DNA from: Actinomycetota bacterium
Lineage (GTDB): Bacteria; Bacillota; Desulfotomaculia; Desulfotomaculales; Desulfocucumaceae
Assembly: GCA_023475565.1 (NCBI GenBank)
Contig: JAMCVT010000049.1
Location: 1-41,403, forward strand
Length of the DNA stretch: 41,403 nucleotides
Direction of reading: 5' to 3'
Of the stretch, positions 1 through 41,403 are shown piece by piece. The notes under the pieces were generated by a model. That model saw nothing but the letters and a program-made list of their open reading frames with translations, searched no databases and had not been told where the DNA came from. Every line of letters starts with the position of its first letter. The first letter of the stretch is position 1. Position numbers and translations under genes: made by a program.

Positions 1-384
1 AGGCCACCTGGCCTCGTTTTTGTTAAGAGTAAGCCAGGTTTCATCCTGGCCGACACTGTTTTTAGTTTCGCTGGACGGGTCTGCGGTTATCTTTTGGGAT
101 AGTATGGGCTCCAGGTTATACAGGTTTACCCTGGCATATTTTCCTATTACCTGGCCCGGGTCGGTCAAAGCCATTTCGTGCATATCCCTCCTGGCCAGGG
201 TCACATACCCTATGTCAGCCTGGCTGATTACTGCGCCGGCGGGAATTACTTTGTTGGGCGCCAGAACCTTTACGGGTATGTACATCCGGTATAGGGCTAA
301 CAATACAGACGCAGCGGCTGCAATGCTCAGCAGCGCGGCCACCCAGAAGCTCATGTTTTTGGCGGGTAGTTTGAGCCTGTTTAT
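1..384 (-). CDS. SAF-domain CpaB/RcpC-like pilus protein (partial, C-terminus beyond window)
   Basis: This is the N-terminal part of a second CpaB-like protein. One membrane anchor (about residues 11-32) is followed by a SAF domain with the typical PVKVLAPNKVIPAGAVIS opening and a QVIGKYARVNL segment. CpaB/RcpC proteins are periplasmic or extracytoplasmic factors of Tad pili. The reading frame runs off the left edge. The start is unclear. The first ATG (position 354) has no Shine-Dalgarno sequence. AAGGAG sits 9 bases before an in-frame ATA at 384, which would add 10 residues, so 384 is given as the outer bound. The gene follows the membrane thioredoxin gene by about 50 bases and closes the Tad operon as seen here; another CpaB-like gene lies at its head (7542-8186). 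Confidence 0.72.
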   Translation of the reverse strand, partial: MNRLKLPAKNMSFWVAALLSIAAAASVLLALYRMYIPVKVLAPNKVIPAGAVISQADIGYVTLARRDMHEMALTDPGQVIGKYARVNLYNLEPILSQKITADPSSETKNSVGQDETWLTLNKNEARWP

Positions 385-432
385 TTTAATTCACTCCTTA
401 ATTTCCTCTTTGCAAACTCTGTTTCTGCCACT

Positions 433-1176
433 TCAATCTCCAGCACCCCTGACGGCCTCCAAAATCTCTCCGGTGCCCCTTATTTCCATGGTCTTTCCCT
501 CCCTTGATAAAAACAGCGCCGGGACCGGGCCGCTCCAGCCGCGCTGGTAAAGGTTGCCCCTGTAGCCGCTCTGACGGAGGTACTCCCGGCCGTCCTCCGG
601 GTCGCCACCGGCCTGTACCGGAGCCCAGGCGTTCCCTTCAGGGTCAATACCGATCAGCTGTGCAACCGTTTCTTTACAGGGACCGCAGGTGGGGGAAAAG
701 AAAAGGACGGGCTTTACCTGAGTGTCCAGGGTTACATAGCTGCCGTCCACAGCCGCCTCCAGGTACCTTTCAATTCTGTCCGCCGGAGCCGCGCCGGCTT
801 TATTTAAGCCGGTAATCGGGCTGTGAGTAACCACATTAACGGCCAATAGCAAAGTCATCAATGCCGCCATCACCCTCAGGGGCTTTCTCATTTTACCCTG
901 CTCCACTATGGAGAGGAATATTGTTCCGGAAAGCAATAAAATGTCGGCCCTAATGCAGTCCAGACACCTGTATGCAAGCACGGACTGCAGTGTCAGCGAA
1001 GCTGCCACCAGTAAGCCCCCCAGCACAGCACCCCGGTATGCCAATTTTGTCATTGTAATCCCGGCTGTCACAGCGCAGGCGGCAGCCGCCAGAACTGTAT
1101 AAATGTCCGGATATTTGGTGACCACCAGCAGTATGGCGGCTGACAAAAAAAATAAACCTCCATAAGCACTTTTCAT
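433..1176 (-). CDS. Membrane thioredoxin-like protein with two CxxC motifs
   Basis: The 247-residue protein has about four hydrophobic segments in its first 120 residues, including YRCLDCIRAD with a CxxC pair at a membrane border, as in VKOR/MauE-like redox proteins. The C-terminal half is a thioredoxin-like domain with the active-site string FFSPTCGPCK and a cis-proline region (SGPVPALFLS). The likely role is extracytoplasmic disulfide exchange. I infer that it services Tad pilus proteins, since it sits in the pilus operon between a TadE-like gene and a CpaB-like gene. GGGAGG lies 6-7 bases before the ATG. It could instead be a general thiol oxidoreductase that happens to be co-transcribed. 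Confidence 0.72.
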   Translation of the reverse strand: MKSAYGGLFFLSAAILLVVTKYPDIYTVLAAAACAVTAGITMTKLAYRGAVLGGLLVAASLTLQSVLAYRCLDCIRADILLLSGTIFLSIVEQGKMRKPLRVMAALMTLLLAVNVVTHSPITGLNKAGAAPADRIERYLEAAVDGSYVTLDTQVKPVLFFSPTCGPCKETVAQLIGIDPEGNAWAPVQAGGDPEDGREYLRQSGYRGNLYQRGWSGPVPALFLSREGKTMEIRGTGEILEAVRGAGD

Positions 1177-1311
1177 TTATCCGACCTCCCGCACTACTGG
1201 CAGCCTTCTATGCTTTTGGCGGCCCTGTGCCTTTGGCCATCTATATCGTAATAATAGGTTCCTAAACATTGGCAGTATACTGCCCTCCTGTGAATTTATA
1301 AAGTGCGGCAA
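1177..1311 (-). other. Small ORF region with strong RBS; possible frameshifted small Cys protein
   Basis: Directly after the TadE-like stop, AAAGGAGGTGATC lies 7 bases from a TTG (1311) that opens a 44-codon frame ending at 1177, at the next gene. Its product (start MPHFINSQEG) is basic and unremarkable. Another frame (1194-1295) reads like real protein, with YCQCLGTYYYDIDGQ and a final EGCQ. That frame has an in-frame TAA at 1296-1298 just downstream of a GTG overlapping the same RBS. Either the TTG frame is translated or a small Cys-containing protein has been broken by a nonsense or frameshift mutation. I cannot decide between these. Confidence 0.3.
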
Positions 1312-1330
1312 GTGATCACCTCCTTTCGGC

Positions 1331-1768
1331 TTACCTTGTATCAGACCAGGTGTATATGGCCTTGGCGCTTAAATGGCAATCATTAAGCTTCCCTTCGTTG
1401 AGCAAAAGGGGAAAGGTCTTACTGAAGGGCCTGGCGGTATAATTCACCGTGCAGGTGATACCGCTGCCTCCCCGGGTGAATTCTATCTCAGTTCTGTCGG
1501 GGTCAAGTCCCCACAGCCAGGCAGCCTGACGCGCCTTTTCCCCGGCCAGGCCGGTATCCTTTGTTATACTGGCCTCCCTGGCGCCCTCTCCGGCAACCTT
1601 TTGCGCCCCGTAATAGTCGGCAAAAAGAAGTGAGAAGGTTATAGTGGCCAGAAAGACTGCTGTTAATAAAGAGAGGACGATAACCAATTCCAGAAGAATT
1701 GCCCCCTCCTGCTTATTAAACCGGCTTATCGGCTTACTGCCGGCTGCCCGGCCTGAATCTGTACTCAA
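1331..1768 (-). CDS. TadE-like pseudopilin (second copy)
   Basis: The prepilin-type segment NKQEGAILLELVIVLSLLTA has a glycine cleavage site followed by a hydrophobic stretch with Glu at +5, as in TadE/TadF minor pilins processed by the TadV peptidase. A soluble C-terminal domain of about 100 residues follows. The start is uncertain. A TTG at 1768 has AGGAGG 12 bases upstream and gives a 22-residue leader. An ATG at 1834 would overlap the upstream gene by 100 bases. The first gene's stop lies inside this one, so the two TadE genes are translationally coupled. Role (family knowledge): minor pilin or assembly factor at the membrane. Confidence 0.72.
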   Translation of the reverse strand: MSTDSGRAAGSKPISRFNKQEGAILLELVIVLSLLTAVFLATITFSLLFADYYGAQKVAGEGAREASITKDTGLAGEKARQAAWLWGLDPDRTEIEFTRGGSGITCTVNYTARPFSKTFPLLLNEGKLNDCHLSAKAIYTWSDTR

Positions 1769-2165
1769 GTACCCTGGATGCCTCCTTCCGGATATGTATC
1801 CTGCCGTCTGTGGTTGATTTGCCCCTGGGATCAAGGAGCTTATGAAATCCCGGAAATAGTGGACTCATATATGCCTCGGCCACCCCGCAGCCGTTTTCCG
1901 TGGTACTATAAGCCGCCGCTCCTTTGACAGGGCATGCTATCAGCGTATTATTCAGGTATTTTAAGGCCATGTTTTGTGATTCGGCAGGGTTATTGGTCAC
2001 CGCCACATTGTGTGCCGCTATTCTGGCTGCCTGGCTTACCTGGGACGCATTGTATATCCAGATGCCTATCACTATCATCCCTAAAACAAAGCCTATGAAA
2101 AAAATGCCCCCAAAGGCAAACTCCACCATTATGGAGCCCCTGTTCTCTTTTACCAGTCCCATCAC
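1734..2165 (-). CDS. TadE-like pseudopilin (first copy)
   Basis: The 143-residue protein starts with a short basic leader (MGLVKENRGSIMVEFAFGG). The cleavage-site glycine precedes SIMVE, placing Glu at +5, and a single transmembrane helix follows. Two cysteines in the C-terminal part (in IACPVKG and NGCGVAEAY) could form a disulfide, which would fit the membrane thioredoxin two genes downstream. GGGGGTGA precedes a GTG (2165) and an ATG (2162); either may be the start. TadE proteins are minor subunits of Flp/Tad pili. Confidence 0.78.
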   Translation of the reverse strand: MMGLVKENRGSIMVEFAFGGIFFIGFVLGMIVIGIWIYNASQVSQAARIAAHNVAVTNNPAESQNMALKYLNNTLIACPVKGAAAYSTTENGCGVAEAYMSPLFPGFHKLLDPRGKSTTDGRIHIRKEASRVLEYRFRPGSRQ

Positions 2166-2236
2166 GCCATCACCCCCTTTAAATAATAAGGCCCGCCCAA
2201 TTATACTGTTGGGTGAGCCCTTTTTACCCTGATGCT

Positions 2237-2390
2237 CTACCTGTGAATCTCTCCATGGATGCCGCTGTCGAATTCCAGCTTTTCATTTTTAACAGCAACC
2301 GTTACCCTGTCCAGGTTATCGGGGGGATAAATGTCCCCGGCGCAGGTCTTTGCATCAAACCAATATAGACATTAGAGGAACACCGTGGTA
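2237..2390 (-). pseudogene. Orphan C-terminal gene tail downstream of intron relic
   Basis: An open frame without any start codon encodes a plausible protein end (YWFDAKTCAGDIYPPDNLD, then FDSGIHGEIHR and a TAG at 2237-2239). Composition and sense look like genuine coding sequence. It lies immediately 3' of the group II intron domain V/VI relic, in the position of a 3' exon. The rest of the gene is absent; the prepilin peptidase gene abuts on the other side. I do not recognise the family. I infer a pilus-locus gene mostly deleted together with the 5' part of the intron. Confidence 0.4.
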
Positions 2391-2446
2391 GCCCGGCTTT
2401 ATCTCCAACTCAGAACCGCACGTACTTAAACAACCGCATCCGGCTT
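2365..2446 (-). ncRNA. Group II intron domain V/VI relic
   Basis: On the minus strand, AAGCCGGATGCG (2446 downward) is followed by a short loop and ACGTGCGGTTCTG. This matches the highly conserved group II intron domain V, which has a GAGCCG-UAUGCG 5' arm with the AGC triad and an ACGUACGGUUC 3' arm. The arms pair AGCCG/CGGTT with the expected G-U at the triad, and a bulge follows on the 3' arm. A loosely paired stretch after it (to about 2365) could be domain VI. No domains I-IV and no reverse transcriptase are present. Domain V begins one base after the prepilin peptidase stop codon. Confidence 0.6.
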
Positions 2447-2901
2447 TAAGATAAAAAGACTGCCGCTGCCACCGTGGCCGGCCCCAGCACCGCCCCGTAG
2501 GGGACCTCTCCGCCGGGGAGCTTGCCGGCCGCAACCAGAAGGGCGGTCTGCAGCTGCCCGGTCCTTCGCCAGGTGAAGGCAAAGCCATAAGTCATCAACA
2601 GTATACCGGCGGCAAGAGACCCCAACAGCACCGGCTGAACTCCCAGAAGCAGGGAAAGGGCTGCGGCCAGCTTTAAATCACCGGCCCCCATTTTTCCCGA
2701 CCTGAAGAAATACAGGTAGATGGCAAACACGGCCAGGCTGCCGTATATATTGGCATAGCTGCCCGTAAGCGCGTTTATAATTATTCCTGCAGCGGCCGCC
2801 GGGTAAGTAAAGGCATTATATATTTTTCTGGTCCTTAAATCAGTCCAGGTGCAAACCGCTGTCAGTCCAAAGGCAAGGAAAAGGCAGTAATTGCAATACA
2901 A
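2446..2901 (-). CDS. Prepilin peptidase, A24 family (TadV/CpaA)
   Basis: This is a 151-residue polytopic membrane aspartyl protease without the N-terminal methylase domain, as usual for TadV/CpaA. The two catalytic aspartates are visible in TWTDLRTRKIYN (near residue 20) and MGAGDLKLAAAL (near residue 74). It should cleave the Flp pilin and TadE-like leaders at the inner face of the membrane. The start is TTG at 2901, with GGGGTGA about 6-9 bases upstream. The protein ends normally after the conserved VPYGAVLG segment. The DNA immediately downstream is the intron relic. Confidence 0.88.
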   Translation of the reverse strand: MYCNYCLFLAFGLTAVCTWTDLRTRKIYNAFTYPAAAAGIIINALTGSYANIYGSLAVFAIYLYFFRSGKMGAGDLKLAAALSLLLGVQPVLLGSLAAGILLMTYGFAFTWRRTGQLQTALLVAAGKLPGGEVPYGAVLGPATVAAAVFLS

Positions 2902-2955
2902 CCATCTTCACCCCTATTCGTAAAAAGAATATCCTTTAAATAAAAGGCCATTGCC

Positions 2956-3288
2956 TCACTCCTCAAATCTTAACAGGTCACCGGAACCGACTCTTTTTTT
3001 CAACGTCCCCCCGGGCATTTCCACAGCCACACGGGATCCCCCTACCAGCCTGCTGATCCTCCAGGGGGGCATGTCCTCTATAACCAGCTTCACCCTTGAT
3101 TCCCGGTCAAGGAATATTACATCGATATTGAAGCGCATGAAAAAGGTGTGCACCTGGCTGCAGGGCATTAATACCAGAGAGGATCTGTCCGGCATAGTTT
3201 TTCTGCCTATCAGGCCGGTCAGCCGGGTAAGAAAATTGTTGGCCGTTCGGCACCGGCTTGAAATAATTTCTTCATTGCTGCAGTTCAC
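2956..3288 (-). CDS. DUF192 family protein
   Basis: The 110-residue protein shows the DUF192 signature: TRLTGLIGRK, MPCSQVHTFFMRFNIDVIF, and the C-terminal VAVEMPGGTLKKRVGSGD. The family is a small beta-rich fold of unknown biochemical function, often found next to Tad pilus genes in Firmicutes. No signal peptide is visible, so it is probably cytoplasmic here. The GTG start at 3288 has only a weak, distant GGGGGTG. It lies between the Flp pilin and prepilin peptidase genes in the same orientation. Confidence 0.75.
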   Translation of the reverse strand: MNCSNEEIISSRCRTANNFLTRLTGLIGRKTMPDRSSLVLMPCSQVHTFFMRFNIDVIFLDRESRVKLVIEDMPPWRISRLVGGSRVAVEMPGGTLKKRVGSGDLLRFEE

Positions 3289-3360
3289 CAGTTTAATAAA
3301 AACACCCCCAAAAAAATAGGGTCCTTAAAAGCTAAGGGCCCCGGAAAATACGTTCTAAGA

Positions 3361-3525
3361 CTAATTCAGGGCATCTTTTGCCTCAGTAACTTTGTTAAAT
3401 ATCCCTGTGCCCAGAAGTCTGAAGGCCACTATTGCCGCAACGGCGACCAGGGCTATGATAAGCCCGTACTCGGCCATCCCCTGCCCTCTCTGGTCGGAAT
3501 GAATACTCCTGATCAGTTCCAACAC
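3361..3525 (-). CDS. Flp/Fap-type major pilin
   Basis: This 54-residue prepilin has a 14-residue leader ending in glycine, then QGMAEYGLIIALVAVAAIVA. This is the class IVb pattern G-XXXXEY followed by a hydrophobic helix. It ends in a short polar tail (NKVTEAKDALN). The start is GTG at 3525 with GGGGGTGAG about 7 bases upstream. It should be cut by the peptidase at 2446-2901 and polymerised by TadA/B/C into the pilus fibre. It is the only Flp-type major pilin gene in the window. Confidence 0.9.
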   Translation of the reverse strand: MLELIRSIHSDQRGQGMAEYGLIIALVAVAAIVAFRLLGTGIFNKVTEAKDALN

Positions 3526-3585
3526 TGTCTCTCACCCCCTTTTTGAAAATAAAGCCCTTATACCACGTGCTTTTGCAATAAAAAC

Positions 3586-4437
3586 TCAGCCGCCGAAGGC
3601 AGCCATCAGGTTCCATATAATAGGAAACCCCAGCAAAACAAATAAAGGAACAAGTATAAACACTATTATGGGGAACAGCAGTTTGATGGTCAGCTCACCG
3701 GCAACTTTTTGTGTTTCATGCTTTCTCCGGGCCAGTATCTTTTCCGCATGGTGCTTTACCACCGGCTCCAGCGGGCTCCCGTATCTCATGGCCTGCTGCA
3801 GCTTGCCGACCAGGCCGGTGAGCTCAGGTATGCCGCAGCGCAGGGCCATCTTGTTTAAGGCCGCCGCCCGGCTGTCCCCGGTGGCCATATCCATAAGGGC
3901 CCGCTCTATTTCCCCGGCCAGCTCGCCCTTCATGGTTTTGGCCACCTCTTCAAGGGCCAGCAGCAGATCCGCCCCCCTAAGCGCATTGCCCAGGAGCATG
4001 CAAAAATCTGGTATTTCCCCTTTGATGGCCTCGACCCGCCATTTTGCCTTTTTGTTAAGCCAGGCGCCGGGGGCCAGATACAGTATTGCAGCAGCCAGCA
4101 CCCCCCAGTAAATGTCCAGCAGGCCCGTCACTGTGGGGGGAAGAAGCACTGCCAGGCTAATCAGGGACAGTCCGTACTGCAGCCCGATAAAGTATTCGGG
4201 CTGAATATCCAGGTCTGCCTGGGCCAATTTTTTCGAAATGATGGTGCGGTTTATTTCGTTTCCCATTTTAACCCCGGTTTTTTGCAGAAACTCACCGGCC
4301 CTGCCCTTAAGCTCAACCCCTCCGGGAAGCTTAAGGCTGCTGCCCGCCAGCGCCACCAGTATTGAGGCGGCGGTCAGAGCTGCTGCCAGGACAGCCCCGT
4401 CTATTTCTTTGACCCTGGTGAATAGAACCAGCAGCAA
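3586..4437 (-). CDS. tadC: Tad pilus inner-membrane platform protein TadC
   Basis: The 283-residue protein carries a type II secretion F (T2SF) domain with membrane helices near residues 10-30, 85-130 and 250-283 and a cytoplasmic helical core (IPDFCMLLGNALRGADLLLALEE, with GIPELTGLV after it). TadC and TadB form the platform on which the TadA ATPase drives pilin assembly. The TTG start at 4437 has GGGGG 7 bases upstream, right after the tadB stop at 4440, so the two are translationally linked. Confidence 0.85.
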   Translation of the reverse strand: MLLVLFTRVKEIDGAVLAAALTAASILVALAGSSLKLPGGVELKGRAGEFLQKTGVKMGNEINRTIISKKLAQADLDIQPEYFIGLQYGLSLISLAVLLPPTVTGLLDIYWGVLAAAILYLAPGAWLNKKAKWRVEAIKGEIPDFCMLLGNALRGADLLLALEEVAKTMKGELAGEIERALMDMATGDSRAAALNKMALRCGIPELTGLVGKLQQAMRYGSPLEPVVKHHAEKILARRKHETQKVAGELTIKLLFPIIVFILVPLFVLLGFPIIWNLMAAFGG

Positions 4438-4439
4438 TT

Positions 4440-5300
4440 TTATACCCCCTGCCCCAGTGATTTACTGATCATCCTCCGGGTAACTATATTGCCGTATAGA
4501 ATCCAGGCGCTGGCCCCCAGAAATACCACATTCCCTTCGAGGGAGTTGAACAGCGGGTCGGTAAAGCCCGGGGCCATTAGCCGGGCCAGCCCTACAAAAA
4601 TAAAGGGCAGTGCGGTTAACACCTTAAGGGTCATCATGTTTTGCGCCACCGCAGCGTTTATTATACCTCTGAAGCTCTCTTTGTCCTCGTACCCATCCAT
4701 GGAGTGCCGGCATGTTTCAGCCAGGTCCACGCCCACACGGTTATACAGCCTGATGGCAATGGACAGCGACTTTAAATCCTCCCAGCCGGTTTCCTTTCTG
4801 ACCGCCTCTATAGACTGGGCCAGAGTATCACCGGTCCTGGTCCGGCGCAGTATTTCGTAAAATACATCCCGGGCCGGCCTGGGCATGTTGGGAACAGCGT
4901 CCTCCACCGCCTGGTAGGGATTCATCCCGCCATAGGTGGCGCTTTCAAGCTGCCCCAAAACATCAATGAACTGGCTTCTCAGAAGATCCATACGGTCTTG
5001 CGCCTGCTTTTCCTTCCACCACTTTAATACCAGCCAGCCCATGCCCAGCCCTAAAAGGCCGAAATACCACTTACCCGTTACGGCCAGGGCTGCGCCGCCC
5101 AGAACAACCCCCCCCGCCAGGGTGATAATTACATCCTGGGACGACCTGACCACCTTTTTCCGGGTTTCTATTCTCTCGTCACTTAACCTTACCGACCTCC
5201 TTCTGGAAAGGCTCAGCTTATGGCCCGCAGCAGCCCAGAAAACGGCCAGGCCGGCCAGGAAGGCGGCCAAAAGAACCGGTCCACCGGTCAAAGCGCCCAC
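4440..5300 (-). CDS. tadB: Tad pilus inner-membrane platform protein TadB
   Basis: The 286-residue T2SF-domain protein has N-terminal helices (residues 8-25 and 57-90), a cytoplasmic helical domain (FIDVLGQLESATYGGMNPY and GDTLAQSIEAVRKETGW) and C-terminal helices near 225-275. It is the TadC partner. The start overlaps the end of the fused tadZ-tadA gene by 13 bases, as expected for a tightly coupled operon. Confidence 0.85.
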   Translation of the reverse strand: MGALTGGPVLLAAFLAGLAVFWAAAGHKLSLSRRRSVRLSDERIETRKKVVRSSQDVIITLAGGVVLGGAALAVTGKWYFGLLGLGMGWLVLKWWKEKQAQDRMDLLRSQFIDVLGQLESATYGGMNPYQAVEDAVPNMPRPARDVFYEILRRTRTGDTLAQSIEAVRKETGWEDLKSLSIAIRLYNRVGVDLAETCRHSMDGYEDKESFRGIINAAVAQNMMTLKVLTALPFIFVGLARLMAPGFTDPLFNSLEGNVVFLGASAWILYGNIVTRRMISKSLGQGV

Positions 5301-7540
5301 CCCCCGTCCTCAAATACTTCCCGGCGGTAAAAATTTTCGGCCACCCAGTTGAAGGCGCCGGTTTTGGGGCTAAACTGCCAGAGGGTGTTGAGCTTAACGT
5401 TGAGCACTCCCTCCACCCGCTCCACACCGGCAACCTCGCATACATGGTCCATCCTGCGCCTGCCCGTGCCGTCCTTTAATACGTGAATGAAAAGGTCCAC
5501 GGCGTCTGCTATCTGCTCTACTATTCCGTCATAGGGAATATCCATGCCGGCCATCTGAACCATATTGACCAGCCTTTTGGTGCAGTGCCTGGCCGAGTTG
5601 GCGTGCCCGGTGGTCTCGGAGCCCTGGTGCCCGGTATTCATGGCCTGGAGCATGTCGAAGGCCTCGGCCCCGCGAACCTCTCCCACAATTATGCGGTCGG
5701 GTCTCATACGCAAGGCGTCCCTGACCAGGTCCCGCTGGGTTATCTCTTCATGCTCGGCAGTGGCCGGCCTTGCCTCCAGCCTTCTTACATTGGGGTGTTG
5801 CAGCTGAAGCTCGGCCGGGTCTTCAATGGTAATTATGCTTTCATGCCCTGGGATAAAGGAGGCGGTGCAGTTTAAAAAAGTGGTTTTCCCGGAACCGGTG
5901 CCCCCGCTTATAACAATGTTCAGCCTGGACTGCACGGCTGTTTTCAAAAACTCCATCACCTCCGGTGATATAACCTTTCCGGCTATGAGATTGTCCAGGG
6001 TCATGTCCTTTCTGAAGCGCCGGATGGTAAACATGGTCCCCTCCACAGACACCGGCGCGGTGTGGGCGATCAGCCTTGACCCGTCTATGAGCCGGGCATT
6101 TACCCTGGGAGAGGCCATGTCTATCTTTCTCCCGGTGGGCGCCAGCATTCTTTCCAGAACATCCTTGATATGGTCCTCATTTCTGAACCTGACACCCTCT
6201 ACAACACTTTCCAGCCCATTCTTTTCTATCCTTACCACATCCCTGCCGGCCTTTATTTCGGTCACCTCCGGGTCGTAGAAAAAAGGCTCCACCGGGCCGT
6301 ACCCCAGGAGTTCATTGCCCAGTTCCTCCACCAGCATCCCGGAGGCCTCCTCGCCCAGGGGCACGCTTCTTTCCAGCAGCCCCCTCAGTACTATGCTTTT
6401 TAACTTTGACCGGACAATGGGATCCCGGCTCCTGGTTTTTTCCTCGGGTTTTAAAATACTGCTCAGGGCCTTCTGGACATAGAAACGTATTTCAGCGTAT
6501 TTTTCCCCGTCCAGCCCCGGTATGCCGCCTCCCGTGACCGGGGCGGGCGGGTCAGTATCTTCATCCTCCTCCTTTTTCTCAATAAAGAAGCCGCTGCACC
6601 TGCAGGCCAGTTTTTTGATTAAATCCCTGTCCATGCCCCCGCTTCCAGGCGGCCCCGATCCCATGACATTGTCCAGCAGCAGTTGCAGGCTCCTGGAAAA
6701 ATGGTCCCTTGGTTTTGACAGCACGGCAACCTGCCTTCTGTTATTCTCCTCTGCCACCGGAGGAGAATAGGGGAGGGCGCCTGTCAGCTCCAGGCCGGGA
6801 ATATTTTCAATATCTGCGGCCCTGATGCCTCCGGGAATGCCTGCCTGGTTTAAAACCAGGCGCACCCTGTTCCGGCAGCCCAATCTCATCATGAACCCGC
6901 TGTTTTCACTCAATAGGTCAAGGCTCGCCCGGTCCGGCTTAAAAACGGTCAGAACGGCATCAGCCACAATTATCCCGGCCCATACGCTGTTGCCCGTGCC
7001 CACCGGCGGACAGTCCAGAATTATGTAATCGTAGCTTTCCTTCAGCAGGGTAAGCATTTTAAATATAAGGTCGGGGCCTATATTTTCCACGTGATCATAG
7101 TGGACCACCCCGGGTATCACCATTACTCCCGAGGAATGGGCAAAGACCCCCCTGTTTATTTCCCCCGGACTGTGAATATCTTCCCAGTCCAGAATGTTTA
7201 TAAGGCACTCCCCGGTAGGCAGACCCATTCTGGCCCTGACCGTCCCGTAACCCGCCAGATCAGCCAGCACCACCCTTTCGGGGTGGGAAAGGGCCAGCAG
7301 TCCGGCCAGGTTTACAGCCACGGTGGTTGCCCCGTCACCCTCGGCAGGGCTTTGCACGGCTATTATCTTTCCTCTTCCGGACAGCGCTAAAGGGCCCACC
7401 GGAATGCTATACAGATGGGTTATCCCGTCCTGTTCCCGGCTTTCAGCGCACTTATCAAAATTCTGGCCGGCCTTCCATAGAAGCAGTTCTTCCTCCTGCC
7501 CCCTCCCGGCCTTTTTGCTCAAAAATTGTCTTATGGCCAT
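5288..7540 (-). CDS. Fused TadZ/CpaE-like and TadA/CpaF secretion ATPase
   Basis: This is one uninterrupted 750-residue frame. Residues about 55-290 are a MinD/ParA-like TadZ/CpaE domain (IIAVQSPAEGDGATTVAVN and YDYIILDCPPVGTG). Its P-loop lacks the usual lysines, and there is no receiver-like N-terminal domain. A charged linker (about 300-345) leads to a complete TadA/CpaF ATPase with Walker A ISGGTGSGKTTF (near 543-554), a Walker B/VGEVRGAEAFDM region, and TTGHANSARHC. TadZ normally localises the machine and TadA powers pilus assembly; they are usually separate genes. The start is ATG at 7540, one base after the cpaB stop; longer frames only overlap cpaB. A Met near residue 303, preceded by a G-rich stretch, could be an internal start for TadA alone. 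Confidence 0.85.
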   Translation of the reverse strand: MAIRQFLSKKAGRGQEEELLLWKAGQNFDKCAESREQDGITHLYSIPVGPLALSGRGKIIAVQSPAEGDGATTVAVNLAGLLALSHPERVVLADLAGYGTVRARMGLPTGECLINILDWEDIHSPGEINRGVFAHSSGVMVIPGVVHYDHVENIGPDLIFKMLTLLKESYDYIILDCPPVGTGNSVWAGIIVADAVLTVFKPDRASLDLLSENSGFMMRLGCRNRVRLVLNQAGIPGGIRAADIENIPGLELTGALPYSPPVAEENNRRQVAVLSKPRDHFSRSLQLLLDNVMGSGPPGSGGMDRDLIKKLACRCSGFFIEKKEEDEDTDPPAPVTGGGIPGLDGEKYAEIRFYVQKALSSILKPEEKTRSRDPIVRSKLKSIVLRGLLERSVPLGEEASGMLVEELGNELLGYGPVEPFFYDPEVTEIKAGRDVVRIEKNGLESVVEGVRFRNEDHIKDVLERMLAPTGRKIDMASPRVNARLIDGSRLIAHTAPVSVEGTMFTIRRFRKDMTLDNLIAGKVISPEVMEFLKTAVQSRLNIVISGGTGSGKTTFLNCTASFIPGHESIITIEDPAELQLQHPNVRRLEARPATAEHEEITQRDLVRDALRMRPDRIIVGEVRGAEAFDMLQAMNTGHQGSETTGHANSARHCTKRLVNMVQMAGMDIPYDGIVEQIADAVDLFIHVLKDGTGRRRMDHVCEVAGVERVEGVLNVKLNTLWQFSPKTGAFNWVAENFYRREVFEDGGWAL

Positions 7541-7541
7541 T

Positions 7542-8186
7542 TCACTGTCCCCCCCTGGGAGGGAGAACCGAAACGGAGAATTTTTTTCCCCGCACGTTCC
7601 CTTCGGCCACCTTTTTTGCCTCCTCCGGAGTAACCGCCACCACATAGGACTTTGCTGCGGCAGGGGAATTATCTCTGTCAGCCGTCACCGGCGGGGCCTT
7701 TAGTATCACAGCCTCCCTGGCCACGCACTCAACTGCGGCAGCATCCTTTCCCACTGCAATTTCCGTATATATATTAACCAGGTCCCCCGTGGCCACCCCG
7801 TTCAGACCGGGGGCGGTATCCGCCGGAAGATCTATGGCCTCTTTTCCCGGGGCTACTGAATTCAGTACAGCTTTCAGACTTCCGGTATCCGGCGCCACAT
7901 GCCCCTGACGGATAACCTCACCGGGGAATATGGTCCCGGACACCACTGTTTTACCGGTCACCTCCTGAACTGACCGCACTGCCTCCCCGGGCACGGCGGC
8001 AATGGGGTAATCTTTTAAGATCACCTGGCCGGGCCCTATTACCGTGCCTATGGGCATTCTCCTGTCAGCCACCACCACTTTGGCGCTGGGGACATTGATC
8101 CCCACATAATACCAGACCACTCCCCCGGCGGCGGCGGCCAGTATAATGGCCAGAAAAATGTGCGATATACTCTTCAATCTTGACAT
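7542..8186 (-). CDS. cpaB: Tad pilus assembly protein CpaB (SAF domain)
   Basis: The 214-residue protein has one N-terminal membrane anchor (residues 9-28), a SAF domain (VVVADRRMPIGTVIGPGQV to VIRQGHV), and a C-terminal beta domain (NGVATGDLVNIYTEIAVGKD). CpaB/RcpC proteins sit outside the cytoplasmic membrane and help shape or modify the pilus. It is the first structural gene after the operon promoter and leader. Length is typical for Gram-positive CpaB. Confidence 0.85.
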   Translation of the reverse strand: MSRLKSISHIFLAIILAAAAGGVVWYYVGINVPSAKVVVADRRMPIGTVIGPGQVILKDYPIAAVPGEAVRSVQEVTGKTVVSGTIFPGEVIRQGHVAPDTGSLKAVLNSVAPGKEAIDLPADTAPGLNGVATGDLVNIYTEIAVGKDAAAVECVAREAVILKAPPVTADRDNSPAAAKSYVVAVTPEEAKKVAEGNVRGKKFSVSVLPPRGGQ

Positions 8187-8258
8187 ATTACACCTCTATT
8201 CAGCATGGTTTTGCCGGTTTTTCTTACGGTGATTCCCGTCCCGCTGCCGGGGAAGGGG

Positions 8259-8279
8259 AAAAAAGGCAAAGCTTCGCCA
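8259..8279 (-). terminator. Possible leader terminator/attenuator of the tad operon
   Basis: On the minus strand, GGCGAAGCTTTGCC forms a 5-bp stem (with one G-T pair) and a 4-base loop, directly followed by six T residues. It lies about 100 bases into the untranslated leader of cpaB. The stem is short, so termination would be partial. The position, between a promoter and a long operon next to a NusG paralog, suggests a conditional stop. Confidence 0.4.
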
Positions 8280-8372
8280 CCCTCCATTAACCGCTATTAA
8301 ATTACCCGACCTTACCCTCTTCGTTGAATGGGAACATGGGGCTGCGCAGCTTCCTTAAAGGCACGTAAAACA

Positions 8373-8401
8373 TCTATAGAAATCCGGGTGCTGAAAGTCA
8401 A
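8373..8401 (-). promoter_or_regulatory. Sigma-A-type promoter of the tad operon
   Basis: TTGACT (8396-8401) and TATAGA (8373-8378) are separated by exactly 17 bases, reading on the minus strand. They lie downstream of the NusG-like gene and upstream of cpaB. The predicted leader is about 180 nucleotides. There is no closer open frame, so this is the best candidate promoter for cpaB and the genes after it. Confidence 0.65.
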
Positions 8402-8442
8402 TCCTTTTATAATAAGACCGTCAAAAGCCGCTGCAATTACTG

Positions 8443-8964
8443 CTATGGGGACTCCAGCATAACCCGGAACACCTCTTTCTCGGAAATATCTCCGGCAAAA
8501 ATTAACCTGGCAGACTTTAGCAGTTCCCGGAATAAGTTTAAAGGCAGCCTTATAACTATTTTTCTATTGCGCTTTGTCTCGATAAGATCCTTAAATTTCC
8601 TCTTTATCCTGCTGAGTACATCTTTCTCCGGCGGCTTAAGCTCGGCCATCCTTTCCAGATGGGGCTCAAGGCTCCTTATTTCTTCCTCGGACACAGGACA
8701 GCTCAGTATTCTGAAAACATAGGGCATGCTTCTCAAATAATGCCAGAGGTTGCCTGTCATACTGCACCTGACAAAAACATAGCCCTTTATCACCGGCTCA
8801 CTGATTATATTTTTAGTTGAGTGCACCGCAACCTGTCTGACCGGGGCCAGTGTTTCATGAATAAGGTCTTCAAAAGGCTGAATTTTTTTGAGCCTTTCGT
8901 CTATGGCCCACTTCACATCCATTTCCCTTCCGCTGTGCACGTGTAAAACCACCCACTGTGCCAC
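8443..8964 (-). CDS. NusG-like transcription factor paralog (NGN domain, no canonical KOW)
   Basis: The 173-residue protein begins with the NusG N-terminal (NGN) fold: AQWVVLHVHSGREMDVKWA, then PVIKGYVFVRCSMTGNLWHY and MPYVFRILSCPVSEEE. The rest is basic and helical (LSRIKRKFKDLIETKRNRK) and has no clear KOW consensus. Housekeeping NusG has a characteristic KOW and lies next to secE/rplK, which is not so here. Specialised NusG paralogs (RfaH, LoaP, UpxY/TaA types) stay on RNA polymerase through a particular long operon. GGAGG lies 8 bases before the GTG start. The location just upstream of the tad promoter suggests the pilus operon as its target (inference). Confidence 0.72.
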   Translation of the reverse strand: MAQWVVLHVHSGREMDVKWAIDERLKKIQPFEDLIHETLAPVRQVAVHSTKNIISEPVIKGYVFVRCSMTGNLWHYLRSMPYVFRILSCPVSEEEIRSLEPHLERMAELKPPEKDVLSRIKRKFKDLIETKRNRKIVIRLPLNLFRELLKSARLIFAGDISEKEVFRVMLESP

Positions 8965-8969
8965 CGCCG

Positions 8970-9272
8970 CTACCTCCCGCTTTTTATTCTGAAAGCGTAG
9001 CTTTGTTCTGCCATCCTTTTAAAATCACCGCTTTTGATGCCGCGCAGCCTGATGGTCTCCCGGCCGCTTTTCTGAATGAAATCAATTTCCTTTTCCAATT
9101 GGGTGATTTGAGAGGCAACCTGCTTTGTCTTACGGACCATTTTTATATCCCCGGTTTCGATAAAATCCTCATACCCCCTGGCCTGGAGCCGCCTTTTTTC
9201 CCGGGCCAGCTGCTTCCTCTTCTGTATCATGGCGTCAAGCTGGGCATCAAACAAAACATCTATTGCAGCCAC
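8970..9272 (-). CDS. Small basic coiled-coil protein of unknown function
   Basis: About 97-100 residues, rich in Lys, Arg, Gln and Glu. Helical heptad-like segments (MIQKRKQLAREKRRLQARGY and VASQITQLEKEIDFIQKSG) suggest a coiled-coil hairpin. No family is recognised. Its stop overlaps the ribosome binding site of the NusG-like gene, so the two are co-expressed. The GTG at 9272 overlaps the GGGAGG itself; an in-frame ATA at 9263 lies at normal spacing (8 bases), so the true start is uncertain. Confidence 0.6.
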   Translation of the reverse strand: MAAIDVLFDAQLDAMIQKRKQLAREKRRLQARGYEDFIETGDIKMVRKTKQVASQITQLEKEIDFIQKSGRETIRLRGIKSGDFKRMAEQSYAFRIKSGR

Positions 9273-9406
9273 CTCCCGGCCGGTAATAAACCTCTAATCT
9301 ATCAGGCATATGTTATTCTTTGTTATATTTTGCATATATTATCATTTTTGTTATTTTTTAATACATTGCATCATTATATCCCATAATTTTTCCTTTTCAT
9401 ATACTT

Positions 9407-9435
9407 ATAGTAAAAATTTCCCATGTTTTTGTCTA
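9407..9435 (-). promoter_or_regulatory. Candidate promoter for the NusG-like gene pair; AT-rich intergenic 9273-9589
   Basis: On the minus strand, TAGACA (9430-9435) and TACTAT (9407-9412) are 17 bases apart, upstream of the coiled-coil protein and NusG paralog. The -10 match is moderate. The whole 9273-9589 interval is very AT-rich and carries no convincing gene; it separates this operon from the divergent ATPase gene. Confidence 0.35.
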
Positions 9436-9589
9436 ACTGGCAAAAATTTACGTTTAAAAGGCCTGTTTTTTTGTTTGAGTGTGTTGTCCCAGGTCCATTG
9501 TCTTGCTTCCTTTTTAGTAATTATTAATAATTCATGGTAAAATAATATAATAAGTTAAGGGCTGACCCTGATTAGTGAGGTTACCTGGT

Positions 9590-10072
9590 ATGCACCTTAA
9601 AGAAATTACCCTTCTACCGGAAAAATACCCTGTCAAAAATATTTACCCTTATTCCCTGGAAATTTTTAACGCAACCGGAAAAATTGTATTAAATAAACCG
9701 GTAACTTTTTTTACCGGTGAGAATGGGTCTGGTAAATCCACCCTGCTGAGGGCCATAGCGCATAGGTGTGGTATTCATTTATCAAAAAGCAGATATAGAA
9801 TAAAAGGACTGTATCTGCTTGACGAGCCCGAAAACGCATTATCCCCTAAAAAACAGCTGGAATTACTGAAAATATTAAATGAGTCCAGTCAGGCCGGACA
9901 TGCCCAGTTTATAATAGCAACTCATTCCCCTATATTGCTTGCTCTTCCCGAAGCCTGTATCTATAGCTTCGACCATATCCCCATAAAGCCGGTCCAATAT
10001 GAGGAAACGGAATATTACCAAATCTACAGGGATTTCCTGAATGACAGAGACAAGTATTTAAAACTTATTTAA
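9590..10072 (+). CDS. Shortened AAA15/ABC-type ATPase lacking its signature region
   Basis: The 160-residue protein matches both ends of the predicted-ATPase family COG3910. The Walker A is FFTGENGSGKSTLLRAIAHR (near residue 45). The Walker B is GLYLLDEPENALSPKKQLEL. IIATHSPILLALP holds the switch histidine, and the typical end is EETEYYQIYRDFLND. The middle of the usual roughly 250-residue protein, including the Q-loop and the ABC signature (an SHGESF-like motif), is missing. Walker A is joined almost directly to Walker B by HLSKSRYRIK. The join is in frame. It may be a decayed gene or a minimal ATPase. The ATG start at 9590 has GAGG 9 bases upstream. Confidence 0.7.
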   Translation: MHLKEITLLPEKYPVKNIYPYSLEIFNATGKIVLNKPVTFFTGENGSGKSTLLRAIAHRCGIHLSKSRYRIKGLYLLDEPENALSPKKQLELLKILNESSQAGHAQFIIATHSPILLALPEACIYSFDHIPIKPVQYEETEYYQIYRDFLNDRDKYLKLI

Positions 10073-10152
10073 TTTAATAAAAATACTTTATTATTAATAG
10101 CAATAACATAAATAATAAAACGCCAAAGGCGTTGCAGTGGAGGTACAGACAC

Positions 10153-11955
10153 ATGGCAAAAGACGGCGCCCTGCCTTCCAGGGACGATATACGGGCCCAG
10201 TATAAGTGGCGGCTGGAGGACATCTACCCCGGCGATGAGATGTGGGAGAAGGACTTCCGGCAGGCGGAGGCCATGCTGGGCAAGGCTGAAGGCTTCCGGG
10301 GCAGGCTGGGGGAATCGGCGGCCACCCTGCTGGAGGCCCTGCGGCTGCAGGACAGCTTAAGGGAGACTGTGGAAAAGGTGTATACCTACGCCAGGATGAG
10401 GCGTGATGAGGACAATGCCAAAGGCAGGTACCAGGCCCTGTCGGACCGGGCCGAGGGGCTGGGAACCCGGGCGGGCACAGCCCTTTCCTTCATGGCGCCA
10501 GAAATACTGGCCCTGCCGGAGGAAGCGCTGGAGGGCTTTAAGAAGGAGAGTCCCGGCCTCTCTCTGTACAGCTTTGCCCTGGACGAAATAACCAGGCAAA
10601 GGCCCCACACCCTCACCCCCGACCAGGAGCAGATAATTGCCCGGGCAGGCGATGTGACGTCGGCCCCGTCCAACATATTCAGGATGCTGAATAACGCTGA
10701 TATCACCTTCCCCTCCATAACCGGTGAAGATGGCCGGGAGGTAGAGGTTACCCACGGCCGTTACGGGCAGCTTATGGAAAGCAGCAGCCGCAGGGTCCGC
10801 CAGGACGCCTTCCAGTCGATGTACAGCTCCTACCGGAAGCTAAAGAACACCATCGCGGCCACCCTTAACTCCAGTGTAAAAAGAGATGTTTTCTACTCCG
10901 GGGTGCGGAAGTTCGGGTCGGCCCTTGAGGCCTCACTGTTTGAGGACAATATCTCCACCGGGGTGTACGGCAATCTTATTAAAACAGTGCGGCTGAATCT
11001 GGGGTCCCTGCACCGCTACATGGCCATCCGCAAAAGGCTCTTAGGGGTGGACAGACTGCATATGTACGACCTGTACGTGCCTCTTTTCAAGGATGTGAAA
11101 TGGGAAATACCCTATGCCGAAGCGGTGGAAATGGTCAAGGCCGGGCTGGCTCCCCTGGGCGGCGATTATAGCCGGGCGGCGGCCGGGGGGCTGGATTCGG
11201 GCTGGGTGGATGTTTACGAAAACCGTGGCAAAACCAGCGGGGCGTACTCCTGGGGGCCTTACGGGGTTCACCCCTACATACTGATGAACTACCAGAACAA
11301 CCTGAACAATGCCTTCACCCTGGCCCACGAGCTGGGGCACGCCATGCACTCGTACTATTCCTACCGCCAGCAGCCCTATGTGTACGCCCACTACACCATT
11401 TTCACCGCCGAGGTGGCCTCAACGGTAAACGAGTCCCTGCTCATGAGCCACCTTCTGAACACGGTGACCGATAGGGATAAAAAGCTGTTCCTGATCAACC
11501 ACTATCTGGAGCAGTTCAGGGGAACGGTATTCCGGCAGACCATGTTCGCCGAGTTTGAAAAGATCATCCACACAAAAGCCGAGGCCGGGGAGGCCCTGAC
11601 CCCGGATACGCTGTGCGCCGCCTACCGCAGGCTGAATGAGGATTACTACGGGGCCGGTGTTGAGCTGGACCAGGACATAGACCTGGAGTGGGCCCGCATC
11701 CCCCATTTCTACTCGGCCTTCTATGTATACAAGTACGCCACGGGATTCTCGGCGGCCACCGCCCTCACCGGGCAGATACTCCGGGAGGGTGATCCGGCGG
11801 TCTCCCGCTACCTGGGATTCCTTAAAAAAGGGGGATCGGACTACCCCCTTAATATTTTGAAATCAGCCGGTGTGGACATGGCTGAGCCCCGCCCGGTCCA
11901 GGAAGGCCTCAACCTTTTTTCCCGGCTGCTGGACCAACTGGAGGAAAATATATAA
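10153..11955 (+). CDS. pepF: Oligoendopeptidase F (M3 family)
   Basis: The 600-residue zinc metallopeptidase has the catalytic motif TLAHELGHAMHSYYS (HELGH at 392-396) and a third zinc-ligand region around FTAEVASTVNESLL. The long helical N-terminal half is typical of PepF. It is cytoplasmic and cleaves short peptides. Length is normal (about 600). The ATG at 10153 has GGAGG 9 bases upstream; a TTG at 10132 has a poorer site. It stands alone between the ATPase gene and structured repeat copy 1. Confidence 0.92.
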   Translation: MAKDGALPSRDDIRAQYKWRLEDIYPGDEMWEKDFRQAEAMLGKAEGFRGRLGESAATLLEALRLQDSLRETVEKVYTYARMRRDEDNAKGRYQALSDRAEGLGTRAGTALSFMAPEILALPEEALEGFKKESPGLSLYSFALDEITRQRPHTLTPDQEQIIARAGDVTSAPSNIFRMLNNADITFPSITGEDGREVEVTHGRYGQLMESSSRRVRQDAFQSMYSSYRKLKNTIAATLNSSVKRDVFYSGVRKFGSALEASLFEDNISTGVYGNLIKTVRLNLGSLHRYMAIRKRLLGVDRLHMYDLYVPLFKDVKWEIPYAEAVEMVKAGLAPLGGDYSRAAAGGLDSGWVDVYENRGKTSGAYSWGPYGVHPYILMNYQNNLNNAFTLAHELGHAMHSYYSYRQQPYVYAHYTIFTAEVASTVNESLLMSHLLNTVTDRDKKLFLINHYLEQFRGTVFRQTMFAEFEKIIHTKAEAGEALTPDTLCAAYRRLNEDYYGAGVELDQDIDLEWARIPHFYSAFYVYKYATGFSAATALTGQILREGDPAVSRYLGFLKKGGSDYPLNILKSAGVDMAEPRPVQEGLNLFSRLLDQLEENI

Positions 11956-11957
11956 AA

Positions 11958-12161
11958 GGAGAAGGCATCAATCGAGCGATATGCCGGAGTCAGTTACTGC
12001 CTTTTAACGAAGGAGCCGTCAAGGATGACGATTTGGCGGTAGGAAGCCGCCAAAAGCCCGAGAGGAGCAGGACGCGACTTTCGAGGGCGGTCGTCAACCT
12101 CGGTGAGGAGTTTAAAGGCAGTTCTGACGCAGGTCTAAATCGCGAGTGCGATGTCTTCTCC
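11958..12161 (+). repeat. Structured RNA-like element, copy 1
   Basis: Nested helices are visible. The outer arms are GGAGAAGGCATC (11958-11969) and GATGTCTTCTCC (12150-12161), with one G-U. Next are ACTGCCTTT (11996-12004) with AAAGGCAGT (12114-12122), and TGACGA (12026-12031) with TCGTCA (12091-12096). Inside are a hairpin TTTGGCGG/CCGCCAAA (12032-12054) with AGGA in its loop and a weaker hairpin around AGCAGGACGC. It aligns in order with the copies at 13020-13215 and 18091-18296, though most paired bases differ. It starts two bases after the pepF stop. No conserved reading frame is present. Confidence 0.62.
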
Positions 12162-12204
12162 GATGCGCCCCAAAGCTTCTATGGTATTTGTTGTCAACTA
12201 TTGA

Positions 12205-12248
12205 TTCACTTTAGCACTTTAAAGCAACGTATACTTTCCTGTATAAAA
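12205..12248 (+). repeat. Short conserved block (copy 1)
   Basis: TTCACTTTAGCACTTTAAAG and the following TATACTTTCCTG recur with few changes at 13389-13433 (TTCGCTTTAGCGCTTTAAAG, then TATAGTTTCCTG). Both blocks lie downstream of a structured-element copy and next to a terminator facing the other way. It may be the 3' part of the same element. Confidence 0.45.
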
Positions 12249-12266
12249 ACCACCGTTTCCGGCGGT
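12241..12266 (-). terminator. Rho-independent terminator of the DUF3887 lipoprotein gene
   Basis: On the minus strand, ACCGCCG-GAAA-CGGTGGT pairs over 7 bp with one G-T pair and a GNRA tetraloop, followed by TTTTTATA. It sits just after the stop of the lipoprotein gene at 12284. Confidence 0.75.
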
Positions 12267-12283
12267 GCATCTTTCATACGGCA

Positions 12284-12730
12284 CTATTTCTTACGCAGCC
12301 CGTTGGAGTCCATGAAAAAGCCCGACAGCAGCTCCCTGCCGCCGGTCTCGCTGAATACCGCCTTTATAATCACATCCTCTTTTTCCCTGGTGAATTGCGC
12401 CCTGTAATAGACAACAGTGTACTGCTTTTGCCTCTCTGCCTTCAGAAATTCCTTCGCTGAGTAATTCCCTATCTTGGCCCTGGTATCGGCGCTGAACTCC
12501 CTGAAGGTCTGTTCCGGAAGGGAGCTTTTCATTTGCCGGTCAAAGTCCCGGGAGAATTTTTCATAACTGCCCTCGTTAACCGCCGTTAGTACATTTTCGG
12601 TAATTGGGTCGGCGTACCGCCTTACCTTTTCCTCATCAACCGGTTCCGAACCGCAGCCGGCCAGGGCGGCGGCCCAAAACAGCAGCGCCAGGACAGCCAG
12701 GCAAAGTTTCCCTTTTTTCAATGTATACAT
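12284..12730 (-). CDS. DUF3887-type lipoprotein
   Basis: The 148-residue protein has a lipoprotein signal peptide with lipobox LAGC (Cys near residue 26). A domain of about 110 residues resembles DUF3887: VLTAVNEGSYEKFSRDFD, FREFSADTRAKIGNY, and TVVYYRAQFTREKEDVIIK. It is anchored on the outer face of the membrane; its function is unknown. The ATG at 12730 has GAGGGGG 4-6 bases upstream. It is a single gene with its own terminator at 12241-12266. Confidence 0.72.
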   Translation of the reverse strand: MYTLKKGKLCLAVLALLFWAAALAGCGSEPVDEEKVRRYADPITENVLTAVNEGSYEKFSRDFDRQMKSSLPEQTFREFSADTRAKIGNYSAKEFLKAERQKQYTVVYYRAQFTREKEDVIIKAVFSETGGRELLSGFFMDSNGLRKK

Positions 12731-12886
12731 TACCCCCTCTCACAAACAGCCATGACGGTAAATGGCCGGCGCCTTCCCGGGGAAGCGCCGCCACCGGCAG
12801 CAGCCTGATCATATTTTTATGCTGCATTTTCGAATTTATTTATAAAATGACACCTTTCATCATGCTGTAAATTATTAGCATAAAAA

Positions 12887-12926
12887 TAAAAAAGCCGCCC
12901 TCCGGGCGGTGCCGTCTTACAGACGG
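12887..12926 (-). terminator. Rho-independent terminator plus neighbouring hairpin
   Basis: On the minus strand, CCGCCC-GGA-GGGCGG is followed by CTTTTTTATTTTTA. Immediately before it in transcript order lies CCGTCTGTAAGACGG. No protein gene ends here, so it may stop a minus-strand transcript from the 12930-13430 interval or mark the boundary of structured repeat copy 2. Confidence 0.6.
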
Positions 12927-13019
12927 CGGGGAGACAGGAGACAGGAGACTGCTTAAAAGTAATACCTCTGGTCGGGAGACAGAATAAGCAGGCATTTCTG
13001 GCAGCAAAAAGACCTCAAA

Positions 13020-13215
13020 GTGACATTCATAGAGGGGGAGGGGTTTTAATCCAGGCGGACGTCCCGGAGGCTGAATACTGGCTCTTAGCGACAGAGCCTT
13101 ACGGACTGCCGAGCTGGCTGCAGGACGCAGCCAGCAGCCGGAATCGACGTCATGGATGCGGCGTTGGAGGCGGTCGGCAGTCCGTTAGGTGACGAGCATA
13201 GAGCCAGTTCCCCTC
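13020..13215 (+). repeat. Structured RNA-like element, copy 2 (within intergenic 12731-13474)
   Basis: Helices are GAGGGGG (13032-13038) with TCCCCTC (13209-13215, one G-U); ACTGGCTCT (13077-13085) with AGAGCCAGT (13200-13208, perfect); and ACGGACTGCCGA (13101-13112) with TCGGCAGTCCGT (13174-13185, perfect). Inside, GCTGGCTGC-AGGAC-GCAGCCAGC (13113-13135) is a perfect 9-bp hairpin with a GGA loop, and a second hairpin around TCATGGATG (13148-13156) also exposes GGA. It shares CCTCAAA.TGACATTCAT at its 5' side with copy 3. The rest of 12731-13474 holds no convincing gene. Confidence 0.65.
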
Positions 13216-13388
13216 ATGGGGACATTCCTGCCCATAAAGAAATACCCAATCTTCAGCAGGTGTGTCCCCTTTCCTTATAGGTCCGGGAGCATTGGATTCA
13301 AACCTCTCCACCGTCCCTATAGCGACCTCAGAGTGACCCCAAAGCTACCCGAATTGATCATAGTATAAATCTTTTTTTCAGACTACCG

Positions 13389-13433
13389 TTCGCTTTAGCG
13401 CTTTAAAGCGTCATATAGTTTCCTGAAGAATAA
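13389..13433 (+). repeat. Short conserved block (copy 2)
   Basis: This is the counterpart of 12205-12248. TTCGCTTTAGCGCTTTAAAG is followed by TATAGTTTCCTG and an A-rich end. CGCTTT and AAAGCG can pair. It lies between structured element copy 2 and a minus-strand terminator, as copy 1 does. Confidence 0.45.
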
Positions 13434-13456
13434 AAAAAGAGGCGTTCAGCCTCTTT
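13431..13456 (-). terminator. Rho-independent terminator
   Basis: On the minus strand, AAAGAGGC-TGAAC-GCCTCTTT is followed by TTTTATT. It lies 18 bases after the stop of the small Cys-rich ORF at 13475 and supports that ORF being a real transcription unit. Confidence 0.75.
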
Positions 13457-13474
13457 CATAAAATTGCGGGCAGT

Positions 13475-13555
13475 TTAACGTCTTGCCCGGGACTTTCTAC
13501 AGCAGCCACCCTTGCAGTGAGCCACCTGCCGCAGCATCCAGCGTTTTCTTTGCAT
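13475..13555 (-). CDS. Tiny basic Cys-rich peptide (26 residues), candidate gene
   Basis: The ATG at 13555 has GGAGG 10 bases upstream, and the frame ends in TAA followed closely by a good terminator. The product is strongly basic, starts MQRKRWMLRQ, and contains HCKGGCC, three cysteines clustered in seven residues. No family is recognised. The combination of RBS, short frame and terminator argues for a real small gene, but at this length the frame alone proves nothing. Confidence 0.4.
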   Translation of the reverse strand: MQRKRWMLRQVAHCKGGCCRKSRARR

Positions 13556-13771
13556 TAAATATTCACCTCCGGTCTGCGCTACGCCTTCTTTTAATACATT
13601 TTGCCCGGGGCCGGTAAAGGTCCCGGTTTCTTCCCCGGGGAACCCTCTCAAAATATATATTCAGATCCTCCTGTTTTTTTCTTGGTTTTATGTTACAGGA
13701 GAATGGGTGGAGGCTCAGCGCAGGGCTATACATAAAAGGTGCTTTAAGTTTCTTTTTTAATATATTTATCC

Positions 13772-13905
13772 TCATCTGCACGGTATTCCTGCCGTAGCGC
13801 CGGCAAATCCCTCCATACCCTCCTCCAGGCTCCGGGCGCACAGCATGGCGCTCCTGAACGCATAGCTGATGCCCCCGGCGGAGCCGTTGAATAAATAGAC
13901 CGATT
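13772..13905 (-). pseudogene. Remnant of a FAD-dependent oxidoreductase-like gene
   Basis: A start-less frame reads LFNGSAGGISYAFRSAMLCA, then RSLEEGMEGFAGA, and ends at TGA 13772-13774. The G-GISYAFRSA pattern resembles the segment after the conserved GDAAG motif of geranylgeranyl-reductase-type flavoproteins, where a helix begins near the FAD. Only about 40 residues survive. The rest of the 13556-13945 interval contains no other supported feature apart from the cupin RBS. Confidence 0.35.
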
Positions 13906-13945
13906 ATGATAAATATATAATGTACCGGGTAAAGGAGGTTATCGC

Positions 13946-14293
13946 ATGGAAGAAAAACATTTTATCAAAAACATTGAGTTTGCCAGGCCTTTGGAGTTGG
14001 AGAGCCTGGTGGACTATCAGGAAGGAAGGGTGGTGAGCAGGACCCTGGCCCAGGGAAGGCCAATAAGCATCACCCTTTTCGCCTTTGACCGGGGCGAGGA
14101 GATAAGCACCCACTCGGCCCCCGGGGACGCCATGGTCTACATACTGGACGGCCGGTCGGAAATCACCATAGGGGGAGAAAAATTTATAGTTAGTAAAGGA
14201 GAGACAATTGTAATGCCCGCCAATATTCCCCACGGCCTCGAGGCGGTGGAAAGGTTTAAAATGCTGTTAATTGTGGTTTTTGACCTTACCTGA
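13946..14293 (+). CDS. Cupin-domain protein
   Basis: The 115-residue single-domain beta-barrel has both cupin motifs: STHSAPGDAMVYILDGRSEI and the later IVMPANIPHGLEAVERFKM. One histidine in motif 1 and one in motif 2 are in place for metal binding. Cytoplasmic; substrate unknown. AAAGGAGG lies 6-7 bases before the ATG. It faces the spore operon convergently, with the inverted-repeat element between them. Confidence 0.85.
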   Translation: MEEKHFIKNIEFARPLELESLVDYQEGRVVSRTLAQGRPISITLFAFDRGEEISTHSAPGDAMVYILDGRSEITIGGEKFIVSKGETIVMPANIPHGLEAVERFKMLLIVVFDLT

Positions 14294-14309
14294 CACAAAA
14301 TGGCTAATC

Positions 14310-14498
14310 CTGAAATTCCATACGGTCGGAATCCAGAATTCCGGGCATTACTTATATTTTTATTCACTGATGGCGCCACAACGCGGCATGAACATCTCTG
14401 TGGCTTTATTAAAAGGCCTAAGAGCCTGGCCCGCAAAACTTCTGGCTCCTGGCTCAAACCATTCTGAATTCTGGATTCCGACCCTATAAGAATTTCAG
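14310..14498 (+). repeat. MITE-like inverted-repeat element
   Basis: The arms at 14310-14341 and 14466-14498 are inverted repeats. The inner 18 bases (GGTCGGAATCCAGAATTC and its complement) match perfectly, and the outer CTGAAATTC/GAATTTCAG also match, with a variable spacer. The enclosed roughly 125 bases have no gene. Size and layout fit a miniature inverted-repeat element rather than a terminator, because the loop is far too long. No convincing target-site duplication is visible. Confidence 0.5.
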
Positions 14499-14509
14499 TA
14501 TAAGTTTTA

Positions 14510-14959
14510 TCAGCCCTGCATATCTTCATTTATCTTGTCCATCTTCTTTTTAATCTCTGCCGGGGGCCCGGTCTTCCCGCTCTCAATCCGCCTCTCCATT
14601 TTTTGAATCTCGCTGAACAGCTTTTTATCCGTAGTTACATGGACTTCATACTCACTGCCCAGTGCGGACAGCTTTTTATGCACCTCTTCCCTGATTGCTT
14701 TAAGCCGGAACCTGTCCAGCCCGCTGACCTTCACAGCGGCACAAACATCGCTGTTTATAACCACAGCGGTGCTGTCCTGGACACCCCTGACGGTTTTGGC
14801 CTTATTCTTCACCTTTGCGGCCAGTTCCGGGTCAACCTGGATCTGCTGCCGGGCCTGGCTGTCCCGGGCCTGCGGCTTTTTGACCGGCTCCGCTGCCCCG
14901 CAGCCCGCCAGGACGGAAAAAAGCAGCACCAGTATAATAGTTTTAAGCACTGTCCTCAT
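14510..14959 (-). CDS. YhcN/YlaJ-type sporulation lipoprotein
   Basis: The 149-residue lipoprotein has signal peptide and lipobox LAGC (Cys near residue 20). The YhcN/YlaJ-like domain contains VRGVQDSTAVVINSDVCAAV and a helix with AIREEVHKKLSAL. Family members are spore-membrane lipoproteins linked to germination. It is the last gene of the spoVA-2mob-like operon (11 bases after spoVAEb). YhcN/YlaJ lipoproteins are a recurring component of mobile spoVA operons. Confidence 0.82.
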   Translation of the reverse strand: MRTVLKTIILVLLFSVLAGCGAAEPVKKPQARDSQARQQIQVDPELAAKVKNKAKTVRGVQDSTAVVINSDVCAAVKVSGLDRFRLKAIREEVHKKLSALGSEYEVHVTTDKKLFSEIQKMERRIESGKTGPPAEIKKKMDKINEDMQG

Positions 14960-14970
14960 GCTCTACCTCT

Positions 14971-15324
14971 TTATCCCTTTGGTTTGAAAAGCAGCGCCCC
15001 CAGGAAGCCGAAAATAATGGCGGCCGAAATACCGGCGCTGGTCACTTCAAATATTCCTGTTAGTATGCCTACTATCCCTGTTCTTTCAGCCTCGGCCATG
15101 GCGCCGTGCACCAGGGAGTTGCCGAAGCTGGTAATGGGGACGGTGGCGCCGGCCCCGGCAAAATCTATAAGGGGCTCGTACAGCCCCAGGCCGCTTAATA
15201 TGGCCCCGGACACCACCAGTATAACCATGGTGTGGGCAGGGGTGTATTTAAATACATCCATCAGAATCTGTCCTATGACGCATATAAGCCCCCCCACCAA
15301 AAAGGCCCACAGGTAAGCTTCCAT
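14971..15324 (-). CDS. spoVAE: Stage V sporulation protein AE (SpoVAEb)
   Basis: The 117-residue protein has three to four membrane helices and the SpoVAC/AEb family pattern ([20 protein letters not shown] and [19 protein letters not shown]). It is part of the SpoVA channel that moves dipicolinic acid across the spore inner membrane. GGAGTG precedes the ATG. It lies 12 bases after spoVAD. Confidence 0.9.
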
Positions 15325-15336
15325 GCCTTTTCACTC

Positions 15337-16347
15337 CTAACCGCCGTACTCGATAGACACAGCGTGCGCTATACAGGGTATGGTTTCCTTCTGCTGGTAA
15401 GAAAGGGGTGATAAAAGGGCGCCGGTGGCGACAATCAAAACCTTTTTAAGCTCCCCCTTTTTCATCCTGTTCAGTATATGGCCGTAAACCACCGTGGCCG
15501 CACACCCACAGCCGCTTCCCCCGGACAGTACCTCGGGATGTTCCTCTCCGTATATAACCAGTCCGCAGTCGGTAAATAATTCTCCGGGAATCTCCAGGCC
15601 GTGTTTCTTCAATAAGTCTGAGGCTATCCTGAACCCCACCTCCCCCAGGTCGCCGGTGGCGATCAAATCGTAGTCCCGGGGAGATGCCTGCATATCTCTC
15701 AGGTGGGCCGTAATGGTGTCTACTGCGGCAGGAGCCATGGCGCCCCCCATGTTGAAGGGGTCGCTCATGCCCATATCCACCACCCTGCCGATGGTGGCCG
15801 AGGTTACTACCGGGCCGTCACCCCCGGGGGCCAGCAGCGCAGCCCCGGCCCCGGTAACAGTCCACTGGGCTGTAGGAGGCTTCTGGGACCCGTATTCGGT
15901 GGGGTACCGGTACTGTTTTTCCGCGGCGGCGTTATGGCTGGCGGTACCGCATAAAACCCTGTCTCCGTACCCGCTGTTCACTATCAGCGCCCCCAGGGCA
16001 AGGCTCTCCATGGAGGTGGAGCAGGCTCCATACAGCCCCAAAAAGGGAACGGCCAGGGTCCTGGCGGCAAAGCTGCTGGAAATAACCTGGTTCATAAGAT
16101 CGCCACAGAGAAAGAACTGCAAATCCTTCTTCTGTAGCCCGGCCTTTTGCAGGGTTATTTCACAGGCCTCTTCTAGCATTTTTTTCTCTGCCTTCTCGTA
16201 GGTGTCCTGTCCCAGCCACAGGTCCCCATGCAGCAGGTCAAAGTCTTCGGCCAGCGGCCCCCTGGCCTCCTGGGGGCCGCCCACCGTACCGGTTGAAATA
16301 ATGACGGGCTTTGCGGGATATACCCAGGTCTGGTGCCCCTTCAGCAT
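15337..16347 (-). CDS. spoVAD: Stage V sporulation protein AD (SpoVAD)
   Basis: The 336-residue protein has a thiolase/KAS-like fold, with GLYGACSTSMESLALGALIV carrying the thiolase-position cysteine, GVGDLGEVGFR-type turns (TGDLGEVGFR) and SGGSGCGCAATV near the C-terminus. SpoVAD binds dipicolinic acid on the outer face of the spore inner membrane. Length is normal. It begins one base after the spoVAC stop. Confidence 0.92.
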   Translation of the reverse strand: MLKGHQTWVYPAKPVIISTGTVGGPQEARGPLAEDFDLLHGDLWLGQDTYEKAEKKMLEEACEITLQKAGLQKKDLQFFLCGDLMNQVISSSFAARTLAVPFLGLYGACSTSMESLALGALIVNSGYGDRVLCGTASHNAAAEKQYRYPTEYGSQKPPTAQWTVTGAGAALLAPGGDGPVVTSATIGRVVDMGMSDPFNMGGAMAPAAVDTITAHLRDMQASPRDYDLIATGDLGEVGFRIASDLLKKHGLEIPGELFTDCGLVIYGEEHPEVLSGGSGCGCAATVVYGHILNRMKKGELKKVLIVATGALLSPLSYQQKETIPCIAHAVSIEYGG

Positions 16348-16348
16348 G

Positions 16349-16828
16349 CTAGAGTCCCCCCAGCATTGATATAACGGTTTTAATCAGTGCCACCGCAAAG
16401 GCCGAAAAGACCCCGAAAGCAATCACCGAGCCGGCCAGCTTGAACATTTTTCCCCCTACCCCCAGCACAAACCCCTCGGTTCTGTGTTCGATGGCCGCGG
16501 CGGCCACCGAGTTGGCAAAGCCGGTTACCGGCACCGCTGTCCCGGCGCCGGCCCACTGGGCGATGTGGTCGTATACCCCCAGTGCGGTCAGCAGCACCGA
16601 AATAATAATTAAAATGGCTACAGTGGGGTTGCCCACCGTTTTTTCGGTAAAATCAAAGTTCCACAATAGAAAATCCGATATTAGCTGACCTAAGAGGCAG
16701 ATACCCCCACCCACCAGGAATGCCCTTACACTGTTCCTAAAGACAGGTCTCCCCGGCTCTCTCAGTTTGGCAAAGTCATGGTACTCCTGCTGCACTGGAG
16801 TGAGCTTCTTCTTTATCTTGTTGGACAT
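16349..16828 (-). CDS. spoVAC: Stage V sporulation protein AC (SpoVAC)
   Basis: The 159-residue membrane protein has TPVQQEYHDFAKLREPGRP, FLVGGGICLLGQLISDF, and VPVTGFANSVAAAAIEHRTE. SpoVAC forms a mechanosensitive membrane component of the dipicolinate channel. The ATG at 16828 has AGGGTGG 8 bases upstream; GTG codons at 16840 and 16837 lack a site. Confidence 0.92.
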   Translation of the reverse strand: MSNKIKKKLTPVQQEYHDFAKLREPGRPVFRNSVRAFLVGGGICLLGQLISDFLLWNFDFTEKTVGNPTVAILIIISVLLTALGVYDHIAQWAGAGTAVPVTGFANSVAAAAIEHRTEGFVLGVGGKMFKLAGSVIAFGVFSAFAVALIKTVISMLGGL

Positions 16829-16841
16829 ATTGTTCACCACC

Positions 16842-17702
16842 CTATCTTGTCAAAAGCGGCCTGGTTTCTTCTACTATATCAGCAAGCACTCCGGCAGAAC
16901 GGGCATACATTTTTTTTGCCTCCGGGTCCTGGGTGCCCAGTGCGTAAAGCTCACAGTCAGCCTGGCACTTTTTCAGTGTATAGTAGGCCAGTTCCCTGGC
17001 CTTGGGCCTGGGCGCCAGTATGGCGTCGTCAAAAAGGTCCAGATAAAGCTGGCCTGTGGAGTCCACCTGGGCAATAAAAACATTTTCGGGGGCCACCCCC
17101 GCCTTTTCCAGCTCGGTGTGCAGCCACTTCCTGTTCAGCCCCATGGACGCCAGGGGCTCATCCATGATAATGCCGTCCATAATAACAGTTTGGGGAACAC
17201 TGTCCCGGCCTGCCGCAAGATTAATCGTCCTGGGGGTAACCGGCCGGCTGTCCTTTTTCAGAAGCACGCTTATTTCCCCGCTGGGCTCCATAACGGCGAA
17301 TTCAACGTCGGCAAAGCTAAAAACGCTTTTCCTGCGCAGTTCGCTAAGCAGGTCCTCAGGGGTAAGGCGGGATTCCAGCAGGCTGTCCTCCAATATCTTA
17401 CCGTGGTTGATCAGCACCGCCTCCTTTCCCTGCACAATGTCCCTGACCATTTTGTACTTTATGGCCAGGACATATATAAGCGCCGGGAACACTGTCCAGA
17501 CCGCCAGGGTTATAAGACCCCCGGCAGTGCTGCCGGCCATCCCCAGTGAGATGGCGGCGGCCGTAACACCTATAACTATCACCGTCACCAGGTCAAAGAA
17601 GGTCATCCGGGATGTTGTCCTTTTCCCTATCAGCCGCGCCAGCAGGAGGGTGATGGCGAAAAGTCCGGCTGAGCGAAGAAAAATGTTTAACCACTCAGGC
17701 AT
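16842..17702 (-). CDS. DUF421 (YetF-like) membrane protein
   Basis: The 286-residue protein has three N-terminal helices (residues 5-80, with LLLARLIGKRTTSRMTFFDL and VIGVTAAAISLG). A cytoplasmic DUF421 domain follows (EAVLINHGKILEDSLLESRL, LRRKSVFSFADVEFAVME, LLKKDSRPVTP). A C-terminal extension includes PENVFIAQVDSTGQLYLDLF. DUF421 proteins with such extensions accompany DUF1657 and spoVA genes in spore heat-resistance (spoVA-2mob) operons. It is co-directional with spoVAC, 13 bases ahead of it. Confidence 0.85.
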   Translation of the reverse strand: MPEWLNIFLRSAGLFAITLLLARLIGKRTTSRMTFFDLVTVIVIGVTAAAISLGMAGSTAGGLITLAVWTVFPALIYVLAIKYKMVRDIVQGKEAVLINHGKILEDSLLESRLTPEDLLSELRRKSVFSFADVEFAVMEPSGEISVLLKKDSRPVTPRTINLAAGRDSVPQTVIMDGIIMDEPLASMGLNRKWLHTELEKAGVAPENVFIAQVDSTGQLYLDLFDDAILAPRPKARELAYYTLKKCQADCELYALGTQDPEAKKMYARSAGVLADIVEETRPLLTR

Positions 17703-17726
17703 AATGCATATTCTCCCTGCTGTAAG

Positions 17727-17933
17727 CTAAAATCCCTTGTACTGGGGCTCCTCGAATTCCAGAAAGCCCACTCTCTTTTCCAGGTCCCCGATCACCCGGC
17801 CAATTTCCCGGGCGCTGGAGGAAAAGGCCTCCCGGGCCTCATTGTTCTGCTCAATCCCGGCAAAGGTCTCCAGGGTTGACCTGGCCCCTTTAAGGCTGGC
17901 CAGGGTCTGTTTTACCTGGGCACTGACTGTCAT
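17727..17933 (-). CDS. DUF1657 family small protein
   Basis: The 68-residue protein shows the DUF1657 pattern TVSAQVKQTLASLKGARSTL, and ends GFLEFEEPQYKGF. It is helical and probably cytoplasmic or spore-internal, with unknown biochemical role. It is typically the first gene of spoVA-2mob-type operons, as here. The ATG at 17933 has GGGGGTGG about 5 bases upstream; a GTG at 17942 overlaps that site. Confidence 0.85.
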   Translation of the reverse strand: MTVSAQVKQTLASLKGARSTLETFAGIEQNNEAREAFSSSAREIGRVIGDLEKRVGFLEFEEPQYKGF

Positions 17934-18004
17934 TATTACCACCCCCGCATAACCTATTCTGTTACTAAAAATGATTTATATTCAAAAAATACGCAGAGAT
18001 GAAA

Positions 18005-18029
18005 TAAAAAGCCGCCCTTAACAGGCGGC
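18005..18029 (-). terminator. Rho-independent terminator after structured element copy 3
   Basis: On the minus strand, GCCGCC-TGTTAAG-GGCGGC is followed by TTTTTATTTC. It lies downstream of copy 3 in the orientation its G-U pairs demand, so it probably ends that RNA. A near-copy of the hairpin (GCCGCC-TATTAAG-GGTGGC, without a T-tail) occurs at about 18360-18378 on the other side of the element. Confidence 0.75.
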
Positions 18030-18090
18030 ACAGGTTGTTGACAAGTATTATTGATTAAGTGGACAATATGGGCAACTCACGGGCAGGCCT

Positions 18091-18296
18091 GGAATACCAA
18101 CCCCATTGCCAACGGGTGCTCTGTGCTAAACCGGCTTTAAGACTTGAAGGCAACGGACTGCCGACCACCCTCGAATGCCGCATCCATGCGGCTCTCGGGT
18201 TGCCGCCTGCATCCTGCAGGCGGCTCGTCATTCCGTAGCCTTCTACGTCAAAACCCGGTAAAGCCTCCGCAATGTTAGCAACGGGGCTGGTATTCC
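18091..18296 (-). repeat. Structured RNA-like element, copy 3 (in intergenic 17934-18397)
   Basis: The outer arms at 18274-18296 and 18091-18113 pair over all 23 positions if read as minus-strand RNA, with three G-U pairs; plus-strand RNA would have three A-C mismatches. Inside are ACCGG..TTT with AAA.CCGGT, an interrupted helix of GAAGGCTACGGA with TCCGTTGCCTTC, a 9-bp hairpin GCCGCCTGC-AGGAT-GCAGGCGGC, and a 6-bp hairpin GCCGCA-TGGA-TGCGGC. The order matches copies 1 and 2. Accidental frames through it are not preserved between copies. A terminator follows at 18005-18029. Confidence 0.7.
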
Positions 18297-18397
18297 CTGC
18301 CTCGATGAATGTCATTTTTGAGGCTAATTTCCCTAACAGGAGGTTTGTCAGCAGTCTGAGCCACCCTTAATAGGCGGCAGTCCTTCTGTGGCTTTAA

Positions 18398-19120
18398 TTA
18401 GACAGCCCTTCCCGTTCTTATAGCGGTGGCAAACTCCGGCGGCAGGCCCGCGCGCTCTATCTCGGCAGCAGTTTCCTCGTAGCTGTAGGGCACCTCGATT
18501 ATTTCCACTTCCGGCCAGCCGTCACCGGGGCCAATGATCACGTAGGCGGCATTGGGGTTTCCGTGCTTTGGCTTACCGGCGCTGCCGGCATTGATTACAT
18601 ACCCGGCGGCTGTTTTTTTAACAAAGGGAAGGTGAGTGTGGCCGCATACCAGTATACCTGCGCCTCCCTCCCGGATCAGATCGTCCAGGTAGTCCTCCGG
18701 AGTGTCTTCATAAATGTATTCATTCAGCGCCCTGGGGCTTCCGTGCACCAGCAGCAATGCGGTCCCCCCAGGATCGATTTCCATTCTACCCGGCAGATCC
18801 TTAAGCCAGCGCCTGCTTTCCTCCGAGGTGTTTTCCCTGGTCCAGGCGATGGACTTCTCTCCCAGGAGCATGGTCTTTTCATCCTTGTAGTCGCACCCGC
18901 AGACAATCCTGAGGTTTCCTACGGCATCATCGTAATTGCCCATTACGGTGGGGATATTTTCCCGCCTGATGACATCAATTACCTCGTTGGGCCGCGGCCC
19001 GTAGCCCACCAGGTCACCGGCGCAGTAAACCCTAGCGGCCCCCCTGGCCCGGGCATCCTTCAAAACGGCCTCCAGGGCGTGCAGGTTTCCGTGAATATCG
19101 GATATAACAGCTATTTTCAC
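18398..19120 (-). CDS. Metallophosphoesterase, YfcE/MJ0936-like
   Basis: The 240-residue calcineurin-like phosphoesterase shows the metal-binding motifs VISDIHGNLHALEAV, CAGDLVGYGPRPNEVI, VMGNYDDAV, LLVHGSPRA and ILVCGHTHLPFVKK, and ends with INAGSAGKPKHG. It is a soluble two-metal phosphodiesterase or phosphatase; substrate not determinable. The GTG start at 19120 is preceded by GGGGGTGGAG. It is followed by structured element copy 3. Confidence 0.88.
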   Translation of the reverse strand: MKIAVISDIHGNLHALEAVLKDARARGAARVYCAGDLVGYGPRPNEVIDVIRRENIPTVMGNYDDAVGNLRIVCGCDYKDEKTMLLGEKSIAWTRENTSEESRRWLKDLPGRMEIDPGGTALLLVHGSPRALNEYIYEDTPEDYLDDLIREGGAGILVCGHTHLPFVKKTAAGYVINAGSAGKPKHGNPNAAYVIIGPGDGWPEVEIIEVPYSYEETAAEIERAGLPPEFATAIRTGRAV

Positions 19121-19159
19121 CGGTCTCCACCCCCTCTTCCTTTACAGACTCCCGCACCT

Positions 19160-20215
19160 CTATCCCCGCTGCGGTGAGAAATACTTTTTCCTGAATCCCA
19201 GGGCCACATTGACCAGCCCGATCATCACCGGCACCTCGATAAGAGGGCCAATAACAGCGGCAAAGGCCTGCCCCGAGTCTATCCCGAATACCGCCACGGC
19301 CACGGCTATAGCCAGCTCGAAATTGTTGCCGGCCGCTGTAAAGGCCAGTGTAACCGACTGCTCGTAGTTCACCCCGGCGCGCTTGCTGAGAAAGAATGAA
19401 AGGAAGAACATTACCATAAAATATACCAGCAGCGGCAGGGCAATCCTGATCACATCCAATGGCAGAGCAACTATATAGTTCCCTTTAAGCGAGAACATCA
19501 CCACAATGGTGAACAGGAGCGCCACCAGGGCCAGGGGGCTTATTCCGGGTATAAATCTCTTTTCATACCACTCTTTGCCCCGGACAGGGATAAGTGTAAA
19601 TCTGGTGATAACCCCGGCAGCAAAGGGAATGCCCAGGTAAATGGCCACACTTTTGGCCACTTCCGGCATGGATACATGTATCTCCATGGATTTAAGGCCC
19701 AGCCACTGGGGCGCCAGGGTAACAAAAATGTATGCGTAAACTGCGAAGAAAAGCACCTGGAATATAGAGTTGAGAGCCACCAGGGCGGCTGCGTACTCCG
19801 AGTCCCCCCTGGCCAGGGAGTTCCACACTATGACCATGGCGATACAGCGGGCCAGGCCTATTATTATAAGCCCCACCATGTACTCCGGGTAATTGTGAAG
19901 GAATATGACAGCCAGAAAGAACATTAAAAGGGGACCGATAATCCAGTTCTGTACCAGCGAAAGAGTAAGCACCCTGACATTGAGGAACACCTTGCCTATT
20001 TCCTCGTACCTGACCCTGGCCAGGGGAGGGTACATCATTACAATAAGCCCTGCGGCAATGGGAATGGACGTGGTCCCCACCTGAAACCTGTTCAGCAGAT
20101 CCGCCACCCCGGGCACGGCATAGCCCAGCCCCACTCCTAAAAACATGGCCAAAAATATCCACAGGGTCAGGAACCTGTCCAGCAGTGACAGCCCGCCCAC
20201 CGCTTTTTGCGCCAT
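19160..20215 (-). CDS. acr3: Arsenite efflux transporter, ACR3 family
   Basis: The 351-residue protein has about ten membrane helices and ACR3 landmarks: the conserved cysteine in [20 protein letters not shown] and the [12 protein letters not shown] segment with its essential glutamate. It exports As(III) using the proton motive force. GGAGG lies 8 bases before the ATG. It is the last gene of the arsR-thioredoxin-permease-acr3 cluster and probably co-regulated by ArsR. Confidence 0.93.
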
Positions 20216-20303
20216 TGTACCAGCCTCCCAAAGGAATATTATTTATTCTGTACTGTCGAATTGTTGGCTTCCGGATTCCGGCAACTCTCAGTATAAGTAT
20301 TTT

Positions 20304-21251
20304 TTACAGTATGGCATTAAACAGGTAGCCCACAATGGTTATAGACACCGCCATTATGGCGGCGAAAATTCCTATCAGCCTTGGTTTAAGCACATTGCGC
20401 AGTATGATCATCTCCGGCAGTGAAAGGGCGGTAACCGACATCATAAAAGCCAGCACAGTGCCTATTGACATACCCTTTTCCATCAGGGCGTGAACTATGG
20501 GGATGGTCCCCGCGGCGTTTGAATAAAGGGGAACACCGATAAGTACGGCCACCGGCACCGCGAAGAGGTTGTCCCTCCCGGCCCATTTTACCAGGAAGTC
20601 CTCCGGGGCGTAGCCGTGGATAAGCCCTCCCACGGCTATACCCACCACCACGAAAATCCACACCTTTCTCAATATCTGCAGGGTATACTGACAGGCCTGC
20701 TCAATCCTGTCCCTCCAGGTAAGCTCAGCCAGTTCAACCTCGGGCGCCTTTACCTGGTAAACATATTCCTCCACATACTTCTCCAGCTTAAGCCTGCCTA
20801 TCATAAGGCCCCCGAATACAGCCACGGTAAGCCCGGCTGCAATATAGACGGCGGCAACCTTCCAGCCGAACAGCCCCCAGAGCATCACCAGCGCTATTTC
20901 ATTCACCATGGGGGATGAAATAAGAAAAGAAAAGGTGATTCCCAGAGGAACTCCAGCCTCCACAAACCCTATAAATACCGGCACCGCCGAACAGGAGCAA
21001 AAAGGAGTAACTATGCCCAGGAGGGCGGCCATTATGTTGCCTATAAAGGCCCTCCTGTGGCTGAGAATTTTTTTAGTCTTTTCGGCCGGGAAAAAGCTGC
21101 GCACAATGGACACTGCAAATATTATAGCCGAGAGCATTATAAATATTTTTACGGTGTCGTAAAGGAAAAAGTTCAGCGCGTCGGCCAGGTGGGTGCCGGG
21201 GGTAAGCCCCAAAAGCCCGTATGTTATGGCGTCCGCCATATATTTAAGCAT
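20304..21251 (-). CDS. Permease, UPF0718/ArsP-like (COG0701)
   Basis: The 315-residue protein has eight or so membrane helices and the hallmark TPFCSCSAVPVFIGF motif, plus SSPMVNEIALVM and VPLYSNAAGTIPIVHAL. Related ArsP permeases export trivalent organoarsenicals; others have unknown substrates. The arsenic operon context (downstream of arsR and the thioredoxin-like gene, upstream of acr3) favours an arsenical. GGGAGGG is about 10 bases before the ATG. Confidence 0.85.
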   Translation of the reverse strand: MLKYMADAITYGLLGLTPGTHLADALNFFLYDTVKIFIMLSAIIFAVSIVRSFFPAEKTKKILSHRRAFIGNIMAALLGIVTPFCSCSAVPVFIGFVEAGVPLGITFSFLISSPMVNEIALVMLWGLFGWKVAAVYIAAGLTVAVFGGLMIGRLKLEKYVEEYVYQVKAPEVELAELTWRDRIEQACQYTLQILRKVWIFVVVGIAVGGLIHGYAPEDFLVKWAGRDNLFAVPVAVLIGVPLYSNAAGTIPIVHALMEKGMSIGTVLAFMMSVTALSLPEMIILRNVLKPRLIGIFAAIMAVSITIVGYLFNAIL

Positions 21252-21295
21252 AGTAAAAAAACCCTCCCCCCATTTGTGTTAAACGGATACTTAAA

Positions 21296-21535
21296 TTACA
21301 TTTCCTCTTTTATCCACCTGGCAATCTCGTCATCTTTAGGCAGCCTTCCGGTGGACTTTATTTTACCGTTAATAATAAGGCCCGGTGTCATCATCACACC
21401 CAACTCCACTATTTTTCCGTAATTTTCCACCTTTTCCACCGATGCTTCAAGGCCCATTTCCGCCACAACCTTCACCACAGCGGCCTCGAGGGTCTTGCAG
21501 TTTTTGCATCCCGGACCCAAAACCTTTATTTTCAT
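21296..21535 (-). CDS. Small thioredoxin/glutaredoxin-like protein (TM0996/MTH895 type)
   Basis: The 79-residue protein contains VLGPGCKNCKTLEAAV, with a CxxC redox pair, and MMTPGLIINGKIKSTGRLP with the cis-proline. This small redox-protein family often accompanies COG0701 permeases and arsR. It may reduce arsenic species or pass electrons within the arsenic operon (inference). The ATG at 21535 has AGGAGG about 9 bases upstream. The N-terminal extension possible from upstream starts lacks an RBS and is not expected. Confidence 0.85.
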   Translation of the reverse strand: MKIKVLGPGCKNCKTLEAAVVKVVAEMGLEASVEKVENYGKIVELGVMMTPGLIINGKIKSTGRLPKDDEIARWIKEEM

Positions 21536-21575
21536 ACCATTTCCCCTCCTTTCCGGTATTTTTTTAGCTTCATAA

Positions 21576-21947
21576 CTAACTACCAGCGCTGTTAACATTC
21601 TTGCAGCTCTGTACACAGGAGTCGCTGTCCAGGTTGGCTATCCTGGCCGTTTCCTTTTCAAAGCCAGGCAGTTTCCCGATATCTTCCCCGAGAAACTGTA
21701 TGAAGTCACCAAACACCCTTTCAATTATGTCGCCGTTTAACATGTAGAAAGTTTTCTGGGCCTCCTTGGCCTCACGGAGAACACCGGCCTCTTTCAACAC
21801 TCTCAGGTGCTGGGATATACGGGGCTGGCTGATGTTCAGCACCGACTCCAGCTCGCAGACATACATCGGCCTTACCGAAAGTATCCTCAGAATTTTCAGG
21901 CGGGTAGGCTCACCCAGGGCCTTAAAAACTTTTACAAACAGATCCAT
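21576..21947 (-). CDS. arsR: ArsR-family metalloregulator
   Basis: The 123-residue winged-helix repressor has FKALGEPTRLKILRILSVRP, then MYVCELESVLNISQPRISQH as recognition region with one Cys in the classical metal-site helix. Two further cysteines sit in the tail (DSDSCVQSCKN), so the As(III) site may be formed by C-terminal rather than paired helix cysteines. It is the first gene of the arsenic operon, with the promoter at 22042-22070. GGAGG precedes the ATG by 7 bases. Confidence 0.9.
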   Translation of the reverse strand: MDLFVKVFKALGEPTRLKILRILSVRPMYVCELESVLNISQPRISQHLRVLKEAGVLREAKEAQKTFYMLNGDIIERVFGDFIQFLGEDIGKLPGFEKETARIANLDSDSCVQSCKNVNSAGS

Positions 21948-22041
21948 GACACACCTCCATAAAAAGCTGCTTATATAAATAGTTATCGCCTTTAATTTTT
22001 GGTACTGAATGGGGTGTCTTATGATTCATCATTATTAATTT

Positions 22042-22070
22042 ATTATATAATAATATCCTTATATTGTGAA
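22042..22070 (-). promoter_or_regulatory. Promoter/operator of the arsenic operon
   Basis: On the minus strand, TTCACA (22065-22070) and a perfect TATAAT (22042-22047) are 17 bases apart. The surrounding ATATTATTATATAATAA is a partial AT-rich dyad overlapping the -10, a plausible ArsR operator. The leader to the arsR ATG is about 90 bases. Confidence 0.7.
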
Positions 22071-22080
22071 CCCTCAATCT

Positions 22081-22112
22081 AAAAAAATAAAGAAGCCGGG
22101 AATATCCCCGGC
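22081..22112 (-). terminator. Rho-independent terminator of galU
   Basis: On the minus strand, GCCGGG-GATATT-CCCGGC is followed by TTCTTTATTTTTTT, about 30 bases after the galU stop. Confidence 0.85.
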
Positions 22113-22143
22113 GAAAGGCGTTTCTATGTAAACAGGCCAAATT

Positions 22144-23034
22144 TTAAAGGCTGCCCACCTTCAGCCTGCTGTCCAGAATAGAAAGCATTTTCCTCTCCAC
22201 CTCCTTCCCGTATTCGGGATGGTTTAACCCCATCTGTATGTTGGCTGAGATAAAGCCTGCAATATTGCCCACATCAAACCTGGTGCCGTAGAATTTATAA
22301 GCATACATTTCATCCTTTTCGGCCAGCATCTTAAGGGCATCGGTAAGCTGGATCTCCCCGCCCGCCCCCGGCCCCACCAGGTCCAGGCAGTCGAATATTT
22401 CAGGCGCTATAATATACCTGCCCACTATGGCCAGGTTTGACGGCGCTCTGACCGGAGACGGCTTCTCCACCAGGTCGCCCACCACGAAAATATTGGAGGT
22501 TAGGCGGACCGGCTTTATTATCCCGTAGTTTTTTACTTCATCCCGGGCCACTTCCATTACAGCCACCATGGTGCCGGGGCGCCTCTGGTAGACATCCATC
22601 ATCTGTTTAAGGCACGGAATTTCAGCCTCTATAAGGTCATCGGGCAGCAGCACCGCAAAGGGCTCCCTCCCTACAAATTCCCTGGCGCAGCAAACCGCGT
22701 GACCCAGACCCTTCTGCTCCTGCTGCCTGGTAAAGTAGATGCTGGCAAACCCGGCCGGGAGCCGCACCTTTTCCAGCGCTCCCTCCTTGCCCTTTATATC
22801 AAGGAAAGTCTCCAGCTCGACATTTCTGTCAAAATGGTCCTCTATGCATCCCTTGTTCCTGCCGGTAATGATCAGTATATCGGTAATCCCGGCGGCTATT
22901 GCCTCCTCGACAGCATACTGGATGGCGGGCTTGTCGACAATAGTAAGCATCTCCTTGGGCACGGCCTTGGATGCCGGTAAACACCTGGTGCCCCACCCCC
23001 CGGCCGGAATCACTGCCTTACGAATTTTTACCAT
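22144..23034 (-). CDS. galU: UTP-glucose-1-phosphate uridylyltransferase
   Basis: This is a 296-residue nucleotidyltransferase. Motifs are AVIPAGGWGTRCLPASKAVP (nucleotide binding, with Cys where Thr/Phe is usual), KEMLTIVDKPAIQYAVEEAI, EQKGLGHAVCCAREF, LLPDDLI (metal-binding Asp), LVEKPSP and GEIQLTDALKML. It makes UDP-glucose from UTP and glucose-1-phosphate for envelope glycans. The ATG at 23034 has AAAGGAG 8 bases upstream; upstream frame extension crosses a hairpin array and is not coding. Confidence 0.93.
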   Translation of the reverse strand: MVKIRKAVIPAGGWGTRCLPASKAVPKEMLTIVDKPAIQYAVEEAIAAGITDILIITGRNKGCIEDHFDRNVELETFLDIKGKEGALEKVRLPAGFASIYFTRQQEQKGLGHAVCCAREFVGREPFAVLLPDDLIEAEIPCLKQMMDVYQRRPGTMVAVMEVARDEVKNYGIIKPVRLTSNIFVVGDLVEKPSPVRAPSNLAIVGRYIIAPEIFDCLDLVGPGAGGEIQLTDALKMLAEKDEMYAYKFYGTRFDVGNIAGFISANIQMGLNHPEYGKEVERKMLSILDSRLKVGSL

Positions 23035-23129
23035 TAATTTTGCTCCTTTCGGTAAGCTGTTTTTTAAGTCAGTCAATGCAATCCAATCATATCTATGCAG
23101 CAAAGTGATTAATATGTCATGGAATTTAA

Positions 23130-23228
23130 AAAAGGGGCTGCCGCCCCTATCTCTATCTGAAAAGGGGCTGCCGCCCCTCGGGACTATAGCGTCCCTCACC
23201 CTGCAATAAAGGGGGAACTCCCCCTTCT
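23130..23228 (-). repeat. Array of four hairpins, two identical (intergenic 23035-23338)
   Basis: AAAAGGGGCTGCCGCCCCT occurs at 23130-23148 and again at 23160-23178; each copy is a 6-bp GC hairpin with a TGCC loop. GGGAC-TATAGC-GTCCC (23180-23195) and AAGGGGG-AACT-CCCCCTT follow. No open frame makes sense across it. Spacing and number are too small for CRISPR. Function unknown; it may block read-through between the pfkB-like gene and galU. Confidence 0.55.
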
Positions 23229-23267
23229 TAACCCCCTGGGAAATTATCCACATGGCATATCCATATA

Positions 23268-23312
23268 AACAAAACCGCCCGCGCCTTCCGGGTATACGGA
23301 AGGTACGGGCGG
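23268..23312 (-). terminator. Rho-independent terminator of the PfkB-family gene
   Basis: On the minus strand, CCGCCCG(TA)CCTTCCG pairs with CGGAAGG(CG)CGGGCGG around a TATACC loop, followed by TTTTGTTT. It lies about 30 bases after the kinase stop. Confidence 0.85.
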
Positions 23313-23338
23313 CTGCAATTCAACATCTATAAGCATTA

Positions 23339-24322
23339 TCAGCCTGCAACCAGGTTAAGTCCACTCCCCCCGGCGGAGAGCATGTTCCTGAACAATTTCT
23401 CTTCCCTCAGCCTGAAAGGGAGGTCCAGACAATTGTTTTCCTCCACCTGTATGGTCCATGAAGCAATCTTTGTTCCGTACACCACAGCTTCTCCCAGAGG
23501 CCTGTTATTAACCAGGCCCATCACGGCGCCGGAAAAGAAGGCATCCCCCGCGCCGCTGGAATCTGCCAGGCTGGTGGGGAATGCGGGCTGGTAGCCGGTC
23601 TCGGCTGTTCTGGAATCATAAAAAACCGCCCCCCTCTCCCCCAGGGTAACCACCATTGAGGGAATACCGGCCCCGGAAACAAACCTGACCACTTCCCTTA
23701 GCAGATCCTTTTCATCCATTCCCCCCAGGCCGGTTCTGAAAATCTTCCCGGCCTCAATGTCATTGCAGATAAAGCAGTCAGTGTATGTAAGCAGATCGGG
23801 ATTTTTCAGTATAACCTCCAGATTGCCCGGGATCCCATATAGCTTTTTCCCGTATTCCCGCGCCATCCCTGCAACCCTGCGGGAGATCCGGCTGTTCAGG
23901 TCCAGTTCCAGCACAATGTGGCCGGCGGCCTCCATTATATCGTGGCCCTTTTCCTCTATTATTTTCTCCAGTATATCCAGGTCGGGCATCTGTGAGACCG
24001 ACCCGGCCAGGTTGCCGCTCTGGTCCAATATGGCCAGCCACATTCCCATTCCGCAGCAGTCGGAATATGCCAGGAATTCAAGGTCAACACGGGACTTTTT
24101 CAGCCTGGCCGCCACCTCGCCCCCCAGGGCGGACTTGTCCACGGAAGAAACAAAAAAGGTGGGCACATCCAGCAGGGCCAGGTTTTCAGCCACATTCCTC
24201 CCCACGCCCCCATGCACAAACTGTATATTACCAAGGTTGCGCCCCAATGGGCTGTACTCCTGCCTGGAAAAGCCCTTGCAGTCAATAAATGTGGTGCCGA
24301 TTACCGCTACTGTCGTATCCAT
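23339..24322 (-). CDS. PfkB-family carbohydrate/nucleoside kinase
   Basis: The 327-residue ribokinase-fold protein has N-terminal GTTFIDCKGF, HGGVGRNVAENLALLDV (substrate side) and the PfkB signature SLADSSGAGDAFFSGAVMG with catalytic Asp in the GAGD loop. It phosphorylates a sugar or nucleoside using ATP; the substrate cannot be told from sequence (pseudouridine kinases look similar). Stand-alone gene with its own terminator. Confidence 0.88.
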   Translation of the reverse strand: MDTTVAVIGTTFIDCKGFSRQEYSPLGRNLGNIQFVHGGVGRNVAENLALLDVPTFFVSSVDKSALGGEVAARLKKSRVDLEFLAYSDCCGMGMWLAILDQSGNLAGSVSQMPDLDILEKIIEEKGHDIMEAAGHIVLELDLNSRISRRVAGMAREYGKKLYGIPGNLEVILKNPDLLTYTDCFICNDIEAGKIFRTGLGGMDEKDLLREVVRFVSGAGIPSMVVTLGERGAVFYDSRTAETGYQPAFPTSLADSSGAGDAFFSGAVMGLVNNRPLGEAVVYGTKIASWTIQVEENNCLDLPFRLREEKLFRNMLSAGGSGLNLVAG

Positions 24323-24416
24323 AATCCCCTCCGGAATCTCACAGTTTTTTTGCCAAATATTTTTATCTTCTACTGACAGCCTTATATTCCTGCTGGATGT
24401 ATAATTTCTCCACCAG

Positions 24417-25073
24417 CTATAACCCTTCTATTATGCCTTTAACGTGAAACACGGTGCGGTTTTTGCCGAAGCCCAGCTTTCTGGCCCAATGGGTCTCGTA
24501 CCGCCTTAATTCTTCATTGGTGATTATTTCTTTTTCCCCCAGTAAAATGCCCTTTTCCCTGTATAGCAGCGTCATGGTGTTTTCAATGTATTCCAGGGAA
24601 AGCGCGGGCAGTTCCCTCCGGCCTATCTCGCCCTCCTCGTGCAGGTGGCTGTATGTAAAAAAAAGCTCCAGGGCGGCCCCGGGCCTGGCGGCCCCGGCAA
24701 TCCCGCCCAGTATCTCCCCGCTGCCCTTGACAATGCCCTCCAAAAGGCTTCCCCAGGGCAGTATTACATATATCTTATCAGCTAGGCCGCTCATTTCGGC
24801 CGGCAGGTCCTCGGCGCCGGCCGAAATATATACCGCATTTGAGGCCCCCCCTTTAGGCGGCTTTTTTACCGCCCTGGAGGAGTATTCCATCATGTTTTCA
24901 GCGGCTGCATCTATACCTATAAAGAGATTCCGGGGCTGTTCCCTGGCCATTTTGTAAACAAACCTTCCATCGCCGGTGCCCAGGTCAACAATAACCGAGC
25001 TATAGCCTGAGGCCAGTTCCCGCAGGTCCAGCCCGCCGTTTTCTATCTTTTTGCCCCTGACAATCCTCAGCAA
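24417..25073 (-). CDS. NpmA/KamB-like 16S rRNA (adenine-1408 N1) methyltransferase homolog
   Basis: The 218-residue class I SAM methyltransferase has VIVDLGTGDGRFVYKMARE (SAM site, residues 27-45), NLFIGIDAAAENM, KKPPKGGASNAVYISAGAED, KIYVILPWGSLLEGIV and THWARKLGFGKNRTVFHVKG. In NpmA, two tryptophans (W107, W197) clamp flipped-out A1408. Here W107 and W196 occupy those places, and length (219 in NpmA) agrees. These enzymes methylate the ribosomal A site and cause pan-aminoglycoside resistance. The TTG start at 25073 has GGGGGGAG 5 bases upstream, giving a start that matches NpmA. No mobile-element signature adjoins it. Confidence 0.8.
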   Translation of the reverse strand: MLRIVRGKKIENGGLDLRELASGYSSVIVDLGTGDGRFVYKMAREQPRNLFIGIDAAAENMMEYSSRAVKKPPKGGASNAVYISAGAEDLPAEMSGLADKIYVILPWGSLLEGIVKGSGEILGGIAGAARPGAALELFFTYSHLHEEGEIGRRELPALSLEYIENTMTLLYREKGILLGEKEIITNEELRRYETHWARKLGFGKNRTVFHVKGIIEGL

Positions 25074-25180
25074 AAGAGCTCCCCCCGCTTTTAAACCGTT
25101 ACCCCTGGAGGTAAAAACCTCCTGCAAAACAAAATTATAGCACAAAACAAAAGACCGGCAAAATAAAAAAGGGAGAAAGC

Positions 25181-25211
25181 AAAAAAGAGAGCTTTAGTAG
25201 CCCTCTTTTTT
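25181..25211 (-). terminator. Rho-independent terminator of hcp
   Basis: On the minus strand, AAAAAAGAG.GC and GC.CTCTTTTTT enclose a TACTAAA loop and run into TTTTTTGC, 16 bases after the hcp stop. Confidence 0.75.
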
Positions 25212-25227
25212 ACCCCGGTTATCAAAA

Positions 25228-26853
25228 TTAGCCCAGTATGGCGGCCATGTCCTCGTCTACAGTGGTGATGGGCTTGATGTCGAAGTTCTTCACCAGCACA
25301 TCCAGCACATTGGGTGTAATGAAGGCCGGCAGGCTGGGCCCCAGGCGGATGCCCTTGATGCCCAGGTGCAGCAGGGTCAGCAGTATGGCCACAGCCTTCT
25401 GCTCGTACCAGGAGAGCACCATGGACAGGGGCAGGTCGTTGACTCCGCACCCAAAGGCATTGGCCAGGGCCACCGCTATCTGGACTGCAGAGTAGGCGTC
25501 GTTGCACTGGCCGATATCCAGCAGCCTGGGAATCCCGCCTATATCACCAAGCTTCTTGTCAAAAAAGCGGAACTTGCCGCAGGCCAGGGTCAGCACCACT
25601 GTGTCCCGGGGAGTCTTCTCCACAAATTCGGTGTAGTAGTTGCGCCCGGGCTTGGCGCCGTCGCATCCCGCCACCAGGAAGAAGTGCTTGATAGCACCGC
25701 TCCTGACGCCCGCAATAACCTTGTCGGCCACGCCCAGCACTGCATTCCGGGCAAATCCCACCAGCACGCTTCCCCTGTCCTCATCCTCAGCAAATCCGGG
25801 CATGGCCAGGGCCTTTTCTATAACCGGGCCAAAATCACCGTTTTTGACGTGTTTGACGCCTGGCCAGCCCACCAGGCCGGTGGTGAAGATATTGTCCAGG
25901 TAGGCCTGGGGGTCCTGTATGCAGTTGGTGGTCATCAGTATTGCTCCGGGGAACTGGGGAAACTCCTTCTTCTGGTTCTGCCAGGCTGTGCCGTAGTGCC
26001 CGTAGAAGTGTTTGTATTTCTTAAGCTCCGGGTAGCCGTGGGTGGGCAGCATTTCACCGTGGGTGTACACATATATTCCTTTGCCCTCGGTCTGCTTCAA
26101 AAGATCCGCCAGGTCCTTGAGGTCATGGCCCGATACCAGTATGCACTTACCCTTTTTGTGTCCCAGGGGGACTTCTGTGGGCGCCGGGTGGCCGTAAGTT
26201 CCGGTATTCCCGGCATCCAGCAGTTCCATGGCCCGCAGGTTGGTTTCCCCGCATTTGAGCACCAGTCCAACCCAGTCATTCAGGGAAAGGCCTTTGTTGG
26301 TCAGCGCCGCCAGCCCGTCGTGAATGAAAGCGTACACGCTGTCGTCCTCCCGGCCCAGTATGCGGGCGTGGTCGGCATAGGCGCTTACCCCCTTGATACC
26401 GTAGAGCAGTATCTGCTGGAGGGACTGGATGTCAGGCGCGGCACCGTGGTCCAGCGCCAGGCCTATCTCCTCGCCCTGGCTTACCAGGCCCGCCAGGTCC
26501 GTGGCCGGCCTGAAGCCTGCCGAGGGGTCGGTAAAGCTTACATTTCCCCCTGCCCGGGCAACTTTTTCCTTAAGCCCGGCAGCCAGGTCCACGCAGCGGT
26601 TGATGAGCATCTGGAAGCGGGATGGGTCGAAGTTCACATTGGTAAGGGTGGAGAAAACAGCTTCCGCTGTAAAGGAGTTTATTTCAGGGTCAACCACACC
26701 CACCTTCCGGCCTTCACTGGCGTAAAGCGAAAGTCCCTTTACCGCATGCAGCAGCAGATCCTGCAGCGCGGCCACCTCCGGCTTTTTGCCGCACACTCCG
26801 GATACGGTGCACCCTGTTCCCTTGGCTGTTTGTTCACACTGGTTGCAGAACAT
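25228..26853 (-). CDS. hcp: Hydroxylamine reductase / hybrid-cluster protein
   Basis: The 541-residue protein starts MFCNQCEQTAKGTGC, with C3, C6, C15 and C21 for the [4Fe-4S] cluster (CxxC-x8-C-x5-C, class I). Later cluster ligands appear in VLKCGETNLRAMELLDAGN, LMTTNCIQDP-type (LMTTNCIQDPQAY), VAGCDGAKPGRNYYTEF and VLTLACGKFRF, and EQKAVAILLTLLHLGIK carries the late Glu/Lys. Hcp acts on hydroxylamine and NO in anaerobes. The ATG at 26853 has GGAGG 8 bases upstream, so the long upstream frame extension is not used. Divergent from the ACT/DUF711 pair, sharing a CRP/FNR-type site. Confidence 0.95.
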   Translation of the reverse strand: MFCNQCEQTAKGTGCTVSGVCGKKPEVAALQDLLLHAVKGLSLYASEGRKVGVVDPEINSFTAEAVFSTLTNVNFDPSRFQMLINRCVDLAAGLKEKVARAGGNVSFTDPSAGFRPATDLAGLVSQGEEIGLALDHGAAPDIQSLQQILLYGIKGVSAYADHARILGREDDSVYAFIHDGLAALTNKGLSLNDWVGLVLKCGETNLRAMELLDAGNTGTYGHPAPTEVPLGHKKGKCILVSGHDLKDLADLLKQTEGKGIYVYTHGEMLPTHGYPELKKYKHFYGHYGTAWQNQKKEFPQFPGAILMTTNCIQDPQAYLDNIFTTGLVGWPGVKHVKNGDFGPVIEKALAMPGFAEDEDRGSVLVGFARNAVLGVADKVIAGVRSGAIKHFFLVAGCDGAKPGRNYYTEFVEKTPRDTVVLTLACGKFRFFDKKLGDIGGIPRLLDIGQCNDAYSAVQIAVALANAFGCGVNDLPLSMVLSWYEQKAVAILLTLLHLGIKGIRLGPSLPAFITPNVLDVLVKNFDIKPITTVDEDMAAILG

Positions 26854-27026
26854 TTTGAAATCCTCCTTTAATTTATTATAATATTTGTTTGATTCCTGGA
26901 GTTTGCCTTGAATGAGCGCAGGCAGGCGGCTGCCTTTTTTATGTGCCCCCCGCACCGGCTTCCGTTTCTGATAAAAGATTATCACCCCCGGCCCCTCCGG
27001 CAGTATGACGAAGGCCATTGGTCCGG

Positions 27027-27042
27027 TGTGAGTTTAATCACA
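27027..27042 (+). promoter_or_regulatory. CRP/FNR-family operator between hcp and the ACT-domain gene
   Basis: TGTGA-N6-TCACA (GTTTAA spacer on the plus strand) is a perfect match to the CRP/FNR-family half-site arrangement. It lies 174 bases upstream of the hcp ATG and 118 bases upstream of the ACT gene. CRP/FNR-type HcpR regulators control hcp in many anaerobes. The rest of 26854-27159 holds promoter-like AT-rich stretches (TATAAT near the hcp RBS) but no gene. Confidence 0.55.
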
Positions 27043-27101
27043 TTACTGATTTTCATATTGTGGACTGCGGCAAATAAATTTGACCTCCGTACTACAGGAA
27101 G

Positions 27102-27131
27102 TTGCCGTCAAGCCCGTACCAAATATATAAT
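27102..27131 (+). promoter_or_regulatory. Promoter of the ACT/DUF711 operon
   Basis: TTGCCG (27102-27107) and a perfect TATAAT (27126-27131) are 18 bases apart; the ATG follows 29 bases later, behind AAGGAGG. The CRP/FNR-type site is centred about 68 bases upstream of the -35, possible for activation. Confidence 0.6.
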
Positions 27132-27159
27132 ACCAGTAGTATGCGTAAGGAGGTTTTTC

Positions 27160-27429
27160 ATGAGAGCGGTCATAACAGTAATAGGCAAGGACCGGGTGGG
27201 TATAATTGCCGGGGTCAGCACCATCCTGGCCGGCTGCAACGTTAACATCCTTGACCTGTCCCAGACAATCATGCAGGATGTATTCACCATGATCATGCTG
27301 GTGGACATTTCCCGGTCCTCAGTCAGCTTCGCCGGCCTGTCGGATAGTCTTGACGCCAAGGGCCGGGAGCTGGAGCTTTCGGTAAGGATACAGCATGAAG
27401 ACATTTTCAGCTCGATGCACCGGATATAG
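27160..27429 (+). CDS. ACT-domain protein (UPF0237 type)
   Basis: The 89-residue single ACT domain: RAVITVIGKDRVGIIAGVST, CNVNILDLSQTIMQDVFTM, and a tail of LELSVRIQHEDIFSSMHRI. The GKDRVGII turn and beta-alpha-beta pattern are clear. This family usually pairs with a DUF711 (UPF0210) gene, as here, and may sense an amino acid. AAGGAGG precedes the ATG by 8 bases. Confidence 0.9.
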   Translation: MRAVITVIGKDRVGIIAGVSTILAGCNVNILDLSQTIMQDVFTMIMLVDISRSSVSFAGLSDSLDAKGRELELSVRIQHEDIFSSMHRI

Positions 27430-27440
27430 GGGGATAAAAA

Positions 27441-28799
27441 ATGATAAGCCCTTTTGAGGTAATAGAAACCATCAAAATGATCCAGGAAGAAAAACTTGAT
27501 ATAAGGACCATTACCATGGGGATCTCCCTGCTGGACTGCTGTGACCCGGATGCCGGGGAAGCCTGCCGGAAGATATATGATAAAATTACCGGGCTGGCCT
27601 CGGATCTCGTCAGGGTGGGGGAGAATATAGAACGTGAGTATGGCATCCCCATAATCAATAAGAGAATATCGGTAACACCGATAGCCCTGGTGGCCGGAAG
27701 CTCCGGTGAAGAAAATTACGTTATGTTCGCCAGAGCCATGGAAAAGGCGGCCGACGAGGTGGGAGTCAATTTTATAGGCGGCTTTTCCGCCCTGGTGCAC
27801 AAGGGCTACACCACCGGTGACCGCAGGCTTATACATTCCATTCCCGAGGCCCTGTCCAGCACCAAAAAGGTATGCTCCTCGGTAAATGTGGCCACCACCA
27901 AGGCCGGAATTAATATGGACGCCGTAAGGGAAATGGGTCTGATTATAAAGGAGGCCGCCAGGCTCACCGCCGGCCAGGGAGGGCTGGCCTGCGCCAAGCT
28001 GGTGGTCTTCGCCAATGTTCCCGAGGACAACCCCTTTATGGCCGGGGCATTTCACGGCATAGGCGAGCCCGAGTGCGTGATCAACGTTGGGGTAAGCGGG
28101 CCCGGAGCAATAAAGTCGGCCCTGGAGGAAGTAAAGGGGGCTGATTTCGGCGTGGTAGCCGAAACAATAAAAAAGAAAGCCTTTAAAATAACCCGGATGG
28201 GCCAGCTGGTAGCCCAGGAGGCATCAAAGAGACTGGGGGTATCCTTCGGCATAGTGGATCTCTCCCTGGCCCCCACCCCCTCGGTGGGAGACAGCGTGGC
28301 CCACATACTGGAGGAAATGGGTGTGGAAAAATGCGGCGCCCACGGGACTACCGCAGCCCTGGCCCTCCTTAATGACGCTGTAAAAAAAGGGGGGACCATG
28401 GCCTCATCTTATGTGGGAGGACTGAGCGGCGCCTTTATCCCGGTAAGCGAGGACGCCGGGATGATAGACGCGGTAAGGTGCGGGGCCCTGTCCCTGGAAA
28501 AGCTGGAGGCCATGACCTGTGTGTGCTCGGTGGGGCTGGACATGATCGCGGTCCCGGGCGGCACGAGCTCCGACACCATTTCCGCCATCATTGCCGATGA
28601 GATAGCCATAGGGGTAATCAATAACAAGACAACGGCGGTAAGGATAATTCCCTCCCCCGGCAAAGAAGTGGGAGACATTGTGGAATTCGGCGGGCTTCTG
28701 GGATCGGGGCCGGTGATGAAAGTCAGCGGCTACGGCAGCGGGGAGTTTATTAAAAGAGGCGGACGCATTCCCGCTCCCATACACAGCCTGAGCAACTAA
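27441..28799 (+). CDS. DUF711/UPF0210 (PFL-family-related) protein
   Basis: The 452-residue cytosolic protein has the DUF711 pattern: [71 protein letters not shown] and [20 protein letters not shown]. The family is related in sequence to glycyl-radical-like folds but has no glycyl-radical motif here, and its role is unknown. It follows the ACT gene by 11 bases and ends at a strong terminator. Confidence 0.9.
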
Positions 28800-28829
28800 A
28801 GCGGGAATACCTTTTCACCGCACAGATCG

Positions 28830-28857
28830 GGGTCCTCACAGGACCCTGTTTTTTTTT
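28830..28857 (+). terminator. Rho-independent terminator of the ACT/DUF711 operon
   Basis: GGGTCCT-CAC-AGGACCC is followed by TGTTTTTTTTT. It lies about 30 bases after the DUF711 stop. Confidence 0.88.
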
Positions 28858-29025
28858 GCCAAAAACAACAATTTAAACAAATAAAACAACAATATTAACA
28901 AATTGCCGGGAGAGGAAAATGTGATAAATTAGTAGTATACATATTTATTCATCTATGTGTTTTTATCGCTTGTGATTTAAAGGCTGTATACATTGTTCTG
29001 TAAATAATTAAGGAGGGAACTTAAA

Positions 29026-29526
29026 TTGAAAAAACTTATACTGGCGGTAGTCCTCAGCACAGTTCTGGCCCTGGCGGCAGGCTGCGGCGGGGCAAAGACT
29101 GTAAAGACAGATGAAGGCACAGTGAAGGTCAAGGATAACAAGGTTGAGGTAACCACTAACGACGGCAACAAATCCCAAATCACCGTAAACGATGCAGGGG
29201 GAGTATCACTTCCGGAAGGCTATCCGAAAGAAATAGTACCTATAATAGATGACGGCAAAATTGCACTGGCCACCAAAAACGAGGACGCTAACAAAAAACT
29301 GTCATTCTGGGTAACCGTAACTTCTAAAAAAGACCCCAAGGAGGTCTACAAGTTTTACCAGGAGGCCCTGAAAGATGCTACGGAGACCCAAAAGACCGAA
29401 GTTAACAACGATTATTTTATATCCGGTATAAAAGGAGACCGGAACTTTACTGTCAGCGTCTCTTCAGAGGAAAAAGACGGCGGCAAAAATACCGTGGTCC
29501 AGATAGTAGTCCTTCCCAGGGAATAA
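29026..29526 (+). CDS. Lipoprotein of unknown function
   Basis: The 166-residue protein has a lipoprotein signal and lipobox LAAGC (Cys near residue 20), then a basic/acidic low-complexity stretch (VKTDEGTVKVKDNKVEVTTN) and a compact domain (LPEGYPKEIVPIIDDGKIAL, VYKFYQEALKDATETQK). The second part is a pattern frequent in small clostridial lipoproteins. Anchored outside the membrane. The TTG start at 29026 has GGAGGG 7-8 bases upstream. No family function can be given. Confidence 0.75.
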   Translation: MKKLILAVVLSTVLALAAGCGGAKTVKTDEGTVKVKDNKVEVTTNDGNKSQITVNDAGGVSLPEGYPKEIVPIIDDGKIALATKNEDANKKLSFWVTVTSKKDPKEVYKFYQEALKDATETQKTEVNNDYFISGIKGDRNFTVSVSSEEKDGGKNTVVQIVVLPRE

Positions 29527-29563
29527 AAAGAAAACAATGTGCTGGTACCGCCGGCCGACAATG

Positions 29564-29597
29564 CACTGCACAGTGCCAGGCAGTCCCCCGTTTTTTT
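29564..29597 (+). terminator. Possible terminator of the lipoprotein gene
   Basis: ACTGC (29565-29569) and GCAGT (29580-29584) can pair around a 10-base loop, followed by CCCCCG and seven T residues. The alternative hairpin CACTG-CA-CAGTG is also possible. The stem is modest, so this is tentative. Confidence 0.4.
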
Positions 29598-29654
29598 GTA
29601 TCAAATCTTTTGGCGAACCGGATATTCCTGCCGGATCATAATCTTAAAAAACTA

Positions 29655-29684
29655 TTGACATAATTATAAACTATAAAATACAAT
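29655..29684 (+). promoter_or_regulatory. Promoter of the riboswitch-controlled GDT1-family gene
   Basis: A perfect TTGACA (29655-29660) and TACAAT (29679-29684) are 18 bases apart; the riboswitch starts roughly 25 bases downstream. Confidence 0.7.
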
Positions 29685-29707
29685 TATGAAGGATACTAAC
29701 TGAGAAG

Positions 29708-29800
29708 AACCTGTTAAAAGGGAGTAGCTGGCATTACAATGCAGGTGAAGTCAACATACTGGCCTACGGCCTGGCTTCACCGTTGGTAGTTTCACCAATT
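29708..29800 (+). ncRNA. yybP-ykoY manganese riboswitch
   Basis: The conserved core strings are present in order: AAAAGGGAGTAGC (29716-29728), GTCAACATACTGGCCTACGG (near 29749-29768) and GGCTTCACCGTTGG (near 29772-29787). They match the yybP-ykoY aptamer, which binds Mn2+ and switches on Mn exporters. A long terminator hairpin follows at 29803, so control is probably transcriptional, with Mn2+ preventing termination. The regulated gene is a GDT1-family exporter, a standard target. Confidence 0.9.
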
Positions 29801-29802
29801 AG

Positions 29803-29858
29803 CGAGACTTTTAACATAGCCATTAATATGGTTATGTTGAAGTCTCGTTTATTTTTAT
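29803..29858 (+). terminator. Riboswitch expression-platform terminator
   Basis: CGAGACTT pairs with AAGTCTCG, continued by TAACATA/TATGTT and CCAT/ATGG, giving a long near-perfect stem followed by TTTATTTTTATT. It lies between the aptamer and the RBS of the exporter gene. Confidence 0.88.
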
Positions 29859-29878
29859 TAAACACAGGAGGATTTTTA

Positions 29879-30550
29879 ATGCTTGTTTTTTTAGGTTCTG
29901 TGGTGATGGTGGTGCTGGCTGAAATGGGCGACAAGACGCAGCTGCTGGCCATGGCCATGGCCACCCGCTTTCCGGCGCGGTCTGTGCTGCTGGGGGTATT
30001 TGCCGCCACCGTGCTTAACCACGCCCTGGCGGTGGCAGCGGGAGGCTACCTGGGGACAAGCCTCAACCTGGAACTGATCCAAATGATTGCCTCAGGATCA
30101 TTTATTCTGTTCGGCCTGTGGACAATCCGCGGTGACAGCCTGGATGGGGAAGAAAACAGGAAAACCGCCTGGGGGCCGGTTATAACCGTGGCCATAGCAT
30201 TTTTCCTGGCGGAAATGGGGGACAAGACCCAGCTGGCCACCGTTGCCCTGGCCGCCAAGTACAGCTCACCGTTAGCAACCCTGGCGGGAACCACCACCGG
30301 AATGATGATAGCCGACGCCTTAGGCATATATATAGGCGTTGTGGCGGGCGGGAGAATTCCCGAGAAGGCCGTCAAATGGTTATCCGCCCTCATATTTATA
30401 ACCTTCGGCTACATCGGACTGTACTATTCGGTTCCCGGGGAATTTGTCACCATTCCGTACATTACCGGACTTATTGCCGCTACCGCCCTGGCAGCCTACC
30501 TGGCGGGCAGGGCCGGGAAAAAGGAAGAGGGCACGGAAGAGACCGGCTGA
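29879..30550 (+). CDS. TMEM165/GDT1 (UPF0016) family manganese exporter
   Basis: The 223-residue protein has six helices in two repeats, each carrying the cation-binding motif: LAEMGDKTQLLAMAMA (residues 14-29) and LAEMGDKTQLATVALA in the second half. Bacterial members (MneA-type) export Mn2+, which agrees with the yybP-ykoY riboswitch upstream. The start is ATG at 29879 with AGGAGG about 8 bases upstream. Confidence 0.92.
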   Translation: MLVFLGSVVMVVLAEMGDKTQLLAMAMATRFPARSVLLGVFAATVLNHALAVAAGGYLGTSLNLELIQMIASGSFILFGLWTIRGDSLDGEENRKTAWGPVITVAIAFFLAEMGDKTQLATVALAAKYSSPLATLAGTTTGMMIADALGIYIGVVAGGRIPEKAVKWLSALIFITFGYIGLYYSVPGEFVTIPYITGLIAATALAAYLAGRAGKKEEGTEETG

Positions 30551-30574
30551 TGGTTTTATAGTATATACCAATTT

Positions 30575-31756
30575 TTATTTATACAGATAGTCCATGGTCA
30601 TAGGCAGATTATTGTTCAGCCCCCTGGAAAAAAGAAGCTGGTAGATATTAAGCCCGGAAGCCCTGAAGGAGGCCGCGCAGCCAATCAGGTAAAGGCTCCA
30701 CATGCGCACAAACCGGTCCCCGAATTTTTCCCTGACAGCGGATATGTTTTTCTGAAAATTGCTGTACCACCGGTCCAGGGTCAGGGCATAATGCAGCCGC
30801 AGGCTTTCCGCATGCAGAAGATGAAAGTTGTACTCAGGCACAAGCCAGGTGGTTTCCCTCAGGGAGGGGATATAGCCCCCGGGAAAGATGTACTTTTCCA
30901 TCCAGGAATTCACCGGGTGCTCGTCAGTCCCCATAATGGAATGAAGCAGGAACAGCCCCCCGGGGCAGAGCAGTTTATCCACTGCCTCCATATACTTGGC
31001 CAGGTTTTCCTTCCCCACGTGCTCAAACATGCCCACGCTGACTATTTTATCAAAGCTTTGCCCCTCAGCGGCAAGATCGAGATAATTCTTCATCTGTATA
31101 TCCACCGCCCCGGAAAGCCCCTCACTCTCCACCTTTTCCCTGGCGGCCCGGTACTGCTCCTCGCTGAGGGTAATTCCCAGGGCCTTCACCCCGAACTCCC
31201 TGGCCGCCGTGATCACCAGCCAGCCCCAGCCGCAGCCAATATCCAGAAGTTTCTCCCCCGGCTTTAGCTGCAGCTTTTTCAGCGTGTAATCAATTTTTTG
31301 CAGCTGGGCCTGGTAAAGAGAGTCGCCAGGGCTATTAAAATAGGCGCAGGAATAGCTCATGGTCTCATCCAGCCATAGAGAAAAAAATTCGTTCCCCAGG
31401 TCGTAGTGGTGCTGTATGTTTTGCTTCTGCCGGGCCTTTAAGTTTCCAATGCTGCTGATAACCGAGGCAATTTTGCCGGTTCTCCCACCGGAGACTGTAC
31501 CTTCTGTGTTTCTTTGGATAATCCGGATAATTTCCTCCATGCTTCCCTCAAAATCCACCAGGCCGTCCATATATGCCTCACCAAAGGCCAAAACGGCATT
31601 TTCCGGATTGAAGTTCACGGGAAGAGGCTTTTTAAGGGCAATTTTTACCCTGGGGGCGCCCCTGCCGTAAGCTACTTTTTCCCCGTCCCAGTAGCTGACC
31701 TCAAAATCGGCACCCTTAAATCCCTTGAAAAATGAATGATATATGTTTTTTATCAC
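30575..31756 (-). CDS. Cyclopropane-fatty-acid synthase family methyltransferase
   Basis: The 393-residue protein has an N-terminal lipid-binding part, then QHHYDLGNEFFSLWLDETMS, the SAM motif KLLDIGCGWGWLVITAAREF and GMFEHVGKENLAKYMEAVD; the C-terminal part has YSNFQKNISAVREKFGDRFV. It methylenates unsaturated membrane fatty acids with SAM. Length matches CfaA. The GTG start at 31756 has GGGG upstream. It converges on the GDT1 gene. Confidence 0.9.
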   Translation of the reverse strand: MIKNIYHSFFKGFKGADFEVSYWDGEKVAYGRGAPRVKIALKKPLPVNFNPENAVLAFGEAYMDGLVDFEGSMEEIIRIIQRNTEGTVSGGRTGKIASVISSIGNLKARQKQNIQHHYDLGNEFFSLWLDETMSYSCAYFNSPGDSLYQAQLQKIDYTLKKLQLKPGEKLLDIGCGWGWLVITAAREFGVKALGITLSEEQYRAAREKVESEGLSGAVDIQMKNYLDLAAEGQSFDKIVSVGMFEHVGKENLAKYMEAVDKLLCPGGLFLLHSIMGTDEHPVNSWMEKYIFPGGYIPSLRETTWLVPEYNFHLLHAESLRLHYALTLDRWYSNFQKNISAVREKFGDRFVRMWSLYLIGCAASFRASGLNIYQLLFSRGLNNNLPMTMDYLYK

Positions 31757-31934
31757 TATATCGCCCCTTCATTGGAAATCTGCATCTCTATCTTTGTCCA
31801 CATTAATATATGATGTCTCAACATTCCTTATAATATATATTCATCCACTGCAGCTGATATCATGATTGGCGGAAAGTAGTTAGTTATGCTTATAATGTAT
31901 TTTCTAAAAAAATTCAAAGCAAAAGTGATTCGGC

Positions 31935-31970
31935 AAAAAAAAAGCCGTGCAGGTTATTTCCCGCACGGCT
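31935..31970 (-). terminator. Rho-independent terminator of the repeat-protein gene
   Basis: On the minus strand, AGCCGTGC-GGGAAATAACCT-GCACGGCT is followed by TTTTTTTT, about 25 bases after the stop at 31997. Confidence 0.88.
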
Positions 31971-31996
31971 CTTGTTTACTCTATATCAAACTGTTT

Positions 31997-33664
31997 TTAA
32001 TCTACTCTCACGGTCATGGTGTCCCGGGCTATAACCTTTTCATTGTCGTCCAGGTCCACCAGCGTGATTTCCACATTGTAGGTCCCCACCCTGGCCACGT
32101 TGAGGCTGAAGGTGGTGGTGGCGCTGTAATCTTCCGGAAGGGAGAATCCCGATGAAGGCCCGTAGTAGCCCACCACATCGCTCCCGTCCTGGCTCAGCGG
32201 CATGTTTCTCCACACCTGGCCGTCCCTGTACCTGAAAGCAGGGATATAGCTCAGCTTAGCATCTTCCACTCTGAATTTGAAAAGCACACTGTCATATTCC
32301 CTGGCGTTTTCCGGGTTGGCTGCGCTGACGGTAAACTCCTTCTCCACTCCGGCGTCAAGTGTCAGATTCCCGGCTGTAATGCTGGCGTCAGAGTAATCGC
32401 TGTCTACTGTAACCGTCATGGTGTCCCTGGCTATGGTCTGCTCATTATTGTCCAGGTCCACCAGCCTTATTTCCACATTATAGGTTCCGGTCTCAGCCAT
32501 TTTCAGCCTGAGGGCGGTGGTGTCGCTGTAGTCCTCCGGGAAGGAGAACCCTGCTGAGGGGCCGAAGTAGCCCACCACATTACTTCCGCTCCGGGCCAGG
32601 GAGATGTTCCTCCAGGTGTCGCCGTCCTTGTAGCGCAGTACCGAAACATCATTCAGGCCAGCGCCTTCCACAATAAATTTGTATCTTACACTATCATACC
32701 CGGTATTACCCGGCGAGTTGGAGGCGCTGACGGTAAACTCTTTCTCCACCCCGGCTGTGAGTTCAAGATCTTCCGCCGGGAAGGAAACCAGCGCTGAATC
32801 CACGTATACCTTCATGCCGTCCCTGGCCAGCACCTGCTCATGGCTGTCCAGATCCACCAGCCTTATGTTCACGCTGTAGGTGCCCGCCTTATCCATCTTC
32901 AGCCTGAAGTCGGTGGTGGCGCTGTAATCTGCCGGCATGGCGAATCCCGATGAGGGGCCGAAATAGCCGGTGACACTGCCGGAGTCCTGGCTCAGCGGCA
33001 CATCCCTCCAGGTGCTGCCGTCCTTGTACTGGAAGGAATCTATGTCGCTTAAGCTGGTATTGGGTATTGAAAATCTAAACAGCACACTGTTGTAGTCTTT
33101 GCCGCTCTCCGGGTTGGTGGCGCTCACCGTAAAATTTTTCTCCTCGCCAACAGACATGGAAATGTCTTCAGCTATCACCGAAGGCATTGTATTGCTCTGG
33201 GCCGCCCCCAGCAGCTTGCCTACCAGGCCGGGTGACAGAACAATTCTCCCCCTGCCTTTTTTAATGCTGGACACATCTAAAGTGGTACCGTTCACCAGTA
33301 TGGTGTTGTCTTTAAGGTTGACCTCAATATACTTGCCATCCTTTGCAATCCTGACGGTGTCCTCATTAAAGGTAACTGTGGCCCCCAGGCCCATGGTTAT
33401 GGCGTTTATCGGTATCAATATACGCCCTTCCTTGTATACGGGAGCCTTGAAGGAACCGGTGGAAAGCTTTTGATCCTTTTTAGGCCCGCCCTTAAGTTTG
33501 ACATTGCTCTGAGCCCGGACCTCCCACTGCTGCATTAATTTGATTTCCTCTTTTGCCTTGGGGCCTTTCCCCTGGCCATTCTGCATGGCCGACGCCATTG
33601 CGGCGGAACTCATCACCATGGCCGCACAGACAGCCGCCGTGGCAATGACTTTAAACTTGGTCAC
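31997..33664 (-). CDS. Secreted protein: copper-amine-oxidase-like N-terminal domain plus three tandem repeats
   Basis: The 555-residue protein has a signal peptide (cleavage near residue 26), a linker, and a copper-amine-oxidase-like N-terminal domain at about 70-150 (RILIPINAITMGLGATVTFN, IEVNLKDNTILVNGTTLDV). Three repeats of about 128 residues follow (about 165-295, 300-425, 430-555). Each runs from a GVEKEFTVSASNP-like start through YKDGxTWRN, GYFGPSSGF and DYSATT to VDLDxxEQVIARDTMTV. The first domain occurs in many clostridial surface proteins without oxidase activity. The repeats look like beta-sandwich modules but are not assigned to a named family. The GTG at 33664 has GGAGG 7 bases upstream; longer starts are not supported. 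Confidence 0.78.
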   Translation of the reverse strand: MTKFKVIATAAVCAAMVMSSAAMASAMQNGQGKGPKAKEEIKLMQQWEVRAQSNVKLKGGPKKDQKLSTGSFKAPVYKEGRILIPINAITMGLGATVTFNEDTVRIAKDGKYIEVNLKDNTILVNGTTLDVSSIKKGRGRIVLSPGLVGKLLGAAQSNTMPSVIAEDISMSVGEEKNFTVSATNPESGKDYNSVLFRFSIPNTSLSDIDSFQYKDGSTWRDVPLSQDSGSVTGYFGPSSGFAMPADYSATTDFRLKMDKAGTYSVNIRLVDLDSHEQVLARDGMKVYVDSALVSFPAEDLELTAGVEKEFTVSASNSPGNTGYDSVRYKFIVEGAGLNDVSVLRYKDGDTWRNISLARSGSNVVGYFGPSAGFSFPEDYSDTTALRLKMAETGTYNVEIRLVDLDNNEQTIARDTMTVTVDSDYSDASITAGNLTLDAGVEKEFTVSAANPENAREYDSVLFKFRVEDAKLSYIPAFRYRDGQVWRNMPLSQDGSDVVGYYGPSSGFSLPEDYSATTTFSLNVARVGTYNVEITLVDLDDNEKVIARDTMTVRVD

Positions 33665-33895
33665 CCGACCACCTCCAATTCCGGGGCTCATACCCCTGCA
33701 CTCTATAACAGATATACGGGGCATCCTCTGTTTATAAGAGGGTTGACAGGCAAATACTTTTTGTAAATAACTGTCCTTTTTTCTGTTAAGCAGCAAATAT
33801 AAATACCCGGAAATCGACGTAATTACCGGTATGTATTGTTGGGAGGCACAAGTGCAACACTATAACTGTAATTTTTTGTTGAAGGAGGTTTTAGG

Positions 33896-34675
33896 TTGAA
33901 GGAAATAAGGCTGGCGACAACCACCAGCGCCCAGGACAGCGGCCTGCTGGACCGGCTTCTGCCCAGATTTGAATCGGAAAGCGGGTACCGGGTCAGGGTC
34001 CAGGCGGTGGGCAGCGGCATGGCCATGGATCTGGCCAGAAAGGGAAACGCCGACGTCCTTCTGGTCCACGAGCCCGAAAGTGAAAGAAAACTGCTGGACG
34101 AGGGTATTGGAACGGACAGGAGGCTGGTTATGCACAATGACTTTGTGCTGGCCGGACCTCCAAACGACCCGGCCGGAATAAGGGGCCTGCAGTCGATCAC
34201 AGAGGCCTTCAGAAAAATAGCAGAAGCCGGGAGCCCCTTTGTTTCCAGGGGGGACGCCTCCGGCACCGACAAGAGGGAGAAAACGATCTGGAAGAAGGCC
34301 GGCCTTGATCCCAGCGCAGCAAAATACAGTGAGACCAAGAGCGGCATGGCCGAAACCCTGGCCGCGGCAGACGGGAAAAAGGGCTACACACTGACCGACA
34401 GAGCCACTTTCCTGTCGCAGAAGCACAATCTCGAAATAATGGCGGAGGGGGACGACCTGCTTCTGAACATGTACCATGTCATCAGGGTCAACCCCGGGAA
34501 AATCTCCGGCGTCAACGCCGAAGGGGCGGAAAGGCTGGCCGGCTTCATGGTAGGCTCCGGGGCCCAGCAGCTAATAGGGGACTTCATGAGAGAAGGGTCC
34601 GGCCGGCTGTTTATCCCGGATGCCGGAAAATCTGAGCAGGATGTGCTGAGAGGCTGGAAGCAGGTGCTGGCGTAG
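33896..34675 (+). CDS. TupA-like tungstate-binding protein without signal peptide
   Basis: The 259-residue periplasmic-binding-protein fold of the tungstate (TupA) family: RLATTTSAQDSGLLDRLLPR, GSGMAMDLARKGNADVLLVH, DFVLAGPPNDPAGI, FVSRGDASGTDKREKTIWKK and MYHVIRVNPGK. TupA is normally exported or lipid-anchored and feeds a TupBC transporter. Here the TTG start (AAGGAGG 7 bases upstream) lies almost at the first family motif, an in-frame stop precedes it, and no signal sequence is possible. No transporter genes adjoin. It could be a cytoplasmic oxyanion sensor or carrier. Confidence 0.85.
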   Translation: MKEIRLATTTSAQDSGLLDRLLPRFESESGYRVRVQAVGSGMAMDLARKGNADVLLVHEPESERKLLDEGIGTDRRLVMHNDFVLAGPPNDPAGIRGLQSITEAFRKIAEAGSPFVSRGDASGTDKREKTIWKKAGLDPSAAKYSETKSGMAETLAAADGKKGYTLTDRATFLSQKHNLEIMAEGDDLLLNMYHVIRVNPGKISGVNAEGAERLAGFMVGSGAQQLIGDFMREGSGRLFIPDAGKSEQDVLRGWKQVLA

Positions 34676-34761
34676 CATATCCGTAAAAAACCCGCCGGCC
34701 CGCCGGCAGGAGTGTTATTTCCTGCCCATGTTTTCACGGTGTCAAAATGCAAATTGCCTTT

Positions 34762-34798
34762 AAAAAACCCCCGGCCTAAGCCTAAGCCAGGGGTTTTT
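34762..34798. terminator. Bidirectional terminator between the TupA-like and permease genes
   Basis: AAAAAACCCC.GGC and GCC.GGGGTTTTT form a stem with A/T tails on both sides, placed between two convergent genes. A further GC hairpin (CGCCGGCCCGCCGGC region, about 34690) follows the TupA-like stop. Confidence 0.75.
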
Positions 34799-34812
34799 CA
34801 TTGTGTATTTAA

Positions 34813-36723
34813 TTATTTATCATTATTTTGCTCCGGCTGAGCCGGGTAATTTTTCTTCCGGTTATTGCGGCCGGGCAGGTCCTCGAGGTAGAAGGGCAGC
34901 ACCGAAACAACCACGTGCCTCTTGTCGAAAAGGGCATTGGCTATAAATAAGCTGGTATTGTTGTGCAGTGCCATCTCCCAGCCCTTGGAAACAATGAACT
35001 GGGGCAGCAGGACGGTAATCATATCCCCGGGCCTGGAGGCGTGCTCCTCTGAATCGATATACTCTACCAGGGGGTTTACAACCTCACGGTAGGGAGATTG
35101 TTTTACTACCAGCGGAATATCGGTATCCAGCAGCTCCCACTTTTTCTTCAGCTTATCGGCCTCACCGTCGAATGGCTCAACGTGAAAGGCCACCACATTG
35201 GGGGTAAGGCTTCTGGCATATCTGAGGGCCAGCACCACCAGCCCGTTAAGGCTGGCAATAGGCACAATAAAGTGATGATCATACCTGGCTTTCATAGAAA
35301 GGGTGACCAGGGAGTCGTTGGGCACGTCAAGCTGCTTGGCAACCGAGTTATAATGCCCCTTGACCTTCATCATCAGGGCCACTATAAGCGGTATAAGGAG
35401 CAGCACGATCCATGCTCCGGAGGTAAATTTTTCAACGCCTATTATTATAACCGTAACCAGTGTAATAACGGCCCCTATGCCGTTTATCAGGGCTTTATAG
35501 CGCCAGCCGGCGGGCCTCAGCCTGAACCACCGGATCAGCATGCCGAACTGAGCCAGAGTAAAGGAGGTGAATACCCCCACCGCATACAGGGGAATCAGCA
35601 GGTGGGTATCGCCGCCGAATATGGTAACCAGTAAAACTGCCATGAGGCCCAGCGCTACAATTCCGTTGCTGTAATTAAGCCTGTGGCCGCGTATGGCGAA
35701 CTGCCTCGGCGCGTACCCATCGCGGGCAATTATAGAAAGAAGTGTTGGAAAGCCGGCAAAGGCTGTGTTGGCTGCCATAGCCAGCAGAACCGCCGTGGTG
35801 GCCTGTATGACATAAAAAATTATTCCCTTGCCGAATACAGCAATGGCTATCTGGCTGATAACGGTCTGCTGGGAACTTGGCATCGGGTGGTATATGGTGC
35901 TGAGATAGGCAACGCCGCCGAAAGTAAGCAACACAGCTCCCGCCAGTATAGCATAGGCCATCTTTGCATTCTTCCGGGCAGGCTCTTTAAAATTAGGCAC
36001 GGCGTCGGCTATCGCCTCAACCCCTGTAACGGCAGCGCAGCCGGACGAAAAGGCCTTCAGGAGGAGGAAGATGGTCACCGCCTGTGTGCCGAAGGTTACC
36101 TCAGGCACTGGCGGGGAGATGATCCCAGCCGGCTCTCCTCCGCCCCCCTTAATAATCCCTGCAATAATAAGGGTGGCAATAGTTATCATAAATGCATAGG
36201 TAGGAAAGCTGAACCACCTGGAAGATTCCCTGATCCCCCGGAGATTGCCCACAATCATTAAAAGTATTATTGAAATGGCTATGGCTACACGGTGGTCAAA
36301 AAGAGAGGGGATGGCCGAGGTAATGGCCGCAGTGCCGGCGCTTATACTAACCGCCACGGTCAGCACATAGTCCACCGACAGGGAGGCCCCTACAATAAGC
36401 CCGTAAGTGGTTTTAAGGTTTTCTTTGGCCACTATATAGGCGCCGCCCCCACCGGGATACGCATCGACTATCTGGCGATAGGACACCGTCAGCACAAGCA
36501 GCAGAAATACTATGACACCGGCAATTTCCGGAATCCAGGAGTACGACATAAGCCCTATGGCCGGAACCAGGGCCCACAGTATTTCATCTACGGCGTAGGC
36601 AACAGAAGAGATGGCGTCGCTGGCTAGTATGGGCAGCCCCCAGAAGACGCTGAATCTCTCCTCACTCAACTGGCTTGTGGCCAAACGGTTTCCCAATATC
36701 CTACGGCCCAGTTGCCCGATCAA
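34813..36723 (-). CDS. APC-superfamily amino acid permease with C-terminal cytosolic domain
   Basis: About 636 residues. Twelve helices occupy the first 440 or so residues, with APC signatures (LPILASDAISSVAYAVDEIL, YPGGGGAYIVAKENLKTTYG, FSSGCAAVTGVEAIADAVPN). A soluble domain of about 170 residues follows (HHFIVPIASLNGLVVLALRY, ALHNNTSLFIANALFDKRHV), resembling a stress-protein/KUP-like tail. Probable amino acid or cation importer. The TTG at 36723 has GGGGGA about 5-7 bases upstream; a TTG at 36738 has none. Confidence 0.82.
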   Translation of the reverse strand: MIGQLGRRILGNRLATSQLSEERFSVFWGLPILASDAISSVAYAVDEILWALVPAIGLMSYSWIPEIAGVIVFLLLVLTVSYRQIVDAYPGGGGAYIVAKENLKTTYGLIVGASLSVDYVLTVAVSISAGTAAITSAIPSLFDHRVAIAISIILLMIVGNLRGIRESSRWFSFPTYAFMITIATLIIAGIIKGGGGEPAGIISPPVPEVTFGTQAVTIFLLLKAFSSGCAAVTGVEAIADAVPNFKEPARKNAKMAYAILAGAVLLTFGGVAYLSTIYHPMPSSQQTVISQIAIAVFGKGIIFYVIQATTAVLLAMAANTAFAGFPTLLSIIARDGYAPRQFAIRGHRLNYSNGIVALGLMAVLLVTIFGGDTHLLIPLYAVGVFTSFTLAQFGMLIRWFRLRPAGWRYKALINGIGAVITLVTVIIIGVEKFTSGAWIVLLLIPLIVALMMKVKGHYNSVAKQLDVPNDSLVTLSMKARYDHHFIVPIASLNGLVVLALRYARSLTPNVVAFHVEPFDGEADKLKKKWELLDTDIPLVVKQSPYREVVNPLVEYIDSEEHASRPGDMITVLLPQFIVSKGWEMALHNNTSLFIANALFDKRHVVVSVLPFYLEDLPGRNNRKKNYPAQPEQNNDK

Positions 36724-36938
36724 ACCGTTATCCCCCAATATTATAAAATTGATATATACATACCGATTATTTTAGCAGTTTTTGTTATATTGTAAACATA
36801 TTTTTTAGAATAAATAAAAATATCGTAGGGTGTATTTTAGCCGGGGCAGCCCCCCCACCAAGAGGAGGCCTGTTATTCTAAATGGCAGGCGGGCTGAAGA
36901 TTATAGCGGTATGTATTCCACTGCCGGGGTCTGACAGT

Positions 36939-36979
36939 AAAAATCACCCGCCCGGGTAGAGTTATCCGGCTGCGGGTGA
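36939..36979 (-). terminator. Rho-independent terminator of the etf operon
   Basis: On the minus strand, TCACCCGC.GCCGG pairs with CCGGGC.GGGTGA and is followed by TTTTTACT, 20 bases past the stop at 36999. The interval 36739-36998 otherwise shows only the AT-rich region upstream of the permease. Confidence 0.8.
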
Positions 36980-36998
36980 ATTTGATTAATTAACTGTT

Positions 36999-38072
36999 TT
37001 AATACTGCCCGTTATAAAAGATTACCGACCAGCTCCCGCCCTTCGTCCACGTTATGGAGGCCAGGCGTTTTAGCCGTTCCTGCCGGCAGATATCCTTTGG
37101 CCCGGGGATGATCTCACGGATATAGTCCGGGGAGTCTTCAAGGAATGCCCTAAGGGAATCCAGGGCTCCGGAAAGCACCGCCCTCTGGTAGCTGTCTCCC
37201 GCAATATAGGCCTCGCCCTGATCTCCCTGCCCGCAGTGGCTGCCAATCATCTTCATAATAAAGTCCAGTGAAGTATGGTCCCCCTCAGTCTTAAATACCA
37301 GGCAGGCCTCCCCCAGGTGCCTGAACTTAAAGCCCGCGGGAGTATTATCACAAAGGGCGCTGTTGAGCAGCACAACCTCCTGCAGTCCGCCGGGCAATTC
37401 CTCCAGGAGCAGGGACAGAGCTTCAGCTGCTTTAGCCAGGTCCACACCGGCAGCCACCAGGCAGCCGCCCTTTTGCGCAGGAGTCATTTTCAGGTGCACG
37501 CCTGCAATAACGGCTGCGCTCTCACGGTATCCGGACAAAATAAAGGAAAGGTGGTAGTTGTCCATGTCTTTAATACCGCTTTCGCCTACCGTAACGAGCC
37601 TACCACCGGCAAGAACCAGGTCCAGGCCGCAAAGGCAGGCCGTTCGGCATTTGAAGTGAGGCTCCCCATCTTCAAAACACTCCACTACGTTCTCCCCGAT
37701 GGTTTCCCCCTGGTGCAGGCAGTCATTGCCGGGGAATACAAACCCGTATTCCAGAGCTGTTTTAATAACCAGCGCAGTCCCGGCCGCCGGGCCGGCCAGT
37801 ATACTGTGCCTGATCCGGTCCACTGTTATACTGTTCATCTTTTCCAGAGACAGCACTATCCTGGGACCGGTGACAGGGCATTTAGCCGGCCCAATCAGGT
37901 ATTTGGGGGTTTCCACAGGTATTTCCTCTTTATGGGCTATATCCATAATCCCGGCAATTTCACCGGCGGATGATGGTTTTACAACCACGGTTTCACCGGT
38001 TTTCAGCACATTTTGAGGGCCTATCAGCGCAGCAAGCCGCCTTGCTGCCAGCTCCAGCCTTTCCCCCGCCAT
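36999..38072 (-). CDS. Divergent FAD-oxidoreductase (GlcD-like) paralog linked to EtfAB
   Basis: The 357-residue protein retains the layout of the PCMH-type FAD domain of GlcD-like dehydrogenases: TVVVKPSSAGEIAGIMDIAH, IVLSLEKMNSI, CLCGLDLVLAGGRLVTVGE and SFILSGYRESAAVIAGVHLK. The usual glycine-rich FAD pyrophosphate loop (PRGGGTGLSGG-like) is replaced by PVETPKYLIGPAKCPVTG, and the chain is about 100 residues shorter than GlcD. It may have lost FAD or act as a structural partner of EtfAB. The ATG at 38072 has GGGAAGG 8 bases upstream; its start overlaps the etfA stop. Confidence 0.7.
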   Translation of the reverse strand: MAGERLELAARRLAALIGPQNVLKTGETVVVKPSSAGEIAGIMDIAHKEEIPVETPKYLIGPAKCPVTGPRIVLSLEKMNSITVDRIRHSILAGPAAGTALVIKTALEYGFVFPGNDCLHQGETIGENVVECFEDGEPHFKCRTACLCGLDLVLAGGRLVTVGESGIKDMDNYHLSFILSGYRESAAVIAGVHLKMTPAQKGGCLVAAGVDLAKAAEALSLLLEELPGGLQEVVLLNSALCDNTPAGFKFRHLGEACLVFKTEGDHTSLDFIMKMIGSHCGQGDQGEAYIAGDSYQRAVLSGALDSLRAFLEDSPDYIREIIPGPKDICRQERLKRLASITWTKGGSWSVIFYNGQY

Positions 38073-38073
38073 A

Positions 38074-39081
38074 TTAAGCACCTTCCCCTTTTTCAGAGTG
38101 ACTTTTAAAGGCCCGGGTCAATTCCTGAACCGCCATGGGGGCATCGCCGATTATGCCCAGGTCGGCCACCTTAAAAATCTGCGCTTTTGGATCTTCATTT
38201 ATGGCCACTATATAATCGGAGGTGATCATTCCGGCCAGGTGCTGTATTTTTCCGGACACCCCGGCCGCTATATATACCTTGGGGGCCACGGTTTTACCGG
38301 TAAGTCCCACCTGGCAGGAAAATGGCGCCCACCCGGCCTCCACCGCATCCCGGGTGGCCCCCAGCCCGGCGCCCATCAACCCGGCCAGTTCAGCCAGCTG
38401 TTTGAAGTTATCCCTGCTTTTTATTCCCTTTCCCCCGGTCAGCACAATTTCCGCGCTTTCCAGATTGGCATCGCCTTCCTCGCTGCGAATGAATGAAATA
38501 AACCTTTCCTGCCACTCACCTTCAAGGCTGTAATCTTTCCTGACCACTTCCCCCCTTCTGCCGGTATCGGCAGGCAGGGGCTTTATGGAGCGGGGCCTTA
38601 CGGTGGCCATCTGGGGCCTGGTCCGGGGTGTTTTGATGGTAGCCATTATATTGCCCCCGATGGCCGGGCGGGTCTGCATAAGGAGGCTGTCTTTGGGGTC
38701 TATGTCCAGGTCGGTGCAGTCGGCGGTGAGCCCGGTGCCGAGCCTGGCTGCCGCAATGGGCATAATGGTCCTCCCGTAAGTTGTGGCCGGGGCAATCACT
38801 ATATCCGGCCTTTCCCCGCGAATAGCGCTTACCAGCAGGCTGGCCGCCGGGGTGGCGAGCCTGCTGTCCGGCATACCGGGGCTTACCACCAGCACCCGGT
38901 CCGCTCCCCCCCTGATCAGCTCTTCAAAATCACCTTCGCCGGTTCCCAGCACCAGGCAGTCCACCAATACATCTGTTTTTTCCGCCAGCCGCCTGCCCCA
39001 GGCAATCATTTCATAAGTAACACTGTGTACATTACCGCTGCGCACTTCGGCTAAAACCATTATATTACCTTTAATTTCCAT
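38074..39081 (-). CDS. etfA: Electron transfer flavoprotein alpha subunit
   Basis: The 335-residue protein has N-terminal ETF domain (IMVLAEVRSGNVHSVTYEMI) and C-terminal FAD domain (VGLTGKTVAPKVYIAAGVSG, HLAGMITSDYIVAINEDPKA, FKVADLGIIGDA). It carries electrons between dehydrogenases and membrane or bifurcating partners. The ATG at 39081 (AAGG 9 bases upstream) overlaps the end of etfB; a GTG at 39090 is the alternative. Confidence 0.93.
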   Translation of the reverse strand: MEIKGNIMVLAEVRSGNVHSVTYEMIAWGRRLAEKTDVLVDCLVLGTGEGDFEELIRGGADRVLVVSPGMPDSRLATPAASLLVSAIRGERPDIVIAPATTYGRTIMPIAAARLGTGLTADCTDLDIDPKDSLLMQTRPAIGGNIMATIKTPRTRPQMATVRPRSIKPLPADTGRRGEVVRKDYSLEGEWQERFISFIRSEEGDANLESAEIVLTGGKGIKSRDNFKQLAELAGLMGAGLGATRDAVEAGWAPFSCQVGLTGKTVAPKVYIAAGVSGKIQHLAGMITSDYIVAINEDPKAQIFKVADLGIIGDAPMAVQELTRAFKSHSEKGEGA

Positions 39082-39892
39082 GGCCTTCACCCTTTTTCAT
39101 CAAATCCCTACCCTTAAGCACTTCCAGTATGGCAGTGGCCGCTGCAGCCATTTTTGCTTCGTTTCCGGCCTCCATATAGGTTGTATTCCTGGACAGCCTG
39201 GGGCTGAATATTTTGGCCACCCGGGTGGCCGATCCCTTCAGGCCGGCGTCGGCTTCCTCCATCCCTATATCCTGGGGGCCCCAGACGGGAAAAATAATTT
39301 TTTTGGCAATAACATACTGACGGACAGTAGGCAGGGGAGGGTTGTTAATGTCCCTGACCACCGTAACCAGGGCCGGAAGCCTTACCAAAACCTCCTCTTC
39401 CCCTTCCTCCACAATACGCCGGGCCACTATTGAGTCACCCTCCACGTCCAGCCTGTTAACAAAGGTCACCACCGGCAGGTTAAGGAAAGCAGCCGTCATC
39501 GGCCCTGTTTGCCCTGTTTCTCCGTCAGTGGCCTTTTCCCCGGCCAGTATAAGGTCAAAACCTCCGGTTTTACGTATGGTAGCCGCCAGCACCCGGGAGG
39601 TGGCCAGGGTGTCCGATCCTCCAAAGGCCTTGTGGGACAGCAGTATCCCCCGGTCAGCCCCCCGGGCGCAGGCCTCCAGAAGAACCCTCCGGGCGGCGGG
39701 GGGCCCCATGGTAATGGCCGTAACCGTACTGCCCGGGAACCTGCCTTTTATTCTGGCAGCCTCGGTTATGGCGTGCTCGTCCAGGGGGTTTAACACGGTT
39801 TCAGAAGCGTCCCGGATCATCACCCCTGTTTCCGGGTCCATCCGGGTATTGGCAGTGCTGGGCACCTGTTTTATCAAAACAACAATATCCAT
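39071..39892 (-). CDS. etfB: Electron transfer flavoprotein beta subunit
   Basis: The 273-residue protein: DIVVLIKQVPSTANTRMDPE, LNPLDEHAITEAARIKGRF, LILAGEKATDGETGQTGPMT (nucleotide-binding signature) and VRLPALVTVVRDINNPPLPT. The beta subunit binds AMP or a second flavin and pairs with EtfA. It is the first gene of the etfB-etfA-GlcD-like operon. GGAGG lies 14 bases before the ATG, longer than usual. The upstream 39893-40092 gap contains no gene; only a possible GGCAGC/GCTGCC hairpin was noticed. Confidence 0.93.
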   Translation of the reverse strand: MDIVVLIKQVPSTANTRMDPETGVMIRDASETVLNPLDEHAITEAARIKGRFPGSTVTAITMGPPAARRVLLEACARGADRGILLSHKAFGGSDTLATSRVLAATIRKTGGFDLILAGEKATDGETGQTGPMTAAFLNLPVVTFVNRLDVEGDSIVARRIVEEGEEEVLVRLPALVTVVRDINNPPLPTVRQYVIAKKIIFPVWGPQDIGMEEADAGLKGSATRVAKIFSPRLSRNTTYMEAGNEAKMAAAATAILEVLKGRDLMKKGEGHGN

Positions 39893-40092
39893 CCGAATAA
39901 ATCTATCCTCCTGTCAGATCTCTGATGTCTGCCCCCAATTTATTCTTATCTTTTACCCAGTAATTAAAAGCTTTTCTAGGAGGCAGCCCCTTTTTCCTCC
40001 TTTCTTTTTTCGATGCTGCCCAAAGGCTATCCTGGGCATTAGTACAGGAGAGAAGATTTATTGTGTAATACCGGCCCTTTGTAAATCTGCCG

Positions 40093-40998
40093 TCAGGGTG
40101 AAGCAGTTAATCTTAGAGGTCCTTTTAACAGGTCACGGTCAAAAATGAGTATGCACAGGTCAACGGCAGCCAGAACAATAAATCCGGCCAGCCCTGTACC
40201 CCCCACAGTGAGGTCGTTCCCCCCTGTTATTACCATCACCGCCAGCCCCATTGTGCCATTTAGCGTGCCGTGGGCTATGGCAGCGGCGATAACTGATTTT
40301 GCTTTTACCCTTATATAAATAAATATAGGTGTGAGCAGCAGTGTATAAACAGTCATCATAAACACCCCCGCCACGGGATGCTGGGGGTAGTTGTGCCCCT
40401 GCAGGATAAGCGGGGCGTGCCATACGCCCCAGAAAAGACCTATGACTGCCGATGATTTCCAAAAACCCAGGTACTCCAGTTCTTTCAGAAGAAACCCCCG
40501 CCAGCCCAACTCCTCACCGAAACCGGCCACCGCATTGACTGTAATGCCAGCCAGAAGGCCCTGCAGCAGGGCTATCCAGATGGGGTGAACCGGAAGGCTG
40601 ACGGCCTGGGACTGCATCTGCTGAAGCTGTTCCGGAGTCAGAATATCTTTATACTTCTCAAACATCCCGGCCATTTCCGGTGAATAAGAAACTCCGGGCA
40701 AAAGCAGGCTGACTCCCATAGTGGCAAGGGCCATAGCGGGAGGGAGCAGCCACCCCGCCAAAAACCAGCGGTTCAGCTTAAAGGATATTCCCAGCGGCCC
40801 TTTTACCGGCTGCCTGTATACAACCCTTTGCATAACAACGGCAATAGCAGCCGGTATAAACATATAAGCCACCCCCACCGCAACCGATCCCGGCGTGCCC
40901 CACTTTCCTCCCAGAACGAGATAAAGGGACACCATAAGATAGCTGAAAAAAATGGTCAGTGCGGCAAAAAGAACCGCCACTCCTGGTTTTCTCTCCAT
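40093..40998 (-). CDS. CPBP-family intramembrane metalloprotease (Abi)
   Basis: The 301-residue membrane protein has about eight helices and the three CPBP motifs: GFGEELGWRGFLLKELEYL (EExxWR), FWGVWHAPLIL (FxxxH), and AIAHGTLNGTMGL (HxxxN). The family contains the Rce1-like glutamate proteases. Substrate unknown. A PEQLQQMQS-containing polar loop precedes motif 1. Confidence 0.88.
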   Translation of the reverse strand: MERKPGVAVLFAALTIFFSYLMVSLYLVLGGKWGTPGSVAVGVAYMFIPAAIAVVMQRVVYRQPVKGPLGISFKLNRWFLAGWLLPPAMALATMGVSLLLPGVSYSPEMAGMFEKYKDILTPEQLQQMQSQAVSLPVHPIWIALLQGLLAGITVNAVAGFGEELGWRGFLLKELEYLGFWKSSAVIGLFWGVWHAPLILQGHNYPQHPVAGVFMMTVYTLLLTPIFIYIRVKAKSVIAAAIAHGTLNGTMGLAVMVITGGNDLTVGGTGLAGFIVLAAVDLCILIFDRDLLKGPLRLTASP

Positions 40999-41078
40999 AA
41001 GCCTCTACCCATCCACCTCTTTTTAATATTATTAGATATTTCTATGAATATCTGAATATAATTCTGATTTTAATCCTA

Positions 41079-41262
41079 CCTAAAGTATCACCAGACCAAA
41101 AAACTTTACCCGGGCTTAGAGAAATACCTGGAAGGATCCCGGGACAGGCTGCATGAGGCCTGGTTGCCGCCCCTCATTTATATGAACAAGAATAAAAAGA
41201 TTAAACCGTATCCGGGCTGCCAGGATGCGGCAATGGCGGCCTCCTCATCCAAAGCATTATAA
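41079..41262 (+). pseudogene. Start-less protein-like fragment (in intergenic 40999-41396)
   Basis: A frame opening after a TAA has no usable start before its middle, yet reads like protein: YHQTKKLYPGLEKYLEGSRD, RLHEAWLPPLIYMNKNKK and PYPGCQDAAMAASSSKAL, ending TAA at 41260-41262. I do not recognise it. It may be a remnant C-terminus or chance. Nothing else is supported in 40999-41396 except the candidate promoter before the last gene. Confidence 0.25.
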
Positions 41263-41351
41263 CGTATCCGATACTTTAAACCTGAATCCGTGATTGTAGA
41301 GACTTGAAAAACCATGAAATTCAATGTAAAACCCCGTATAATAGAATTATC

Positions 41352-41380
41352 GAGGGATAAAACCGAAGATAATATTCTCA
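41352..41380 (+). other. AT-rich/leader stretch ahead of the last gene
   Basis: Just upstream (about 41314-41342), ATGAAA and a perfect TATAAT are 17 bases apart (4/6 and 6/6 matches), giving a plausible promoter. The stretch named here would be its transcribed leader to the ATG at 41397. Confidence 0.3.
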
Positions 41381-41396
41381 CCAGCGGGGTGTATAC

Positions 41397-41403
41397 ATGA
41401 AAT
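41397..41403 (+). CDS. Start of a gene running off the right edge
   Basis: ATGAAAT is preceded by GCGGGGTG about 6 bases upstream and by a candidate promoter about 55 bases upstream. Only two codons are visible, so nothing can be said about the product. Confidence 0.35.

Follow-up and report, generated by a model that had tools for sequence, protein, structure and literature searches.

We propose, with a probability of about 0.8, that copy 3 of the repeated element found in the window (the whole stretch of 41,403 nucleotides analysed here) is a non-autonomous element (MITE) of the IS1182 type, which was moved in trans into the terminator at the end of a gene and carries a TwoAYGGAY RNA as its cargo. 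An IS1182-family transposase acting in trans would have moved copy 3 into the intrinsic terminator of a metallophosphoesterase gene and, judging from the present-day repeats, the insertion would have taken place precisely at the base of the terminator hairpin, with duplication of the hairpin as a whole. The cargo would consist of a long stem that bears two GGA-looped hairpins at its top and that reads in the sense direction on the minus strand at this locus. The features are listed in Table 1.

Table 1. Positions in the window of copy 3, its parts and its surroundings, and of the RNA cores of copies 1 and 2.
Feature	Position	Strand	Basis or remark
Copy 3, whole element, probable MITE (328 bp)	18031..18358	minus	terminal repeats at both ends, flanking hairpin duplicate, related copies alike
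5' terminal inverted repeat, CAGACTGCTGACAA	18345..18358	minus	pattern search
3' terminal inverted repeat, CAGGTTGTTGACAA (reverse complement of the sense 3' end)	18031..18044	plus	pattern search
Putative target-site duplication, gene-proximal terminator hairpin	18359..18379	minus	direct repeat, 19/21; no U-tract after it
Putative target-site duplication, distal terminator hairpin	18010..18030	minus	direct repeat, 19/21; followed by U-tract 18001-18009
Metallophosphoesterase gene (its terminator the putative insertion target)	18398..19120	minus	PF12850, PF00149; 3' end about 19 nt ahead of the hairpin
Outer arm, 5' side (23 nt)	18274..18296	minus	23/23 pairs including 3 G-U
Outer arm, 3' side (23 nt)	18091..18113	minus	partner of 18274..18296
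TwoAYGGAY-type RNA core	18117..18270	minus	Rfam match 18139-18250; family model 158.8 bits
Apical hairpin 1	18202..18224	minus	loop GCAGGATGC
Apical hairpin 2	18177..18192	minus	loop GCATGGATGC
Copy 1, RNA core (another subfamily, different flanking ends)	11984..12134	plus	family model 134.4 bits
Copy 2, RNA core (third subfamily)	13064..13222	plus	family model 140.1 bits; RF01731 32.7 bits

TwoAYGGAY (RF01731; Weinberg et al. 2010, PMC2864571) is a known but uncharacterised folded RNA, and copy 3 shares with it the strand, the two apical hairpins with GGA loops and the multi-branch architecture. At the gathering threshold, the Rfam scan of the window returned the manganese (yybP-ykoY) riboswitch alone (29707-29800, plus strand, just over its gathering score), and TwoAYGGAY surfaced in the permissive mode, in which RF01731 matched copy 3 on the minus strand only, at 39.8 bits (E = 2.6e-5), slightly short of the gathering score (43). 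The assignment of copy 3 to TwoAYGGAY therefore rests on its homology to copies that do pass, such as its homologues in sister genomes, which reach 48-66 bits. RF01731 matches were obtained in 28 of 120 relatives, in 22 of them above the gathering score, and some genomes have at least 20 copies. With a family model that we built from 16 copies, nine copies are detected in the genome of the window and 25 and 26, respectively, in two of its sister genomes. Of 118 copies, 117 have GGA in at least one apical loop and 107 have it in the two; the loops of copy 3 are of the (A)YGGAY type, the second being the one that fits AYGGAY letter for letter. An alignment of 36 sequences of diverse lineages shows two-sided changes at 29 of the 32 pairs, a count that leans towards the model's structure because the sequences were fitted to it, and the covariation score is 0.663, compared with 0.205 for the shuffled and at most 0.106 for the slid controls.

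The accessible passages of the published description present TwoAYGGAY as a conserved RNA only, and in the searchable passages of papers there is no description of its mobility, of terminal repeats or of insertion that duplicates a terminator. The ends of copy 3 match those of IS1182-family insertion sequences (CAGACTGTCGACAAA-type), and the reversed-pattern control of the terminal-repeat search gave 0 matches in the window's genome. CAGACTG[CA]TGACAA forms the start and TTGTCAACAACCTG the end of copies of the copy-3 type, several of which have the same terminator hairpin on both flanks. In relatives, such copies are dispersed in dozens and are flanked in the same way, and the same ends and flanks are found again in other families of the order. 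The score for a flanking repeat is at least 16 in 27 of the 36 copies of the terminal-repeat type tested, as compared with 15 or less in 95% of randomly paired flanks. Short elements that have the same ends and no core also exist, such as one of 76 bp (G000:C14:14922-14997) located between two CCGCCCTCCGGGCGG hairpins.

This arrangement changes the meaning of the terminator downstream of the RNA, which the earlier note had taken as support for selection on RNA. A T-tailed hairpin is indeed present at about 18005-18029, in the same orientation as the element, but it forms half of the 19/21 duplication and elements occur in both orientations. To judge from these repeats, it is duplicated target DNA that did not evolve for the RNA of copy 3. 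Since no U-tract is left behind the gene-proximal hairpin, transcription reading through from the metallophosphoesterase gene is predicted to cross the element and to stop at the distal copy, and should thus include the element. From the side of the U-tract we suspected a bias in orientation relative to the host gene, and this idea was dropped after counting 36 copies, of which 16 are in sense only, 11 in antisense only, seven in both and two in neither orientation with respect to the terminated gene. As there is no such bias, the terminator does not demonstrate transcription, and expression by read-through is not general. A search by eye for consistent promoters inside the element found none. 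A side observation concerns locus L082 (G002:C33:430545), where the terminator is duplicated around one copy and another CAGATTGTTGACAAA end follows, an arrangement that suggests that one terminator may have been used repeatedly.

The probable source of the mobility was found by searching for the ends of the element, which led to a 1.6-kb insertion sequence in genome G080 with the ends TCAGACTGTCGACAAA...TTTGTCTACAGTCTGA; its single product of 490 aa is an IS1182-family transposase (NF033551, 456 bits at a cut-off of 270; PF13751, PF05598). The complete genome G079 contains five copies of a relative of this insertion sequence that is 76% identical, with the ends CAGAGTGTCGACAAA...TTTGTCTTCAGTCTG, and elements in the same genus as G079 end in CAGACTGTAGACAAA...TTTGTCGACACTCTG. 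All five copies lie between perfect duplicates of whole hairpins (AGCAGAGTTCTGGCAAACTCTGCT, TGGTATACTAAAAGTATACCA, GGAGTGTCGCATACATGCGGCACTCC, TTGCTTGGCCGTAGCCAAGCA and AAACCAGAGGACTTAAACCTCTGGTTT), and the length of the duplications, 21-27 bp, tracks that of the hairpin itself. Copy 3 and the five insertion sequences thus have their target and their duplication habit in common, that is, a terminator or hairpin that becomes duplicated. Copy 3 differs from the insertion sequences in containing no transposase gene and in its size (328 bp versus about 1.6 kb). Within the 175-contig assembly of the window's genome we found no intact IS1182 transposase but only a remnant of 31.7 bits; in the window's genus, a protein search with the G080 transposase retrieved no helper and the IS1182 family model gave only weak partial matches. 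Intact helper transposases are found in other genera only, and hence the helper of copy 3 is deduced from the ends and the habit that it shares with elements of those genera.

It has been reported that IS1272 and TnSha1, which belong to the IS1182 family, target stem-loops, often terminators, with no sequence specificity (PMC5678879, PMC4923244). These elements delete or replace the stem-loop and generate no target duplication, whereas the elements described here duplicate the whole hairpin. They would represent a branch of IS1182 in which the hairpin, and no fixed stagger, sets the extent of the target duplication, in contrast to IS1272 with its deletion of the hairpin. QMITE1 of Coxiella, a MITE that yields an sRNA (reviewed in PMC10969869), resembles copy 3 in being short and non-autonomous and in having a small RNA as cargo; it belongs to a different element family, and IS1182 is absent from the text of that review. 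We also considered that copy 3 might resemble a group IIC intron or be a retrotransposed element, recognising terminators by means of its RNA. Although terminators are targeted and the RNA is structured, this possibility is highly improbable and was dropped: the terminal inverted repeats and the hairpin target-site duplications, the latter not expected of a group IIC intron, are common to the element and to one encoding a DDE transposase, Rfam gives no intron match, and insertions occur in both orientations. If the IS1182-type reading is correct, an Rfam family of unknown function becomes a mobile element whose probable transposase can be named.

As the earlier note had concluded, copy 3 has its sense strand on the minus side. 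The Rfam match lies on this strand, GGA stands in the apical loops when they are read on it, and the family model scores 158.8 bits on the minus and 23.3 bits on the plus strand. The sense RNA is more stable than the antisense RNA in 94 of 97 distinct copies, and the same holds for 36 of 37 lineage representatives. Both strands of the whole 18091-18296 stretch fold strongly, the minus strand better (-133.5 kcal/mol, z = -12.3 against shuffles) than the plus strand (-113.1 kcal/mol, z = -9.4). The observations on the outer arms from which the note had started were likewise reproduced: as minus-strand RNA, the arms of copy 3 (18296-18274, GGAATACCAGCCCCGTTGCTAAC; 18113-18091, GTTGGCAATGGGGTTGGTATTCC) form 20 Watson-Crick and three G-U pairs, and the plus strand has A-C at the same three places. 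The single wobble claimed for each of the other two copies is also present, with one G-U valid in the plus orientation in the arms of copy 1 (11958-11969 with 12150-12161) and one in those of copy 2 (13037-13052 with 13294-13309), which have in addition one T-C mismatch. It should be noted that a copy on another contig (G000:C6:22792-22997) is 96% identical to copy 3 and has identical arms, so that its wobbles do not amount to three independent events; the G-U at arm pair 10 is also present in the copies of a sister species.

The use of G-U polarity to reveal the strand stood up only in part. Between lineage representatives, changes that keep pairing as G-U outnumber those that break it as A-C by 30:12 (p about 0.008). 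This count was made on isolated mismatches, with G-U disallowed in the folds so as to avoid the obvious bias. However, the ratio is 18:10 in the core helices (p = 0.18) and close to even (48:44) for recent variants inside genomes. The note had itself proposed to compare wobble orientation across more copies and had named equal frequencies in both orientations as evidence against its claim; this is what the fresh copies show. The wobble polarity is thus real between lineages and absent among recent variants, and it is a weak witness for the strand. The strongest strand asymmetry is the excess of A-G over C-T mismatches (132:11), many of which represent one inherited motif and not independent events; this excess fits the published tandem G-A motif of TwoAYGGAY (PMC4333381). 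Polarity alone cannot separate mutation from selection, and strand-biased mutation could in principle have produced it instead of selection on RNA. This explanation is quite improbable because the recent variants at paired positions are unbiased (29 C>T changes to G-U versus 26 G>A changes to A-C, and 19 A>G versus 18 T>C).

The inference drawn in the earlier note that selection on RNA is favoured over DNA cruciforms could not be established. In the core helices, 292 cells have changed on both sides and 13 on one side, indicating double Watson-Crick replacement, and G-U makes up 1.7% of the paired cells compared with 5.1% in tRNAs of the same genomes (p = 2e-4); tRNAs from the same loci have a G-U to A-C ratio of 28:0, although they were called with ARAGORN, which itself favours paired stems. 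The scarcity of wobble intermediates leaves room for upkeep of the arms at the level of DNA. In its full form, such an explanation would have a palindrome that either is needed for transposition, extruded as a cruciform or folded as a hairpin of single-stranded DNA, or persists because template switching from arm to arm restores it, the RNA being without function; the modest polarity of the core and the preference of the IS1182-type insertion sequence for hairpins would fit it as well. We nevertheless consider it doubtful, given the polarity between lineages, the greater stability of the sense strand in nearly all lineage representatives, the strand-specific loops and A-G mismatches, and the insertion sequence, which has no such core. 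On the preferred reading of an IS1182-type MITE with an RNA cargo, most single copies would drift unconstrained, and selection would act on those lineages that go on transposing.

Most likely, the function of TwoAYGGAY is to present paired GGA hairpins to a protein. Binding of CsrA by TwoAYGGAY was predicted in 2014 (PMC4333381), together with CsrA-binding sRNAs in Clostridia that were unvalidated at the time. CsrA is encoded in the window's genome (G000:C12:16181-16336, E = 1.3e-24), and it is present in 23 of 28 carriers of TwoAYGGAY as compared with 45 of 92 other genomes (Fisher p = 0.002, with kinship ignored), an association that may be phylogenetic in origin. In the multi-copy carrier G067, no CsrA was detected. 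As in the CsrA sponges of the CsrB/RsmZ type, GGA lies in hairpin loops in the TwoAYGGAY copies, and the CAGGA[U/C]G-like motifs of these loops presumably resemble the repeats of CsrB. TwoAYGGAY units differ from CsrB/RsmZ in that they have two sites each, are dispersed and mobile, and bind CsrA only putatively. We therefore put CsrA forward, tentatively, as the leading candidate for the predicted partner of the GGA hairpins.

The same features can be read in another way, namely that the RNA is a host regulatory sRNA, a sponge for CsrA that is selected at each site, with the duplication by transposition being incidental. The strand-specific GGA loops, the strong covariation, the CsrA gene in the genome and the published prediction of binding are all compatible with this, but host selection at each site would hardly be expected to leave pairing-keeping and pairing-breaking changes equally frequent within genomes, dozens of near-identical copies, and persisting core-less copies with the same ends, and we consider it unlikely. 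A broader proposal, which builds on copy 3 being a MITE with an RNA cargo and is more speculative than it, is that TwoAYGGAY is a mobile RNA family for which terminator hairpins serve an IS1182-type transposase as landing pads; as these become duplicated, the host gene would keep its terminator while paired GGA hairpins, possibly binding CsrA, would spread to the 3' ends of genes throughout the genome and rewire a global regulator. If it is true that the hairpins bind CsrA, this would be a way of spreading binding sites of a regulator to the gene ends of Clostridia.

The ends of the copy-1 and copy-2 subfamilies differ from those of copy 3, a point that counts against the MITE reading. Five more copies of the copy-1 type are present in one sister genome. 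The RF01731 match to copy 2 is on the plus strand and, like that of copy 3, below the gathering score. The two subfamilies have a different 3' end in common, CTTTAGCGCTTTAAAGCGTCATATAGTTTCCTG, located beside the A-runs of terminators (12190-12250, 13390-13440 and the flanks of L130/L145), which suggests that a second mobilising system may lie behind them. The core of copy 2 is interrupted by a nested palindromic repeat of 70 bp (CCCCTCATGGGGACATTCCTG...CAGCAGGTGTGTCCCC, 13210-13279), which occupies the homologous position in L133, L134, L008 and L217. It apparently replaces CAGCCGGA in two subfamilies, and its occurrence at the same position apparently reflects recurrent targeting or exchange. 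In several genomes, variable arrays that resemble minisatellites (GGAATCCAGAAGCCAGAATCCAG, GGAGACAGGAGACAG; 12930-12950 and the left flanks of L143-L162) mark the 5' end of elements of the copy-2 type.

Two other regions of the window deserve mention. The block adjoining copy 3 (14510-17942, minus strand) encodes DUF1657, DUF421/YetF with DUF1657, SpoVAC/EB-like, SpoVAD and YhcN/YlaJ proteins, and we take it to resemble the spoVA2mob operon for spore heat resistance of Bacillus. Finally, three direct repeats of about 300 nt, spaced by about 400 nt and 68-72% identical, lie within one large minus-strand ORF at 32001-33151 and are probably a repeated protein domain.
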